Below are positions 1 to 64,000 of a stretch of 64,000 nucleotides of DNA, one piece after another; position 1 is the stretch's first letter; each line of letters starts with the position of its first letter. Made by a program: the position numbers and the translations under genes. The notes below the pieces were generated by a model. That model had not been told where the DNA came from, did no database searches, and saw only the letters and a program-made list of their open reading frames with translations. The stretch lies in assembly GCA_015478775.1 (NCBI GenBank), contig JADMKP010000007.1, positions 620,001-684,000 of the forward strand, given 5' to 3'. Origin of the DNA: Fermentimonas sp. Its GTDB lineage: Bacteria; Bacteroidota; Bacteroidia; Bacteroidales; Dysgonomonadaceae.

Positions 1-744
1 CGAATACTGCATAAATGCAATATAACTAGGACCCGTAAGATCGAATACCCAACCCTCTTTATCTTTAGATTTAGCTTTAGCTGCGGCAGCATCAATAACG
101 CTTTGTGGCAATCCTGCCAAATCGTCCTTATGAGTCAACAACATCTCGTAAGCGTTTGTCTCACGCAGATTATTTTGCCCAAACTCCAAAGAAGCTTTAC
201 TTAACTGCAAAGAAAGAGCCCTGTACTTCTCTTTTCCTTCAGGGGACAAAGTAGCGCCACTATTCTCAAAACCTTCGTAATACTTTTCAACAAGTCGTTT
301 TTGTTCATTTGTTAATCCCAACTCGCCCCTTTGATTATAAACAGATTTAACACGATCAAACAACTTCTCATTCAAATTTATATAGTTTGAGTGCTCCGAC
401 ATCACAGGGCTCAAACGTTGAGAAATCTCCATCATCTCGTCGTTACTCTCAGAACTAAGCAGATTATAGAAAACACCACTCACTCTGTTCAACATCTCGC
501 CAGCATACTCCAATGCCTCAATTGTATTTACAAAAGTTGGCTTATCAGTATTGGCGGCTATAGCATCTATTTGAGCCTTATGCTCTGTTATACCCTTTTC
601 GAAAGCAGGTTCAAAATGCTCAATTTTAATTTCATCAAAAGGAGCCGTTTCATGAGGTCCATTAAACGGTTTAAAAAATGGGTTACTCCCCACTGCAACA
701 ACTGTTGTCATCATTACTAAAAAAATTAATATCTCTTTTTTCAT
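1..744 (-). CDS. M3 family metallopeptidase (Dcp-like), N-terminal part, runs off the window
   Basis: The reverse strand is open from an ATG at 744 to base 1 (248 codons) and has no stop, so the gene continues beyond the left edge. It is not in the ORF track because it is partial. The N-terminus is hydrophobic (MKKEILIFLVMMTTVV), consistent with a signal peptide. The mature part carries typical M3 features: an early NPFF..PFNGPHETAPFDEIK segment and FEPAFEKGI, then a long helical region, and it ends near TGPSYIAFMQYS. M3 enzymes of the Dcp type remove dipeptides or cut short oligopeptides and are zinc-dependent; the catalytic HExxH would lie outside this window. Family call is fairly firm; exact specificity is not. 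Confidence 0.85.
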   Translation of the reverse strand, partial: MKKEILIFLVMMTTVVAVGSNPFFKPFNGPHETAPFDEIKIEHFEPAFEKGITEHKAQIDAIAANTDKPTFVNTIEALEYAGEMLNRVSGVFYNLLSSESNDEMMEISQRLSPVMSEHSNYINLNEKLFDRVKSVYNQRGELGLTNEQKRLVEKYYEGFENSGATLSPEGKEKYRALSLQLSKASLEFGQNNLRETNAYEMLLTHKDDLAGLPQSVIDAAAAKAKSKDKEGWVFDLTGPSYIAFMQYS

Positions 745-898
745 TAAGTCTCATTTAAAATTTCTGGAAACTTTAATTATACTATCTCACTTACCACAAA
801 GATAATATTCAATTAACGAAATAACTAACCGGATAAACATATTTCTCGCTAAAACTGTATTAACTTAGACTTAAGTTTTATACAAAAGCATTATCAAA

Positions 899-1588
899 TC
901 ACCTCATAAAATGGTCCAGACTCTTTTTCCTTTCTTTCCAATCGGGCATGAATTCTGTTAGTAGTGAATAGTATTTCTTAGAATGATTCATTTGTATTAA
1001 ATGGCACAATTCGTGCGCTATTACGTACTCAATGCAGCTTTCGGTAGATTTAATTAGTTTAATATTCATTGAGATATTGGCTTTTGATGAGCAACTCCCC
1101 CACCTAGACTTCATGTTTTTCAAGCTTATCTTATTAGGCGAGATATCATACAAACTATTAAACTTATCAACAATAGACATCATTAACTGTGGCATCAGTT
1201 TATTTGCCATTTGCCTGTACCATTGTTCCATTAAATACTTCACCAAATCTTCATTTTTACACGCAACATCAATAAATTCACCATTAATGGTTACATTATT
1301 AAACGCACCAACTGTAACACGCATAATATACATTTTGCCCAAAAACAGATGCTTTTCACCATCTACAAACTCTCTTTTTGAGTAAGTTGGTCCACGCTCC
1401 TCAAACTTCTTTTTGTGCTTCAATATCCAATTGATCCTTTTATTTATTACATCATCAATCTCCTTTTTGGTGGCACGATGGGGAGCGCGCACTACCACAC
1501 TTCCATCAGTTTGAACAATGATACCAATAGATTTGCGTGAAGATTTAACAAGAGAGTAGCTTATAGAATCAGGCTTCTTAATTTCCAT
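899..1588 (-). CDS. YgjP-like (DUF45) putative zinc metallopeptidase
   Basis: A 229-residue protein of the YgjP/DUF45 family of predicted metal-dependent hydrolases. The zinc site is clear near the C-terminus: VIAHELCHLIQMNHS followed by a conserved tail with PDW, giving an HExxH-type motif written HELCH. The middle section KNMKSRWGSC is also characteristic of the family. The ORF track starts at a TTG (1597), but an ATG three codons later at 1588 fits better. The start overlaps the 3' end of the lipoprotein gene upstream by 11 bases, so the two are probably cotranscribed. Substrate is unknown; one E. coli relative has been linked to nucleotide hydrolysis. Confidence 0.85.
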   Translation of the reverse strand: MEIKKPDSISYSLVKSSRKSIGIIVQTDGSVVVRAPHRATKKEIDDVINKRINWILKHKKKFEERGPTYSKREFVDGEKHLFLGKMYIMRVTVGAFNNVTINGEFIDVACKNEDLVKYLMEQWYRQMANKLMPQLMMSIVDKFNSLYDISPNKISLKNMKSRWGSCSSKANISMNIKLIKSTESCIEYVIAHELCHLIQMNHSKKYYSLLTEFMPDWKERKKSLDHFMR

Positions 1589-2528
1589 CAAATTCAAAGA
1601 ATATACTTTTAGAGCTCTCTTCAGGAATCAGGTTCTTTAAAGCATTGTGTGCCTCAATCGGGAAATCTGTTGACAAGATATCACTTCCACTATTAATAAG
1701 TTCTCCATAAACATAATCACCCTTTACTTTTACGCTATTATCTATATTGCCCATTGTACCAAGGATAGTAAATACCCCAAGTTCGTGAAGAGCGTCATTA
1801 AACGAACTATCACGTGCAGAGGTACCAGTAAAAGCCACAATATTATCAAGATTTATATTACTTTTAAGTAATCTCTCAAGTTCATCGTGGTTTCTTACTG
1901 TTACAGATAAAAACAGCGTTGGATATTTTTTGTGGATATCCTTGGCTACATCTAAACTATATGTAATTAAAACAGCATAAGCCTCAGCACCTATATTGAT
2001 TATCATTTGAGCAGCTTCATCAAGATCGTCAACCGATTTAACATCCACCGTAAACATTGTTTTCCCTCTACCCCACTCCAAAACCTCCTCAAGGGTTGGA
2101 ATTGACCCTTCAACCTCATTTCCTACGTAATCAATAATAATTAAGCTTCTAATCTCCTCAAGCGTCAGATCTTTTATCGCCAAATCCTGAGTGGATGTGC
2201 GACCTGTTGTTTCGTCATGCATCAACACCAACACGTCATCTTTACTTCTTCTAACATCAAACTCTATAATTGCAGGTACGTGACTAATTGTATATTTAAA
2301 CATCTCAATAGTGTTCTCGGCATAACCTATATAATATCTACCACCTCTATGAGCAGAAACCATTGGAATACGATCATTAGTCCATGATAAAAACTCATAC
2401 GTGTCATCTGTGTTCTCAAGAGCAATTGTATGATAATTATCACTTTCACTTCTAACATTTGAACAACTTACCATTAAAGCACCTAATAATATAATCTGGA
2501 AGAGGTAATAGGTTCTTTTTATTTTCAT
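1578..2528 (-). CDS. glycerophosphodiester phosphodiesterase family lipoprotein
   Basis: A 316-residue lipoprotein. The N-terminus has a type II signal with the cysteine at residue 22 (LMVSC). The GDPD fold follows: catalytic HR at 60-61 (VSAHRGG), the metal-binding pair E89 and D91 (IEFDVRR) and H104 (MHDET). Family members hydrolyse deacylated phospholipids to sn-glycerol 3-phosphate and an alcohol; as a lipoprotein this one would act at the periplasmic face or the cell surface. It overlaps the downstream YgjP-like gene by 11 bases. GDPD assignment is firm, natural substrate is not known. Confidence 0.9.
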   Translation of the reverse strand: MKIKRTYYLFQIILLGALMVSCSNVRSESDNYHTIALENTDDTYEFLSWTNDRIPMVSAHRGGRYYIGYAENTIEMFKYTISHVPAIIEFDVRRSKDDVLVLMHDETTGRTSTQDLAIKDLTLEEIRSLIIIDYVGNEVEGSIPTLEEVLEWGRGKTMFTVDVKSVDDLDEAAQMIINIGAEAYAVLITYSLDVAKDIHKKYPTLFLSVTVRNHDELERLLKSNINLDNIVAFTGTSARDSSFNDALHELGVFTILGTMGNIDNSVKVKGDYVYGELINSGSDILSTDFPIEAHNALKNLIPEESSKSIFFEFDGN

Positions 2529-2661
2529 ATATTTTTAAATCTTATATTCGTTAATTCGGGTTTAAACATCAAAGATAAATAGTTATTTCGAACAATTTAA
2601 TTCATTAAAGAGTTTTAAAGATACATTTGAAATACATCAAGTGAAATTAAAATTGCAAATA

Positions 2662-2967
2662 ATGAATTCAAATAAAAATACATCAAAGCGCAAATCTACG
2701 GATAATGAAAATTTAAATAGTCGAAACCCCAACATAGAGAGTGACTTCAAGAAAAACAATGACAGTATTTCTGACAGCGATCTGGATATTGATGTTGAAT
2801 TAGATCCGGAACAAAGTGAAGCCAGTAGATATAATGATGAAGAATTTCTTAACAGTAAGCATGTCAATAAACATGACCAACCCACAGAGCAAAGGGAGTT
2901 GTCAGACGAAGAGAAAGCTTCATTAAGAGACAAAAATGACAAAAACAAAAACCGGATTGTTAACTAA
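2662..2967 (+). CDS. small hydrophilic acidic protein, function unknown
   Basis: About 101 residues, made almost entirely of polar and charged residues (runs such as SDSDLDIDVELDPEQSE). I see no membrane segment, no cysteine and no recognisable domain; it looks intrinsically disordered. The ORF track begins at a GTG (2641), but the first ATG at 2662 is more plausible. The reverse-strand ORF across the same bases is the shadow. It lies alone between the divergent GDPD gene and the nitroreductase. It may be a real conserved small protein of Bacteroidota, but I cannot assign a role. Confidence 0.5.
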   Translation: MNSNKNTSKRKSTDNENLNSRNPNIESDFKKNNDSISDSDLDIDVELDPEQSEASRYNDEEFLNSKHVNKHDQPTEQRELSDEEKASLRDKNDKNKNRIVN

Positions 2968-3034
2968 GTAAACGAGATTAATTTCTTTTGGTACACTATT
3001 TGCACTCATAGCTATATAAACTAAATTTATAAAT

Positions 3035-3646
3035 ATGGATCCAAATATGTGTTTTTTAGATATTGCTCAGAGCAGATATACAACAAAGAAATATAATTCT
3101 ACAAAGAAGATTGACAATAACATTATTGAACAACTTAAAGAGATAATCAGGTTAAGTCCATCATCCATAAACAGCCAACCCTGGAAGTTTACTTTTGTTG
3201 AGAATGAGAAAGTAAAGAATCAACTTTCTGAATTCTCTCATTACAATTCAAGTAAAGTAAAAGATGCAAGTCACGTTGTAGTATTTAGTGTTTTTAAAGA
3301 TGCTGAAGCTTTTGAAAACATGAGACTCTCACAACTCTCTGAAGGCACCTCAGCCTACTATAATCGAGTATTAAAGCCAAAGGGGGATGATCATATTATG
3401 AACTGGCTGACTTCTCAAGTTTATTTATCACTAGGTTTCTTTTTGAGTGCAACTGCCAGCCTGGGAATAGATTCAACACCCATGGAAGGTATAGAGCAGT
3501 CTGGATATGACACAGTTTTGCAAGATGAAGGCTATAAAACTTTGTTTGCAGTTGCAATAGGTTATAGAGACGATGAAGATATTAACCAGCCAAATAGCAC
3601 ACCTAAATTTAGACTTGAACAGGATTTGGTTATAAGATCAATTTAA
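3035..3646 (+). CDS. NfsB-like NAD(P)H-dependent nitroreductase
   Basis: A 203-residue FMN oxidoreductase of the oxygen-insensitive nitroreductase family. Supporting motifs are the N-terminal RYTTKKY, the FMN-contact segment SPSSINSQPWKF (about 41-52), the central TPMEGIEQSGYD, and the C-terminal VAIGYRDDED. Length matches the NfsB branch. Such enzymes reduce nitro compounds, quinones or flavins in the cytoplasm using NAD(P)H; some relatives are dihydropteridine reductases. It stands alone, so its physiological substrate cannot be inferred. Confidence 0.88.
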   Translation: MDPNMCFLDIAQSRYTTKKYNSTKKIDNNIIEQLKEIIRLSPSSINSQPWKFTFVENEKVKNQLSEFSHYNSSKVKDASHVVVFSVFKDAEAFENMRLSQLSEGTSAYYNRVLKPKGDDHIMNWLTSQVYLSLGFFLSATASLGIDSTPMEGIEQSGYDTVLQDEGYKTLFAVAIGYRDDEDINQPNSTPKFRLEQDLVIRSI

Positions 3647-3665
3647 AAATTGAAATATTGCAAAT

Positions 3666-3974
3666 TTATACTTCCAAGAGAGTCTGTTCTTTGATAGACT
3701 CTCTTAATTTATTAGCCTTTTCATGAAATTCTTTTATATTACCAAATTCAAAAAGGCGTACAACTTCTGAATTGCATACTTTGCATCTGCCAAAGATTCT
3801 CACATCATTCATCTTTGTTAGATATGCCTTATCAACATGTATGCCATTTACTGCAAAGTTTTTACAGTGCGAGCAATATATATTATTCTTAGTGATAAAA
3901 CAGAAAAATTTCCTATCGAGTCCCGTTAGTAATGCTCCTAATTGAAAATTGTTTATTAATTGTTCGCGGTGCAT
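3666..3974 (-). CDS. small protein with two CxxC pairs, possible zinc ribbon
   Basis: A 102-residue protein. It contains two cysteine pairs, CSHC near residue 34 and CKVC near residue 66, separated by about 30 residues, which is the usual spacing of a zinc-ribbon or treble-clef site. The C-terminus is a short charged helix. I do not recognise the family. It converges with the nitroreductase gene and is followed by an AT-rich gap before the UraA-like permease. A DNA- or RNA-binding accessory role is possible but not shown. Confidence 0.6.
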   Translation of the reverse strand: MHREQLINNFQLGALLTGLDRKFFCFITKNNIYCSHCKNFAVNGIHVDKAYLTKMNDVRIFGRCKVCNSEVVRLFEFGNIKEFHEKANKLRESIKEQTLLEV

Positions 3975-4103
3975 ATCTGTTTCCTTATATCTACTTTAAT
4001 TCTTTTCTATTACAAATATATACATATTATATCATTTGTTTGCATATCTTGCAAACAGAGTTGATATTACCTCAAAAGTACATGGCAATCTTGACTATAT
4101 AAG

Positions 4104-5294
4104 TCAAACCTCTTTGGTTTCCGGAATAATTAAATTCAGTATTACTCCTAATAGTGCAGATAGACCTATCCCTGTCATGCTTATATCTCCTATTGTAAGT
4201 ACAGCACCTCCAATTCCTGTGGTAAGTATAAGCGAAACAATTATCAGATTACGTGTATTACCCATATCTGTTTTGTTGTGAATCATATTGCTGATTCCTG
4301 TGGCAGCTATCATACCAAACAACAATAACATGATACCGCCCAGTACAGAACCAGGAATAGTTCTTAGAAATGCACTCACCTTTCCAACAAAAGAAAAGAG
4401 AATTCCTGTAATAGCAGCAATACGTATTACTGCCGGATCAGTTACTTTTGTAAGCACCATCGCACCTGTAACCTCTGAGTAAGTTGTAACCGGGGGGCCT
4501 CCTATAAAACCTGCAACAATACATGCCATACCATCGCCAAACATTGTACGGTGAAGCCCCGGTTCCTTAACAAAATCCTTATTGGCAACCTGGCTAACCG
4601 CATACACATCGCCCACATGCTCAATAACAGGAGCAATTGCTACTGGCACCATAAACAAAATAGCACCCCATGAGAATTCAGGTTTAATAAATTGAGGAAG
4701 ACTAATCCAAGCAGCTTCCGATATAATGGTGAGGTCAACCCTACCTAAAACAATAGCTGCTATATATCCAACAACTATTCCAGCAAAAATAGGAATTAAT
4801 TTCAAAATACCTTTAGCAAACAAGCTAACAACTATTGCTGTGATAAGTGCAATTATAGCAAGCAACCAATCCTCTGCAGCCATATCCACGCCTGTGCCAG
4901 CAAGTGAAAGACCAATAAGCATGATTACCGGTCCAATCACAACAGGAGGAAAAAGACGTTTGATAAGTCTAATACCTTGCCATTTAACAAGGGCACTCAT
5001 TAAGAAATAAACTAACCCAACCGATACCATCCCCGATAAAGTACCGGCAAGTCCGTATAGTTCTGTAGCTTTAATAATTGGTGCAATAAAAGCAAAACTA
5101 CTTCCTAAAAAAATAGGGACAATACCTTTCGTTATTAAATGAAAGATCAATGTCCCTACCCCGGCGGTAAAAAGGGCAGTTGATGGGTCTAGCCCGACTA
5201 GTAATGGAACCAGCACTGTTGCACCAAAGGCAACAAAGAGAAACTGTACTCCAACTACGGTTTTTTGTCCTCTGGAGAGTTGTTTGTTGTTCAT
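4104..5294 (-). CDS. uracil/xanthine permease, NCS2 family (UraA-like)
   Basis: A 396-residue multi-pass inner-membrane carrier. The conserved start FGATVLVPLLVGLDPSTAL and the motif LGSSFAFIAP identify the nucleobase-ascorbate (NCS2) family, and VVIGPVIMLIGLSLA plus the later PVTTYSEVTGA match the substrate-binding helices of UraA/UapA-type proteins. It should import uracil or xanthine by proton symport. The track start is a TTG (5297); the ATG at 5294 directly after it is preferred. With upp elsewhere in this window it forms a likely uracil salvage route, though the two are not linked. Confidence 0.9.
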   Translation of the reverse strand: MNNKQLSRGQKTVVGVQFLFVAFGATVLVPLLVGLDPSTALFTAGVGTLIFHLITKGIVPIFLGSSFAFIAPIIKATELYGLAGTLSGMVSVGLVYFLMSALVKWQGIRLIKRLFPPVVIGPVIMLIGLSLAGTGVDMAAEDWLLAIIALITAIVVSLFAKGILKLIPIFAGIVVGYIAAIVLGRVDLTIISEAAWISLPQFIKPEFSWGAILFMVPVAIAPVIEHVGDVYAVSQVANKDFVKEPGLHRTMFGDGMACIVAGFIGGPPVTTYSEVTGAMVLTKVTDPAVIRIAAITGILFSFVGKVSAFLRTIPGSVLGGIMLLLFGMIAATGISNMIHNKTDMGNTRNLIIVSLILTTGIGGAVLTIGDISMTGIGLSALLGVILNLIIPETKEV

Positions 5295-5406
5295 CAATTG
5301 TTAAAATATTATTTTGAGTGCAAAGATATATGATTTTAATGAAAAAATGAAGATAAATCTTTTTTGATGCAATATTACAGAATCTAATTCGATATGTAAG
5401 TAAAAA

Positions 5407-5438
5407 ATATCCGGACAACAAATTATCTGTCCGGATAT
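5407..5438 (-). terminator. rho-independent terminator after the small outer-membrane barrel gene
   Basis: A perfect 11-bp inverted repeat, ATATCCGGACA and TGTCCGGATAT, encloses a 10-base loop. Read on the reverse strand it is followed by a run of T (from TAAAAAA on the forward strand), which is the normal layout of an intrinsic terminator. It lies about 30 bases beyond the stop of the gene at 5467-6003. Confidence 0.75.
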
Positions 5439-5466
5439 AAAAAGAATGAATGAATGAAAAAACTAA

Positions 5467-6003
5467 CTAGAACTTAAACGAAACACCTGCATTTATTACC
5501 GATACACCATATCCTATCTCTGCAAAAGCAGCTATATTATCTGTAAAAAACCAACGAGCTCCTAAAAAAAGCGAATAACCAAGTCCGCTTCCATAACTAT
5601 TAGGTCCGTCATATCCTCCTGTAGTAGAATAACTTGCAAAATTATATCCAATCATTAATCCCGCATAAGGATCTAGCTGCGGTAATGTTTCGAAACCATG
5701 AAAATGATAAGCACCACGTGCACCAACTACAGTGTAATTCCATTTCTGAGTATAGCTCTCCGTTTTGTATCTGAATCCGGTGTTGCCTACATACCCCCCG
5801 AGACTGATAACCCCAGGGCCAGCTTCCCATAAACCATGCTCAATAGAACCACTGATTGCTGGTCGCCCTGTTCCAAGTCCACTTAAAGCGGTACCAAACC
5901 CTATTCCAAGATTTACTGCACTTGTACCTTTTTGAAACTGTTGTGCAAATATTGGCGAGTTTACTAACATGGCCAAAGCAGTAATAAAAATAATTTTTCT
6001 CAT
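5467..6003 (-). CDS. small outer-membrane beta-barrel protein
   Basis: A 178-residue protein with a clear signal peptide (MRKIIFITALAMLVNSPIFAQ). The mature chain alternates glycine/aromatic-rich strands and ends in VSFKF, a C-terminal phenylalanine signature of outer-membrane barrels. The size suggests an eight-stranded barrel of the OmpX/OmpW general class. It is the downstream partner of the beta-helix lipoprotein gene (44 bases apart, same strand), and a strong terminator follows. Function is unknown. Confidence 0.75.
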   Translation of the reverse strand: MRKIIFITALAMLVNSPIFAQQFQKGTSAVNLGIGFGTALSGLGTGRPAISGSIEHGLWEAGPGVISLGGYVGNTGFRYKTESYTQKWNYTVVGARGAYHFHGFETLPQLDPYAGLMIGYNFASYSTTGGYDGPNSYGSGLGYSLFLGARWFFTDNIAAFAEIGYGVSVINAGVSFKF

Positions 6004-6047
6004 GATTGTAATTTGAATTGTTTTGTAATACTATAAATTATATAATT

Positions 6048-7139
6048 TCAATTAGCCGCATATTTAATGTTTGCTCCTTGTATATATTTATTATTAGATG
6101 AGTTATATACGCCCTTCCAATCGCCAACTGCAGGTGAAGATGCGTTGCCATCCCCATTTGTGTCTCCACCATTAGCATCATCTTTATAAGATGTGAGTAT
6201 AGCTGACGAGGATATATTTATAATTCTGGATGATGAAGAATTTAAACCGGAACCTGCACTCATGAACTTTATTATTGCCCCTGCACCTATATTAATAGTT
6301 TGCGTTGATCCCTGAAACCATTCATTCATTACATAAGGCACTTCTGATACGTTCCATGAAACAACTGCTCCGTTTGGCGAGCTTGATGAAGTTAAATATA
6401 TACCATTGCCTGTATTGGTTTCCGCTGGATTTCTCGGGTTGTGAAACTTATTGTTTGTATTGAGTGTATAATAGGCATTTACGGATATGGGCCTACCATT
6501 ATCATATAATACATTATTTGTAAAAACACTAATCTCATTATCTATCATGGCCGAACCGCCATAAAACGCACAATTATTAAAAAAAGATGCTGATGAGCTT
6601 AATGTATGTGCAATTACACAATTATCAAATATGAATTGTGCAGAAGTGGGACCTGAAATTTTAACTGCGTTATAAAAACCACCGGTGTTGCCACCCGCAT
6701 ATAAAATATCTACAAACTGAAAGGTAGCACCATTTGTCCCATTTAAATTAATTTGTTGCCAGTCGCCCTTAAGCGGCTCTGTAACAACTCCATCACCATT
6801 TGTATCACCACAATAACTGTCATCTGCCAGCGATGTAAACACAATACGGTTAGTAGCTGTACCTTTAGCAAGTATTGTTCCTCCAACTATAGTAATTCTA
6901 GCTCCTTTTAGCTTTACAACTACACCCGGCTCAATTGTCAGTACACTTCTTACATCTATGTTTAAGTCTTTTATAACATACACATTGCCGGCAGTCCATG
7001 TTGTGGGCTCGGTAATATGATTTGTTATTTCAATAATATTGCAGTTCTGAACCTCTTCTTGTTCAAGGATATCATCAGTTTCGCATGCCGAAAAGATGAA
7101 TAAAATGCCTAATGTGATAAATAATAATAACTTTTTCAT
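6048..7139 (-). CDS. lipoprotein with a right-handed beta-helix-like region
   Basis: A 363-residue lipoprotein: type II signal with cysteine at residue 19 (FIFSACET). The remainder has the pattern of parallel beta-helix proteins: an entry segment VLTIEPGVVVKLKG, repeats rich in N, G, T and S, and two copies of a calcium-like GDTNGDG motif (around residues 111 and 326). Bacteroidota proteins of this kind are surface-exposed and of unknown function. Its gene sits divergent to the sensor kinase and is followed by the small outer-membrane barrel gene, so the two envelope proteins may be coexpressed. Confidence 0.75.
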   Translation of the reverse strand: MKKLLLFITLGILFIFSACETDDILEQEEVQNCNIIEITNHITEPTTWTAGNVYVIKDLNIDVRSVLTIEPGVVVKLKGARITIVGGTILAKGTATNRIVFTSLADDSYCGDTNGDGVVTEPLKGDWQQINLNGTNGATFQFVDILYAGGNTGGFYNAVKISGPTSAQFIFDNCVIAHTLSSSASFFNNCAFYGGSAMIDNEISVFTNNVLYDNGRPISVNAYYTLNTNNKFHNPRNPAETNTGNGIYLTSSSSPNGAVVSWNVSEVPYVMNEWFQGSTQTINIGAGAIIKFMSAGSGLNSSSSRIINISSSAILTSYKDDANGGDTNGDGNASSPAVGDWKGVYNSSNNKYIQGANIKYAAN

Positions 7140-7211
7140 TTCTTTGATATAATTAAATGTGACTTATAAATATTAAACGCAGCAAAGATAGAGGGAGGCA
7201 TATAAGTCAAC

Positions 7212-7258
7212 AACCCCCCAAAAGGGGTTATATCAATTAATAATGCTTTATATCTTTG
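7212..7258 (+). promoter_or_regulatory. divergent promoter region of the sensor kinase operon
   Basis: TATCTTTG at 7251-7258 matches the Bacteroidota -7 consensus TAnnTTTG and lies 12 bases before the GTG start chosen for the kinase. Upstream, at 7212-7229, AACCCC and GGGGTT form a short inverted repeat (6-base loop) midway between the two divergent genes; it could be an operator. I see no good -33 TTTG, so the promoter call is moderate. Confidence 0.45.
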
Positions 7259-7270
7259 CAATGATAAAAG

Positions 7271-9232
7271 GTGTATTATTTAAAATTTAAAGTTTTGAAA
7301 AATATATATGTCTTATTTTTATGTGTGTTTATGTGTAGCACTTTCTCAGCATTAGCACAGGATTTAGATTCTCTTGAATTAATTCTCAACACACACATTG
7401 AAAAAAAGGAATTAAAGCCCAAAGAATTATTAAAGATTTATGACGATCTAAGCTGGGGTTATTTGAATTCCAATTTTGATAAGTCGGTGCATTTTGGTGA
7501 AAAAGGTCTTGAATTATCTCATGAAGAAAACGACAAGGATTACATTGCTACTTTTACTCGTAACCTGGGTGTTGCCTATTATATGTCAAGCCAGTTTGAT
7601 ATAGCCGAAGAGTACTTAAGTGAAGCTTTGGATATGGCACAGAAAATTGATAACCATAATCTTGAAGGTCGTATATACGGTGCTTTAGGGAATCTATATA
7701 ACAGACAAAGCCAATACACACTAGCTTTAGACAATTATTTAAAAGCAACATCAATTTATGAGAAACAAGAAAATAAACTTCATCTGGGTAGGACATTAAG
7801 CAATATTGGGGTATTGTATCAAAAGCTACTTAATTTTGATCAGGCACTTAATTATTTTTATAGAGCTGCAGACATTGCAAATGAAATGAATGATAAAATG
7901 AGCCTTGCAAGTATTTACATATCACTTAGTGATATAAACATTGATATCGACAGAGAAAAGTCAATAAACTATGCAGAAGAAGCAATATTAATATTTAAAG
8001 AGTTTGGTAACAGGTTTAGTGAAGTTGATGCTATGCTTGGATTGGCAAAAATATATTATAGTACGGATGACTTTAATATAGCTCAAAAAGTTACTGAAGA
8101 TGCTTTGCAAATTTCTAAAGAGCTGGGATCTCCATTTTTAATATCACAATCATATGTAGATCTCTCCAATATATATTATTATCAGAAAAAATATGCACTA
8201 AGTGAGCAAGCAGCCATAAGTGCGTGGGAAAACGACTCTACCGATATAAATCTTACAAACAACATATTATATAATATAACCAGAGCAAATATTTTTTTAG
8301 GAAACCCCGAAAAAACAGAAATGTACCTCTACAAACTACGTGATCAGCTGGAGCTCTACTCAAATAATGAGTACCAGAATGCATTATCAGAGCTTGAGGT
8401 AAAGTATGAGACAGAGAAAAAGGAGCTAAAAATTATAGCTCTGGAAAATGAAAAGAGGCTTAATAGAATGTTAGTAACTGCTACTGTAGCATTACTGCTT
8501 TTTGCATTAGGCTTTTTTATTGTGAGACACAGACTATCGAGGAGCAGACAAAAACTTGCCGAACAAAAGGTGGTTCAGTTGCAAAAAGAGAAGCAGCTTG
8601 CAACCGTTCAAGCTGCACTTGATGGTGAAACTGCCGAAAGAAACCGTCTTGCAAAAGACTTGCATGACGGGTTGGGCAGTATGCTTTCAGTTGTAAAATA
8701 TAATCTTCCAGAAATGAAAACAGGTGTAATATTAGAAAAAGAAAGTGTTGATAGATTCAGAAAAGCCGTGGATATGCTCGACAGCTCAATTCAGGAGCTA
8801 CGCAGAGTTGCTCATCATATGATGCCCGAGTCATTAATAAGGTTTGGATTAAAAGCTTCACTTGCCGATTTTTGTGATGCCATACCTAATACTCATTTTC
8901 ATTATTATGGTAATGAAGAAAGACTAAGTAGCAAGATGGAAATCCTCATTTACCGGTCGGTTCACGAGCTGGTAAACAATGCTCTCAAACATTCAGAAGC
9001 AGATAAAATCGACGTTCAGATAATTCAGGAGTGGGACCGCTTATCGTTGGTTGTGCAAGATAATGGCAAAGGGTTTGATAGTAATACTAGATATGCAGGT
9101 ATGGGTTTGGAGAACATTAAAGAACGAGTGGAATCATACGGAGGCAAAATGTTTATATCATCTGCTATAGGCAAGGGAACCGAAATACATATAGAGCTTA
9201 AACCAGATAATAAAAAAAACGACAATGAGTAA
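7271..9232 (+). CDS. TPR-containing sensor histidine kinase (HisKA_3 type)
   Basis: A 653-residue membrane kinase. Order of parts: signal sequence ending ALAQ (about residue 30), tandem tetratricopeptide repeats to about 340, a coiled coil, one membrane helix at about 400-420, a second coiled coil, the HisKA_3 dimerisation domain with phospho-acceptor H465 (KDLHDGLGS), and a HATPase_c domain with the N box at 569-570 and GMGLENIKERV as a G box. The periplasmic TPR array probably senses a partner protein. The start is not certain: the track uses a GTG at 7271, a TTG at 7295 is possible. Its stop overlaps the regulator start by eight bases. Confidence 0.9.
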   Translation: MYYLKFKVLKNIYVLFLCVFMCSTFSALAQDLDSLELILNTHIEKKELKPKELLKIYDDLSWGYLNSNFDKSVHFGEKGLELSHEENDKDYIATFTRNLGVAYYMSSQFDIAEEYLSEALDMAQKIDNHNLEGRIYGALGNLYNRQSQYTLALDNYLKATSIYEKQENKLHLGRTLSNIGVLYQKLLNFDQALNYFYRAADIANEMNDKMSLASIYISLSDINIDIDREKSINYAEEAILIFKEFGNRFSEVDAMLGLAKIYYSTDDFNIAQKVTEDALQISKELGSPFLISQSYVDLSNIYYYQKKYALSEQAAISAWENDSTDINLTNNILYNITRANIFLGNPEKTEMYLYKLRDQLELYSNNEYQNALSELEVKYETEKKELKIIALENEKRLNRMLVTATVALLLFALGFFIVRHRLSRSRQKLAEQKVVQLQKEKQLATVQAALDGETAERNRLAKDLHDGLGSMLSVVKYNLPEMKTGVILEKESVDRFRKAVDMLDSSIQELRRVAHHMMPESLIRFGLKASLADFCDAIPNTHFHYYGNEERLSSKMEILIYRSVHELVNNALKHSEADKIDVQIIQEWDRLSLVVQDNGKGFDSNTRYAGMGLENIKERVESYGGKMFISSAIGKGTEIHIELKPDNKKNDNE

Positions 9233-9842
9233 AATAAAAGTTGCTATTGTAGATGATCACAAAATGCTGGTTGAAGGTATAGTGAAAATGATTAGCGAGT
9301 ACGACAATATAGAGATTGTGGGAGTTGCTCATAATGCTGGTAGTTGCAGAAGCTCCATTCCTTTTTGGAAACCTGATGTGTTGATGCTTGATATTGGATT
9401 GCCCGACATAAGTGGTCTGGATTTTTGCAAAGAACTAAAAATAGAATATCCCATTCTTAAAATACTTGCTCTTACAAGCCATAATGAATATGCGATGGTT
9501 AAGCAAATGCTTGATAATGGTGCATCGGGATATTTAGTTAAAAATGCCGAATCAAAAGAGGTGATTGAAGGTATTGAAACCGTGTATGAAGGAGAAACAT
9601 TTTTAAGTCATGAAGTTGATCTTTTAATGAAAAAACGTCCAACTAATGCTGTTTGGCTTACCGACAGGGAGCGTGAGTTATTAAAACTTGTATCCGAAGG
9701 GTATACAAACGCTGAAATTGGAGAGAAAATTTTTCTTAGCCCTGAAACTGTAAGAGGTTATCGAAAGAATTTACTGTATAAACTGGAAGCGAAAAATACA
9801 GCTGTTTTAGTGAAAATAGCATTAGAACAAAAATTGATTTAA
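9225..9842 (+). CDS. NarL/LuxR-type response regulator
   Basis: A 205-residue two-domain regulator. The receiver domain has the acidic pair D10-D11, the phospho-acceptor D56 (VLMLDIGLPD) and a conserved lysine in GYLVKNA. The C-terminal LuxR helix-turn-helix is LTDRERELLKLVSEGYTNAE followed by LSPETVRGYRKNLLYKL. The ATG overlaps the kinase stop, so translation is coupled and the two form a cognate pair. Target genes cannot be read from the sequence; the divergent lipoprotein and barrel genes are candidates. Confidence 0.93.
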   Translation: MSKIKVAIVDDHKMLVEGIVKMISEYDNIEIVGVAHNAGSCRSSIPFWKPDVLMLDIGLPDISGLDFCKELKIEYPILKILALTSHNEYAMVKQMLDNGASGYLVKNAESKEVIEGIETVYEGETFLSHEVDLLMKKRPTNAVWLTDRERELLKLVSEGYTNAEIGEKIFLSPETVRGYRKNLLYKLEAKNTAVLVKIALEQKLI

Positions 9843-9858
9843 TGCTATAAAAATGAAA

Positions 9859-9885
9859 AAACGGTCGTAGAAAAACTACGCCGTT
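9859..9885. terminator. intrinsic terminator between convergent genes
   Basis: AACGGTCGTAG and CTACGCCGTT pair as a stem with one bulged T and a loop of about five bases. On the reverse strand the stem is followed by TTTTTTCATTTTT, so it ends the thioredoxin-fold gene at 9903-10394; on the forward strand it lies 17 bases past the response-regulator stop and may serve both. Confidence 0.7.
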
Positions 9886-9902
9886 CTTAAATTAATCTTC
9901 TT

Positions 9903-10394
9903 TTAAAGGATAATACTTAAATCTTCTGGAGTAACGTTCATCGCTATTATAACTCCGTTCTCATCGATTAAGTAACTACGGAAACCTCTACTCAATTTGA
10001 AATCTCTGTACAAATCTGATTCGGTTCCTCTAACATCACAGAATAGTGAAGGTGCGTCGAGGTTATCCATTGCCATTGTTCTGTCTAAGACATTTATATT
10101 CTCATCAAATGCGATCGAGATAAATGTAACATCCGCACTAATCATCTTCAAATAATTATGTAACCGAATGTTGGTGGCTCTGGAATGAGCATCGTATGTT
10201 GCCCAAAAATTAACCACAACTTTATTGCCTTTGAATTCACTCAACTTATATTTATCACCCTCCAAATCCGTTAAAACAATTTCTGGAATTATTTCTCCCG
10301 GATAATAACCTAAAGATGGAGCTGCGTCCTTAACAGAACCCGATGATAATGCAAGTGAAAATAATGCTATAAGGCAAAAGTTCACATACTTCAT
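9903..10394 (-). CDS. TlpA-like thioredoxin-fold protein lacking the CxxC
   Basis: A 163-residue exported protein (signal peptide ending near ALSSG). It has the TlpA/AhpC layout, with IPEIVLTDLEGDKYKLSEFKG and then VVVNFWATYDAHSRATNIRL. In redox-active members the segment after the tryptophan reads W-C-x-x-C; here it is YDAHSRAT with no cysteine, so classic disulfide exchange is not possible. The C-terminal GFRSYLIDENGVIIA still matches the conserved cis-proline region in layout. It may be a structural or binding relative. It is separated from the next gene by about 290 bases holding two hairpins. Confidence 0.8.
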   Translation of the reverse strand: MKYVNFCLIALFSLALSSGSVKDAAPSLGYYPGEIIPEIVLTDLEGDKYKLSEFKGNKVVVNFWATYDAHSRATNIRLHNYLKMISADVTFISIAFDENINVLDRTMAMDNLDAPSLFCDVRGTESDLYRDFKLSRGFRSYLIDENGVIIAMNVTPEDLSIIL

Positions 10395-10464
10395 AAAATA
10401 AAATTTTGGTTAGTAAATAGATTAGCAGCTGCTTCACGCAATGGCTAAATCACTTATCTATAAC

Positions 10465-10540
10465 GACTTTTCGCTAAAAGTCTCAAATTATTGGCTTCAA
10501 AAGTACGTCACTTTTTTGATATATCGAACTTTTGAGCCAA
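10465..10540. other. two hairpins in the intergenic region 10395-10686
   Basis: GACTTTT-CGCT-AAAAGTC (10465-10482) is a perfect 7-bp hairpin. TTGGCTTCAAAAGT (10491-10504) and ACTTTTGAGCCAA (10528-10540) form a 13-bp stem with one extra T. They sit upstream of the reverse-strand TlpA-like gene and downstream of the DUF5106-like gene, so they may be a terminator, an mRNA end or a leader structure. Neither has a good T run. Nothing else is recognisable in this 290-base gap. Confidence 0.4.
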
Positions 10541-10686
10541 AAAAATCACTTCCAAATGTTAAAACATAAATATCAACTAAAAACAAAAGACACAATTTCT
10601 GTGCTATATCATTAATTATCTGATAAATACACAATCCCTACAATATTTATGTTCAAAGTTTAGATTTCATCTATAGCTCATTATTT

Positions 10687-11679
10687 TTAGCGAGGAGTTG
10701 TAAAAAACATCTCAATGGCTTCGATAGAAGTATCTTTTAAAATTACATTCTTCTCTTTATCGAACAGATAAAGAGTTGGAATTGCTTTTATATCATATAG
10801 TTTTTTGTGAGTTATCTCCAAACCCTTATCATAAGCGTGTACCCACTTTGGAGGCATCTGTGGTAAATTGGCAAGCCACAAATCCATATCCTCATCAACG
10901 TAAAGAGTTAGTATAATAAGCATAGTGCGTGTGCTATTATTTAAAGCCATTGCATTATTAATTTCGTTTGAATTTAGTATTTGCTGAGTAACAGCTGCGC
11001 AGGTTGAACAACCCGGGTTAGAAAACATTAATAATGTATATTCACTTTTCAAATTATAAAATGAGAGTGTCTGTCCCGAAGCAAGCGTATAATTAAAATT
11101 AGTGCCTTTTTTACCTTCCCGGTTTTTCATTACCATTTCGTAATGGAAATTATAAACCGACTTATCAGTTTCTGACAACACTTCAGATTCTATTATTTCC
11201 TCTAATACAGGAATATAATATTCCTCATTTCTAAATGGAGAGTTGGGGTCATAAAAGTATTTTTCAAACAAATTCCCAAAATGCGAGTACATCATATAAT
11301 CTACTTTTGCCTTATCTATTGTTTTCTGCAAAGAGGCCTCTGCTATATCTTTGGAAACATATTCAAGTAGATTTATGTAATCAACAAAAGCCTGCTCTGT
11401 TATGTCGGGTCGATCTATTAAACCCCTGTTGGCAAAATCAAACCTTTCCCAGTAGTTCATTACCAAAAAAATAGCACGTTTATCATTATCTGTTATAGTT
11501 ACAGGAATAGTTGGAAGAACAAAAGTATCTGGCACAATTGGTTCAACAGGCAAATTATCATAAGCTCCGGCTAAAGTATCTTGCTGATTCGATTCTGTTT
11601 TTTTGCTGGATGAGCAGGAAGCAACAACCAATAACATCAAAATCAGAGCAAACAAAAGTGTAAAATAATTCCTTTTCAT
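10687..11679 (-). CDS. thioredoxin-fold lipoprotein, DUF5106-like
   Basis: A 330-residue lipoprotein. The track start at 11724 is replaced by the ATG at 11679, which gives a clean type II signal (LLVVASCSSS). An N-terminal helical region of about 200 residues precedes a thioredoxin-like domain with the motif NPGCSTCAAV, i.e. a C-x-x-C that could be redox active, and later IPTLYLFDKEKN. This arrangement fits the Bacteroidota DUF5106 plus thioredoxin architecture. It should act in the periplasm; partner unknown. Confidence 0.8.
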   Translation of the reverse strand: MKRNYFTLLFALILMLLVVASCSSSKKTESNQQDTLAGAYDNLPVEPIVPDTFVLPTIPVTITDNDKRAIFLVMNYWERFDFANRGLIDRPDITEQAFVDYINLLEYVSKDIAEASLQKTIDKAKVDYMMYSHFGNLFEKYFYDPNSPFRNEEYYIPVLEEIIESEVLSETDKSVYNFHYEMVMKNREGKKGTNFNYTLASGQTLSFYNLKSEYTLLMFSNPGCSTCAAVTQQILNSNEINNAMALNNSTRTMLIILTLYVDEDMDLWLANLPQMPPKWVHAYDKGLEITHKKLYDIKAIPTLYLFDKEKNVILKDTSIEAIEMFFTTPR

Positions 11680-11801
11680 AGAAAATAAAATATTTATTAT
11701 TCTGTGTAAAGATAATAAGCCCAAAATGATTTAACTATATTACCGAGCAATAAATTCTAAAAACTGCATTTCAACCTATTGAGTTTGGCGAGTAAATTTT
11801 G

Positions 11802-11809
11802 TACATTTG
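11802..11809 (+). promoter_or_regulatory. -7 element upstream of dnaX
   Basis: TACATTTG fits TAnnTTTG and is 27 bases before the dnaX ATG. A TTTG at 11784 is somewhat too close for a standard -33 element, so confidence is limited. Confidence 0.4.
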
Positions 11810-11836
11810 TAAATTCACAATAGCTAGATTTTATTC

Positions 11837-13585
11837 ATGGATAATTTTATTGTTTCAGCAAGAAAATACAGACCAGCAACATTCCACTCTGTTGTGGGAC
11901 AAGAAGCGCTAACTACAACTCTGAAGAATGCTATTACAGGCAAAAAGCTAGCCCATGCATACCTTTTTAGCGGTCCAAGAGGCGTTGGGAAAACAACTTG
12001 CGCAAGAATTTTTGCAAAAACAATCAACTGTTTTAATCTCACCAGCGATAATGAGTCATGCAACAAGTGCGAATCGTGCGTTGCTTTTAATGAACAGCGC
12101 TCATACAATATTCATGAACTTGATGCTGCTTCAAACAACGGAGTAGAGGACATAAGATCTCTAATTGATCAGGTACGCATTCCTCCTCAGATAGGTAAAT
12201 ATAAAGTATATATTATAGATGAGGTTCATATGCTTTCATCAAGTGCCTTTAACTCATTTCTAAAGACATTGGAAGAGCCCCCTGCACATGCCATTTTTAT
12301 TCTTGCTACAACAGAGAAGCACAAAATCATACCTACTATATTATCCAGATGTCAGGTTTACGATTTTAATCGTATTAATATCAGTGACATCGTAAATCAT
12401 TTACAGTATGTAGCAAAACAAGAAGGTATAACGGCTGAACCCGAAGCGTTAAACATTATAGCTCAAAAAGCAGATGGTGGTATGCGCGATGCCTTATCGG
12501 TTTTTGATCAGAGTGCAAGCTATACACAAGGAAATATTACATATAAGTCGGTAATTGAAAATCTCAACGTATTAGACTACGAATACTACTTTAATCTAAC
12601 AGAAGCATTTTTAAATGGAGATGTCATAAACTCACTCTTAATATTAAATAATATCCTAAACCGAGGCTTTGAGGGTCAATATATAATTGGTGGAATTGCC
12701 TCCCATTTCAGAGATCTATTGGTTTGCAAGGACCCCAAAACTGTCGAACTATTTGAGGTTGGAGCATCAATCAGAGAACGGTACATTGAAATAGCAAAAA
12801 GATGCACAAACGCTTTTCTGTACAAAGGAATTGAAATTGCAAATGACTGCGATCTAAACTATAGACAGAGCAAAAACAAGCGTTTGTTAATTGAGTTGGC
12901 ATTAATAAAACTTTGTCAGTTAAATGAAGTTGAAGCCGATGCTGATATTAAAAAAAAAACGGAACTAAAACCGATTGATAAAGTAAACAATAACACTAAA
13001 ACAGAGTTAGAACCCATAGAAAAAAGCATCAAAAAACAAACCGCAGAACCAGACCCTCCTACATCTAGCTCAAACCCACCAACATCGAGTCCAAACCCGC
13101 CCGCATCGATTCCCAAAATAAATAAAAGTGAATTGTCAGGAATGGGCGTTTCATTAGCTTCTTTGGCAAAAAAAGATGAGGGAGTAACTAAAACTACAGA
13201 AAAGGAACTTGCGGTTAATGGCAATAACAAATTTACCGAAGCTGATCTGATTAAGGCATGGAATGAATATGCCGACACTCTTGAAATAGAGAAACTGCTA
13301 ATAAACACCATGTCCCTCTACAAACCAACGCTTATCAGTGAAGTTCTGTTTGAAGTAAAGGTTAATTCAGAGTTAAATAAAGAATATTTAATCAGTAATG
13401 GTGAAGCTCTCCTCACATTTCTACGAGCAAAGTTAAAGAATGATGATCTTACAATGACAATAAAGATTGCTAAAGGAAATGTAATTAAAAAAGCTCTAAC
13501 ATCCAGAGAGATATTCGATGAGATGGTTGAAAAGAACCCTAGTTTACAGAACCTTTCAGATGAGTTTGGACTAGAACTCAGTTAA
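11837..13585 (+). CDS. dnaX: DNA polymerase III subunit gamma/tau
   Basis: A 582-residue AAA+ clamp-loader ATPase. Visible motifs: N-terminal ARKYRPATFHSVVGQE, Walker A GPRGVGKTT (46-54), a four-cysteine zinc module beginning at TINC and including CNKCESC, Walker B with IIDEVHMLS, and the sensor region ATTEKHKIIPTILSRCQ with its arginine finger. After about residue 370 the chain becomes low complexity, with the near-repeat PPTSSSNPPTSSPNPP, before a tau-like C-terminal domain. It loads the sliding clamp at the replication fork. The M15 peptidase gene follows 18 bases later on the same strand. Confidence 0.96.
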   Translation: MDNFIVSARKYRPATFHSVVGQEALTTTLKNAITGKKLAHAYLFSGPRGVGKTTCARIFAKTINCFNLTSDNESCNKCESCVAFNEQRSYNIHELDAASNNGVEDIRSLIDQVRIPPQIGKYKVYIIDEVHMLSSSAFNSFLKTLEEPPAHAIFILATTEKHKIIPTILSRCQVYDFNRINISDIVNHLQYVAKQEGITAEPEALNIIAQKADGGMRDALSVFDQSASYTQGNITYKSVIENLNVLDYEYYFNLTEAFLNGDVINSLLILNNILNRGFEGQYIIGGIASHFRDLLVCKDPKTVELFEVGASIRERYIEIAKRCTNAFLYKGIEIANDCDLNYRQSKNKRLLIELALIKLCQLNEVEADADIKKKTELKPIDKVNNNTKTELEPIEKSIKKQTAEPDPPTSSSNPPTSSPNPPASIPKINKSELSGMGVSLASLAKKDEGVTKTTEKELAVNGNNKFTEADLIKAWNEYADTLEIEKLLINTMSLYKPTLISEVLFEVKVNSELNKEYLISNGEALLTFLRAKLKNDDLTMTIKIAKGNVIKKALTSREIFDEMVEKNPSLQNLSDEFGLELS

Positions 13586-13603
13586 TATACAGCTCTCCAG
13601 AAA

Positions 13604-14308
13604 ATGAAATATTTTTATCAAATATTACTGATCTCTATATTGATAATAATATCCTGCAAGGGAGAAAAAAAGAGTACTTACACCATAATAATACCTCATA
13701 CAGCGATAGCTCCCGATACTACAATAATTCTCGATACGGCAATAACACCCGATACCATAACAGATTCAAATTATTCTTTCGAAGAAGCAGTGGTAGGCTC
13801 AGGAGCACCCGAAGAGATAATTAACCAACTCGAACTAATAGAAGTTGTTTACCTATCTACCGATGGGAAAATTCATAAAGGTCAGATTGTCACCAATATT
13901 TCAATAGCAGATGATATAAAAGAATTATTCGCTTTTATGCTACGCGAAGATTTTGTAATTGAAAAAGCTATTCCAATTGTAAGATACAACTGGAGTGACA
14001 GTTTATCAATGGACAACAATAACAGTTATAGTTTTTGTTATAGAAACATTACTTATTCTAAGCATGTAAATGGCATGGCAATAGATATAAACCCCAGGTT
14101 TAACCCACTTAGATGGAAAATTAACAACAATCCAAATCAACCAGCCGGCGCAGAGTTAGACACTACAGTAAATGGTACTTTATATCCAGGGCACCCGGTG
14201 GTTGAGGAATTCAGAAGAAAGGGCTTCAGATGGGGGCATACTTTTTCGAAGTATTATGACGACCATCATTTTGAGAAAGCCCAGCTTTCTCTGTCTAAAT
14301 TACGATAG
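13604..14308 (+). CDS. M15-family peptidase lipoprotein
   Basis: A 234-residue lipoprotein (cysteine in LIIISCKG). A short tandem repeat follows the signal: TAIAPD, TTIILD, TAITPD, six residues each, a threonine/proline-rich linker. The catalytic domain has SKHVNGMAIDINPRFNP, then a C-terminal RWGHTFSKYYDDHHFE; these match the H..D..H zinc layout of M15 D-Ala-D-Ala carboxypeptidase / L-Ala-D-Glu peptidases. A role in peptidoglycan trimming is expected. The last 43 bases overlap, in convergent orientation, the end of comM. Confidence 0.82.
   Translation: MKYFYQILLISILIIISCKGEKKSTYTIIIPHTAIAPDTTIILDTAITPDTITDSNYSFEEAVVGSGAPEEIINQLELIEVVYLSTDGKIHKGQIVTNISIADDIKELFAFMLREDFVIEKAIPIVRYNWSDSLSMDNNNSYSFCYRNITYSKHVNGMAIDINPRFNPLRWKINNNPNQPAGAELDTTVNGTLYPGHPVVEEFRRKGFRWGHTFSKYYDDHHFEKAQLSLSKLR
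13700..13753 (+). repeat. 18-bp tandem repeat inside the M15 lipoprotein gene
   Basis: Three in-frame 18-base units, each ending in CGAT, encode the six-residue linker repeats T-x-x-x-x-D. They are diverged (roughly two thirds identical), so the number of units is probably stable rather than variable. Confidence 0.6.
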
Positions 14309-15810
14309 TTTATTGCCTCCGCCAGGTGTATTGCTTTAATTTGCTCACTTCCATCGATATCTGCAATTGTGCGCGACACTTTTAATATACGGTCATATGC
14401 ACGAGCCGATAAAGAACGACGATCCATAGCGCTTTTAAGAAGTTTTAGTCCCGATGCATCCGGCGAGGCAAACTTATGTAAGAGCCTACCACTTATTTGC
14501 GAATTACAATATACCCCTTTTATATTTTTATACCTGTTTTGTTGAATTTTACGCGCACCAATAACTCTTTCTCTTATACTCTCACTAGATTCGGCAGGAT
14601 CACGATTAGCTATTTTATCAAACGGAACCGGCGATATTTCAATCTGTATATCAATTCTGTCGAGCAGAGGACCCGATATGCGGTTGAGGTACTTCTGTAC
14701 AGTACCCGGTGCACACACGCAATCTCTATCGGGGTGATTATGATAACCACACGGGCATGGATTCATTGCTGCTACAAGCATAAAGCCTGAGGGGTAATCA
14801 ACATTATATCTTGATCGGGAGATAGTTATAGTTTGATTTTCAAGAGGCTGCCTCATCACTTCCAGTACACTCCTGTTGAACTCAGGCAGCTCGTCTAAGA
14901 AAAGAATTCCATTATGAGCAAGGCTTATTTCTCCCGGTTGGGGCGAACTTCCACCACCAACTAATGCCACGTTGCTAATAGAGTGATGCGGAGCTCTAAA
15001 TGGTCGCCTGAACATAAGTGATCGACTCATTTCTGTGCTTCCAGCCACACTATGAATTTTTGTTGTTTCCAGTGCTTCTTCTAAAGTAAAAGGCGGCAAG
15101 ATTGAAGGCATTCGTTTTGCCATCATTGATTTTCCCGATCCGGGGGGACCGGCCAACAAAATATTGTGCGAACCGGCAGCTGCAATTTCAAGAGCTCTCT
15201 TTACATTTTCTTGTCCTTTTACATCTGAGAAATCGAGTTCAAATTCAGATTTACTTTCATTAAATTCCTTCTCCAGATCTACTGTGGTTGGCTGTAAATT
15301 ACTTTCATTGTTGAAAAAACTTACTACTTCCCGTATGTTTTTAACAGCATATATATCTAACCCTTTAACCACTGCTGCCTCCTTTGCATTTTCTGCAGGT
15401 AGAACAAACCCTTTAAATCCATTCTCTTTTGCCATCAGTGCCATTGGCAAAGCACCTTTGAGTGGCAGAACTGTACCATCAAGCGACAGTTCACCCATAA
15501 GCATATAGCTAGAGAATTTATCATTTAAGATTGCACCCGATGCACCTAAAACACCCACAGCAAGAGGCAAATCAAAAGCCGACCCCTCTTTACGGATGTC
15601 GGCAGGCGACATGTTAATTACGATTTGTTGACGTGGAAATTTGAGCCCATTTACCTCAAGTGCCGAGACAATACGTTCGTGACTCTCTTTTACAGAAGCA
15701 TCTGGTAATCCCACCAGAAGAAATCTTATACCTTTGGAGCAGTTAACTTCAATAGTTATGGGTATTGACTCAATACCCTGAACAGCTGCGCCAAATACTT
15801 TAACCAGCAT
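14266..15810 (-). CDS. comM: YifB/ComM family Mg-chelatase-like AAA ATPase
   Basis: A 514-residue protein. The N-terminal part (GIRFLLVGLPDASVKES, NMSPADIRKEGSAFDLP) is the ChlI-type domain; the AAA+ core has Walker A AGPPGSGKSMMAKR, the sensor segment FRAPHHSIS, Walker B GILFLDELPEF, and the C-terminal DRRSLSARAYDRILKVSRTIADI. A cysteine-rich CPCGYHNHPDRDCVC lies between them. ComM is a helicase that promotes branch migration during natural transformation; the orthologue in a Bacteroidales genome probably aids recombination. It converges with and overlaps the M15 gene by 43 bases. Confidence 0.93.
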   Translation of the reverse strand: MLVKVFGAAVQGIESIPITIEVNCSKGIRFLLVGLPDASVKESHERIVSALEVNGLKFPRQQIVINMSPADIRKEGSAFDLPLAVGVLGASGAILNDKFSSYMLMGELSLDGTVLPLKGALPMALMAKENGFKGFVLPAENAKEAAVVKGLDIYAVKNIREVVSFFNNESNLQPTTVDLEKEFNESKSEFELDFSDVKGQENVKRALEIAAAGSHNILLAGPPGSGKSMMAKRMPSILPPFTLEEALETTKIHSVAGSTEMSRSLMFRRPFRAPHHSISNVALVGGGSSPQPGEISLAHNGILFLDELPEFNRSVLEVMRQPLENQTITISRSRYNVDYPSGFMLVAAMNPCPCGYHNHPDRDCVCAPGTVQKYLNRISGPLLDRIDIQIEISPVPFDKIANRDPAESSESIRERVIGARKIQQNRYKNIKGVYCNSQISGRLLHKFASPDASGLKLLKSAMDRRSLSARAYDRILKVSRTIADIDGSEQIKAIHLAEAINYRNLDRESWAFSK

Positions 15811-15842
15811 TTGTTACAGTTTTTATTTTAATAATTCAATTC

Positions 15843-16952
15843 TTATTTTTCAGAAGATCTTGTTACCATTTCTGCTACTTCCTGAGCAGGCACATTCCTT
15901 AACATTATTGTTCCTTCGGGATTTATAAGTATATTAAAAGGAATGTATTGAATATTTAGAAGATCAACAATATCAGAACCCCAGCCTCTATCTTCGGTCA
16001 CAACTGTCCAAGGAATAGAGTCATGCTTAGCATCAATTGGATATTCATCTGAATCGATATAAACAGAAACAAATTGCACACTATCTTTACTAATAGCTTC
16101 ATGCTCATGTTTAAGCAGTTCAACTGTCTCGCGCGACTCAATACCCGTATTAGATATAAACGACAGCAACAAGTATTTTCCTTTAAAATTATATGAATTT
16201 ATTAATTCACCATCGTTATCGGTTAATTGAAAATATGGAACAATTGCCTCTTCGGCCGATCTATTAAGTTTCTGAGAATATGTTTGCAGCTTTCGTGCAA
16301 TATTAGTTTCAACAATATCACCTTCCAGATAACCTAAAACCCTTTCAAGCGATTTAGGGGTATCACTGTTAGTGAAAAAATTATTTATCAAAATCAGACT
16401 CGATAACTTTGTTGGATTTTCTTTTATATACTCCTCAGCTTTTAAAGTTAACTCGTGATTTAAAAGATTGAGATTTGACACATCATCACTTCTTGACAAA
16501 GAATTATTACGAGAAGAATCTATATCTTTAAAGGCATTCAAATCAGATAGCAATTGCCCCCTCTGCTTTAATAAATCCTGATTATCAGTTTTAAACGCAG
16601 TTAAATCATTGTTTATTTCATTTCCATTTATCTTTATAAGATCGGGATATAGAGCATCGCCTTTTACTGTTACCTTCTGACCATTATCTGCAAAAACTAC
16701 TGTTGAACCATCATCAATATAAAGCGAAAAAGTAGTAAGAGTATCAACATTTACCTTATAATTAAATTTCTTATTATCATATACATGTATGGTATCTATA
16801 ATTAAAGAATCTGATGAAATATAAGTTGCTAAAATATAAGGGTTAGAAAGATTGGAAATATCACCTTTTATAAACGTACCATTTTCCTTCTCGCAGGAGG
16901 CTGCAAAAAGCAAACAGACAATTGTTATGATGATTATATAATATTTTCCCAT
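15843..16952 (-). CDS. DUF4369-like / thioredoxin-fold lipoprotein without CxxC
   Basis: A 369-residue lipoprotein (LLFAASCEKE). The first 120 residues resemble DUF4369 (IKGDISNLSNPYILA, then SLIIDTIHVYDNKKFNYK). The last 140 have the TlpA order, ending with IQYIPFNILINPEGTIM. Where active TlpA proteins carry CxxC, this one reads SNTGIESRETVELL, with no cysteine. It is located 32 bases upstream of comM on the same strand. Probably a periplasmic binding or structural member of the family; redox activity is unlikely. Confidence 0.78.
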   Translation of the reverse strand: MGKYYIIIITIVCLLFAASCEKENGTFIKGDISNLSNPYILATYISSDSLIIDTIHVYDNKKFNYKVNVDTLTTFSLYIDDGSTVVFADNGQKVTVKGDALYPDLIKINGNEINNDLTAFKTDNQDLLKQRGQLLSDLNAFKDIDSSRNNSLSRSDDVSNLNLLNHELTLKAEEYIKENPTKLSSLILINNFFTNSDTPKSLERVLGYLEGDIVETNIARKLQTYSQKLNRSAEEAIVPYFQLTDNDGELINSYNFKGKYLLLSFISNTGIESRETVELLKHEHEAISKDSVQFVSVYIDSDEYPIDAKHDSIPWTVVTEDRGWGSDIVDLLNIQYIPFNILINPEGTIMLRNVPAQEVAEMVTRSSEK

Positions 16953-17144
16953 TATTTTTTATGGAGGCTTTGGCAAACTAAATCAAACTTATGAAAGAAC
17001 AAAGATATTGTATTTTTTTAAATATTCAATGATTTTCACATTTATTATTTATATTTCATTCATAAGAGATCAAATGAAATTTATTATATTGCAAAAAGGA
17101 AGAAATTAGCTAGATTTGTGTATTAAAACTGAAAATATACAATA

Positions 17145-18134
17145 ATGTATTTCTCTATTATAATTCCACTCTTCAATAGACCTTACGAATTAGACGAATT
17201 ACTTTTAAGCTTATGTAACCAAACCAATAAGCGGTTTGAGGTAGTCATATCTGAAGATGGTTCCACAATAAAAGGCAATAAAGTAGTAGAAAAGTACAAA
17301 GATAAATTATCAATTATTTATTTCGAAAAGCCTAATTCGGGTCCAGGGCTTACGAGAAATAAAGCAGCAGAAAAAGCTAATTACGACTGGTTGATATTTT
17401 TTGACTCCGATTGTATAATTCCTGAAAATTATATCGAAAGTGTAACTACATTTTTAAAAGCAAATTCCGTCGATGCATATGGTGGCCCAGATGCGGCACT
17501 ATCAACTTTTACTCCGGTTCAAAAAGCTATTAACTACTCAATGACCTCATTTTTTACTACCGGAGGGATAAGAGGAGGTAGCAAAACAATGGATAAGTTT
17601 CACCCAAGGAGCTTTAACTTGGGTGTTTCAAGAAATGCTTTTGACAAATTAAATGGATATGGAAAAATGCGATTTGGAGAAGACATCGACTTTAGTTTGC
17701 GACTACTTAAAGCTGGATTCAAAACAGCTCTTATTCCAGATGCTTTTGTGTATCATAAGAGAAGAACCAATTTCAGGCAATTTTTCAAACAAGTGTACAA
17801 TTCAGGAATTGCCCGCATAAATCTTCATCTTCTACATCCCGGATCTTTAAAATTGGTTCATTCGTTGCCAGCATTCTTTGTAGTGGGTGTTGCTTTAATA
17901 TTAATTCTCTCATTATTTTACCCCACCCTACTTTGGTTACCACTTATCTATTCAATTATTATTTTTATCGATTCATTAATTAAGAACCAATCTATGGAAG
18001 TTGCTCTATATAGCATTGCATCCTCATGGGTACAATTAATAGGCTATGGTTGCGGTTTTATTTCAGCTTTCTGGAACCGTCTAATTCTTAAAAAAGGCGA
18101 ATATAATGCCTTTGAGAAAAAATTTTATGATTAA
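17145..18134 (+). CDS. glycosyltransferase family 2 with C-terminal membrane helices
   Basis: A 329-residue GT-A enzyme. It begins FSIIIPLFNRPYELDELL, has an early EDGS and a metal-binding DSDC in WLIFFDSDC (about residues 86-94), then a GGPDAALS segment and FGEDIDFSLRLLKAGF, which are typical of GT2. Two hydrophobic stretches after about residue 245 (AFFVVGVALILILSLF and PLIYSIIIFIDSLI) anchor it in the membrane. It likely adds sugars to a lipid-linked surface glycan. It is not clustered with the other glycosyltransferases in this window. Confidence 0.88.
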   Translation: MYFSIIIPLFNRPYELDELLLSLCNQTNKRFEVVISEDGSTIKGNKVVEKYKDKLSIIYFEKPNSGPGLTRNKAAEKANYDWLIFFDSDCIIPENYIESVTTFLKANSVDAYGGPDAALSTFTPVQKAINYSMTSFFTTGGIRGGSKTMDKFHPRSFNLGVSRNAFDKLNGYGKMRFGEDIDFSLRLLKAGFKTALIPDAFVYHKRRTNFRQFFKQVYNSGIARINLHLLHPGSLKLVHSLPAFFVVGVALILILSLFYPTLLWLPLIYSIIIFIDSLIKNQSMEVALYSIASSWVQLIGYGCGFISAFWNRLILKKGEYNAFEKKFYD

Positions 18135-18151
18135 CTAATCAGGATATCGAC

Positions 18152-18811
18152 TTAAATTTTTTCACCATAAGCCAAATCGCCTGCGTCCCCTATGCCTGGT
18201 ATAATATATGACGATTCATTAACACCCGGATCAATTGCAGCAGCCCAAATTGTGGTTTTCTCTTCCGGGAAAATACTTTTGCAATAATCAATGGCTTGTC
18301 TGCTGGCAATGATAGTAGCTATATGAATTTTTGAAGGGTTACCTTTTGTAAGAAGTGCTCTGTATGTTAATTCCATACTACTTCCAGTAGCCAACATAGG
18401 ATCGGTAAGTATTAAAGTTTTACCCTCAATAGATGGCGAGGCTATATACTCTATATGTATATCGAATGTTTTGTGTCCTGTTTCACGATACTTTCTGTAT
18501 GCAGAAACAAAAGCATTGTCTGCACCATCAAGATAGTTAAGCATGCCATGATGAAATGGTAGTCCAGCACGTAAAATTGTGGCAATTACCACTTCCTCTT
18601 TCGAAACAGATACCTCGGCCTTAGCTAATGGTGTATCAACAGTAATAGTATTATAATCAAAGTGTTTACTGATTTCGTATGCCATCAGCTCACCAACTCT
18701 CTCGATATTTCTACGAAAACGCAGTCTATCGTTTTGAATTGTTACATCACGAATTTCTCTTACGAATGAATTGAGGAGAGAGTTCCTTTCCGAAAAGTCG
18801 ATTACTTGCAT
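18152..18811 (-). CDS. upp: uracil phosphoribosyltransferase
   Basis: A 219-residue enzyme that makes UMP from uracil and PRPP. The PRPP-binding loop is ILTDPMLATGSSM (about residues 135-147), the uracil-binding C-terminus is GIGDAGDLAYG, and the family's ILRAGLPFHHGML is at about 80-92. Length is typical. It converges with the glycosyltransferase gene. It would complete uracil salvage together with the UraA-like permease at 4104-5294. Confidence 0.95.
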   Translation of the reverse strand: MQVIDFSERNSLLNSFVREIRDVTIQNDRLRFRRNIERVGELMAYEISKHFDYNTITVDTPLAKAEVSVSKEEVVIATILRAGLPFHHGMLNYLDGADNAFVSAYRKYRETGHKTFDIHIEYIASPSIEGKTLILTDPMLATGSSMELTYRALLTKGNPSKIHIATIIASRQAIDYCKSIFPEEKTTIWAAAIDPGVNESSYIIPGIGDAGDLAYGEKI

Positions 18812-18975
18812 AGGTTATATTTATAATTTTGAGAATGTGCATCTGATAGAAACTATTTTCGGAATACAAAGGTACTATATTTACAACTTCTGCTAAACTT
18901 TTAATCTGATTTTTTGTTAAATAACGTGATATGCAGATAAAAAACCAACAATTAAAGAAATTTTTCTTTAATTAA

Positions 18976-19006
18976 TTTCGTGTTTAAACTTATTTGATTA
19001 TTTTTG
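18976..19006 (+). promoter_or_regulatory. pckA promoter
   Basis: TATTTTTG (18999-19006) matches the -7 consensus and TTTC (18976-18979) sits 19 bases upstream in the place of the -33 TTTG. The gene starts 70 bases downstream, leaving an untranslated leader. Confidence 0.55.
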
Positions 19007-19009
19007 TAG

Positions 19010-19046
19010 TGTTGTTTTAGGTGATGTTCGCAACAACATGTTTTTT
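19010..19046 (+). promoter_or_regulatory. stem-loop with T run in the pckA leader
   Basis: TGTTGTT (19010-19016) pairs with AACAACA (19032-19038) around a 15-base loop, and TTTTTT follows at 19041-19046. The predicted transcript would start about where the stem starts. It could be a 5' stabiliser or a weak attenuator. The stem is AT-rich, so this is tentative. Confidence 0.3.
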
Positions 19047-19076
19047 ATATAATAATTAAACCCAAATTTATTAAAG

Positions 19077-20669
19077 ATGGCAAATTTAGATTTAAGCAAG
19101 TATGGTATTACTGGAGATTTTGAAATCTTCCATAATCCTTCCTACGAAACTCTTTTTCAACATGAAACTGATCCGTCAAATGAAGGATTTGAAAAAGCCA
19201 AATTAACAAAAACCGGTGCTACAGCCGTCTACACAGGCAAATTCACCGGTCGTTCTCCAAAAGACAAATATTTTGTAGAAGATGAGTCAACAAAAGAGAA
19301 TCTATGGTGGGATGGAACTATCAATCGCCCATGTACAAAAGAAGCGTTCAATTACTGTAAAGATCGCGTAACAGCTCAGCTTTCTAAAGCCAACAATATA
19401 TATGTAGTTGACACATACTGCGGAACTAACGTTGATACTCGTATGAAAGTACGTTTCATTGTAGAAGTTGCATGGCAAGCTCACTTTGTAACAAACATGT
19501 TTATTCAGCCTTCGCACTACGAATTGGATCATTATGGTGAACCAGATTTCGTATGTATGAACGGTTCTAAAACAACAAATGATAAATGGCAAGAGCACGG
19601 TTTAAACTCTGAAAACTTCACATTGTTTGACCTAACTCAAAAAATGCAGGTTATTGGTGGTACATGGTATGGTGGTGAAATGAAAAAAGGTATGTTCGCT
19701 CTTATGAACTACTACTTACCACTTAGAGGTATCGCTTCAATGCACTGCTCGGCAAACGTAGGTGAAGAAGGCGACGTTGCTGTATTCTTTGGTCTTTCAG
19801 GAACAGGTAAAACAACTCTTTCTGCCGATCCTAAGCGTTACCTAATTGGTGATGACGAGCATGGTTGGGACGACAATGGTGTATTTAACTACGAAGGTGG
19901 TTGCTACGCTAAAACAGTTAACCTAAGCGAAGAAAACGAACCAGACATCTGGAGAGCTATCCGTCGCGATGCTTTATTAGAAAACGTTGCTGTTGATGAT
20001 GAAGGCAATATCGATTTTGCTGATATTTCTGCAACAGAAAACACTCGTGTATCTTATCCAATACGTCATATCAATAAGATAGTAATTCCATCACGTGCAG
20101 GACATGCTAAAAAGATTATTTATCTTTCAGCTGATGCATTTGGTGTATTACCTCCAGTTTCTATCCTTGACAACGATCAGGCACAGTACCACTTCCTATG
20201 CGGATTCACATCTAAATTGGCTGGTACAGAACGTGGTATTACAGAACCACAACCATCATTCTCACCTGCTTTTGGTGAAGCTTTCTTAACTGTTCACCCA
20301 ACAATTTATGCTCAGCGCTTATCTGAAAAAATGGAACAGCACAATGCTAAAGCATATCTTGTAAATACAGGATGGAACGGAACAGGAAAACGTATTTCTC
20401 TTAAAGATACACGTGCAATCATTGATGCAATCCTTGATGGTTCAATTGAAGAAGCTGAAACAGTTCACGTACCAATCATGAACCTTACAGCTCCTGCAAA
20501 ATTGAATGGTGTTTCTGATATTCTTGATCCACGTTCAACGTATGCAGATGCAAGTGAGTGGGAAGCTAAAGCTAAGAAACTTGCTGCTATGTATATCGAA
20601 AACTTCGAGCAATATACAGATACAGAAGCTGCTAAAGCATTGATTCCTTCAGGACCACAATTGGGCTAA
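19077..20669 (+). CDS. pckA: phosphoenolpyruvate carboxykinase (ATP)
   Basis: A 530-residue enzyme that converts oxaloacetate and ATP to phosphoenolpyruvate (or the reverse, CO2-fixing direction common in succinate-producing Bacteroidota). Signature segments: [14 protein letters not shown] near residue 57, MHCSANVG, the P-loop [14 protein letters not shown], the metal-binding [10 protein letters not shown] and EGGCYAK, and a C-terminal [13 protein letters not shown]. Codons are clean and highly expressed in style, and a strong terminator follows. It stands alone with its own promoter and a 70-base leader. Confidence 0.97.
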
Positions 20670-20725
20670 TACATTAGTTTAAGTAAATTCTTACTGATAA
20701 AACATTCAGTTTTCCAGATTATATT

Positions 20726-20766
20726 AAAGAGATCGTCTCGGTTTTAGAGGCGGTCTCTTTTTTTTC
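20726..20766 (+). terminator. rho-independent terminator of pckA
   Basis: AAAGAGATCGTCTC and GAGGCGGTCTCTTT form a 14-bp stem (two G-U pairs) around a 7-base loop, followed by TTTTTT. It ends 57 to 97 bases after the pckA stop. Confidence 0.9.
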
Positions 20767-21247
20767 ATCTTTTCTTTCTGCAAAAAGATATTAGCACTCC
20801 TACTACAATAGTAGTAATAGCAACTTTTTTAATAGTTCCCACAGCATCATATTTCAATTGAGAACGTGTTCCTCTTTCTGCAAATATATTTGTCTTTTTC
20901 CCTTTTCTATAATCATCAGCCAAACCTTCTATCACATTAATTCTATCTGCCAGCAACAACGGCAGCCAATGTGCATACCTCGATTCACTAAATTTGAATG
21001 CAAATCTTCGGATGCGCCCACTTAACCCACTTGGAGGAATTGTTTCACCAATAACAGCAGAATATGACGGTCGCTCATTAGAATGCAACACCTCAACCCT
21101 TGGTATTTGCAAATATGGACGTTGCCAATTAGAACGATGATGATCATCACCTGTATAATTTTTCATAGGATGAGTAGGCTCATTGCTAGGATCAGCATCA
21201 ATACCCCAACCTGGAACTTTTGTATAATCTATTTTCTTTGTTTTCAT
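20765..21247 (-). CDS. hypothetical protein with a C-terminal membrane helix
   Basis: A 160-residue protein after correcting the start from 21274 to the ATG at 21247. The N-terminal half is polar (WGIDADPSNEPTHPMKNYTGDDHH), the middle carries RIRRFAFKFSESRYAHWLPLLLADRINV, and the C-terminus has one hydrophobic helix (VAITTIVVGVLISF) followed by CRKKR, a tail-anchor layout. The gene is 23 bases downstream of the alcohol dehydrogenase gene on the same strand, so the two are likely cotranscribed. I do not recognise the family. Confidence 0.65.
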   Translation of the reverse strand: MKTKKIDYTKVPGWGIDADPSNEPTHPMKNYTGDDHHRSNWQRPYLQIPRVEVLHSNERPSYSAVIGETIPPSGLSGRIRRFAFKFSESRYAHWLPLLLADRINVIEGLADDYRKGKKTNIFAERGTRSQLKYDAVGTIKKVAITTIVVGVLISFCRKKR

Positions 21248-21270
21248 AATTTTGATTTTAATTATGTGTT

Positions 21271-22410
21271 TCACGGAATAAGAACAGGCTTAATACAATT
21301 ATCAAGTTTAGATGAAAAAATGCGATAAGCCTCCGACACCTCCTGAAGTGGTATACGATGCGTAATAAGTGGTTTTGGATCTATAACACCATTTTGAACA
21401 TGCTCAATAAGTCGTGGTAACAAACGCTTAACCGAAGTTTGATTTGCACGAATTGTAATTCCCTTATTAACTACGTTTCCAATTGGAACCAAATTATCTG
21501 TTGGACCGTATACACCCACAATAGATACAATTCCTCCTTTTTTCACTGAATTAACAGCCCAATGAAGTGCAGTAGCTGCACCAGCTTGAAGCAATAGTTT
21601 TTTGCCAGTGATAGTGTGTAATAGACTTCCACTAGCATCAGATCCCACGGCATCAATACATACGTCGGCACCAAACCAATCAGTTATCTTTTTAATGAAT
21701 CGTACCGGGTCTCCCAAAGATTTATAATTATACGCTTCACAAGGTGCGTATTTTTTCACAAAATCTAAACGATACTCTATATGATCAATTACAATTACCC
21801 GTGTAGCACCAAAAAGCCATGCACATCTTGCTGCCATAATACCAATTGGTCCTGCCCCAAATACAACTACAGTATCACCAGTTTTTATTCCACCCATTTC
21901 GGCAGCCTGGTATCCAGTAGGCACCACATCAGTTAAAAGCACAGCATCGTCTTGATGCATATTCTCGGGAATAATTTCAGGCCCCACATCTGCGTAAGGC
22001 ACTCTCACATATTCAGCCTGTCCACCATTATAACCTCCGGCAGTATGCGAGTATCCGAAAATACCCCCCACGGCCGTTGCCATGGAGTTAGACTCGTGAC
22101 AATTGCCATACAATCCCTGCTTACAAAAAGCACATTGTCCACACGAAATATTAAAAGGCACTAAAACCCTGTCCCCAACTTTCAATTTTTGAACCGAAGG
22201 TCCTATTTCTACAACAACACCAATAAACTCGTGACCAAAAGTAGATCCCACTCTGGTATCGGGTACCAAACCATGATAAAGGTGCAAATCTGAACCACAA
22301 ATACACGCTCGTGTAACTTTTACAATGGCATCATTTGGATGGAGTATTTCTGGCATTGGTTTTTCTTCAATGCGGACCCTGAATGGGCCTCGATAATTCA
22401 TTGCTCGCAT
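21271..22410 (-). CDS. zinc-dependent alcohol dehydrogenase, formaldehyde-dehydrogenase-like
   Basis: A 379-residue medium-chain dehydrogenase. Catalytic zinc ligands are in ICGSDLHLYHG and GHEFIGVV; structural zinc cysteines in CGQCAFCKQGLYGNC; the Rossmann motif is VVFGAGPIGIMAARCAWLFGA. The inserted LLHTITGKKLLLQAGAATALHWAVNSVKKGG and the overall length resemble the glutathione-independent formaldehyde dehydrogenase branch. An unusually good ribosome site, AAGGAAAGGGG, precedes the ATG at 22410. It probably oxidises or dismutates an aldehyde or alcohol; the substrate is not readable. Confidence 0.9.
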   Translation of the reverse strand: MRAMNYRGPFRVRIEEKPMPEILHPNDAIVKVTRACICGSDLHLYHGLVPDTRVGSTFGHEFIGVVVEIGPSVQKLKVGDRVLVPFNISCGQCAFCKQGLYGNCHESNSMATAVGGIFGYSHTAGGYNGGQAEYVRVPYADVGPEIIPENMHQDDAVLLTDVVPTGYQAAEMGGIKTGDTVVVFGAGPIGIMAARCAWLFGATRVIVIDHIEYRLDFVKKYAPCEAYNYKSLGDPVRFIKKITDWFGADVCIDAVGSDASGSLLHTITGKKLLLQAGAATALHWAVNSVKKGGIVSIVGVYGPTDNLVPIGNVVNKGITIRANQTSVKRLLPRLIEHVQNGVIDPKPLITHRIPLQEVSEAYRIFSSKLDNCIKPVLIP

Positions 22411-22971
22411 ACTTTTTTCCCCTTTCCTTAATTAATAATGAACTTACATGTCATTAAATGAACGCTTTGGAATAAATTTAAGTTCATGTATTAAAAGTGA
22501 TACTGGATTTTGGAAGGTTACTGTTCCAAATATGAAATTTCTCGTATTTATACCTAACAAAGTCTCTACAAAGTCCTGAGTTACCTTATAATCATACAGA
22601 GTTGATTAGGAGTTGGTAGGGAGTTGGCAAGGAGTTTGTAAGGAATTGGTAGGTAGTAAGTGTCTCGGAAGGATATGGGATTCCAACTTGGAAAGTGGCT
22701 CCGGTTATCTCGTTTTTCTCGAAACCTAATGGGAAAAGTACCGTATTGTACAAGACCGTTTGTTTGATAGCGATTTCGACCGCTTTTTACAAACTAAAAT
22801 GCAACTGTAAAAAAGATTGATGAGAAAAAAGATAAAGTATGAACACAGAACTTCATTTTTTTATTAAAAAAATTAAAACAAATTGAGCTACATATACAAA
22901 AAGTGCTAAAAAATGCCTAAACTTGCAAGGTGAAATTTTGGAATAAATTTAATCATCAAATACCAATATAA
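22411..22971. other. 561-base intergenic region with a degenerate reading frame
   Basis: No intact gene is visible between the dehydrogenase and the AraC gene. On the reverse strand a frame stays open for about 57 codons, ending at a TGA at 22592-22594, and includes the tandem repeat; it reads like TVLYNTVLFPLGFEKNEITG and then ends NSLPTPYQLLINSV, but it lacks a start codon and is closed by an upstream TAA. It may be a gene remnant or chance. Confidence 0.3.
22608..22651. repeat. 11-bp tandem repeat, four units
   Basis: Four contiguous 11-base units: AGGAGTTGGTA, GGGAGTTGGCA, AGGAGTTTGTA and AGGAATTGGTA, followed by a partial GGTAG. The period is close to one helical turn. It lies about 200 bases before the dehydrogenase start and 320 before the AraC gene. 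Confidence 0.75.
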
Positions 22972-24075
22972 ATGCCTCTTGTTTTAATGATTGGTTTTTT
23001 TATGTCAGTTTTCCTACTTGTTCTGCTGCTAGGAAAAAAGAATAAACCACAGGCTGATAAGATTCTATTTTCAATGATTATTGTTTATGCCCTGACTATT
23101 GGTGGCCCGTTTATTGAAATTTACAACAGGAACAATAATTTCCCCCACCCTCACTTGATGAACAATGCATGGCTCTTTTTGCTATTGCACGGACCTCTCC
23201 TTTGGGTATACGTTAAAAAGCTGACTGTAAAGAACTTCAAGATTAAATCCATTCATTTACTACAACTGTTGCCCTTTACGGTATTTTTAGTTCTCCATTT
23301 TTCAAATTTCCTGTTTCTCCCTGCAGCTGAGAAAATATCTCTGATAAAAGATGAATCATTTACATCAACTGTTTTCTTTAAAATAAGAGGAGCATCAATC
23401 GGTATTTTTACTATTGGATATAATATCTGGGCATTGAACCTTCTGCGAAAACACCGGATAAATATTAAAAATCAATTCTCTAATCTTGAGCGAATCAATC
23501 TCTCGTGGTTGAAAACACTGGTGATCGCCTCGCTGATTGTCTTCACAGTTAATGTGTTACTTTTCAACATCAACAATTACATTCACTTTGCAGGATATTA
23601 TCAGCTTGCACAGATTGCTTATGGCTTTTCTACACTATACGTATTATATATTGGATATTTTGGAATCGGACAGGGAACTATATTTGCCTATAGTCAGGAA
23701 GTACGTAACGATTCTGTGAATGTTGAGAATAGCGGTTTTGCTGAAATCAGATATCGGCTTACCGGATTAATGGAAAACAAACAACCTTATTTAGACCCGG
23801 AAATCACCTTAGCTAAATTAAGCAATTTAATGCTGATAAAACCTGAGCTTCTTTCCGAAGTTCTGAATTCTTCAATCCAACAGAATTTTTTCGACTTCAT
23901 TAATAAATACCGTATTGAGGATTTCAAGATTAAATGCATCAATAAGGATTATCAGTATCTATCTATAATGGGTATTGCATATGAATGCGGATTCAATTCC
24001 AAAGCGGCATTCTACAGAGCATTTAATAAATTCGAAGGGATCTCTCCCACAGCCTATATTGCTAAGGTCTCATAA
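22972..24075 (+). CDS. membrane-bound AraC-family transcriptional regulator
   Basis: A 367-residue one-component regulator. The N-terminal 240 residues contain about seven hydrophobic segments (starting LVLMIGFFMSVFLLVLLL; later NAWLFLLLHGPLLWVYV and FFKIRGASIGIFTIGYNI). The C-terminal 100 residues are an AraC DNA-binding domain: FFDFINKYRIEDFKIK, then MGIAYECGFNSKAAFYRAFNKFEGISPTAYI, the second helix-turn-helix signature. It would sense a signal in or across the membrane and bind DNA. The three 21-bp-spaced repeats that begin one base past its stop are the obvious target. Confidence 0.92.
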   Translation: MPLVLMIGFFMSVFLLVLLLGKKNKPQADKILFSMIIVYALTIGGPFIEIYNRNNNFPHPHLMNNAWLFLLLHGPLLWVYVKKLTVKNFKIKSIHLLQLLPFTVFLVLHFSNFLFLPAAEKISLIKDESFTSTVFFKIRGASIGIFTIGYNIWALNLLRKHRINIKNQFSNLERINLSWLKTLVIASLIVFTVNVLLFNINNYIHFAGYYQLAQIAYGFSTLYVLYIGYFGIGQGTIFAYSQEVRNDSVNVENSGFAEIRYRLTGLMENKQPYLDPEITLAKLSNLMLIKPELLSEVLNSSIQQNFFDFINKYRIEDFKIKCINKDYQYLSIMGIAYECGFNSKAAFYRAFNKFEGISPTAYIAKVS

Positions 24076-24076
24076 A

Positions 24077-24128
24077 AAAGTGAGACTCTTTTTCAGAAAA
24101 GTGAAACAACTTCACCATAAAATGAAAC
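24077..24128 (+). promoter_or_regulatory. three direct repeats at 21-bp spacing, probable AraC operator
   Basis: AAAGTGAGAC (24077), AAAGTGAAAC (24098) and AAAATGAAAC (24119) repeat with an exact period of 21 bases, two helical turns. AraC-family monomers usually bind direct repeats with this spacing. The third copy ends 21 bases before the -7 element, overlapping where a -33 element would be, which is the usual position for an activator that replaces a poor -33. Consensus AAARTGARAC. Confidence 0.65.
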
Positions 24129-24149
24129 GCTAAAGGAACCGAGCCGGAA

Positions 24150-24157
24150 TAATTTTG
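24150..24157 (+). promoter_or_regulatory. -7 element of the TonB receptor operon
   Basis: TAATTTTG matches TAnnTTTG and is 26 bases upstream of the first receptor's ATG. No TTTG is present at the -33 position; the third operator repeat lies there instead, which suggests an activator-dependent promoter. Confidence 0.6.
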
Positions 24158-24183
24158 CAACAAGAAATATTTAAAGCAAAATT

Positions 24184-26568
24184 ATGTCATTAGTTTCAAT
24201 CAAAAAAACAGTTATCGCCATTAGAACAGCCATTGTTGTATTTACAATTGCAATGTGTTTCAATTTGTCCGGCGCTTATTCTCAAAACAATTTAACTCAA
24301 ACGGTTAGGGGAACAATAAAAGATACCGATTCTAAAACACCCCTGTTTGGAGCAACCATTCAAATAGAGGGTACTGATCCACTGTTTGGCGTTACTACCG
24401 ACGGGGAAGGTCAATTCAGGTTCGAAAATTTACCTGTGGGCAGATACAATTTTAAAGTCAATTATATTGGCTACAAACCTTTCACTGCTTCTGAGATTCT
24501 GGTTGGAACTGGCAAGGAAGTGTTATTGCAAATCGAACTAAAAGAGTCGGTACTGGCGCTTGGCGAAGTTATCGTATATGCAAATACAAACAAAGACAAG
24601 CCTGTCAACTCAATGGCCACATTAAGTGCAAGAACTTTCAGCGTGGAGGAAACCAGTCGCTATGCCGGTGGACTGGATGATCCTGCCCGTCTGGCTTCTG
24701 CTTTCGCTGGTGTTACTACCACACAAACAACCAATAATGCAATTATTATCAGGGGTAATTCGCCAAGAGGCGTGTTGTGGAGGATTGAGGGGGTGGATGT
24801 TCCTGCCGCATTCCACTTCCCCAATGTCGATTTTATCGGTGGTGGAGGTTACACAGTCCTGAGCAATCAGATGCTCCGCAATTCTGATTTCTTTACTGGT
24901 GCTTTTCCTGCAGAATATGGGAATGCTAGCTCTGGTGTGTTTGATATAAAAATGCGCAGCGGTAATACTGAAAAACGTGAATATACAGCGGGAATAGGAT
25001 CAAGCGGTATTGATTTCTCGGCGGAAGGACCATTTGTAAAAGGAAAAAAATCGACCTACCTGTTTAATTATCGTTACTCAACCCTTGCCTTGCTAGGTAA
25101 ATTGACCAATTTTCCCAACCTTCCCACTTTTCAGGATCTGACTGTTAAGTTTGAATTTCCTACAGCCAATGCCGGAACATTCACACTCTGGGCGATGGGG
25201 TCGGATGATAAAAACATAAAAGAGGCTGATTCAGATACTTTGAACTGGAAAACCGACTATGATCGTACGGGACAGGATTATTTCAATAGGTTTGGAGTTG
25301 TTGGATTATCTCACAGACTTACAATTGGAGCTAATATATACCTGCATACTCAGCTCAGTGCAGATGGCATGAGATATGGCATGGATAAAGAGGAATACAC
25401 ATTTGATTCACAATTACTCCCTACAGATCATATCAGAAGTACCGAAGGGAAATATTCGTTCAGGACGACAGTGAACCATAAATTCGGACAAAGAGTAACC
25501 TCACGTACCGGTGTGACGCTCAATAGCCTGTTTTTCGATAACAAGCTTGATAAAGCTTTCAGAAATGATCCAGGTGAGATGGTTACTTTTGTGGATAACA
25601 GTGGCAGAGGTTTTTATTCTCAGGCTTTTACCCAATTCAAAATAGATATTTTGTCAAATATGACAACCAATATCGGAATACACTCTATGTACCTGAATGT
25701 GAATAATAAAGCAACGCTTGAACCCAGGGCAGGGATAAGCTTGAATGTTTCAGGTAATGATGAACTGAGCATTGCTTACGGACTGCATTCACAAATGGAA
25801 GAGTTGCGTACCTACTATTCACAAACAGAGGGTGATGATGTGGCAGGAATGCTAAACAAAAATCTCGATTTCATGAAATCGCATCATTTGGTTTTGGGCT
25901 ACAGTCGTAAGGTAAACGATGTTATGCGCATTAAGATTGAACCCTATTATCAGATTTTAGAAGACGTACCGGTTTATGCTAACAGTTCGTTCTCCATTAT
26001 CAATGTTACTTCCAACTGGGCGGTAAACCGTAAACTGGAAAACATCGGCACGGGAAGGAACTACGGTATTGATGTGACTCTTGAGCGATTTCTGAAAGAC
26101 GGATATTTTTATCTCTTTACGGCATCGTTATTCGATTCTAAATATGTTGGCGGTGACAAGAAAGAATACAACACGGCATTCAACAGGGGTCATGTAATAA
26201 ATCTGCTGGCAGGGAAAGAATGGTTGATAAAGAACAAAAATCTATTCGGAGTAAGTGCAAAAGTTACATATATGGGAGGATTGCGATATACCGATGCTTT
26301 GCGTAAAGAATCCATTGCCGCCAAAATGTATATCCCTGATAATACAAAAACATTTGAAAGCCAGTTCCCTTCATCCACCGGCGTGGACTTGTCAATTCGT
26401 TACAGTGTAAACAAAGAGAAATACACCGCCACATGGTATTTCATGATCAAGAATGCACTTTTACAACCTGACTATGGTGATCCTTACTTCGACTTTATTA
26501 CCAAAGAGGTTATTATTGATGAAATGATTATGCCTTTTCCATCGGTAGGATATAAAATTGAGTTTTAA
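24184..26568 (+). CDS. TonB-dependent receptor with CarboxypepD_reg N-terminal domain
   Basis: A 794-residue outer-membrane receptor. A signal sequence ends near AYSQ; a CarboxypepD_reg-like domain (QTVRGTIKDTDSKTPLFGAT to about 125) precedes the plug (TNNAIIIRGNSPRGVLW to about 240, including FTGAFPAEYGNASSGVFD) and the barrel, which ends VGYKIEF. There is no SusD partner next to it, so this is not a standard polysaccharide locus. It is similar throughout the N-terminal half to the second receptor two genes on. It sits first in a likely three-gene operon under the AraC-type regulator. Substrate unknown. Confidence 0.9.
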   Translation: MSLVSIKKTVIAIRTAIVVFTIAMCFNLSGAYSQNNLTQTVRGTIKDTDSKTPLFGATIQIEGTDPLFGVTTDGEGQFRFENLPVGRYNFKVNYIGYKPFTASEILVGTGKEVLLQIELKESVLALGEVIVYANTNKDKPVNSMATLSARTFSVEETSRYAGGLDDPARLASAFAGVTTTQTTNNAIIIRGNSPRGVLWRIEGVDVPAAFHFPNVDFIGGGGYTVLSNQMLRNSDFFTGAFPAEYGNASSGVFDIKMRSGNTEKREYTAGIGSSGIDFSAEGPFVKGKKSTYLFNYRYSTLALLGKLTNFPNLPTFQDLTVKFEFPTANAGTFTLWAMGSDDKNIKEADSDTLNWKTDYDRTGQDYFNRFGVVGLSHRLTIGANIYLHTQLSADGMRYGMDKEEYTFDSQLLPTDHIRSTEGKYSFRTTVNHKFGQRVTSRTGVTLNSLFFDNKLDKAFRNDPGEMVTFVDNSGRGFYSQAFTQFKIDILSNMTTNIGIHSMYLNVNNKATLEPRAGISLNVSGNDELSIAYGLHSQMEELRTYYSQTEGDDVAGMLNKNLDFMKSHHLVLGYSRKVNDVMRIKIEPYYQILEDVPVYANSSFSIINVTSNWAVNRKLENIGTGRNYGIDVTLERFLKDGYFYLFTASLFDSKYVGGDKKEYNTAFNRGHVINLLAGKEWLIKNKNLFGVSAKVTYMGGLRYTDALRKESIAAKMYIPDNTKTFESQFPSSTGVDLSIRYSVNKEKYTATWYFMIKNALLQPDYGDPYFDFITKEVIIDEMIMPFPSVGYKIEF

Positions 26569-26585
26569 TTTAATACCTCAGTGAT

Positions 26586-27554
26586 ATGATAACGGATGAT
26601 ACTTTCCTGAAAATCGTACGGAGCGCCGTGAAGGCTCCCTCAAGTCACAATTCCCAACCCTGGCTATTTTCAAGGGAAAAGGATGCTATTTGCATTGTAC
26701 CCGACTTCAGTCGTACACTAACTGTAGCGGATCCTCAAAACAGAGAATTGTTTATCAGTCTGGGTTGCGCGGCCGAAAACACAATGATCGCCGCGAGATT
26801 TTATGGATATAATTCTGAAATGCACATAGAATCAGTTGAAGAAAGTACAAAGATCAGATTAAGACTTCGCAAGGAAGAGGATCAAGTACAACCAGACCTC
26901 TTTTCGTATATCAATTACCGGCAGACAACTCGCAATATGTATGACAATTTCATCATACCGCAAGAATATAAGATGGAATTGAAGAACACAATAACCTTAC
27001 CCAACATTGATGTGATATTTTATACGGGAGAGGATGAAATAAAAAAGCTCTACCCTTATATTTTAGAGTCCAACAATATACAGATAAGTGATCTCTCGTA
27101 CATACATGAGTTGATTCAGTGGATGCGTTTTAGCCAGAATGAAGCCGTGCGTAAAGGTGACGGACTTTACGTTGCCTGTTTCGGATTTCCACTAATGGGT
27201 CGAACAATTGGAAGTTTCGTTGTTGGGAAATTTATGTCAGCAAAAAGAGAAGAAAGAAGGCTGCTAAAACAGTTGAGCAAAACATCAACTACGGCATTAA
27301 TCACCTCAATGCAGGATGATCCGACCAATTGGATTCACACAGGTATTTGTTTTCAGCGATTAGCGTTAACTGCCACGAAGCTAAATCTGAATCATTCCTA
27401 TTTGAATGCACCTTGTCAGGTTCCCTGTGTCAGATTACAGATGATGAGCCAAATGCCATTCCCGGGAGCATTTCCACAGCTTCTGATTCTGTTGGGGCAT
27501 TCAGAAAAGATGCCATTCGCATTCAGGAGGAGAATCAATGATGTGTTGATATGA
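26586..27554 (+). CDS. Acg-like FMN-binding nitroreductase-family protein
   Basis: A 322-residue member of the nitroreductase superfamily, larger than NfsB. Diagnostic segments: KAPSSHNSQPWLF (about 16-28), a DPQNRELFISLGCAAENTM block (about 47-65) and a C-terminal PFAFRRR. These fit the Acg branch, whose mycobacterial founder binds FMN but may store rather than use it. It lies 17 bases after the first receptor and 37 before the second, so it is in the same operon. An uptake system around a flavoprotein suggests that the imported compound is reduced or is a flavin-like molecule; that is inference. Confidence 0.82.
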   Translation: MITDDTFLKIVRSAVKAPSSHNSQPWLFSREKDAICIVPDFSRTLTVADPQNRELFISLGCAAENTMIAARFYGYNSEMHIESVEESTKIRLRLRKEEDQVQPDLFSYINYRQTTRNMYDNFIIPQEYKMELKNTITLPNIDVIFYTGEDEIKKLYPYILESNNIQISDLSYIHELIQWMRFSQNEAVRKGDGLYVACFGFPLMGRTIGSFVVGKFMSAKREERRLLKQLSKTSTTALITSMQDDPTNWIHTGICFQRLALTATKLNLNHSYLNAPCQVPCVRLQMMSQMPFPGAFPQLLILLGHSEKMPFAFRRRINDVLI

Positions 27555-27591
27555 CCTTATATCCCGGATTAATAAATTATTAAAATAAAAA

Positions 27592-29943
27592 ATGATTAGA
27601 TTTTACTTATGCTGTTTATTAACTATCTGTTCTTTGACACTCCATGCACAAAAGAACGATTTCACTCAAACAGTTCGCGGAACAATAACCGATACTCAAA
27701 CGCTGGAAGCAATAGAATTCGCAACTGTTGTGCTGTTCAACAACGAAAAACAATATGCAGGATTAACAATGGAAAAAGGGGAATTTCTGTTACAAAATAT
27801 CCCTGTTGGGAGGTATCATTTTATGGCAACCCTGGTTGGTTATTCCGGCTATACGATCAACAATGTGCTGGTTTATTCAGGTAAGGAAACTGTACTTGAA
27901 ATCGCACTGGAACAAAAAGTAACACAACTTGAAGAAGTTATTATTACACCTAAAGTGGAAAAGAACCGCCCTATTAGCCAAATGGCGGCTGTGAGTACGC
28001 GCATGTTGAGCATGGAAGAGGCCAACCGCTACGCCGGCTCGTGGGGCGACTTGGGGCGTATGACAGCCAATTTTGCAGGCGTTGCGGCAGCAGACGACTC
28101 TCGCAATGACATTGTCATTCGTGGAAATTCACCCACGGGTGTACTGTGGCGCTTAGACGGATTTGATATTCCTAATCCCAACCATTTCGGCTCTATGGGT
28201 GGCACAGGGGGCCCGGTGGGAATGCTGAACAACAACCAACTGAGCAATTCTGATTTTTATACCGGTGCGTTTCCTGCACAATTCGGCAATGCTACTTCCG
28301 GCGTATTCGACCTGCAGATGCGCAATGGGAACAATCAGAAGCGAGAGTATATGGCCTCCATCGGGTTTAATGGACTCGAATTCGGTGCTGAAGGATTTTT
28401 CTTCAAGAATTCGAAAGCTTCTTATATGATAAACGGACGCTATTCTTTTCTGGAAATAGCGCAGGCTATTGGAACAGTATTTGCCAGTACCGATGGAGCA
28501 ATACCCAAATACAAGGATCTTTCGGCGAAAGTAAACATTCCTTTGAAGAGGGGCAATCTCTCTTTCGTTATTTTGATGGGGACAAGCAGCATCAAACCTG
28601 AAAGCGATATGACAGATACCCTCTACTGGGGACCGGGCGATTTGGGAAGCAAAATCTTCATGAAAAACGAGCAACTCTTTGCCGGAATGAATTACAGTTT
28701 TCGTTTCAGTTCCACCACCCGTTTAGAAAACCGTTTATCAGTTCAGCGTTTCAATGCCGATTTATCGGTAGATAGAGTTACTTTCAACAATGAGGAAACC
28801 AGTATTTATTACAGAGGTAAAAATATGGAAACCCGCCCTGCATGGCAATCGACCCTTTTTCATCGCTTTAATATGAAAAATTCCCTGCAGGCAGGTATAG
28901 GTGCCGATTATTTCATGACTCTTCTCAATGATACTTTCTATCATCAAAAAGGTGTCCCAACCCCTTTTCACGATGCGGATAAAAGCTCTGTCCTGATGAA
29001 GACTTTCGCACAGCTTCAATACCGCTTTAATGACAACGTCAGCCTCATACCGGGTATACACACACAGTATTACACATTGTCAAAAGATATATCGATGGAA
29101 CCACGCCTGGGTTTTGAATGGAATGTAAACAAGGCTCTCTCTTTCAATGCGGGATCAGGGCTATATTCACAATTACAGCCGCGGCAGGTGTATTTTTTTA
29201 TTGATGAGGAGGGAGGTCTGCCAAATGAAAAGCTGGAAATGAGCCGCAGCTGGCAGAGTGCCGCCGGGTTCGACTGGAATCTCGCAAACGCTCTACGTGT
29301 AAAAACGGAAGTATACTACCAATATCTATATAACATACCTGTGATTACGGATCGCCCCGAAGAGGCGATACTTAACCTCGGCGACGGTTATTACAACAAC
29401 TGGGATTATGCTTTCGTAAACGAAGGAACAGGAGTGAATTACGGAGTAGACCTGACATTGGAAAAGTTTTTTGAGAATAATTACTATCTTCTTCTAACTG
29501 GCTCGCTTTACGAGTCGAAGTATACCGCCCTTGACAACATCGAACGCGACACACGCTTTAACGGGAATTTCACACTTAACATATTAGGCGGTTATGAATT
29601 TAAAATTGGGAACCATTCATTTTTGAGCATCAATGCCAAAGCAGCTTGGTTAGGAGGTAAACGCTATCTTTCTATTTATACAGACGAAGTGGGTGAAACT
29701 CAAATAGAAGATACGGTAGATTCTTATTATACCCGTCGATACCCAAACTATTTCAAAACAGATCTAAATGTGGGTATGAAAACAAATTACAAGAAGTACG
29801 CCGTGGAATGGTTTTTTGAACTGGGAAATATCACAAATCATAAAAATATTCTGATGCAATATTACAACAAGAATAAAGAACGTAATATATATACATATCA
29901 AAACGGTTTTATGCCTATGGGTGGTTGCAGGATATTTTTATGA
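27592..29943 (+). CDS. second TonB-dependent receptor with CarboxypepD_reg domain
   Basis: A 783-residue paralogue of the first receptor. Signal sequence ends LHAQ; QTVRGTITDTQTLEAIEFAT begins the regulatory domain; the plug has NDIVIRGNSPTGVLWRLDG and FYTGAFPAQFGNATSGVFD, closely matching the other receptor; the barrel ends GGCRIFL. Base composition is visibly more GC-rich than in the flanking housekeeping genes. Two similar receptors bracketing one enzyme may take up related forms of one ligand, or the pair arose by duplication. No SusD-like gene is present. Confidence 0.9.
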   Translation: MIRFYLCCLLTICSLTLHAQKNDFTQTVRGTITDTQTLEAIEFATVVLFNNEKQYAGLTMEKGEFLLQNIPVGRYHFMATLVGYSGYTINNVLVYSGKETVLEIALEQKVTQLEEVIITPKVEKNRPISQMAAVSTRMLSMEEANRYAGSWGDLGRMTANFAGVAAADDSRNDIVIRGNSPTGVLWRLDGFDIPNPNHFGSMGGTGGPVGMLNNNQLSNSDFYTGAFPAQFGNATSGVFDLQMRNGNNQKREYMASIGFNGLEFGAEGFFFKNSKASYMINGRYSFLEIAQAIGTVFASTDGAIPKYKDLSAKVNIPLKRGNLSFVILMGTSSIKPESDMTDTLYWGPGDLGSKIFMKNEQLFAGMNYSFRFSSTTRLENRLSVQRFNADLSVDRVTFNNEETSIYYRGKNMETRPAWQSTLFHRFNMKNSLQAGIGADYFMTLLNDTFYHQKGVPTPFHDADKSSVLMKTFAQLQYRFNDNVSLIPGIHTQYYTLSKDISMEPRLGFEWNVNKALSFNAGSGLYSQLQPRQVYFFIDEEGGLPNEKLEMSRSWQSAAGFDWNLANALRVKTEVYYQYLYNIPVITDRPEEAILNLGDGYYNNWDYAFVNEGTGVNYGVDLTLEKFFENNYYLLLTGSLYESKYTALDNIERDTRFNGNFTLNILGGYEFKIGNHSFLSINAKAAWLGGKRYLSIYTDEVGETQIEDTVDSYYTRRYPNYFKTDLNVGMKTNYKKYAVEWFFELGNITNHKNILMQYYNKNKERNIYTYQNGFMPMGGCRIFL

Positions 29944-29970
29944 AGATAGAGTTACTGGCAGAATTGCATA

Positions 29971-30003
29971 AAAAAACTCCCTCAAGATTTCTCTTAAGGG
30001 AGT
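29971..30003 (-). terminator. terminator after tRNA-Leu
   Basis: ACTCCCTCAAGA and TCTTAAGGGAGT form a 12-bp stem (one G-U pair) with a 4-base loop. On the reverse strand it is followed by a T run, and it begins 16 bases past the tRNA 3' end. On the forward strand it lies about 30 bases beyond the second receptor stop and could also slow that transcript. Confidence 0.85.
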
Positions 30004-30019
30004 CGGTAATTGGTTTTTG

Positions 30020-30101
30020 TGCGGCTGAAGGGACTCGAACCCCCACGTCTCTCGACACTAGATCCTAAGTCTAGCGCGGCTACCAATTACGCCACAGCCG
30101 C
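30020..30101 (-). tRNA. tRNA-Leu, anticodon TAG
   Basis: An 82-base class II tRNA. The acceptor stem GCGGCTG pairs with CAGCCGC, with discriminator A; the anticodon loop CTTAGGA (stem CTAGA/TCTAG) has anticodon TAG, reading CUA and relatives; a long variable arm (GTGTCGAGAGAC region) and a T arm GGGGGTTCGAGTCCC are present. The 3' CCA is not encoded (the next bases read CAA), so a nucleotidyltransferase must add it. Confidence 0.95.
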
Positions 30102-30129
30102 ATAACGGAGTGCAAAGATACTATTATTT

Positions 30130-30720
30130 TTAATATTTGGGTATATTCTTCAAATTTTTTCTCACTGTTTCTTCAATTATTTTAGGAAAATGTATTTGTT
30201 CTAATGTTTGCACTTTATTTGCAATGTCTAAAGCTGTATCTGAACTTAATACATTGCACTTCGCTTGAAAAATAATATCTCCCTCATCGTAATTCTCATT
30301 TATATAATGAATAGTTATACCAGTTTCTATCTCTCCTGCATTTTTTACAGAATTATGTACATTATCGCCATACATACCTTTTCCTCCGTATTTGGGAAGT
30401 AGTGCCGGATGAATATTTATGATCCGATTGGGGAATGCGTCCATTATAGATTGAGGAACCTTGAGTAAAAATCCTGCAAGTACTATAAAGCCTATTTCAT
30501 GCTCTGCCATCTTTTTTAAAATATCGGTACCACTACCAAAATCGTTCTTATTGTATGTATATGAAGGTATATTAAGCTTATTTGCACGCTCATGTACATA
30601 GGCATTTGGTCTGTTTGAAATAATCATAGCAATATTAATGTCCTCATGAGAAGTGAAGTAGTTAACTATATTTTCGGCATTGCTTCCATTACCTGAAGCA
30701 AAAATGGCTATATTTGTCAT
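30130..30720 (-). CDS. purN: phosphoribosylglycinamide formyltransferase
   Basis: A 196-residue enzyme of purine synthesis that formylates GAR with 10-formyltetrahydrofolate. The start is moved from 30744 to the ATG at 30720, giving MTNIAIFASGNGSNAENI, the GAR-binding loop. Other signatures are LAGFLLKVP, the catalytic segment IINIHPALLPKYGGKGMYG with the conserved N-H pair, and ETGITIHYINENYDEGDII with the conserved H and D. Divergent from acpP, with shared TGCACAAA-type repeats between them. Confidence 0.95.
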   Translation of the reverse strand: MTNIAIFASGNGSNAENIVNYFTSHEDINIAMIISNRPNAYVHERANKLNIPSYTYNKNDFGSGTDILKKMAEHEIGFIVLAGFLLKVPQSIMDAFPNRIINIHPALLPKYGGKGMYGDNVHNSVKNAGEIETGITIHYINENYDEGDIIFQAKCNVLSSDTALDIANKVQTLEQIHFPKIIEETVRKNLKNIPKY

Positions 30721-30737
30721 CGGAAAGTCGTTTTTTT

Positions 30738-30797
30738 TGCACAAAATAACTACATTTGTGCACTTTTTTTGATTTTAGTGCTTGAAAGTTTGCACAA
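30738..30797. promoter_or_regulatory. three TTTGCACAA-like motifs between purN and acpP
   Basis: TGCACAAA (30738-30745) and its inverse TTTGTGCA (30755-30762) form an 8-bp inverted repeat with a 9-base gap, and TTTGCACAA recurs at 30789-30797, where it includes the -33 element of the acpP promoter. Three copies in 60 bases suggest an operator for a regulator of fatty-acid or purine genes; no such factor is encoded nearby. Confidence 0.4.
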
Positions 30798-30821
30798 TTA
30801 GAGAAATATTGTGTTACTTTG
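30789..30821 (+). promoter_or_regulatory. acpP operon promoter
   Basis: TTTG (30789-30792), 21 bases, then TTACTTTG (30814-30821), one base off the TAnnTTTG consensus. The spacing is in the normal Bacteroidota range, and the gene starts about 50 bases further on. Confidence 0.6.
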
Positions 30822-30872
30822 CAAGCGCAAATTTAAGAATAATATTTTATTTATTAATTAATATCGAAAGTT

Positions 30873-31109
30873 ATGTCAGAAGTAGCACAAAGAGTAAAAT
30901 CAATCATTGTCGATAAATTAGGTGTTGAAGAATCTGAAGTTACAGAAACTGCTAGCTTCACTAATGATTTAGGAGCTGATTCACTTGATACAGTAGAATT
31001 GATTATGGAATTCGAAAAAGAATTCAACATCTCAATTCCAGATGATCAAGCAGAAAAGATTTCTTCTGTTGGTGATGCTGTTTCGTATGTAGAACAACAC
31101 GCGAAATAA
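30873..31109 (+). CDS. acpP: acyl carrier protein
   Basis: A 78-residue acidic four-helix carrier. The phosphopantetheine attachment serine is S37 in [13 protein letters not shown], the universal motif. It carries growing acyl chains for fatty-acid, lipid A and lipoate synthesis. It is followed after 7 bases by fabF and then rnc, an order found in many bacteria, which supports one operon from the promoter at 30789-30821. Confidence 0.98.
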
Positions 31110-31116
31110 TCCATTC

Positions 31117-32379
31117 ATGGAATTAAAAAGAGTAGTAGTAACAGGCCTGGGAACCATTAATCCACTTGGCAACGACGTTGAAACAACGTGGGCTAACGCT
31201 TTAGCGGGTAAAAGTGGTGCCGGGCCTATTACTCATTTCGATGTTTCGCTTTTTAAAACAAAATTTGGCTGCGAGGTGAAAGACTTCGACCCTAACGATC
31301 TGTTTGAACGTAAGGAAGCCAGAAAATATGACCGTTATTCTCATTTCGCCTTGCAGGCAGCAAAAGAGGCAATGGAAGACTCGGGATTAGATTTGGAAAA
31401 CGAAAATAGAGATCGTATTGGTGTAATTTTTTCGGCAGGTATTGGTGGAATAAGAACTTTTGAAGAAGAGGTAGGTTCATACTATGTAAATATTGATAAA
31501 GGTCCTAGATTTAATCCTTTCTTCATTCCGAAAATGATAGCAGATATTGCTGCAGGGCATATCTCTATGATTTATGGACTGAGGGGCCCAAATTATGCTA
31601 CCGTATCGGCCTGCGCTTCGTCTACTAATGCAATTATTGATGCTTTCAACCTAATTAGATTAAATAAAGCTAATGTAATTGTTTCGGGAGGTGCTGAAGC
31701 GACTATTAGTGCAGCAGCTGTTGGTGGATTTAATGCAATGCATGCTCTATCAACACGAAACGATTCTCCTGAAACTGCATCAAGACCATTTAGTGCGAGT
31801 CGCGATGGATTTGTTATTGGTGAAGGCGGAACTGTAATTATTCTTGAAGAATTGGAACATGCACTGGCAAGAGGTGCAAAAATATATGCTGAGGTTGTTG
31901 GTGGCGGCATGTCTGCTGATGCTTATCACATAACCGCTTCTCATCCTGAAGGATTAGGGGCTAAATTGGTTATGCATAATGCAATGGATGATGCCAACAT
32001 GAAACCTGAAGATTTTGATTATATTAATGTTCACGGAACATCTACTCCGGTTGGAGATATTTCTGAAGTAAAAGCAATAAAAGATGTTTTTGGTGATCAC
32101 AGCTATAAACTTAATATCAGCTCAACTAAATCTATGACCGGCCATCTTTTAGGTGGAGCTGGTGCTATTGAAGCATTATTTTGCATTTTAGCTTTAAGAG
32201 ATCAAATTGTACCACCTACCATTAATCATGAAGATGGAGATGATGATCCTGAGATTGATTATAATTTAAATTTTACTTTCAATAAAGCTCAAAAAAGAGA
32301 GATAAGAGCTGCGTTATCTAATACTTTTGGCTTTGGGGGACACAATGCAAGTGTAATACTCAAGCAATATAACAGATAG
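31117..32379 (+). CDS. fabF: beta-ketoacyl-ACP synthase II
   Basis: A 420-residue condensing enzyme. The catalytic triad is C166 (TVSACASST), H306 (NVHGTSTP) and H343 (TKSMTGHLLGGAGA). Length and the pattern RVVVTGLGTINPLG at the start are typical of FabF. It elongates acyl-ACP with malonyl-ACP. It is second in the acpP-fabF-rnc operon; the stop is one base before the rnc start. Confidence 0.97.
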   Translation: MELKRVVVTGLGTINPLGNDVETTWANALAGKSGAGPITHFDVSLFKTKFGCEVKDFDPNDLFERKEARKYDRYSHFALQAAKEAMEDSGLDLENENRDRIGVIFSAGIGGIRTFEEEVGSYYVNIDKGPRFNPFFIPKMIADIAAGHISMIYGLRGPNYATVSACASSTNAIIDAFNLIRLNKANVIVSGGAEATISAAAVGGFNAMHALSTRNDSPETASRPFSASRDGFVIGEGGTVIILEELEHALARGAKIYAEVVGGGMSADAYHITASHPEGLGAKLVMHNAMDDANMKPEDFDYINVHGTSTPVGDISEVKAIKDVFGDHSYKLNISSTKSMTGHLLGGAGAIEALFCILALRDQIVPPTINHEDGDDDPEIDYNLNFTFNKAQKREIRAALSNTFGFGGHNASVILKQYNR

Positions 32380-32380
32380 T

Positions 32381-33172
32381 GTGTTAAGAAGATTAATAAA
32401 AAGGGTAAAGGCTATTCCTAATATTGGAAAAGAGCCTTACCTTTCGTTCTACAATATATTGGGGTTCTATCCTGATAAGATTGACCTCTATAAAGAAGCC
32501 ATGACTCACCGCTCATCTTCTATCCGTTCTAAAAAAGGAAAATGGGTTAATAACGAGCGACTGGAATTCTTGGGTGATGCTATATTGGATGCTATTGTAG
32601 CAGATATATTGTATAAGAAATTTGAAAATAAAAAAGAGGGCTTCCTCACAAGCACTCGTTCGAGAATAGTTCAGAGAGAGACTTTAAATAAAATAGCTGT
32701 TGAACTGGGTCTTGATAAAATAATTGTTTCTTCTACCAGAAACTTAGCTCATAATACAAATATTTATGGTGATGCTCTTGAAGCACTTATAGGTGCTATA
32801 TATCTAGATCAGGGTTATCGTGTGGCCAAACGTTTTGTATTTGAAACTCTAATTAAAGAACATATAAATATTGATAAAGTACTGAAAAGCGAAGTTGATT
32901 TTAAGTCGAGACTTATTGAGTGGGGACAAAAAAATAGAATTGATGTTCGATTTGAAGTTATTGATTCTACTTACGACAATATGAATAATCCTGTCTTTGT
33001 ATCTTGCGTGAAAGTAGGTGAAGTGGAAATTGGCACGGGCAAGGGTTATTCTAAGAAAGAATCGCATCAAAAGGCCGCAAAGATGGCCATTAAAAAATTA
33101 CGAGAAAGTAATGAGCTACAAGATACACTTATAGACTCATCTAAACATGATCTGAAAGATAAAGAAGACTAA
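32381..33172 (+). CDS. rnc: ribonuclease III
   Basis: A 263-residue double-stranded-RNA endonuclease. The catalytic signature NERLEFLGDAILDAIVA is at about 58-74 and the second acidic site is in GDALEALIGAIYLD; a dsRNA-binding domain occupies about 170-250 (GYSKKESHQKAAKMAIKKL). The start is a GTG at 32381, one base after fabF. RNase III processes rRNA, and in type II CRISPR systems it cuts the crRNA:tracrRNA duplex, so this enzyme is a plausible partner of the CRISPR locus in this window. Confidence 0.95.
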   Translation: MLRRLIKRVKAIPNIGKEPYLSFYNILGFYPDKIDLYKEAMTHRSSSIRSKKGKWVNNERLEFLGDAILDAIVADILYKKFENKKEGFLTSTRSRIVQRETLNKIAVELGLDKIIVSSTRNLAHNTNIYGDALEALIGAIYLDQGYRVAKRFVFETLIKEHINIDKVLKSEVDFKSRLIEWGQKNRIDVRFEVIDSTYDNMNNPVFVSCVKVGEVEIGTGKGYSKKESHQKAAKMAIKKLRESNELQDTLIDSSKHDLKDKED

Positions 33173-33199
33173 ACTCTGATAATTAACTTTTTAGGTTTA

Positions 33200-34228
33200 C
33201 TACCAAACGCCAAAAGATATTCCCATTCGTTTTCCTTGAGCAACTAAGTCTGTATCTGGGGAAACAACTCTTAGTTTACCTTCTACCTCTGCTAAGGACA
33301 CATCTGATATGGTGTTTCCTAGTTTGGCAACCATTCTTCCAAATTTTCCTTCATTGATGAGCCTTGCAGCATGTCCACCTAAAAGGGTTCCTAAAATTCT
33401 ATCACTTGGTGATGGTGATCCTCCACGTTGTATGTAACCCAGCACAGTTTCGCGAGTTTCATATCCGGTTTGATCTTGTATTTCACGAGCAAAATAGGTT
33501 GCCGGTCTTTCTTTGGTTGGTAATTCAACTCCTTCGGCTACTGCAACTATTGAGTAGGCTTTACCAATTTCCATTCGTTTATTAATCTTTTCGATTATAA
33601 CCTTCATATTGTAGCCAAGTTCGGGTAGAATAATTATGTCTGCGCCACCCGCCATTCCGGCATATAATGTAATCCATCCAGCATGGTGCCCCATGAGCTC
33701 TATAACCATTACCCGTCGATGAGAACTTGCCGTTGAGTGAAGTCTGTCGATGGCATCAGTGGCTATATTTACTGCGGTATCGAATCCAAAGGTTATATCT
33801 GTTCCATATACGTCGTTGTCTATAGTTTTTGGCACACCTATTACATTTAATCCGAGTTCAGAAAGCATCCATGTTGTACGCTGTGTTCCATTTCCTCCTA
33901 TACAGACCAAACAATCGAGCCCGAGCTCATTATATGCATCTTTTATTTTTTCTCTATCCTTTTCGTCTGGAGAGTTTATCATTTTACGAAACACCTTTTC
34001 GCGAGCTGTTCCTAATATTGTACCTCCTAAATTAAGAATTCCTGAAAGTGAAGCATCGGTTAGCTCAACAATATCTTTGTAAAGCAAGCCAGAGAAGCCA
34101 TTTTGAATACCTATAACTTGCATGCCATATGCATTGATAGCAGTTTTGCCGACACCGCGAATTGTTGCATTGATTCCTGGTGCATCTCCTCCTGAGGTTA
34201 GAATACCTACTTTCATTTTATTATTCAT
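33200..34228 (-). CDS. pfkA: 6-phosphofructokinase, group III-like
   Basis: A 342-residue kinase of the PfkA family. The substrate loop is TSGGDAPGINATIRG, the catalytic segment is PKTIDND (133-139), and the phosphate-binding loop is GGNGT (111-115), where E. coli has GGDGS. PKTIDND with a non-D loop and this length resemble actinobacterial group III enzymes more than the E. coli type. Whether it uses ATP or pyrophosphate cannot be decided from these residues alone: a Lys in PKTIDND is typical of many PPi and some ATP enzymes. It converges with rnc. Confidence 0.93.
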   Translation of the reverse strand: MNNKMKVGILTSGGDAPGINATIRGVGKTAINAYGMQVIGIQNGFSGLLYKDIVELTDASLSGILNLGGTILGTAREKVFRKMINSPDEKDREKIKDAYNELGLDCLVCIGGNGTQRTTWMLSELGLNVIGVPKTIDNDVYGTDITFGFDTAVNIATDAIDRLHSTASSHRRVMVIELMGHHAGWITLYAGMAGGADIIILPELGYNMKVIIEKINKRMEIGKAYSIVAVAEGVELPTKERPATYFAREIQDQTGYETRETVLGYIQRGGSPSPSDRILGTLLGGHAARLINEGKFGRMVAKLGNTISDVSLAEVEGKLRVVSPDTDLVAQGKRMGISFGVW

Positions 34229-34324
34229 ATTATTACTTAATTAGTGTAATACCATCTCTCACAAAGAAAGCAAAAAAAGACATAATTTAAAGTACAAACC
34301 AGTACTTTTTTTTGAGCAATGGTA

Positions 34325-35467
34325 TTATGTATTCTTTTGTAGTTTATTATATATTATTGAAGCAGCATTGTCTGATGCACCCGGCTTGCCTAATATTTGA
34401 CGCATTTCTTGGTAATGGTTCAACATATTATTTCGGTAGTTCTGTACATGCAATATCTGCTTTAGCTCGGTGCGTATATTATCAACTGTAAAAGATGCTG
34501 CAAAGAGTTCTTTAACGACTTCAAAATTGCATATTAGGTTAACCAATGAAATGTAGGGTATATGTAATATGTTTTTGAAGCCCCATTGCGAAAGTTTGGG
34601 TGCTGGCATACGATAGCATACCACCTGGGGTACATTAAGCAATGCAGCTTCTAAGGTTGCAGTACCTGAGGTTACGAGTGCTGCATCTGATTGTGCAAGT
34701 ATACGATATGTTTGACCGGTGAGTACTGTAACTTCGACCTTTGAATGTATATTGTCTTTATAGAAATTGTTATCGATACCGGGTGCTCCTGCCACTATAA
34801 ACTGATAGCCGTCGGAGTAGCCTTTTACGGCTTCCATCATTGTATTTATATTGCCTTTTATCTCTTGTTTGCGACTTCCTGCCAATAATGCTATTATTGG
34901 TTTGTTGGGAAGATTATTATGTTTTATGAATTCGTTGAAAGATTCTTCTTTATATTCTCTTTCGTAAATGGCATCAACGGTGGGGTTGCCTACATAATGA
35001 ACTTTGTAATTATGCTGTGCAAAGAATTCAACTTCAAATGGTAGAATACAAAGCATTACGTCTACATATTTTTTGAATGATTTTACTCTGTATTCTTTCC
35101 ATGCCCATACTTTGGGTGATATATAGTAGTGAACAGGGATATTGAGATTAGTTGTTACATATTTGGCAATATTGAGATTGAATCCGGGATAATCTACCAG
35201 AATAACTACATCGGGATTATATTGTTTGATATCTCTTTTGCAAAGTGAAAGATTTCTGAGAATGGTGTGCGAGTTGAGAATTACAGGGATAATGCCCATA
35301 AAAGCAAGCTCACGGTAATGTTTTACAAGTTTTCCTCCTACCGACTTCATAAGGTCACCACCAAAGAAACGGAATTCGGCATTTTGATCTAACTTCTTTA
35401 GTGATTTCATTAGATTGGATGCATGTAAATCGCCTGAAGCTTCGCCTGCAACAATATAATACTTCAT
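34325..35467 (-). CDS. lpxB: lipid-A-disaccharide synthase
   Basis: A 380-residue GT19 enzyme that joins UDP-2,3-diacylglucosamine and lipid X. It starts YYIVAGEASGDLHASNLM, has the family FRFFGGDLMKSVGG segment, LVDYPGFNLNIAKY and YYISPKVWAWKEYR, and LLAGSRKQEI in the donor domain. It is 33 bases downstream of surE, the same strand, probably one operon. With the LpxH-like gene at 47373 it shows that the organism makes a standard lipid A. Confidence 0.95.
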   Translation of the reverse strand: MKYYIVAGEASGDLHASNLMKSLKKLDQNAEFRFFGGDLMKSVGGKLVKHYRELAFMGIIPVILNSHTILRNLSLCKRDIKQYNPDVVILVDYPGFNLNIAKYVTTNLNIPVHYYISPKVWAWKEYRVKSFKKYVDVMLCILPFEVEFFAQHNYKVHYVGNPTVDAIYEREYKEESFNEFIKHNNLPNKPIIALLAGSRKQEIKGNINTMMEAVKGYSDGYQFIVAGAPGIDNNFYKDNIHSKVEVTVLTGQTYRILAQSDAALVTSGTATLEAALLNVPQVVCYRMPAPKLSQWGFKNILHIPYISLVNLICNFEVVKELFAASFTVDNIRTELKQILHVQNYRNNMLNHYQEMRQILGKPGASDNAASIIYNKLQKNT

Positions 35468-35500
35468 ATCTATATTATTTAATTGAAATACCCTTTCTAC

Positions 35501-36265
35501 TTACAACTCCCACTCTTTCAACTCTCGTATCAGATCATAAGCTGTCATATCTATTTTAACGGGAACTACGGCAGCATAGCCATTTGCTAGTGCCCATTCA
35601 TCATTTTTTTCATTCTCTGTTTCCCAATTCTCGAAATTACCAGTCATCCAAAATATTTCTCTGTCAATTCCATCTTTTGAGCGTTGATATTCATTTACCC
35701 ATTTACCCTGAGTTTGGGTTGTCATTCTGATGCCTTTAACTTCACCTACGGGTACGTTTACATTTAAACATACACCTTTTGGCAAACCTTCTTTTAAAAC
35801 TTTTTGGGCTAACTTACGTGCTACAACTTTTGTGGTTGTAAAATCTGCATCAGGTGTAAAGTCGCATAATGAAAATGCAATTGAAGGGATATCAAAAACG
35901 CATCCTTCTATTGCTGCAGCAACTGTTCCGGAGTAAAGTACACTTATACCTGCATTGGAACCATGATTTACTCCCGAAACAACTAGATCGGGCTTGCGGT
36001 TTACAAACATATTTAGAGCAAGTTTAACGCAGTCTACCGGCGTTCCGCTGCACATGTATGACGTGAGGCCTTCTTCTTGATGATATTGCCTGGCACGTAT
36101 TGGGAATGAGGTTGTGATTGCACTTGACATACCCGACTGATGAGAGTCTGGTGCAAATACTATTATCTCACCGAGTCCTTTCATGGCTTCGGTAAGTTCT
36201 TTTATTCCTTTTGCCTGATATCCATCATCGTTGGTTATAAGTATTAGTGGCTTTTCTTTACTCAT
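35501..36265 (-). CDS. surE: 5'/3'-nucleotidase SurE
   Basis: A 254-residue phosphatase that removes 5' or 3' phosphates from nucleotides. The metal site is LITNDDGYQAKGI (D13, D14), with FAPDSHQSGMSSAIT and VSGVNHGSNAG as the other conserved loops. Length matches. It precedes lpxB by 33 bases. Confidence 0.96.
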   Translation of the reverse strand: MSKEKPLILITNDDGYQAKGIKELTEAMKGLGEIIVFAPDSHQSGMSSAITTSFPIRARQYHQEEGLTSYMCSGTPVDCVKLALNMFVNRKPDLVVSGVNHGSNAGISVLYSGTVAAAIEGCVFDIPSIAFSLCDFTPDADFTTTKVVARKLAQKVLKEGLPKGVCLNVNVPVGEVKGIRMTTQTQGKWVNEYQRSKDGIDREIFWMTGNFENWETENEKNDEWALANGYAAVVPVKIDMTAYDLIRELKEWEL

Positions 36266-36396
36266 ATTTATTTTTCATTATCTTGTTTATTGTACTGAAT
36301 TACAAATATAATGAAAATAAAGCATTATGTATTTGAGATAAAAGTTACAATTTAATTAACTATCAAAACAACGTAAAAATGTAGTTGCTTTTTTAT

Positions 36397-36404
36397 TAAC
36401 TTTG
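36397..36404 (+). promoter_or_regulatory. -7 element of the alkaline phosphatase gene
   Basis: TAACTTTG matches TAnnTTTG and lies 27 bases before the ATG. I see no clear -33 TTTG. Confidence 0.45.
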
Positions 36405-36431
36405 TCATTGAATATTAAACATTAATTTCTT

Positions 36432-38075
36432 ATGAAAAGGATAAATATATTTATAGCACTGCTTGTTGCTTCACTTTTGTTCTCGGTTAATGCCAAATCG
36501 GAAGAGATTAAACCTACCAAAAATGTTATTGTAATGATTCCTGATGGAACATCAATTGGGGTTTATTCGGCTGCCAGATGGTTTAAGTTATATAATAATT
36601 TGGGCGACGGTCTAATGATTGACCCATATATAACTGGTACTGTAACAACTTTTTCATCGAATGCTCCGATAGGGGATTCTGCTCCTACTGGTTCTACCTA
36701 CGCCACAGGTGTTTTACAGCAAACAGGAAATGTGGCTATTTATCCTGAGGTTTCGAATAACGATATATTTGAAGTTGATGCCTCTCGTACTTATCAACCT
36801 GCTGCTACAATTTTAGAAGCATCGAAGATATTGAAGAATAAAGCTGTGGGACTGGTAGTTACTTCTGAATTTCCTCATGCTACTCCTGCCGACTTTTCGG
36901 CCCACTACTATGCTCGTGGTAATTATGATGTTATTGCACCACAAATGGCTTATCAGAATTTAGACGTTATGTTTGGTGGAGGCAATAGTATTATTACTGA
37001 TGATATTATTAAGCATTTTAGTAATAATGGTACTACTTTAATACAAGATGATAAAAGTTCATTCTTAAATTATAATGGTGAAGGCAAAGTATGGGCTTTA
37101 TTTGGCCAAAGGGCTTTACCTTATAATATCGACAGAAACCCCGATAAGTATCCTTCTATTGCAGAGATGACCGAAAAGGCAATTGATTTATTATCGAAAA
37201 AAGAGAATGGCTTCTTTTTGATGGTAGAAGGAAGTCAGATTGACTGGGCTGCTCATGCTAATGATGCCGCTACAATTATTAATGAATACCTGGCTTTTGA
37301 TGAAGCAGTTGGAAAAGCTATGGAGTTTGCAATAAAAGATGGAAATACGGCTGTATTGGTTTTGTCTGATCATGGAAACAGTGGGTTTACTATTGGTTCT
37401 GCAAGATGCCCCGGTTACGACAAGTTATCTATTGAGAAACTTTTTGAAACTGTTTCTGGTATTAAGTTAAGTGCAAATGGACTGGAATCTATATTGATTA
37501 AGGCAGAACCAGATAATATTAGGAGTGAATTTAAAAAATATACTGGTATTGATATTACCGACGAGGAGTTTGAAGTACTTAGATCTTCCAAAAATTATCG
37601 CGAAACCGACTACACTAAGGTGGGCACAAGTATAAATCTTGCTCATAATATTGTAAACATTCTCAATGCGCATATGTGTTTTGGTTTCACAACCGGTGGG
37701 CATACTGGTGAAGAGGTGATAATGTCGGCATACCATCCACAGGGCGATGTTCCAAAGGGTCATCTAACTAATCAACAGGTTAATAAATATCTGCAAAAGG
37801 TTACTGGCATTGAGATAGCATTACAAGAACTGTCGGACAGGATTTTTGTAAAGCATAATAGTTTATTTGAAGGTTTAAATCATTCAATTGATAAAACTGA
37901 TCCAAAGTTTCCAATTCTTAAGGTTAAAAAAGGAAAAAACACCTTGGAACTAAAAGCGTTTTCTTCGGTAGGAAAGTTCAATGGTAAAAACTTCGATATT
38001 GGTTCTGTTGTTGTTTATATCGATAAAAATGACACCTTCTATTTGCCAGAAAGCTTGAAACAAAAATTACAATAG
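36432..38075 (+). CDS. alkaline phosphatase
   Basis: A 547-residue secreted phosphomonoesterase with a signal peptide ending near VNAKS. Metal and nucleophile motifs: VIVMIPDGTSIG, DSAPTGSTYATG (the nucleophile S or T is here), GSQIDWAAHAND, and VLSDHG; H in TGGHTG completes the zinc site. It would release phosphate from organic esters in the periplasm or at the surface. It is flanked downstream by the degenerate 23-bp repeats and by a convergent lipoprotein. Confidence 0.92.
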   Translation: MKRINIFIALLVASLLFSVNAKSEEIKPTKNVIVMIPDGTSIGVYSAARWFKLYNNLGDGLMIDPYITGTVTTFSSNAPIGDSAPTGSTYATGVLQQTGNVAIYPEVSNNDIFEVDASRTYQPAATILEASKILKNKAVGLVVTSEFPHATPADFSAHYYARGNYDVIAPQMAYQNLDVMFGGGNSIITDDIIKHFSNNGTTLIQDDKSSFLNYNGEGKVWALFGQRALPYNIDRNPDKYPSIAEMTEKAIDLLSKKENGFFLMVEGSQIDWAAHANDAATIINEYLAFDEAVGKAMEFAIKDGNTAVLVLSDHGNSGFTIGSARCPGYDKLSIEKLFETVSGIKLSANGLESILIKAEPDNIRSEFKKYTGIDITDEEFEVLRSSKNYRETDYTKVGTSINLAHNIVNILNAHMCFGFTTGGHTGEEVIMSAYHPQGDVPKGHLTNQQVNKYLQKVTGIEIALQELSDRIFVKHNSLFEGLNHSIDKTDPKFPILKVKKGKNTLELKAFSSVGKFNGKNFDIGSVVVYIDKNDTFYLPESLKQKLQ

Positions 38076-38115
38076 TTGCATTGAACTACCTAATTACTCA
38101 TATTTATACAACTTT

Positions 38116-38230
38116 GTAATTCGCTTTGAGACATTTTTGTTTCTCATTTTGAAATAACTTTGTTACACACTTTTGAACGAGCTTGTTGCTCACTTTAGAA
38201 CAAGTCTATTATTCATTTTTGGTCGTAACA
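38116..38230. repeat. degenerate 23-bp tandem repeat, five units
   Basis: Units start at 38116, 38139, 38162, 38185 and 38208, each exactly 23 bases apart: e.g. GTTACACACTTTTGAACGAG, GTTGCTCACTTTAGAACAAG and GTTTCTCATTTTGAAATAAC. A loose consensus is GTTnCTCACTTTTGAAACAAC. The array begins about 40 bases after the phosphatase stop and runs into the last codons of the convergent lipoprotein gene. Confidence 0.55.
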
Positions 38231-38712
38231 ATATCTCCCTGAAACGAGATTCCTTGTCTATCGGTATCTATTATACTAAGGCGAGCAGTCTCGTTTTCCC
38301 ATATATCAAAATTAAAAGATACACTTCTGTCGAGATCATTAAATTTTATTTCAACATACCAGTTTCCTGACTTACTACCAGGCTCTACACTATAGTCGAA
38401 ATCTACACTTGTAAATCTGTAACCTCCTTCATTGGGGTTCATGGGGGCTTTGTAGGCTCTCCCAAAATAAGGTAGATATACATCAACAGTGTCTGATGAA
38501 ACATCAACTTCATAATATGGCGAGAGATGTCTGGATCTAAAACCGGTTGGATGTGCATAGGTTGCTTTGAAGATAAAATCTGATGCGTTTACTGCATTTG
38601 CAATTTCTGCCGCTTGTTGCTCTTTTTCTGCTGCACTACGAGGTGTACCGCAACTTTGAAAGAACAGCAGGAAAGTAAATAATGCTATTCCCAGATGGGC
38701 TAATTTTCTCAT
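38209..38712 (-). CDS. DUF4251-like lipoprotein
   Basis: A 167-residue lipoprotein (cysteine in FLLFFQSCGT). It contains a mixed polar domain that fits DUF4251, a Bacteroidota family: FKATYAHPTGFRSRHLSP, then YVDIYLPYFGRAYKAPMN-like VDVYLPYFGRAYKAPM, and SVEPGSKSGNWYVEIKF. Function is not known. The 3' end overlaps the 23-bp repeats and converges with the phosphatase. Confidence 0.8.
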   Translation of the reverse strand: MRKLAHLGIALFTFLLFFQSCGTPRSAAEKEQQAAEIANAVNASDFIFKATYAHPTGFRSRHLSPYYEVDVSSDTVDVYLPYFGRAYKAPMNPNEGGYRFTSVDFDYSVEPGSKSGNWYVEIKFNDLDRSVSFNFDIWENETARLSIIDTDRQGISFQGDIVTTKNE

Positions 38713-38853
38713 AATTTTCTTGATTAAATCTTTATTATAAACCTTAAACTAGAGCTAAGATGAAGATCAATAGATATATAATATAAACAGAGAAAAAGAT
38801 GATATTGTTTAGAAGATGAAAATAAAACGACAGATTATATTATCAGATCAAAA

Positions 38854-39873
38854 TCAGCTTATAATATCGAATAAAGCGCTATAATGAGATAAGTATATCA
38901 TAATCATGATTAGAAACATAAAATAAACCAAATAGATATGGTTCCTTGAATTGTTTCTGGTATAAAAATAGGCAGATAAGTAAGAGATTAATGTTATGGA
39001 AAGGACTAAAAAGAAAAGCGTTTTACCCCAATAAACCATTTGAAGTAGTAAAAGAAAAATAAGGAGAAATACAATAAACCGCATGAAATTTAGAGTTAGC
39101 ACTTTGTCTCTTCCATATGTATTTATAGAGAAAACCATATTTAGAACAAAAAACATTAATATAAATAAAGCCATTACCAACTCGAATATTGTGTAACTTG
39201 GAATTTCGGGTAATGAAATATTTAATAATGAATTAAATGGCAGTAAAAAACCTGTAATATCGTCTAGTATAAAATAAATGGAGAAAACAGAGATATAAAC
39301 CAATAAGACTCCAAAAAGTGACGAAAGTAATGATCGGATCTGCGGTCCACGCATAGTTCTTTCTCCTCTCCACATAAGTGGTATTAGTATTATTGCAAAA
39401 AATTGAAACAGAGATGCTGTTGCAATTAGAATAGAGGACCTGAATGAGTATAAATATGAATCTGGTTTTTGATAAGATTTGAGTAGTGGAAAGAAAGACA
39501 AGAGTATGAATATAATAGCAATATAATCACTCGTCATTATCAAAAAGTAGGGATGTAAACTTAAAAAAAAGAGTGGGTATATAAATGGTAAATTGGAGCG
39601 TGTTCTGAATAAGCTGAAACGGTTATTGATAGTATTATTAATCCATGCTATTATGAATACTGAAAAAGTGGATGCTGTAAATGATATCTCGGGTTTTGAG
39701 AAAAAAAATGATAAGTGTTGCCACAAGTAGTTGCTATTTTGAAAGGACAACTCCGGCAATCCTTTATTGGCAAATAGCATTATCCTCATCACTATTACAA
39801 AAACAGATACGATAAGTGAAGTAAAACGACCTTCCACTATGTTTGCACGAAAGGCTTTAACAACAGAATGCAT
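38854..39873 (-). CDS. multi-pass membrane protein (DUF6427-like)
   Basis: A 339-residue protein with about nine to ten hydrophobic helices spread from residue 20 to the end (e.g. LIVSVFVIVMRIMLF, YIAIIFILLSFFPLL, FIVFLLIFLLLLQMV). The pattern and its position directly after purD (20 bases) match a Bacteroidota family I know as DUF6427. No catalytic motif is visible. A membrane enzyme or glycan carrier is possible but unsupported. Confidence 0.7.
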   Translation of the reverse strand: MHSVVKAFRANIVEGRFTSLIVSVFVIVMRIMLFANKGLPELSFQNSNYLWQHLSFFFSKPEISFTASTFSVFIIAWINNTINNRFSLFRTRSNLPFIYPLFFLSLHPYFLIMTSDYIAIIFILLSFFPLLKSYQKPDSYLYSFRSSILIATASLFQFFAIILIPLMWRGERTMRGPQIRSLLSSLFGVLLVYISVFSIYFILDDITGFLLPFNSLLNISLPEIPSYTIFELVMALFILMFFVLNMVFSINTYGRDKVLTLNFMRFIVFLLIFLLLLQMVYWGKTLFFLVLSITLISYLSAYFYTRNNSRNHIYLVYFMFLIMIMIYLSHYSALFDIIS

Positions 39874-39893
39874 GTACTACTCTTTATTTTAAA

Positions 39894-41162
39894 TTAGAGA
39901 TCAAATCCTATATCTTTTCTATAATAGCTATTTTCGAAGTTTATTTTATTGATATTATTATACGAAATTTGTAACGCCTCATTCATACCTTTGCCAAAAG
40001 ATGTTACTGCCAATACGCGTCCTCCTGTTGTAACTACTTTGCCATCTGAAATTGTAGTACCTGCATGAAAGATATTACTATCCAGAACTGTATCTAGTCC
40101 TTCAATTATCTTCCCTTTCTGGTATTCTTCGGGATATCCTCCCGAAACCATCATTACAGTTACTGCATATCTATTATCGATTTCAAGAGATTTTTGATCG
40201 AGTGTTTCAGTGGTAACACCAATAAACAATTCGAGAAGATCGGACTTTATAAGAGGAATTACAACTTCACTCTCTGGATCACCCATTCTTACATTATATT
40301 CAATAACCTTAGGTTCACCTTCAACATTTATTAAACCTATAAATATAAAACCCTTATAGTCTATATCTTCTTTTCTTAAACCTTCAACTGTAGGCTCAAC
40401 AATACGTGATTTTACTTTCTCCATAAAAGCTTCATCTGCAAATGCAACTGGAGATACAGCTCCCATCCCACCAGTATTTAAACCGCTATCACCTTCGCCA
40501 ATTCGTTTATAATCTTTGGCAACTGGCAATATTTTATATGAAGAGCCATCACTTAAAACAAATACTGAGCACTCTATACCTTTAAGAAACTCCTCAATAA
40601 CTACACTTTTACTTGCTTTACCAAACTTACCGTTGAGCATCTCTCCCAACATTTGCTTTGCATAGTTGATGTTGTCAATAATAAGTACACCTTTGCCTGA
40701 AGCAAGCCCGTCTGCCTTTAAAACATAGGGAGGAGACATACTCTCTAGAAAATCATTACCTTCGGCAATATTATCAAGGGTTACAGTTTTAAATAGTGCT
40801 GTAGGAATATTGTGACGATACATGAAGTTTTTTGCAAAATCCTTGCTGCCTTCTAATTGGGCACCCTCTTTTGAGGGTCCTATTACAGCAATATGGCAAA
40901 TATCCTCGTCGTCATGAAAAAAGTCGTAGATCCCTTCAACAAGTGGAACCTCCGGTCCCACAACAATCATATCTATATCATTATTTAAGGAGAAATTCTT
41001 TAGAGAACTAAAATCTGTTACGTCGATCGGCACGTTTGTCCCCATTAAAGCTGTACCTGCGTTTCCGGGAGCTATAAATAAATTATTCAAATAACTGCTA
41101 CTGCGTATCTTCCACGCCATTGCATGTTCACGACCACCCGATCCGAGAATAAGGACATTCAT
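39894..41162 (-). CDS. purD: phosphoribosylamine-glycine ligase
   Basis: A 422-residue ATP-grasp enzyme for the second step of purine synthesis. It opens with [18 protein letters not shown], has [11 protein letters not shown], the ATP loop [22 protein letters not shown], and the metal-binding [13 protein letters not shown]. It heads a pair with the membrane protein gene downstream. Confidence 0.97.
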
Positions 41163-41248
41163 ATGATTTACGATACTTTATAGTTGATTTTACAAAGCTA
41201 CAAAAAAATTCAATTAAAATATGTGTTACATTAAAATGGATATAATGC

Positions 41249-41256
41249 TATCTTTG
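41249..41256 (+). promoter_or_regulatory. -7 element upstream of the FabK-like gene
   Basis: TATCTTTG, a perfect match to TAnnTTTG, 79 bases before the ATG at 41336. No good -33 element is seen. Confidence 0.45.
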
Positions 41257-41335
41257 TACTTCAATAATTCTAATCTTAAAGGTAATTATTTCTGATTCAG
41301 AATTTCGGATATATTAAAACAATTTTTATTGTTAA

Positions 41336-42286
41336 ATGACACAAAATAGAATATGCTCCCTTTTTGGGATTAATTACCCTATTATACAAGCAGGTATGGT
41401 ATGGTGCAGTGGATGGAAATTAGCATCTGCAGTAAGCAATGCGGGTGGGTTAGGTCTACTTGGTGCTGGCTCGATGCACCCCGACACACTTCGCGAACAT
41501 ATAAAGAAATGTAAGTTGGCTACTAATAATCCATTTGGAGTGAATGTTCCTCTAATGTACCCTCAAATTGAAGAAATTATGGGAATAATCATGGAGGAAA
41601 AAGTACCTGTTGTTTTTACATCTGCGGGTAATCCTAAAACTTGGACAAGTAAGCTAAAGGATGCAGGTATAAAAGTGGTACATGTTGTTTCGAGTTCTAA
41701 ATTTGCACTTAAATCTGTTGAAGCTGGTGTAAATGCAATAGTAGCTGAAGGGTTTGAGGCTGGTGGACATAATGGTCGTGAAGAAACAACAACTCTTACT
41801 TTAATTCCACAAGTTAGAAAAGCAGTAGATATTCCTTTAATTGCTGCCGGTGGGATTTCATCAGGTGAATCAATGGCTGCTGCATTTGCATTGGGAGCCG
41901 AAGGAGTACAGGTAGGAACACGCTTTGCACTTACAGAAGAAAGTTCTGCCAGTGAGGAATTTAAACAAAAATGCATCACCTTGAATGAAGGAGATACAGT
42001 TGTCTCACTTAAAAAACTAACTCCTGTAAGACTAATTAAGAACGATTTTTATCAACAAGTTAAAGAGATGGAGGATAGCGGTTCTTCAGCAGAAGAGTTA
42101 CGCGAATTTTTGGGTCGTGGTCGTTCTAAAAAAGGAATATTTGAGGGTGATTTGAATGACGGAGAATTAGAAATTGGTCAAATAGTATCTGAAATAAAAC
42201 AAATTACGTCCGCCGCCCAAGTAGTTGAGGACATGATTACAAAATACAATATTACAATTAATAGATTATCAGGACTAAAGATATAA
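41336..42286 (+). CDS. FMN-dependent NAD(P)H oxidoreductase, FabK/nitronate monooxygenase family
   Basis: A 316-residue TIM-barrel flavoprotein. Conserved stretches: YPIIQAGMVWCS, AVSNAGGLGLLGAG, the FMN loops EGFEAGGHNG and PLIAAGGISSG, and GAEGVQVGTRF. This is the FabK/2-nitropropane dioxygenase/YrpB fold. In Bacteroidota such a protein may be an enoyl-ACP reductase (FabK) or a nitronate monooxygenase; the GHNG motif suits both. Alone on its promoter, so not tied to the fatty-acid operon. Confidence 0.85.
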   Translation: MTQNRICSLFGINYPIIQAGMVWCSGWKLASAVSNAGGLGLLGAGSMHPDTLREHIKKCKLATNNPFGVNVPLMYPQIEEIMGIIMEEKVPVVFTSAGNPKTWTSKLKDAGIKVVHVVSSSKFALKSVEAGVNAIVAEGFEAGGHNGREETTTLTLIPQVRKAVDIPLIAAGGISSGESMAAAFALGAEGVQVGTRFALTEESSASEEFKQKCITLNEGDTVVSLKKLTPVRLIKNDFYQQVKEMEDSGSSAEELREFLGRGRSKKGIFEGDLNDGELEIGQIVSEIKQITSAAQVVEDMITKYNITINRLSGLKI

Positions 42287-42312
42287 AACTATCTACTTTC
42301 TCAAAATCTTGC

Positions 42313-42320
42313 TATCTTTG
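42313..42320 (+). promoter_or_regulatory. -7 element four bases before the MBL-hydrolase ATG
   Basis: TATCTTTG ends at 42320 and the ATG is at 42325, leaving almost no leader; the transcript could be leaderless. It may instead be chance, as the gene may be cotranscribed with the upstream oxidoreductase (38 bases apart). Confidence 0.4.
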
Positions 42321-42324
42321 CAAC

Positions 42325-43149
42325 ATGCAGTATAAACTTTTTCAGTCCGATCGGTTTTCATTTTTCAGCCTTAGCAGTGGTAGTTGTGGCAATTGCTACT
42401 ATTTAGGAAACTCTCATTATGGTATTTTGATAGATGTTGGGCTTGGACCACGTGTTATAAAAAAGCGTCTTGCTGAGCATGGCGTTGAATTATCTTCTAT
42501 AATGGCAATTTTAATAACTCACGATCATTATGACCATATAAAATCTGTTGGACATCTGGGAGGGAAAATGCATATTCCTATATACACAACTCGCGAAGTA
42601 CATAGAGGTATAAGAAATAACCCAATGATTCATCATAACCTCGATGGTGCTTTAAAATACATAGAAAAGGGCAAGTCATTTAAGATAGAAGATTTTAATA
42701 TCATACCTTTTCATGTTCCTCATGACAGCAGCGATAATGTAGGTTACTACTTTGAATTTGGTGGTCAAAAATTGACACTGGCAACAGATGTAGGTAATAT
42801 TACTGAAGAGATTGCACACTATATGACAAAAGCTAATCATCTGATAATCGAAAGCAATTACGATGAAGAGTTGCTGAAAAATGGGAGTTATCCCTCTTAC
42901 CTTAAGCAAAGAATAACTTGTGGCACTGGCCATTTAAGCAATCGTCAGACAGCCGACTTTTTAGCAAATAACTTTTCCTCTCAATTTCGCAATATATGGT
43001 TATGTCATTTAAGTGGTGACAATAACAACCCTGATTTGGCATATAACACAATTAGTGAGACACTTACAAAATCAGGTGTAACCATTGGCCAAGACGTAGA
43101 ATTACATGTATTAGGAAGAAATATTTTATCTGCAAAAATAAACTTCTGA
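42325..43149 (+). CDS. MBL-fold metallo-hydrolase (YycJ/WalJ-like)
   Basis: A 274-residue metallo-beta-lactamase-fold protein. Metal motif ITHDHYDHIKSVG (HxHxDH layout), start FSLSSGSCGNCYYLG, later ATDVGNITEE and the C-terminal LCHLSGDNNNPDLA. These fit the YycJ/WalJ exonuclease-like subfamily linked to DNA repair or cell-wall regulation. It is followed after three bases by the glycosyltransferase cluster. Confidence 0.88.
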   Translation: MQYKLFQSDRFSFFSLSSGSCGNCYYLGNSHYGILIDVGLGPRVIKKRLAEHGVELSSIMAILITHDHYDHIKSVGHLGGKMHIPIYTTREVHRGIRNNPMIHHNLDGALKYIEKGKSFKIEDFNIIPFHVPHDSSDNVGYYFEFGGQKLTLATDVGNITEEIAHYMTKANHLIIESNYDEELLKNGSYPSYLKQRITCGTGHLSNRQTADFLANNFSSQFRNIWLCHLSGDNNNPDLAYNTISETLTKSGVTIGQDVELHVLGRNILSAKINF

Positions 43150-43152
43150 GTT

Positions 43153-44058
43153 ATGTCTCTTGCTCCAATACTGCTTTTTGCATATAATCGTCCTGCCCAC
43201 ACAAGCCAAACTATAGAGGCACTGCTAAACAATAAGCTAAGTAAAGAAAGCGAAATCTTCATTTTCTCAGATGGCTATAAAGATGAATCAGACAAAGCAA
43301 ATGTGCAAGAAGTCCGTAAACTTATTCACTCCATAGATGGTATTAATAGCTTCAAAAATATTAATATAATTGAGAATAAGCAAAATATAGGTCTTGCAAA
43401 AAATATTATTGCCGGTGTTACTCAAATTGTCAATGAATATGGCAAAGTGATAGTTCTGGAAGATGATTTATTAACTTCTCCATGGTTTCTCACCTTTATG
43501 AATGAAGCTTTAGATAAATTCGAATCTAATGAAAGGATTGGGCATATACATGGTTTCTGCTATCCTATCGATAATTTGCCTGATGCATTTTTAATTAAAT
43601 GGGTAGGTAGTTGGGGTTGGGCAACATGGAAAAGGTCGTGGCAACTATTTAATCCAGACGGAAATATGCTATTAAAAGAAATTAAAGAGCGCAACCTTTC
43701 AAGTAGATTCGACTTTAATGGTAATTACCCTTATACCAAAATGTTGCAACGACAGGTTAATGGAGCCAATGATTCATGGGCTATTAGATGGAATGCCACA
43801 CTTTTTTTAAATAATCTGTTATCTGTAAATGCTGGTAAATCACTTGTTCAAAATATTGGTTTTGATGGTACCGGTATTCATAGCGGTAAGGACAAAATTC
43901 ATTATATCTCCCTCTATAAAAATAAATTAAACATCGACCTACCCATTATTCAGGAAAATAAATCAGCTAGAAAGGCTTTCGGAAAATATTACAATAAAAC
44001 GAATTCTTTCTATGCAAAAGCTAAGAGAAGGATAAACAGATATTTAAGAAGTAGATAA
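43153..44058 (+). CDS. GT-A-fold glycosyltransferase
   Basis: A 301-residue protein. The start APILLFAYNRPAHTSQTIEALL and the metal-binding VLEDDLLTSPWFL (about residue 97) point to a GT2-like nucleotide-sugar transferase, as does WVGSWGWATWKRSW. The gene lies three bases after the MBL gene and four before the GT4 gene. Part of a small surface-glycan cluster. Confidence 0.82.
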   Translation: MSLAPILLFAYNRPAHTSQTIEALLNNKLSKESEIFIFSDGYKDESDKANVQEVRKLIHSIDGINSFKNINIIENKQNIGLAKNIIAGVTQIVNEYGKVIVLEDDLLTSPWFLTFMNEALDKFESNERIGHIHGFCYPIDNLPDAFLIKWVGSWGWATWKRSWQLFNPDGNMLLKEIKERNLSSRFDFNGNYPYTKMLQRQVNGANDSWAIRWNATLFLNNLLSVNAGKSLVQNIGFDGTGIHSGKDKIHYISLYKNKLNIDLPIIQENKSARKAFGKYYNKTNSFYAKAKRRINRYLRSR

Positions 44059-44062
44059 CTTT

Positions 44063-45298
44063 ATGAATGTTTTAATCATAAATACATCGGATATAAACGG
44101 AGGTGCTGCTATTGCTGCACACCGACTTCTTAATGCATTGAAATATAGTGGAGTTAACGCAAAAATGATGGTTAGAGAGAAACTATCAAATGATAATGAT
44201 GTTTTAGATATTGGAAATAATCTCATAAACATGTTCAATTTCTATCACGAGCGAGGAGAAATATTTCTTTACAATGGACTTTCCCGTGAAAACTTATTTG
44301 ACGTTTCTACAGCCAAAAAAGGTATATCTATAACAGACACCGAAGAGTTTAAGAAAGCTGATGTTATTCATATACATTGGATTAATCAAGGAATGCTTTC
44401 ACTGAATGAAATAAAAAAAATACTCTCTTCTAGAAAGAAAGTGGTATGGACAATGCATGATATGTGGCCCTTTACAGGAATTTGTCATTATGCAGGAGCT
44501 TGCGATTTTTATACAAATGGATGCGGCAACTGCCCGCTACTTAGGTACCCTTCAAAGAAAGATCTTTCCCGAATTATATATCGTAAAAAAACTGCTGTTT
44601 ACTCAAGAGGTGAAATAAACTTTGTAGCATGCAGTAGCTGGCTAAAAGAAATGGCATTAAAAAGTCCTCTTACTTTAGGACATCATGTCACTTCCATCCC
44701 AAACCCAATCGATACAGAAATATACAGACCTCTTAATAAGAATGAAATTAGAGAAAAAATAAATCTCCCAATTGATAAAAAAATCATTCTTTTTGCTGCA
44801 GTAAAGGCATCAGATAAACGAAAAGGGATGGACTACCTAATTGAAGCATCAAGACTATTAAAAGACTATTCTAAAGAGATTATATTTTTAATTGCTGGTA
44901 ATAGAAGTGATGAGATAGAACCAATGTTTGCAATGCCAGTTAAAAGCATGGGATATGTTTCGCCCAAAGATATGCCTTTACTTTATAATGCCGCAGATTT
45001 GTTTGTTTCGCCCTCTCTCCAGGATAATCTACCTAACACCATCATGGAGTCTATGTCGTGTGGTACCCCGTGTATAGGTTTTAACACCGGTGGTATTCCT
45101 CAAATGATAGATCATCAAATAAATGGTTATGTTTCGGAATATCGAAACTCTGAAGATCTAGCAAATGGGATATTATGGTCGCTGTTTGATACAAACACCA
45201 ATCTGGGAAAAAATGCCCGTAAAAAGGTAATAGAAAATTATAGCAACGAAATCATTGCAAAGCAATATTTAGAAATCTATAAGAATGCAAGAGGATAA
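44063..45298 (+). CDS. glycosyltransferase family 4
   Basis: A 411-residue GT-B enzyme. The N-terminal IINTSDINGGAAIAAHRLL and the donor-domain motifs VKASDKRKGMDYLIEA, LIAGNR and SLQDNLPNTIMESMSCGTPC (with the E of the EX7E pair) are typical of GT4. The stop overlaps the methyltransferase start by 14 bases, so translation is coupled. Works with the neighbouring transferases on a lipopolysaccharide or capsule unit, sugar unknown. Confidence 0.9.
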   Translation: MNVLIINTSDINGGAAIAAHRLLNALKYSGVNAKMMVREKLSNDNDVLDIGNNLINMFNFYHERGEIFLYNGLSRENLFDVSTAKKGISITDTEEFKKADVIHIHWINQGMLSLNEIKKILSSRKKVVWTMHDMWPFTGICHYAGACDFYTNGCGNCPLLRYPSKKDLSRIIYRKKTAVYSRGEINFVACSSWLKEMALKSPLTLGHHVTSIPNPIDTEIYRPLNKNEIREKINLPIDKKIILFAAVKASDKRKGMDYLIEASRLLKDYSKEIIFLIAGNRSDEIEPMFAMPVKSMGYVSPKDMPLLYNAADLFVSPSLQDNLPNTIMESMSCGTPCIGFNTGGIPQMIDHQINGYVSEYRNSEDLANGILWSLFDTNTNLGKNARKKVIENYSNEIIAKQYLEIYKNARG

Positions 45299-46007
45299 CA
45301 ATATAACAGATAAAGAGTACTGGGATAATTATTGGAGCAATTATCAGTACGATAGCATACCCAAAAAACTGGTATTTAAGAAATACATGCCATTGCTAAC
45401 TAAAGGGAATAATTTTATAGAAATAGGAGGTTTTCCAGGACTATTTGCAGCAGCATTTTATCAGCATGGGGTAAAAGATATAACAATTCTCGATTTTTAT
45501 ATAAATAACGATATCATAAGCAACTTTGAAGTAAAAAACAGCTTACCTAAAGGAGCAATTAAATATATAGAAAGTGATTTCTTTGAATTTAATTCAGAAA
45601 AGAAATATGATATAGCTTTTTCTTACGGCTTTGTAGAACACTTCGAAGATACAAGGGATGTGATATCACGACATATCGATTTACTTTCAAAGAATGGTAA
45701 ATTACTTATGCTTATACCAAATTTTTTGGGATTTAATGGAATGATTCAACAACGATTTGACAAACAGAATCTTGAAGCTCATAATCTAAAAGCCATGGAT
45801 ATAGATTATCTTAAAGAAATTATGCAATCGTTTAGTTTAAGTAAATTCACAGTAGAATATATTGGAAAACCCATGTTATGGCTTGAACCCAAACCAGAAA
45901 ACCAAAATCATAGGAAATGGGTAAAATTACTTAGCTATTTAATAAAACTCATTCCTATTAAAAATAAGTTATTATCCCCATTTATAGTAATTTATGCAGA
46001 GAAATGA
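45285..46007 (+). CDS. class I SAM-dependent methyltransferase
   Basis: A 240-residue Rossmann methyltransferase. Motif I is FIEIGGFPGLFAAAFYQ, motif II DITILDFYI, motif III with AFSYGFVEHFED, then GKLLMLIPNF. It overlaps the GT4 gene upstream and the GT2 gene downstream (four bases), all coupled. Probably methylates a sugar of the surface glycan; small-molecule targets elsewhere cannot be excluded. Confidence 0.85.
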   Translation: MQEDNNITDKEYWDNYWSNYQYDSIPKKLVFKKYMPLLTKGNNFIEIGGFPGLFAAAFYQHGVKDITILDFYINNDIISNFEVKNSLPKGAIKYIESDFFEFNSEKKYDIAFSYGFVEHFEDTRDVISRHIDLLSKNGKLLMLIPNFLGFNGMIQQRFDKQNLEAHNLKAMDIDYLKEIMQSFSLSKFTVEYIGKPMLWLEPKPENQNHRKWVKLLSYLIKLIPIKNKLLSPFIVIYAEK

Positions 46008-46732
46008 AGAAACTATCTATAATAACTATTACTTATAACGCCGAGAAGACACTTGAACGAACCCTTAAGAGTGTTTATGAACAGAGTTATGCCGAAATTG
46101 AACACATCATTGTTGATGGCAAATCAACTGACAGAACATTGGACCTGATTAATAAATATCAAAACCATAAAATGAAATGGATAAGCGAGCCAGACGATGG
46201 GCTCTATTATGCAATGAACAAGGGTGTTAAAATGGCAACAGGTGATTATATTTGCTTTCTTAATGCTGGTGATACATTTTTTACAAATACCACAATTGAT
46301 GAAATAATGTATTCTGCAAATGATTTGCCTCAATCACCGGATATCATTTATGGAGAAACTGCAATTGTTAATAAAAATGGAACTTTCTTACATATGCGCA
46401 GGTTAGAGACTCCACGATATCTAAATTGGAAAAGTTTTAAAAAGGGAATGCTTGTCTGTCATCAAGCATTTATTGTAAAAAGTGAACAAGTTGAGGAATA
46501 TAATACTAACTATAGATTTTCATCTGACTTCGATTGGTGTATTCGTATGATGAAAAAATCTTCTATCATTCATAACACGGGTGAAGTTCTGATTAATTAC
46601 CTAAATGAGGGTGTCACAACTGCTAATCAAAAAGCATCTTTAATTGAACGTTACAAAATTATGGTTAAACATTATGGGGGTATATCAACATTTGTACATC
46701 ATTTGGGATTTATTATCAGAGCTGTTTGTTAA
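46004..46732 (+). CDS. glycosyltransferase family 2 (WcaA/WbbL-like)
   Basis: A 242-residue GT2. It starts KLSIITITYNAEKTLERTLKSV, has the metal-binding VDGKSTD and FLNAGDTFF, and SDFDWCIRMMKKS. No membrane anchor is visible. It ends the four-gene glycan cluster; the gene following (TrmH-like) is 13 bases away and may be read through. Confidence 0.9.
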   Translation: MKKLSIITITYNAEKTLERTLKSVYEQSYAEIEHIIVDGKSTDRTLDLINKYQNHKMKWISEPDDGLYYAMNKGVKMATGDYICFLNAGDTFFTNTTIDEIMYSANDLPQSPDIIYGETAIVNKNGTFLHMRRLETPRYLNWKSFKKGMLVCHQAFIVKSEQVEEYNTNYRFSSDFDWCIRMMKKSSIIHNTGEVLINYLNEGVTTANQKASLIERYKIMVKHYGGISTFVHHLGFIIRAVC

Positions 46733-46744
46733 TATATTTATGGA

Positions 46745-47278
46745 ATGAAACAACGTAAACTGAAACTGGAAGAACTTAATAGGATATCTATAAAAGAGTT
46801 CCAAGAAACTGAAAAGATACCATTAGTTATAGTTCTGGATAATGTAAGAAGTCAGAATAATATAGGATCGGTATTCCGAACTAGTGATGCTTTTTTAGTA
46901 AAAGAAATAATACTTTGTGGCATTACAGCAACCCCACCAAATACCGAGATTCATAAAACAGCTTTAGGAGCTGAAGATTCTGTAAATTGGAGGTATTTTG
47001 AAGACACGCTAAATGCATTATACACGCTGAGAGCAGAAGGTTACATTATTTACTCAATAGAGCAAACCGAAAATAGTATAAGTCTAGAGTCGTTGCAATT
47101 AGATAAACAGAAGAGATATGCAGTTATCTTAGGACATGAAGTGCATGGTGTTATGCAGGAGGCAATAGATTTGTCGGAGGGATGCATAGAAATTCCTCAA
47201 TATGGCACCAAACACTCTTTAAATGTATCAGTAACAGCGGGAATTGTTATATGGGATTTTCACAAACAATTGAAATAA
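46745..47278 (+). CDS. SpoU/TrmH-family RNA methyltransferase
   Basis: A 177-residue SPOUT methyltransferase. The three conserved regions are VIVLDNVRSQNNIGSVFRTSDAF, AVILGHEVHGV and IPQYGTKHSLNVSVTAGI (the knot). It lacks the extra N-terminal domain of RlmB, so it could be a tRNA 2'-O-methyltransferase (TrmL or TrmH type). Exact target not determinable. Confidence 0.88.
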   Translation: MKQRKLKLEELNRISIKEFQETEKIPLVIVLDNVRSQNNIGSVFRTSDAFLVKEIILCGITATPPNTEIHKTALGAEDSVNWRYFEDTLNALYTLRAEGYIIYSIEQTENSISLESLQLDKQKRYAVILGHEVHGVMQEAIDLSEGCIEIPQYGTKHSLNVSVTAGIVIWDFHKQLK

Positions 47279-47372
47279 AGCATTAAACAGTTACATTAAG
47301 ATTTAGACGATAACATAAAACTTCAAACAACAATATGTCTTTTAAACAATTACGCTGAGCGATTAGATTTTT

Positions 47373-48116
47373 TTACTCTTCCCAATGTTTCAATTTAATT
47401 GTTTCCCCGTCATATTCAGCATACGAAAACAATGAGATCCAGTCGCCAAGTATAACTACGTTAGTACTGTCTGTAATTGGTAAATTAAGTAGAATGTGAC
47501 GATGCCCAAATACGAAGTAATTTATAATGGGGTCTTCAATTATCATTTTTTTGGCAAATCTTACCAAATATTCTTTGTCTTCACCTAGGTAACTTTCTAC
47601 TCCTCCATTTTCGCGACTATGACTTGACCATGCATGCGCCAATGGAATTGTCCAACTGGGGTGTAGTGCAGAAAAGCATTTTCTTAAAAACTTACTGTGA
47701 AACACTTTTCTAAGGAATTGAAATAATTTGGATTCATCACCTAAACCATCTCCATGAGCAAGAAAAAACTTATTGCCGTAGATATCTACTATATAAGGTT
47801 CAAAATGAAGTATTAAGCCACACTCCACACTAAGATAGTCTGTAAGCCAAATATCATGATTTCCAATAAAAAAATGTATTTCAACTCCCGAATCTGTCAA
47901 TTCGGCTAGCTTACCTAACAGACGAGTAAATCCTTTTGGAACAACATGTTTATACTCATACCAATAATCAAAAATATCGCCCATCAAATATATCGAATGG
48001 GCGGTTGGTTCAACATAATCTAACCACCTACAGAGCTTTCGCTCTACATCAATTGAATTAGTATGTGATTTAGCACCTAAATGTGCATCAGCCAAGAAAT
48101 ATACTTTTTTGACCAT
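47373..48116 (-). CDS. lpxH: UDP-2,3-diacylglucosamine diphosphatase-like (LpxH family)
   Basis: A 247-residue metallophosphoesterase. Motifs: VYFLADAHLGA, LMGDIFDYWYEY, FIGNHD, FLAHGDGLGD and FVFGHRHI, the five metal-site segments of the calcineurin-like fold, with the LpxH order. It removes UMP from UDP-diacylglucosamine to give lipid X, the substrate of LpxB. Immediately abuts the DUF59 gene (no gap), with radC 52 bases further. Confidence 0.85.
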   Translation of the reverse strand: MVKKVYFLADAHLGAKSHTNSIDVERKLCRWLDYVEPTAHSIYLMGDIFDYWYEYKHVVPKGFTRLLGKLAELTDSGVEIHFFIGNHDIWLTDYLSVECGLILHFEPYIVDIYGNKFFLAHGDGLGDESKLFQFLRKVFHSKFLRKCFSALHPSWTIPLAHAWSSHSRENGGVESYLGEDKEYLVRFAKKMIIEDPIINYFVFGHRHILLNLPITDSTNVVILGDWISLFSYAEYDGETIKLKHWEE

Positions 48117-48434
48117 CTACATCATTCCCAACTCCAACAAAGCCTCCTCACTCATCATAGACTGATCCCAGGGTGGATCAAATGTAAGATTAAGATCTAC
48201 ACTATTAACCTCTTCAACAGCCTCAACCTTCATTTGAACATCCATTAAAATAAAGTCGGCTGCCGGACACGCGGGCGATGTAAATGTCATTTCTATTATA
48301 ACATTGTTATCTGCATCAACATCAACATCGTAAATCATGCCCAAATCATATATATTTACTGGAATCTCCGGATCATAACATGTCTTAAGAGCATCCACAA
48401 TTTTATCTTGTAAAGCTTGTAATTTTTCGTTCAT
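48117..48434 (-). CDS. DUF59 / MIP18-family iron-sulfur assembly protein (SufT-like)
   Basis: A 105-residue protein of the DUF59 (MIP18) family, with CYDPEIPVNIYDLGMIYDVDV and the reactive cysteine in TFTSPACPAADFI. Members help mature Fe-S or other metal clusters. It is cotranscribed with the lpxH-like gene. Confidence 0.9.
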   Translation of the reverse strand: MNEKLQALQDKIVDALKTCYDPEIPVNIYDLGMIYDVDVDADNNVIIEMTFTSPACPAADFILMDVQMKVEAVEEVNSVDLNLTFDPPWDQSMMSEEALLELGMM

Positions 48435-48486
48435 AATCTAATAGTTTTTTTATTAAACCTCAAATCATACTAATTGTTTAAATAAA

Positions 48487-49176
48487 CTAGATGATTCCTT
48501 CATCTGCAAAACTAAAATATCTGTCACCACACACAATGATATGGTCAAGAAGAACAATATCCATCAAACGGGCAGCCTCTTTCAGCTTTTTAGTTATTTG
48601 CTGATCCTGGGGACTAGGTCTGCAGTTTTCAGATGGATGATTGTGTCCCAAAAAAATCCCAGAGGCATATTTATTTAAAGCCTCACGAAGAATAAGACGA
48701 ATATCAACAACCGTTCCAGAGATGCCACCTCTACTTACCTGAAAGGTAGATACCACCTTGTTTGACCTGTCAGTTAATAATACCCATGTCTCTTCGTGAT
48801 TTAGATCGGTAAGAAGTGGAATAAACTCCTCGTATGCAATTATAGAGGAGGTAATCTTCCTCTTCTCAGTACGCTCACTTCCTTTCCTTCTTCTTCCTAG
48901 TTCCAAAGCAGCAATAATTGTAATTGCTTTGGCTTCGCCTATTCCTTTAAAATTATTGATTAAATCGGTTACACCTAGTCTAGCCAATATATTTAAGTCA
49001 TTATCCGACTTTAATAAAATACGTTTACTAAGTTCAACTGCTGTCTCTTTTCTATTACCCGATCCTATTAAAATGGCAATAAGCTCTGAATCTGAGAGTG
49101 ATGAAACTCCTTTCAACAATAATCTTTCTCTGGGTCGATCTTCTTCAGCCCACTGTTTAATACTTAATTTGCTCAT
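48487..49176 (-). CDS. radC: RadC-family JAB-domain protein
   Basis: A 229-residue protein. An N-terminal helix-hairpin-helix (IKQWAEEDRPRERLL and LINNFKGIGEAKAITI) precedes the JAMM domain, whose zinc motif is GHNHPSENCRPSPQD. Known as a DNA repair protein by old annotation, actual function unclear. Upstream of efp by about 60 bases in opposite reading direction order; same strand. Confidence 0.92.
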   Translation of the reverse strand: MSKLSIKQWAEEDRPRERLLLKGVSSLSDSELIAILIGSGNRKETAVELSKRILLKSDNDLNILARLGVTDLINNFKGIGEAKAITIIAALELGRRRKGSERTEKRKITSSIIAYEEFIPLLTDLNHEETWVLLTDRSNKVVSTFQVSRGGISGTVVDIRLILREALNKYASGIFLGHNHPSENCRPSPQDQQITKKLKEAARLMDIVLLDHIIVCGDRYFSFADEGII

Positions 49177-49233
49177 AATGGTTAACTGATATTGAGCAAA
49201 TATAGCAATTAATTTTACTAACTCAACCTTTAT

Positions 49234-49797
49234 TTACTTGGCACGCTCAACATAAGAGCCATTTCTGGTGTCAATCTTAATCTTTTCGCCTGTGTCAATA
49301 AACAGTGGAACGCGAACTTCAGCACCTGTTTCTAGTGTAGCAGGTTTTAAAGTATTAGTTGCAGTATCACCCTTTATGCCAGGTTCGGTGTATGTAACTT
49401 CAAGTACAACATGAACCGGCATTTCGGCAGTAAGTATAGTACCACTATCCGAGTGAATCTGAACCTCTACAATGTCCCCCTCTTTCAAAAACTGAACACC
49501 CTCTATCTGTTCTCCAGGAATAGGAATTTGATCAAAAGTTTCTGTATTCATAAAATTATAACCCATATCATCTTTATAAAGATATTGAAAAGGGCGACGC
49601 TCTATGCGAACTTCATCAATTTTTACACCAGAGTTGAAAGTTTTATCAATCACACGTCCGTTGGTAACATTTTTGAGTTTAGTTCTTACAAAAGCAGCAC
49701 CTTTGCCAGGTTTAACATGAAGAAACTCTGTAATAAAGTAATATTGTCCATCCAGATCGATGCACATGCCGTTTCTGAAATCTGCGGTTGTTGCCAT
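49234..49797 (-). CDS. efp: elongation factor P
   Basis: A 187-residue translation factor that helps ribosomes pass proline runs. The N-terminal KOW-like domain ends in the loop VKPGKGAAF with K32, which is modified in some species; OB-fold domains follow ([16 protein letters not shown]-like [15 protein letters not shown]). A typical size. The forward-strand ORF over it is a shadow. Confidence 0.97.
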
Positions 49798-49915
49798 AAA
49801 TTTATATTTGCCTGAATTATAATTGAATTAGACCGCAAAAGTAATAGTTTTTTTCCATAATGGCAAAAAAACACCTATTGCGGCCTATTCCTAAACGGAT
49901 TAACTCATTGATTCA

Positions 49916-51232
49916 TCAATGCACAAAAGCATTTGATGCATCAAGAAATATCTTAATCAAGAAAAACAACGTCAATACGTACATTGTGAGACTTACATCT
50001 TTCACTTTTCCTGACAGTAGTTTCACAATTGTGAAAGCCAACATACCGAAAATGATACCATTGGCGATACTGTACGTGAATGGCATAAAAATGATAGTCA
50101 CAAATGCGGGGAATCCTTCGCTTATTTCATTGAAGTTAATATCAGCAACCGAACTCATCATGAACAAGCCGATGATGATCAGCGCAGGAGCAGTAGCTGC
50201 TGCAGGAACCATGAGGAATATCGGTGCAAAGAAAAGAGCCAATACAAACATTAAGGTAGTACTTACACTAGTTAATCCTGTTCTACCACCTGCAGCCACT
50301 CCCGAAGCACTCTCTACATATGAGGTGTTAGGGCTGGTACCAAGAATAGCACCAACGAATGTACCTATTGCATCGGCGAATAAGGCTTTTTGCAATTGTG
50401 GGAAGCTTCCATCTTTTTCCGATTTGCCAATTTTAGAGATCACACCAATCAAAGTTCCCATCGCATCAAAAATATTAACCATTAAGAAAGTAAATACCAC
50501 GATCAACATATCGAAAGTGAAAATATTGCTCCATTCAAATTTAAATAAGATAGGTTCAATGCTTGGAGGAAGAGTAATCCAACTGCCTTGTGGCAACTGA
50601 ATAAGTCCAAGGAATCCAGCAAAAATAGTTGAGATAATAATACCAATCAGGATGGCACCATGCACTCTCTTAACCAAAAGAACTGCAATCACGATTAATC
50701 CGAGTATAGCAATCCACACATTGGGATCAGCCATATTACCAAGCTGAACTAGGGTAAACTGGTTTGGAGTTACGATTCCAGCACTCTTCAAACCGATGAT
50801 TGTGATAAACAGACCTATACCGATGGGAATTGCATTTTTAAGTCCCACGGGAATGTTGTCTACAATAATTTTGCGAATATTGAAAATGGTCAATAACATA
50901 AAGCAGAAACCTGAAAGCAATACGCCTGTCAGAGCAAATTGCCAGGTGTGGCCCATTGCAATAACCACGCTGAAAGCGAAGAAGTTGTTCAATCCCATAC
51001 CCGGAGCTTGAGCGATGGGGACATTGGCAATAAGTGCCATAAAAAGTGTTCCGGCAATAGCCGCCACTGCAGTCGTTGTGAATAACGCACCCCGGTCCAT
51101 TCCTGTTTCACCCAAAATCTGTGGGTTAACGGCCAAAATGTAGGACATGGTGAGGAAGGTGATGATCCCCGCCAAAATTTCGGTACGAACCGTAGTTTTA
51201 TTCTCTTTTAATTTAAATAATTTTTCTAGCAT
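49916..51232 (-). CDS. NCS2 purine permease (AzgA/PbuG-like)
   Basis: A 438-residue carrier with about 12 to 14 helices. It has the AzgA-type start GIITFLTMSYILAVNP, FALTGVLLSGFCFMLLT, and GTSPNTSYVESASGVAAGGRTGLT, motifs of adenine/guanine/hypoxanthine permeases. It lies 19 bases downstream of the DUF5020 gene, same strand, so purine import would pass through the Tsx-like outer-membrane channel first. Confidence 0.92.
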   Translation of the reverse strand: MLEKLFKLKENKTTVRTEILAGIITFLTMSYILAVNPQILGETGMDRGALFTTTAVAAIAGTLFMALIANVPIAQAPGMGLNNFFAFSVVIAMGHTWQFALTGVLLSGFCFMLLTIFNIRKIIVDNIPVGLKNAIPIGIGLFITIIGLKSAGIVTPNQFTLVQLGNMADPNVWIAILGLIVIAVLLVKRVHGAILIGIIISTIFAGFLGLIQLPQGSWITLPPSIEPILFKFEWSNIFTFDMLIVVFTFLMVNIFDAMGTLIGVISKIGKSEKDGSFPQLQKALFADAIGTFVGAILGTSPNTSYVESASGVAAGGRTGLTSVSTTLMFVLALFFAPIFLMVPAAATAPALIIIGLFMMSSVADINFNEISEGFPAFVTIIFMPFTYSIANGIIFGMLAFTIVKLLSGKVKDVSLTMYVLTLFFLIKIFLDASNAFVH

Positions 51233-51251
51233 ATCTTTAATAGGTTATATG

Positions 51252-51983
51252 TTAAAAATTCCATTTTGTAGCCAAAGTAGGTATTGCGAAAAACTTACTC
51301 TCTACAAATTTATTTACAAAATTATAGCTAAGTTCAATTTCACTACCTAGAGAAAAATTAGGAGTTATATTATACCATATTTGTGGCTCACTTAGCAAAA
51401 TGAGCTTTTTGCCATCAGCTCCCGGTCCTTCTGTAAATGACTTATCTTCAGTCCAAAGATCCATAAAACCACCTAACGATAGTTTACCATCTGCCAAAGT
51501 AGCATTCCATGTTACTGTCCACTGAGCATCATGACTAACGTCATTAAATGCATTTAATTTATATGCCACATAAGTATTCATAAAGAATGAACCTAACTGA
51601 AATGGATAACCAGCACCTGCAAGATATGCCGCAGGAATAGAAAAACCAGCACCTGTACCTCTAATTAATCCTAGTCCCCCATTATACTCAATATGAGGAA
51701 GTAGAGGGAAATTCCCTATTTTAAATTCTCTGGCAATCTCAGCATAAACTAAACCCGGATTTTTTTTATTGAAGTTTAGATCCACGTCTGCAAACATAAA
51801 GGTGTTACCCCATTTATCAGGTTTATACATTTCGAATGTAGCAGTCAGATAATTTATTCCCGATCCCGATGTTTCTCCATAAAGCGAGTTCCTTGGATCA
51901 AAATGAAGTTGAAGATTCTGTGCATTCAAAGCACTACCTGTAATACAAAACGCAATGAGTAAGAAAATAATTTTACGTGACAT
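51252..51983 (-). CDS. Tsx-like outer-membrane channel protein (DUF5020)
   Basis: A 243-residue protein with a signal peptide ending near LNAQ. The mature chain (NLQLHFDPRNSLY, then FMFADVDLNF and a C-terminal FFAIPTLATKWNF) fits DUF5020, a Bacteroidota group related to the Tsx nucleoside channel barrel. It is directly upstream of the purine permease; together they may form an outer- plus inner-membrane path for nucleosides and bases. The aromatic C-terminus is typical of barrels. Confidence 0.8.
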   Translation of the reverse strand: MSRKIIFLLIAFCITGSALNAQNLQLHFDPRNSLYGETSGSGINYLTATFEMYKPDKWGNTFMFADVDLNFNKKNPGLVYAEIAREFKIGNFPLLPHIEYNGGLGLIRGTGAGFSIPAAYLAGAGYPFQLGSFFMNTYVAYKLNAFNDVSHDAQWTVTWNATLADGKLSLGGFMDLWTEDKSFTEGPGADGKKLILLSEPQIWYNITPNFSLGSEIELSYNFVNKFVESKFFAIPTLATKWNF

Positions 51984-52111
51984 AAAATACAGTTTGAATA
52001 TTTGTTAATAATAAGAAGCCGCAAAAGTATTAAAATATTCGAAAACTTAAGCATAATATTACATACTTTTCTCTTTTTCATACTTTATGTAGCAGTTTCA
52101 GCTAAAATTCG

Positions 52112-52119
52112 TATTTTTG
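52112..52119 (+). promoter_or_regulatory. -7 element of cysS
   Basis: TATTTTTG matches TAnnTTTG and ends 24 bases before the ATG at 52144. It overlaps the earlier TTG used by the ORF track, supporting the later start. Confidence 0.55.
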
Positions 52120-52143
52120 TCTTTGCACATAAAAATTATAAAT

Positions 52144-53622
52144 ATGAAAGAAATAAAGAGAGAAGATCTCGTTATTTACAATACACTTATTAGGAAGAAA
52201 GAAAAGTTCTCGCCACTCCATCCACCCATGGTAGGGCTGTATGTATGCGGTCCCACCGTTTACAATGATGTACACTTAGGCAATTGTCGCACATTTATAT
52301 CATTTGATTTAATATACAGATATCTTATTCATTTAGGATATAAAGTTCGCTACGTGCGCAACATCACCGATGCCGGACATCTAGAAGGAGATAGGGATGA
52401 GGGAGAGGACAAATTTGCCAAGAGAGCAAAGCTCGAACAGCTAGAGCCAATGGAGATAGTACAAAAATATACTATCGGGTTTCACGAAGTACTAGCACTT
52501 TTCAACACACTCCCTCCAAGCATCGAACCTACAGCAACCGGTCATATTATAGAGCAGATAGAAATGATTAAAAAAATCATAGATGCCGGCTACGCATATG
52601 AAATAAATGGTACTGTTTATTTTGATGTTGAAAAATATAGCAACCATCACGACTATGGTATTCTTACAAACCGCAAGCTAGAAGATTTGCTTGACGGAAC
52701 CCGAGAACTTAGCGGACAAGACGAAAAAAGAAGTCGTCTTGATTTTGCTTTGTGGATTGCCGCAAAACCCGAAACCCTCATGCAGTGGCCTTCACCTTGG
52801 GGGAAAGGATTCCCTGGGTGGCACATCGAGTGCTCAGCCATGAGCACAAAATACTTAGGCACCACCTTTGATATTCATGGTGGAGGCATGGATTTGCAAG
52901 CCACACATCACACTAACGAAATTGCACAGTCGCAAGCCTGCAACCACACCGCTCCTGTAAAATACTGGATGCATACAAACATGCTAACAGTTAATGGAGT
53001 GCGGATGTCAAAATCTGCAGGCAATGGCTTTTTACCCGGCGAGCTGTTTACTGGAAGCCACCCTTTACTTGATAGAGGATACTCACCAATGACAGTACGA
53101 TTCTTCATGTTGCAGTCGCATTACCGCAATACCCTCGACTTCTCAAACGAGGCACTCCAAGCAGCTGAAAAGGGTTATAAAAAACTTATGGAGAGTCTTT
53201 CGACACTCGAAAAGATTCAACCTTCAAAAGTTTCAACTGTTAACATTGCTGCTATAGAAGAGAATTTTTACAGTGCAATGAACGATGATTTTAGCAGTCC
53301 TGTATTAATTGCACAACTATTCGATGCCGTTAGAGTAATAAACTCATGCAACGACCATTCTGAGACTATCAACAACGACGATTTGCAGAGGCTTAAAGAG
53401 CTTATGTATAGTTTTGTTTTTGACATACTTGGACTAATTGACGAAACAAAAAACATTACAGGAAGTGATGTCATTGAAGGCTTAATGCGCTTAATACTCG
53501 ATATTCGCAAAACAGCACGTGAGAACAAAGATTGGGATACTTCAGATAAAATACGCGATCAGCTGAAATCATCTGGTGTTGAAATTAAAGACACAAAAAC
53601 AGGGGTTGAATGGAGAATCTAA
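52144..53622 (+). CDS. cysS: cysteine-tRNA ligase
   Basis: A 492-residue class I synthetase. The HIGH-type motif is PTVYNDVHLGNCRTF, KMSKS is RMSKSAGN, and the zinc-site cysteines and histidines are in LYVCGPT and WHIECSAMS. The track starts at a TTG (52117) inside the promoter; the ATG at 52144 is chosen. A sodium symporter gene follows 14 bases later and may be cotranscribed. Confidence 0.96.
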   Translation: MKEIKREDLVIYNTLIRKKEKFSPLHPPMVGLYVCGPTVYNDVHLGNCRTFISFDLIYRYLIHLGYKVRYVRNITDAGHLEGDRDEGEDKFAKRAKLEQLEPMEIVQKYTIGFHEVLALFNTLPPSIEPTATGHIIEQIEMIKKIIDAGYAYEINGTVYFDVEKYSNHHDYGILTNRKLEDLLDGTRELSGQDEKRSRLDFALWIAAKPETLMQWPSPWGKGFPGWHIECSAMSTKYLGTTFDIHGGGMDLQATHHTNEIAQSQACNHTAPVKYWMHTNMLTVNGVRMSKSAGNGFLPGELFTGSHPLLDRGYSPMTVRFFMLQSHYRNTLDFSNEALQAAEKGYKKLMESLSTLEKIQPSKVSTVNIAAIEENFYSAMNDDFSSPVLIAQLFDAVRVINSCNDHSETINNDDLQRLKELMYSFVFDILGLIDETKNITGSDVIEGLMRLILDIRKTARENKDWDTSDKIRDQLKSSGVEIKDTKTGVEWRI

Positions 53623-53636
53623 TTTAGAGTAGAAGT

Positions 53637-54971
53637 ATGGCTGACAAAAGAGTTACATTTGCTTCCAAGATAGGTGTTGTTGCGGCGGCAGCAGGCTCTG
53701 CCGTTGGGTTAGGCAATATATGGAGATTCCCCAGTCAAGCTGCCGATGGTGGTGGCGCAATATTTATTTTCGTGTATATTGCATGTATACTATTTTTTGG
53801 TATACCTGTAATGATGAGCGAATTCATTATAGGCAGGTCGGCAAAAGCCAATACTGCCGGTGCATTTCATAAACTGGCACCCGGCACACCATGGAAGTGG
53901 GTTGGCAGATTGGGTGTTCTTACCGGCTTCCTGATTATGGGATTCTACATAGTTGTAGCCGGTTGGACTCTAGTGTATTTGGGCCAGTCAATATCTGGTC
54001 ATCTCCTATCTGTTGATAACTTCTCGGCTCATTTCAACAATCTGCTTGCCAACCCTTTAAAACAATCACTATGGATGATTGTTTTCACTTTGCTTACAGC
54101 ATATTTTATTTTATCGGGAGTACGCAAGGGTATTGAAAAATCCACCAAAATATTTATGCCGGTTCTTTTTCTTTTTCTCATTATTCTGGCAATAAGAGCT
54201 ATCTTACTGCCCGGTGCCGGTGCAGGACTCGACTTCCTCTTCAAACCAAATTTCGAAAATGTAAAATCCACTGTATTTCTAGATGCAATGGGTCAGGCCT
54301 TTTTCTCTCTTTCAGTGGGAATGGGTTGTCTCATAACATACGGATCATATTTTAATAAAAACATCAATCTTGCCAAAACAGCGGTACAAGTAACCTTTCT
54401 CGACACCCTTGTAGCTATAATTTCAGGTATGATTATTTTTCCCGCCGCATTTGCATTAACCTCCAACCCAAGCACTATTGTAGATGAATTGGTTACTGGT
54501 GGTCCCGGTTTACTATTTATAACCCTCCCCGAACTTTTAAATCAAATGGCAGGATCAATGATATGGTCGACCATGTTCTTTTCCCTCCTAGCATTGGCAG
54601 CACTCACCTCAACAATTTCACTTATGGAGGTAGTTACAATATATATTAGTGAAGAATATCGCATGTCACGAAAAAAAAGCACCCTTTTAGTTACCTCAGG
54701 TGTTATCATTCTTGGCGTAATATCCTCCTACTCCACCGGTTTCTTTAATATATTAGATGTAAGTACAGCAAAATACATGCTTCCCGCAGGGGGTTTATTC
54801 ATAAGCATATTCGTTGGCTGGTATCTAAATAAGCAAATTGTAGCGGCTGAGCTCACAAACGAGGGAGAACTCAAATTTGGTATTGGCTTCCTTAAAATGT
54901 ATATCTTCTTACTACGATATGTAGCACCAATTGCAATACTATCTATTTTTGTTTACGGTATTATTGGTTAA
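53637..54971 (+). CDS. sodium-dependent neurotransmitter symporter family (NSS) transporter
   Basis: A 444-residue carrier with 11 or so helices. The first helix carries the family's sodium/substrate site AAAAGSAVGLGNIWRFPSQA, and the later VGMGCLITYGSYF matches helix 6. NSS proteins in bacteria import amino acids. It is 14 bases downstream of cysS. The substrate is not predictable. Confidence 0.92.
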   Translation: MADKRVTFASKIGVVAAAAGSAVGLGNIWRFPSQAADGGGAIFIFVYIACILFFGIPVMMSEFIIGRSAKANTAGAFHKLAPGTPWKWVGRLGVLTGFLIMGFYIVVAGWTLVYLGQSISGHLLSVDNFSAHFNNLLANPLKQSLWMIVFTLLTAYFILSGVRKGIEKSTKIFMPVLFLFLIILAIRAILLPGAGAGLDFLFKPNFENVKSTVFLDAMGQAFFSLSVGMGCLITYGSYFNKNINLAKTAVQVTFLDTLVAIISGMIIFPAAFALTSNPSTIVDELVTGGPGLLFITLPELLNQMAGSMIWSTMFFSLLALAALTSTISLMEVVTIYISEEYRMSRKKSTLLVTSGVIILGVISSYSTGFFNILDVSTAKYMLPAGGLFISIFVGWYLNKQIVAAELTNEGELKFGIGFLKMYIFLLRYVAPIAILSIFVYGIIG

Positions 54972-55062
54972 CTATCTGAAAACAGGGCAATAGAAAATTA
55001 ATTAAATGAACATAAACAAAGTAAAAGTAGACCCTTTAAGCCCTTCATAACATTTAAAGTAT

Positions 55063-55070
55063 TATTTTTG
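55063..55070 (+). promoter_or_regulatory. -7 element of aroA
   Basis: TATTTTTG overlaps the TTG that the ORF track uses as start, and ends 21 bases before the preferred ATG at 55092. Confidence 0.5.
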
Positions 55071-55091
55071 TATAAAATTCCCTTGTTTAAG

Positions 55092-56324
55092 ATGCAACTC
55101 AAATATATAATAACACCTCCGAAGTCAGTTCAAACAACAATTCAACTTCCGGCTTCAAAAAGCATTAGCAATAGGGCACTTATCCTTAATGCGTTAAGCT
55201 TAAGCACTGCTCCTATAAAAAATCTTTCCGATTGTGAAGATACTCAGGTAATAATAGATGCTTTCAATTCCAACTCAAATCAATTTGATATAAAAGCTGC
55301 CGGCACCGCCATGCGATTTTTAACTGCATTTCTTGCAGGTATGAAAGGCAACTGGGTTATAAGTGGTTCAAAAAGAATGCACGAACGCCCAATCCACCCG
55401 CTGGTAGAAACACTTATTGCATTGGGAGCTAAAATTGAATATATCGAGAAAGAGGGATATCCTCCACTTAATATTAAAGGCAGAACACTTAAAGGTGGAG
55501 AAGTCTATCTATCTGGCAATATCAGTTCTCAGTTCATCTCTGCCTTGCTTATGGTTGGCCCTATCATGGATAATGGTCTTATTATGCATATAGAGAACGA
55601 GATTGTATCAAAACCATACATACAGCTCACCATTGGCTTAATGGCTAAATATGGAGTTAAAGTTAATTGGGAAGGAAATACAATATCCGTGAGGCATCAG
55701 AAATATAAGGCAGTTGAGATTACGGTTGAGTCCGACTGGTCGGCTGCATCCTATTGGTACGAAATTGCTTCTCTTATACCAGGCTCTGAAATTACTTTAA
55801 AAGGACTTACCAAAGAAAGCTTGCAAGGCGATTCTAATGTGGTAAACTTATTTACCGATTTGGGTGTAACTACCGAATTTATATCTGATGGAGTTGTTAT
55901 TAGGAGTAGTAAGAAGCGTACTAAGAAGTTTTTCCACAATTTTGTTAATGAACCCGACTTGGTTCAAACATTTGCTGCTGCTTGTTGTTTTAAAAATACC
56001 AACTTTTTATTCTCAGGTATACAGAGTTTGAAAATTAAAGAGACAGACCGTGTTCAAGCAATGATTAATGAATTTAAAAAACTAGGGTATGTTCTCAAAG
56101 AGAATGAGATAGGAATGCTCGAATGGGATGGCGAACGTTGCGAACCTGTGGCAAATCCGTCAATTGACACCTACGACGATCATAGAATGGCAATGTCTTT
56201 TACACCCGGAGCAATAGCATTAGGTTCTATAAATATAAATGACCCTCACGTTGTATCTAAGTCGTATCCCCAATTTTGGAACGATTTACAACATGCGGGA
56301 TTCAAAATAGAAGAAAAGAAATAA
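55092..56324 (+). CDS. aroA: 5-enolpyruvylshikimate-3-phosphate synthase
   Basis: A 410-residue enzyme of the shikimate pathway. It has the shikimate-phosphate loop LPASKSISNRALILNAL, the region GTAMRFLTAFLAG, RMHERPIHPLVE and the C-terminal IDTYDDHRMAMSF. The start is moved to the ATG at 55092. A hypothetical protein gene follows after three bases, so they are cotranscribed. Confidence 0.96.
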   Translation: MQLKYIITPPKSVQTTIQLPASKSISNRALILNALSLSTAPIKNLSDCEDTQVIIDAFNSNSNQFDIKAAGTAMRFLTAFLAGMKGNWVISGSKRMHERPIHPLVETLIALGAKIEYIEKEGYPPLNIKGRTLKGGEVYLSGNISSQFISALLMVGPIMDNGLIMHIENEIVSKPYIQLTIGLMAKYGVKVNWEGNTISVRHQKYKAVEITVESDWSAASYWYEIASLIPGSEITLKGLTKESLQGDSNVVNLFTDLGVTTEFISDGVVIRSSKKRTKKFFHNFVNEPDLVQTFAAACCFKNTNFLFSGIQSLKIKETDRVQAMINEFKKLGYVLKENEIGMLEWDGERCEPVANPSIDTYDDHRMAMSFTPGAIALGSININDPHVVSKSYPQFWNDLQHAGFKIEEKK

Positions 56325-56327
56325 GTT

Positions 56328-56756
56328 ATGTCACCAATAGTTTTATTAGTAAGTATTATCGTATTCTTTGTTGTGGCACTTGCCATCACAAATTATATAC
56401 AACGCAAAAGAGGCAATACAGTTGAACGCGAATTACCGCCACCATCAATTGACTTAAGTGAAGGGTGTTGTGGTGCACACGAAATTTGCGAAAAAGATAG
56501 CCTTATAGCAGCATTTGAAGAGAAGCCAGAGTATTTTGATGATGAGGAACTAGACAAATATTCGTTTCGCGATTCATCAAATTATAAAGAAAGTGAAGTG
56601 GAAGAATTCAGAGATGTATTTTACACTATTCTTGATCACGAAAAACCACGCTGGGTAAGGAGCCTTCAGATGCGAAATATATCAGTTCCCAATCAGTTAA
56701 AGGACGAAGTTCTGATGTTTGTAAACGAGCTCAGGATGCAAAAAATGCATGCCTGA
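56328..56756 (+). CDS. membrane-anchored hypothetical protein with a Cys-Cys motif
   Basis: A 142-residue protein. One N-terminal membrane helix (IVLLVSIIVFFVVALAI), then a conserved-looking segment LSEGCCGAHEICEKDSL and a C-terminal charged domain with EFRDVFYTILDHEK and ELRMQKMHA. Cysteines cluster as CC...C. It looks like a real conserved Bacteroidales protein between aroA and the ABC permease; I do not know the function. A metal or Fe-S ligand role for the cysteines is only a guess. Confidence 0.7.
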   Translation: MSPIVLLVSIIVFFVVALAITNYIQRKRGNTVERELPPPSIDLSEGCCGAHEICEKDSLIAAFEEKPEYFDDEELDKYSFRDSSNYKESEVEEFRDVFYTILDHEKPRWVRSLQMRNISVPNQLKDEVLMFVNELRMQKMHA

Positions 56757-56771
56757 TAGCAATTACAAAAG

Positions 56772-57605
56772 ATGAACATCCTTGAATTATTAGAATATAC
56801 CTTTTTCCGGAATGCAATTATAGGCAGTCTTTTTGCAAGTATTGCCTGCGGTATTATTGGCACATATGTGGTATCGAGGCGACTCGTATTTATCAGTGGA
56901 GGCATAACCCATGCTTCTTTTGGGGGTTTAGGAATTGGATTCTATTTCTCCCTTTCACCAATATTATCTGCAATGGCATTTGCGGTATTATCTGCTTTTG
57001 GCATCCAATGGCTATCCCGAAAGCAAGGAGTACGAGAGGACTCGGCAATAGCAGTATTCTGGTCGCTTGGCATGGCCATAGGCATTGTTCTAACATTTCT
57101 AACTCCCGGATATGCACCAAATCTATCTGAATATCTTTTTGGAAATATTCTAACAATAACCCAAACCGATATCATATCTCTTATGATATTATCGGCACTT
57201 ATAATATTATTCTTCACCCTCTTCTTCAATAACATAGTATCAGTATCATTCGACACCGAGTTTGCAAAAACCCGACGCATACATACACAGTTTATAGAAT
57301 ACACCATGATGCTGTTTATTGCAGTTACAATTGTTTTAAGCATCAGGTTAGTAGGTATTGTATTGCTTATGTCACTTATAACAGTGCCACAAATGACTGC
57401 CAACCTGTTTACTGTAAACTACTCAAAAATAATTTCACTCTCTATTATCTTAAGTTTCTTTGGATGCATTGCCGGTCTGTTTCTATCATACTACCTCAAT
57501 GTACCTTCTGGGGCATTCATTATATTCGTACTCATCCTCATGTTTTTCATTGCAAAGGCATTTAAAGCTTTACTTAGTGTTAAGAGGTTAAATCAAACAC
57601 AATAA
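56772..57605 (+). CDS. metal ABC transporter permease (ZnuB/MntB-like)
   Basis: A 277-residue integral membrane permease, about eight helices. NAIIGSLFASIACGIIGTYVVSRRLVFISGGITHASFGG is the ABC-3 family signature region. Such proteins work with an ATPase and a zinc or manganese binding protein; neither is encoded beside it, so the permease is either assisted by distant subunits or part of a divided operon. It follows the CC-motif protein by 15 bases. Confidence 0.88.
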   Translation: MNILELLEYTFFRNAIIGSLFASIACGIIGTYVVSRRLVFISGGITHASFGGLGIGFYFSLSPILSAMAFAVLSAFGIQWLSRKQGVREDSAIAVFWSLGMAIGIVLTFLTPGYAPNLSEYLFGNILTITQTDIISLMILSALIILFFTLFFNNIVSVSFDTEFAKTRRIHTQFIEYTMMLFIAVTIVLSIRLVGIVLLMSLITVPQMTANLFTVNYSKIISLSIILSFFGCIAGLFLSYYLNVPSGAFIIFVLILMFFIAKAFKALLSVKRLNQTQ

Positions 57606-57674
57606 ACCACTGTTTAAAGAGTTATTTATGTGGAAGCAGATTCACAAAATTATTTCTCTTAAACATGACTATTA

Positions 57675-59105
57675 GTGAGGGCATACGGTAAAATAAAATC
57701 AATATTATTTTTTATAATGGTGGTGGCCGTCACTGTAGGCTGCTCCAACAAAAGAAATACTTCTGCAACACGAGCTTACCATGAACTAACCACACGCTAC
57801 AACATCTATCATAATGCAAACAAAACATATAATCAACTTTTAGAAGATCAGCTTACAACCACTTCTGTTAATTGGTTTGAGCCACTTTCTATTCATCCAA
57901 ATAAATTAACTGCAGATAAAACAACTCCAGGAGGACTTTTTGATGGAGTAATTGAAAAAGCGACAAAAGCTATAATTGAACATTCAATTTCATCAAAGCC
58001 ACAAAGGGACCCATCAAAAGCACACTCAGAAGAATATAGACAATGGCTCAGGCAGGAAGAATTTAATCCATTCATTAAAAACACATGGTTGCTTTTGGGT
58101 AAGGCATATGTAGAGAATGGAGATTACAATGAGGCACTCTCTGTTTTTGCCGAAATTCAACGAATATACCCTCTCGATATAAATCTTATTTCAGAAACTC
58201 AACTATATATGCTTCGCTCATATGTAGCTCTAAATAAGATGTATGATGCTAAAAACATGGTCTATATATTACAATTGCGTAACCTGCCCCCCACCCTCAC
58301 ACATCTATACAATCAAGAGTATGCCAATTATCTCTTACAAAACAATGAGCTAGAAGAGGCTATACCATATCTAGTAAAAACAATAAACAACGAAAAAATA
58401 TACATGCAAAAGAAACGACTGCAGTTTCTACTGGGACAGATCTATTTATTAACAGGCAATAAGCAAAATGCTAATAAAAGCTTCCGGGATATTAAAAGCC
58501 TGAGGACACCTCCTCTGCTTAATGAGTACGCTTCTATTTATCTGACGGACAGCGATTCTATGACTAATATTATCAACCAGGAGCTTCAATTAACACACAA
58601 CAAATACAACACCACCAACGAAAATAACATCCCAGCTTATAGCAATTCAACAAACACATATATAATCCCTTCAATTGTAAGAGAAAAAATATATGCGCCT
58701 CAAGAGAAACCCGGTTCAAATAAATCAGAAACATCTATACTGCTTGAGATGTTAATGGAAAGATTAAAAGAGGAAAACTTAGAAACCGACTTCCCCGAAA
58801 AGATTGTACCTTTGAGCACCGAGGCTTCAACATCAGCACCCGTAGAGCGTGAGCCAGTTGACACTAGAACCAGTCCTGAGGAGCTCAAAGCAAGACTCGA
58901 GCAGAACGCTGCCGAGGCATTAAAGCGAAATAATGCGTCGGCGAATATTAAAAACCGACAACAGCTGCTGAAGGATAGAGAAAAATTGCGTGAGGCCCGA
59001 TTAAAAGAGAGGGAAAAAGAACTAAAAGAGCGCCAACGCAAAAGGGAAGCTCAGTTGAAGCAGAGAGAGAAGGAGAGACAAAAAAGAATAAAGAAACAGA
59101 AATAA
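57675..59105 (+). CDS. TPR-containing lipoprotein, PorW/SprE-like N-terminus
   Basis: A 476-residue lipoprotein from a GTG start (MRAYGK), with the lipobox cysteine near residue 23 (VTVGCSN). The N-terminus NTSATRAYHELTTRYNIYHNANKTY resembles PorW/SprE, a type IX secretion or gliding protein, but it is much shorter than those. TPR helices cover about 130-300; a long K/R/E-rich coiled coil ends the protein (EREKELKERQRKREAQ). It may be a reduced relative; the type IX link is uncertain. Confidence 0.7.
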   Translation: MRAYGKIKSILFFIMVVAVTVGCSNKRNTSATRAYHELTTRYNIYHNANKTYNQLLEDQLTTTSVNWFEPLSIHPNKLTADKTTPGGLFDGVIEKATKAIIEHSISSKPQRDPSKAHSEEYRQWLRQEEFNPFIKNTWLLLGKAYVENGDYNEALSVFAEIQRIYPLDINLISETQLYMLRSYVALNKMYDAKNMVYILQLRNLPPTLTHLYNQEYANYLLQNNELEEAIPYLVKTINNEKIYMQKKRLQFLLGQIYLLTGNKQNANKSFRDIKSLRTPPLLNEYASIYLTDSDSMTNIINQELQLTHNKYNTTNENNIPAYSNSTNTYIIPSIVREKIYAPQEKPGSNKSETSILLEMLMERLKEENLETDFPEKIVPLSTEASTSAPVEREPVDTRTSPEELKARLEQNAAEALKRNNASANIKNRQQLLKDREKLREARLKEREKELKERQRKREAQLKQREKERQKRIKKQK

Positions 59106-59113
59106 GTCGATAA

Positions 59114-59692
59114 ATGAAAAAAGTAGTATTTGCAACCAACAATAAACATAAACTTGACGAGATTCGTAAAATTACAACCGGCAGAATAGAAATATTAAGT
59201 CTATCTGATATCAATTGTAATGAAGATATTGAGGAAACTGGCACCACCCTCGAAGAGAACGCGCTCATAAAAGTTCGTTATATAAAAAACAAGTATGGAT
59301 ATGACTGTTTTGGTGATGATACAGGCCTTGAAGTAGTAGCGCTTAATGGAGAGCCCGGAGTTTACTCATCTCGCTATGCTGGCGAACAGTGCAACTCTCA
59401 GGACAATATGAACAAGCTTATATCTGCTTTGCAAGGTGCCGATAACCGTAATGCGCAATTCAGGACGGTTATTGCAGCTATATTAAATGACAAAGAGCAT
59501 CTGTTTGAAGGTGTTGTTAAAGGCGAGATAACCACAGAAAAGCGCGGTAGCAATGGCTTTGGATACGATCCTGTTTTTATGCCTAGTGGGTATAATCAAA
59601 CTTTTGGTGAATTGAGCGACGAAATTAAAAATGGAATCAGTCACAGGGCTGTTGCTATGGAAAAGTTTATTGCTTTTTTGGGTATTAAGTAA
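59114..59692 (+). CDS. rdgB: non-canonical purine NTP pyrophosphatase
   Basis: A 192-residue housecleaning enzyme. The start [42 protein letters not shown], and the C-terminal [11 protein letters not shown] and [11 protein letters not shown] are diagnostic of the RdgB/HAM1 family, which removes ITP and XTP. It follows the TPR lipoprotein by eight bases. Confidence 0.96.
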
Positions 59693-59771
59693 TATAAGCG
59701 TTTTTCATTTAATTGAATATTAATTATTTAAACGTTCTTATATTTCTGAGTATAAAGTGGTCTATTTTAGC

Positions 59772-59971
59772 GTTTTTCTTTTTCTGGATTATTGATATTT
59801 TTTGCGGCTGTGATAATTCTATCACCCGCTTGCTGCTTAAGAGCTATTTGATTTGAACTCGCTTTGCTCAAACAGCAAATCAAACTTAACGCTCTTTTCG
59901 CAGATCGAGTACCCGATAGAATTATCGGAGGCCTTAAAAAGCATCAATAATCGCGGTCGAAAAAGAAAAAC
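59772..59971. other. 200-bp nested inverted-repeat element
   Basis: Several arms pair from the outside in: GTTTTTCTTTTTC with GAAAAAGAAAAAC (59772-59784 / 59959-59971, 13 bp), ATTATTGAT with ATCAATAAT (59788-59796 / 59943-59951), GATAATTCTATC with GATAGAATTATC (59812-59823 / 59915-59926, 12 bp), CTGC with GCAG, AAGAGC with GCTCTT, and ATTTGATTTG with CAAATCAAAC (59846-59855 / 59876-59885). All are perfect in the listed parts. It lies between rdgB and the HTH gene, a 395-base gap with no gene. It could be a foldback RNA, a MITE-like element or a very long terminator. Confidence 0.6.
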
Positions 59972-60087
59972 TTAGAGGGGTGCTTTTAAGTTTGTTTTGT
60001 GAATATTTTTCTTTCTATGAATTCAACTAAATGTTCGCGATTAAACACTATTCACCATTCTCCAAACCTATTATACCTTTCCATATC

Positions 60088-60369
60088 TCATCTTTTTGAT
60101 TGCAGCACATCTCTTAAATCACTTTCTCTGTATCTAATATTATTTCCAATCCTAATGTGCGGGATAAGACCTTCTCTTTTCCATCTATGTATTGTTGGTC
60201 GGCTTATTCTTAGATATTCACACGCTTCCTCTGTGGTAAGTAGAGAGTCAATGTCGTTTTCCTTTACACTTACCACACTTTTAATTGCTTCATCTATAAA
60301 AGACTTGATTACCTCTCTTAACTGTCCTACCGTCAACATTACAATAGGGGTTTCATCTGTAATTCTCAT
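60088..60369 (-). CDS. excisionase-like helix-turn-helix protein
   Basis: A 93-residue protein. The C-terminal half is an HTH_17/excisionase domain: SLLTTEEACEYLRISRPTIHRWKREGLIPHIRIGNNIRYRESDL. The N-terminal 40 residues form a predicted helix (TVGQLREVIKSFIDEAIKS). Such proteins direct recombination or repress nearby genes on mobile elements. The start at 60369 could instead be the ATG ten codons later. It points away from the CRISPR array, only 34 bases from the degenerate first repeat. Confidence 0.75.
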   Translation of the reverse strand: MRITDETPIVMLTVGQLREVIKSFIDEAIKSVVSVKENDIDSLLTTEEACEYLRISRPTIHRWKREGLIPHIRIGNNIRYRESDLRDVLQSKR

Positions 60370-60373
60370 AACT

Positions 60374-60381
60374 CAAAATTA
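60374..60381 (-). promoter_or_regulatory. -7 element of the HTH gene
   Basis: On the reverse strand TAATTTTG matches TAnnTTTG and ends four bases before the ATG at 60369, so a transcript from it would have nearly no leader. The -33 position would lie near the first CRISPR repeat. Confidence 0.4.
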
Positions 60382-60403
60382 TCTTTAAAGTGTATTGTGT
60401 TGT

Positions 60404-61755
60404 TAAATCCTTTGCTTTCAATAAACAGTATCTTTGATACCAACAACAACAAATTGAAGATTTGAAAAGACCTACTGTTGTTGTGAATTGCTTTCAATAA
60501 ACAGTATCTTTGATACCAACAACAACCTGCAATAAAAAAGGGGTAGAAGCTAGGATGTTGTGAATTGCTTTCAATAAACAGTATCTTTGATACCAACAAC
60601 AACCTTACAGCTGATAATTTCTTAACATTAGATGTTGTGAATTGCTTTCAATAAACAGTATCTTTGATACCAACAACAACGGTTATTGGACGGAGTTGTT
60701 GAATGCGGTTGTTGTGAATTGCTTTCAATAAACAGTATCTTTGATACCAACAACAACAGTTGGTGCTAATAAGGAGTTGGCAGACTAGTTGTGAATTGCT
60801 TTCAATAAACAGTATCTTTGATACCAACAACAACTCAATACGATAGCGCATATTCTTAAAATTGTTGTGAATTGCTTTCAATAAACAGTATCTTTGATAC
60901 CAACAACAACCCCACTATTCCGAAATAAAGCCATGAACAAGTTGTGAATTGCTTTCAATAAACAGTATCTTTGATACCAACAACAACAAATTCCCGCAAA
61001 ACCGAAATACATTTATGTTGTGAATTGCTTTCAATAAACAGTATCTTTGATACCAACAACAACTATTTACCTTTGAATTTAACTGATAAGCCAGTTGTGA
61101 ATTGCTTTCAATAAACAGTATCTTTGATACCAACAACAACAGCTTAAACTACAACTCCTTAGCACACGTTGTTGTGAATTGCTTTCAATAAACAGTATCT
61201 TTGATACCAACAACAACCCCGACAGTTGCGCCAACAATAGCAGTCGAGTTGTGAATTGCTTTCAATAAACAGTATCTTTGATACCAACAACAACAGAAGT
61301 AATTAAGGAGGTAAAAGTTCCTTAGTTGTGAATTGCTTTCAATAAACAGTATCTTTGATACCAACAACAACGAGCCCTCAACACCCGCCATTATTTCGCA
61401 AGTTGTGAATTGCTTTCAATAAACAGTATCTTTGATACCAACAACAACTATAATAAATATTATGCAAGCGAGATAGATGTTGTGAATTGCTTTCAATAAA
61501 CAGTATCTTTGATACCAACAACAACTTATCCCAATCATAAAAAAAAGTGCTGTTAGTTGTGAATTGCTTTCAATAAACAGTATCTTTGATACCAACAACA
61601 ACCGGCTCATGCAGCGAAGAATGTATCAGCGGTTGTGAATTGCTTTCAATAAACAGTATCTTTGATACCAACAACAACGATTTTCGTCTTTAACCAAGAC
61701 GTACTTTAGTTGTGAATTGCTTTCAATAAACAGTATCTTTGATACCAACAACAAC
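60404..61755 (+). CRISPR. type II-C CRISPR array, 18 repeats and 17 spacers
   Basis: Repeat (47 bp) begins GTTGTGAATTGCTTTCAATA and ends CCAACAACAAC. Copies start at 60404 (degenerate), 60480, 60557, 60634, 60711, 60788, 60864, 60941, 61017, 61094, 61171, 61248, 61325, 61402, 61479, 61556, 61632 and 61709. The 17 spacers are 29 or 30 bases. The repeat contains GTATC-TTT-GATAC, a small hairpin, and GTTG/CAAC ends. Seventeen copies look identical; only the first 10 bases of the 60404 copy differ. The repeat is shown in the orientation used for II-C crRNAs (GTTGTN start), which is opposite to the cas genes. Confidence 0.98.
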
Positions 61756-61824
61756 TGGATGTGTGTTTTGTACTGACTAGCTGAATGATACGGCTAAATT
61801 TAGGAATAAAAAAAGTTGTTGTTA

Positions 61825-61866
61825 CATGATAAAGAATCCAGCGATTAGGCTGGATTCTTTATCATG
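61825..61866 (-). terminator. 18-bp perfect inverted repeat between the array and cas2
   Basis: CATGATAAAGAATCCAGC (61825-61842) and GCTGGATTCTTTATCATG (61849-61866) enclose a 6-base loop. On the cas strand it is followed by TAACAACAAC then a T run. It lies 11 bases beyond the cas2 stop and is a likely terminator for the cas operon, possibly also for transcripts running out of the array. Confidence 0.6.
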
Positions 61867-61876
61867 GTATTATGTG

Positions 61877-62212
<336 letters not shown>

Positions 62213-62248
62213 TTAATAACCTACTCAAAAGTAGGATATTTTATTTTT

Positions 62249-63154
62249 CTAATCTCTCCTGAAAAACATTTGTAAAGTGAAGCTGTTGTTTGACCAACGG
62301 CAATCATAAGGGGGCTTCTGTCCATCAATTATAACATCAAGCACGGGGACATTGAGAAGCTTGAATTTAATTTCTTGCTTAAGTTCTTCAATACTCTTTT
62401 CTTCATTCATGATATTACAGACCAATTTATCTACAAAGGGTCGATAGGGTTCCATAATATCATCTGCCAAACAATAAGCATTGTATTTATTGCGATGGTG
62501 AATACCTAATGTTGGCAATAATCCACTAGCAACTAACGATCTAGCAACAACTGCTCTTAAAATGGCATATCCGTAATTAAGGAGATTATTTGGAGGTATA
62601 CCTTCACGATGACGGGTAAACCCACCTATTTCGTTAAATAAATTTGCCCAATAGTAAACTGCTGAACGAGCTTCATAATTGTCAGGGTCTCCACTTTTTG
62701 TATCAGAGGCCCAAACCAGCATATTCTTAACTATTGTATTGTTTTTATTTGACAAAATATAGGCTTGATTTCTAATTTTAAACTGAACTGTTTGTTGCCA
62801 AAGTTGCTTTTTTAAAGGGATTGAAGCGTTAATCTGATCACGATATCGTTCTGTTTGTGTTTTATTACCAGATAGAGGCAGCATTAATCCTGTAGGCATT
62901 CGAGAGCTATCACAAGTAATTAGTGCAGAGTTATTCTCCAATAAAGCTTCAATTACCCCCTGAGTTATTGTTATTCGTTTATTGTCAAGTACTATAACGC
63001 CAATATCTTCAATGGGTATAGTTCTTGTTGACTGTTTTTTGAACTCGTCAGGTAAGTTTTTATTGTTCTCTACTTCAGGTATTTTAACTACTAACTGCTT
63101 GTTACTTAAACTCAAGTAAGCAGGATTACCGAAATACAGAGTTTTTTTTATCAT
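62249..63154 (-). CDS. cas1: CRISPR-associated endonuclease Cas1 (type II)
   Basis: A 301-residue integrase for new spacers. Likely catalytic residues E161 (DNYEARSAVYYW), H220 (LGIHHRNKYNAY) and E235 (ADDIMEPYRPF) are all present. The segment GGFTRHREGIPPNNLLNYGYAIL is typical of type II Cas1. It begins 11 bases after cas9 ends. Confidence 0.97.
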   Translation of the reverse strand: MIKKTLYFGNPAYLSLSNKQLVVKIPEVENNKNLPDEFKKQSTRTIPIEDIGVIVLDNKRITITQGVIEALLENNSALITCDSSRMPTGLMLPLSGNKTQTERYRDQINASIPLKKQLWQQTVQFKIRNQAYILSNKNNTIVKNMLVWASDTKSGDPDNYEARSAVYYWANLFNEIGGFTRHREGIPPNNLLNYGYAILRAVVARSLVASGLLPTLGIHHRNKYNAYCLADDIMEPYRPFVDKLVCNIMNEEKSIEELKQEIKFKLLNVPVLDVIIDGQKPPYDCRWSNNSFTLQMFFRRD

Positions 63155-63165
63155 AGGCTTTAGCT

Positions 63166-64000
63166 TTAATATTCACCAACAGATACAATTTTCCCTATAT
63201 GATTTATACGAACTTTTATGATTCCCTTTAATCCATTAGGGGTTTGTATTCTTCTAAAAGTAAATTCTAAATCATTTGTTACGGTAGTTTCAAGATGATG
63301 CCTGAATACATAATATTTAGACCCAATCTTTTGCACTCTATAAAGGTTCTTGCTTATTTGCTGGTAATTATCTGGATTCATAAGATCAACCTCATTCGGA
63401 TCAAAATCATCTGAGGGTAAAACAAACATTTCATTTTGCTTCATTGTAAATAAAAACTCCCAGCCTAAATGTGCATTATACGATTTATCAATAATGGGCA
63501 TTCCTTGATTTACTCTTTCAACGACTTCGTAAAAAGAAACAACAGATTCTTGTAAATTGTCTGCCTCAACTTTGTAAATAGCAACATGATGGTTATTCCC
63601 CGTTTGCACGTAATCTACATTTATTTTCTCTCCTTCCTCTCCAGTTATTTCTTGCCCTAGGTGGTCTTTCTTATGACGTAATGCTATTGCATTATTTACC
63701 CCTGTAATTGTAACTCTTTTTATCGGTATCCCTTTTTCTTTGTTCAACCAAATAGGATTTTCCTCGATGTTTGAAAAGGCTTCTTTTGGGTTTCCATTGA
63801 ACTCATCAAGTCTATCTTGTAAAACATTTCTAACTCCTTCATCAATAACTTTATCAAGCTTTAAGTCTGGACCAATTGGTTTTCTTATAGTAAATATTTC
63901 TTCAAAACATGCAACTTCTTTAAGTGGCTCTCCTTTAAATGTAATTGGATCGTTTTTCAGGGTTTTGGAAGAAAAGGCAACATCACATTTATTGTCATAT
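63166..64000 (-). CDS. cas9: CRISPR-associated endonuclease Cas9 (type II-C), C-terminal part
   Basis: The reverse strand is open from 63166 to the edge of the window (277 visible codons, no start here), so the track's TTG at 63747 is internal. The visible part reads DNKCDVAFSSK..., IFTIRKPIGPDLKLD, ENPIWLNKEKGIPIK, NHHVAIYKVEADNLQESVVSFYE and KYYVFRHHLETTV, which fits the wedge and PAM-interacting end of II-C Cas9 from Bacteroidota. The RuvC and HNH sites lie upstream, outside the window. No csn2 or cas4 follows, supporting II-C. Confidence 0.93.
   Translation of the reverse strand, partial: YDNKCDVAFSSKTLKNDPITFKGEPLKEVACFEEIFTIRKPIGPDLKLDKVIDEGVRNVLQDRLDEFNGNPKEAFSNIEENPIWLNKEKGIPIKRVTITGVNNAIALRHKKDHLGQEITGEEGEKINVDYVQTGNNHHVAIYKVEADNLQESVVSFYEVVERVNQGMPIIDKSYNAHLGWEFLFTMKQNEMFVLPSDDFDPNEVDLMNPDNYQQISKNLYRVQKIGSKYYVFRHHLETTVTNDLEFTFRRIQTPNGLKGIIKVRINHIGKIVSVGEY

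Follow-up and report, generated by a model that had tools for sequence, protein, structure and literature searches.

Type II-C CRISPR repeats of Fermentimonas and other Bacteroidota contain a candidate promoter with the −7 element of their hosts

Each repeat of the type II-C CRISPR array of Fermentimonas sp. probably acts as a promoter of the sigma-ABfr type, the −7 element of which is the sequence TATCTTTG at repeat nucleotides (nt) 26–33. We regard this as the best explanation of the sequence data and estimate its probability at roughly 85%. The array occupies positions 60404..61755 of the 64,000-nucleotide stretch of DNA that was analysed (the window), with the crRNA sense on the + strand, and it consists of 18 repeats, each 47 nt long, separated by 17 spacers of 29–30 nt. 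The repeats start at 60404, 60480, 60557, 60634, 60711, 60788, 60864, 60941, 61017, 61094, 61171, 61248, 61325, 61402, 61479, 61556, 61632 and 61709. Repeats 2–18 are 17 identical copies of GTTGTGAATTGCTTTCAATAAACAGTATCTTTGATACCAACAACAAC; the first, oldest repeat (60404..60450, +) is decayed at nt 1–8 and intact at nt 9–47, TATCTTTG included. In 18/18 repeats this element is located at +25 to +32 from the repeat start (60429..60436, +, in repeat 1), and it agrees with the Bacteroides sigma-ABfr consensus, which comprises a −7 element TAnnTTTG and a weak −33 element (PMC7366714). We assign it as a −7 element from its sequence, its conservation in 65 distinct repeats and the position-specific constraint on it. 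The initial annotation had described GTTG at nt 1–4, followed after 21 bases (N21) by TATCTTTG at nt 26–33, in every intact repeat, and this arrangement is indeed present in 17/17 identical copies. Outside the array, TAnnTTTG occurs in the window 51 times on the + strand and 62 times on the − strand, from which the chance of finding it in one 47-nt repeat on a given strand was calculated as ~3%; GTTG-N21-TAnnTTTG has no second occurrence anywhere in the window. Taken alone, the motif in the 18 repeats of this array is suggestive. Since the 18 copies represent one sequence rather than 18 observations, the motif was tested across other Cas9 loci, and this comparison between loci is what carries the main weight of the evidence.

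The gene content of the locus is that of a type II-C system. Next to the array, on the − strand, are cas2 (61877..62209; TIGR01573, E 2.5e-19), the type II cas1 (62249..63154; TIGR03639 (cas1_NMENI), E 3.9e-88) and the 3′ part of cas9 (63166..64000; TIGR01865, E 2.8e-150); the complete cas9, coding for 1396 aa, is located at 3166-7356 of L002, a stretch that reaches past the window. According to open reading frames and family profiles, only these three genes adjoin the array, and csn2 and cas4 are absent from the operon. Upstream of cas9 and outside the window, a tracrRNA is predicted on the + strand from about L002:7454. Its 17-nt anti-repeat (L002:7454-7470, +), with TATGTTTG just 5′ of it, is a perfect complement of repeat nt 2–18, which in repeat 2 correspond to 60481..60497 (+). 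The array was oriented by this pairing, so the crRNA strand is the + strand and transcription is expected to proceed toward cas2, in line with the forward-strand transcription that had been proposed. The tracrRNA tail TAAGGATTATTCCGTTGTGAAAACAT, 3′ of the anti-repeat (L002 from about 7471), is near-invariant across most of the loci, and Rfam gave zero matches in L002, the tracrRNA included.

The array is decayed at 60404 and intact where it adjoins cas2, and the tracrRNA gives +, so the crRNA strand would run toward the leader. Because the decayed repeat lies at the 60404 end, the oldest spacer would be read first, as is the case in other II-C systems (PMC12080349). Judging from its position and the intact last repeat, the leader probably extends over 61756..61876, between the array and cas2. 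In this leader, where the array and the cas operon converge, an 18-bp hairpin (61825-61866) is followed by a T run on the minus side and may be the terminator of both the array and the cas transcripts. Just past the oldest end of the array, an excisionase-type helix-turn-helix gene (60088-60369, −; TIGR01764) points away from it.

For the comparison, we used 100 more Cas9-containing stretches from the same order and phylum, most of which contain arrays. Repeats were oriented both by the tracrRNA and by their 5′ half, which is conserved, and for nearly all long repeats these gave the same strand. Most conflicts concerned 36-nt repeats, and repeats of this length were left out of the statistic. 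In the 65 distinct repeats of 43–49 nt, TAnnTTTG was counted after nt 18, with dinucleotide shuffles as the null. The exact motif was found in 39/65 repeats on the crRNA strand and in 0/65 on the opposite strand, and it started at nt 23–28 in 38 of the 39. Shuffled repeats led us to expect 2.5 ± 1.5 occurrences among 65, with a maximum of 8. Clustering at 80% similarity did not remove the excess, as 16 of 32 clusters contained the exact motif compared with 1.25 in shuffles (maximum 5). Most of the 26/65 repeats that lack the exact motif differ from it at one position. Allowing one mismatch raised the count to 62/65, which is less telling because shuffles already give 25.7/65. A chance match in an AT-rich repeat, to which the ~3% per repeat and strand in the window leaves some room for a single array, is thus the least credible explanation that we considered, given 39 sense occurrences where 2.5 were expected and 0 antisense ones. 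These counts bear out the proposal that a Bacteroidota −7 element resides in the repeats, on the crRNA strand and throughout the phylum; as expected of a repeat-embedded promoter, every repeat of this array has the element of its host in the 3′ portion, on the crRNA strand. Other loci had been suggested as a check on whether TAnnTTTG and the GTTG spacing are conserved; TAnnTTTG is, and 31 of the 39 exact-motif repeats have GTTG at N18–20, compared with N21 in this array.

Of 12 type I repeats from the order to which Fermentimonas belongs, none has TAnnTTTG on either strand. When genome contigs were scanned for the repeat 5′ half plus TANAAT, the multi-copy matches among those listed were from Bacteroidota and one Ignavibacteria genome; the listed matches from elsewhere were single copies that resembled chance hits, and none of the matches listed represented an array in any further phylum. 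The Ignavibacteria genome (UBA2330; L154, L179 and L188) contains this same long-repeat family with TACAAT and not the exact TAnnTTTG, which is possibly a switch of promoter class along with the host.

The pattern of variation within the motif indicates what kind of element it is. Among the 32 cluster representatives, departures from TATCTTTG numbered 11 and 12 at the two free nn positions, as against 4 at T1, 3 at A2, 0 at T5, 0 at T6, 5 at T7 and 9 at G8. A merely conserved word would resist change evenly, so that the greater variation at nn is the pattern of a −7 element. Pairing with the tracrRNA does not explain the motif either, as TATCTTTG lies beyond nt 2–18. Furthermore, TAnnTTTG is found immediately 5′ of the anti-repeat in 35 of the 56 tracrRNAs that have the conserved tail, and the exact motif in the repeat and that in the tracrRNA are associated by locus (26/8/9/13 in the two-by-two count; Fisher p 0.011, uncorrected for kinship).

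The two sets of elements differ at nn, which is TC in 26/34 repeats and mostly TA or mixed in the tracrRNA promoters. This bias in the repeats, as compared with the freedom in the tracrRNA promoters, suggests that shared ancestry or another constraint is also at work. It is an argument for a different account, in which TATCTTTG was kept for spacer acquisition, with Cas1-Cas2 or Cas9 reading the interior of the repeat, or by shared ancestry, and the array is transcribed from one outside promoter. The repeat ends, which are an acquisition signal, are strongly conserved as well. However, ten exact-motif arrays have letters other than TC at nn and retain TA and TTTG, the bias to the sense strand and the pattern of fixed and free positions are typical of a −7 element, and no TTG-N18-21-TAnnTTTG pair is located just 5′ of 60404 on the + strand. 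We therefore consider this account unlikely. A sigma-70 promoter scan revealed no consistent promoter; the model used in that scan excludes promoters of the TAnnTTTG type.

It had also been proposed that the promoter is packed into a GTATC-TTT-GATAC hairpin, and the region might then be kept for an RNA structure that guides crRNA processing. The hairpin is real in the Fermentimonas repeat, with −2.6 kcal/mol and a z-score of −1.95, but it is not conserved: the full 5-bp stem is present in 3/39 motif-bearing repeats, and the median folding z-score across the 65 repeats is −0.06, no better than for shuffled sequences. Moreover, the motif is retained where the 3′ arm changes, and retention for RNA structure is accordingly very improbable.

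Support for a −33 element is less uniform. In the Bacteroidota DNA of the compared stretches, with arrays masked, TTG precedes TAnnTTTG 55 times at N18, 87 times at N19 and 63 times at N20, compared with a background of about 42, which places the enriched spacing at 18–20 with a peak at 19. N21, with 45 counts, is at background, and GTTG-N21 as the promoter spacing is therefore not supported. The GTTG of the Fermentimonas repeats (60480..60483, +, in repeat 2, and the same in repeats 2–18) is a weak −33 candidate, as its N21 is outside the enriched range. The distribution in the 39 exact-motif repeats was N18 in 17, N19 in 11, N20 in 3, N21 in 4, N22 in 2, N23 in 1 and N26 in 1. An acpP promoter of equal spacing had been reported in the window and was found at 30789 (TTTG-N21-TTACTTTG), so N21 may be tolerated. 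Among decayed first repeats without GTTG, 1/15 have a TTG at N18–20. Being off-peak in Fermentimonas and lost from decayed first repeats, GTTG has a doubtful −33 role here, although from its spacing it could serve as the −33 element in most species. Half of the tracrRNA promoters have no TTG at N18–20, and no −33 motif was seen in F. johnsoniae (PMC7366714). The Fermentimonas array would thus have the −7 TAnnTTTG in common with sigma-ABfr promoters, whereas a −33 element at the usual distance is doubtful.

We propose that the primary sigma factor of the Bacteroidota, of the sigma-ABfr type, recognizes TATCTTTG in each repeat. With this element centred at −7, transcription would start about 11 nt past its first T, around nt 36–39 of the repeat. 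The start had been predicted at nt 38–47; its placement in the 3′ part of the repeat is retained, but that range appears to be somewhat late. RNA polymerase would then move along the + strand in the direction of the leader and cas2, through what is left of that repeat and the adjoining spacer and across the repeat that follows. The primary RNA would comprise a 30-nt spacer, preceded by 9–12 repeat nt and followed by the next repeat. Nucleotides 2–18 of this next repeat would pair with the tracrRNA, for which a similar −7 element upstream of cas9 presumably provides the promoter; processing of the duplex and its loading on Cas9 would follow. With a promoter in each repeat, it is plausible that a leader promoter is dispensable.

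The first repeat would need its promoter half only, leaving the pairing half free, or even favoured, to decay. Decay comparable to that of the Fermentimonas first repeat was found in many related arrays. In 23 decayed first repeats, mismatches amounted to 152/414 in nt 1–18, 22/120 from nt 19 to the motif, 3/138 inside the motif and 6/358 on its 3′ side. This would be the look expected of a repeat that is kept only as a promoter, a role that has been argued for the first repeat of II-C arrays (PMC12080349). The pattern fits erosion from the outer edge of the array equally well, because the bases 3′ of the motif are just as intact, and we therefore no longer count first-repeat decay as proof of promoter function.

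Repeat promoters are known from Neisseria and Campylobacter II-C systems and have been suggested in Flavobacterium via TTG alone. The Neisseria meningitidis repeat reportedly has a promoter of a different class and is said to be shorter than that of Fermentimonas. According to papers that cite Zhang et al. (2013), the N. meningitidis II-C array has a promoter in every repeat, its crRNAs being transcribed individually. C. jejuni is similar to Fermentimonas in that Cas9, Cas1 and Cas2 are its only Cas proteins and every repeat has a promoter box in its 3′ portion; starts have been mapped there, one per spacer (Dugar et al. 2013, PMC3656092). The C. jejuni box, GGTAAAAT, is however of the −10 type and located at the extreme end of the repeat, with starts at spacer position 5 (PMC3656092), whereas 14 nt separate the Fermentimonas −7 element from the repeat end. 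A start within the repeat is accordingly predicted, which would leave about 9–12 repeat nt at the 5′ end of the primary crRNA. In Flavobacterium, likewise a Bacteroidota host, a repeat-encoded promoter with leader-ward transcription was proposed: for F. columnare it was inferred from TTG, with 8 reads within the array toward the leader (PMC8092290), and for F. psychrophilum similarly (PMC10309648). These proposals differ from ours in that they rest on the TTG (−33), name TAnnTTTG for the cas9 gene only and include no survey of the phylum. A promoter in the repeats was denied for Riemerella (PMC5006608), and the B. fragilis II-C system was described without assigning one (PMC5704556). Our literature search found no paper that places TAnnTTTG in CRISPR repeats; in the one paper where TAnnTTTG and crRNA occur together, the motif is not related to the repeats. 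What is new here is the −7 element in repeats, its occurrence throughout the phylum and the predicted starts inside the repeat.

We lean slightly toward a more general model, in which the II-C systems of Bacteroidota have swapped the −10 box seen in II-C repeats elsewhere for the −7 element and repeats of 46–48 nt place the start inside the repeat, leaving a constant crRNA tag of 9–12 nt that is trimmed or tolerated by large Cas9s. Such trimming or tolerance is predicted because the 5′ end would fall in the repeat and not in the spacer. If true, this would be a crRNA 5′-end pathway with a repeat tag that is undescribed for II-C in the literature searched. A different arrangement is seen in the 36-nt repeats near small Cas9 genes (L090, L091, L093–L095, L097 and L098), the 3′ end of which is TAGATT or TACATT. 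Such an end corresponds to TAnnTTTG without its last two bases, or to a −10-like box, and touches the spacer as in C. jejuni; the start would then lie within the spacer.

If correct, the presence of a promoter in each repeat would explain why promoter finders built for other organisms missed it, for example in the Riemerella study (PMC5006608), and would show anyone working with Cas9s from Bacteroidota how the crRNAs arise in nature and which 5′ ends to expect. It would also mean that II-C repeats evolve along with the sigma factor of the host. Tied in this way, an array would be readable only by hosts that recognize its promoter, and the transfer of arrays between phyla would be limited.
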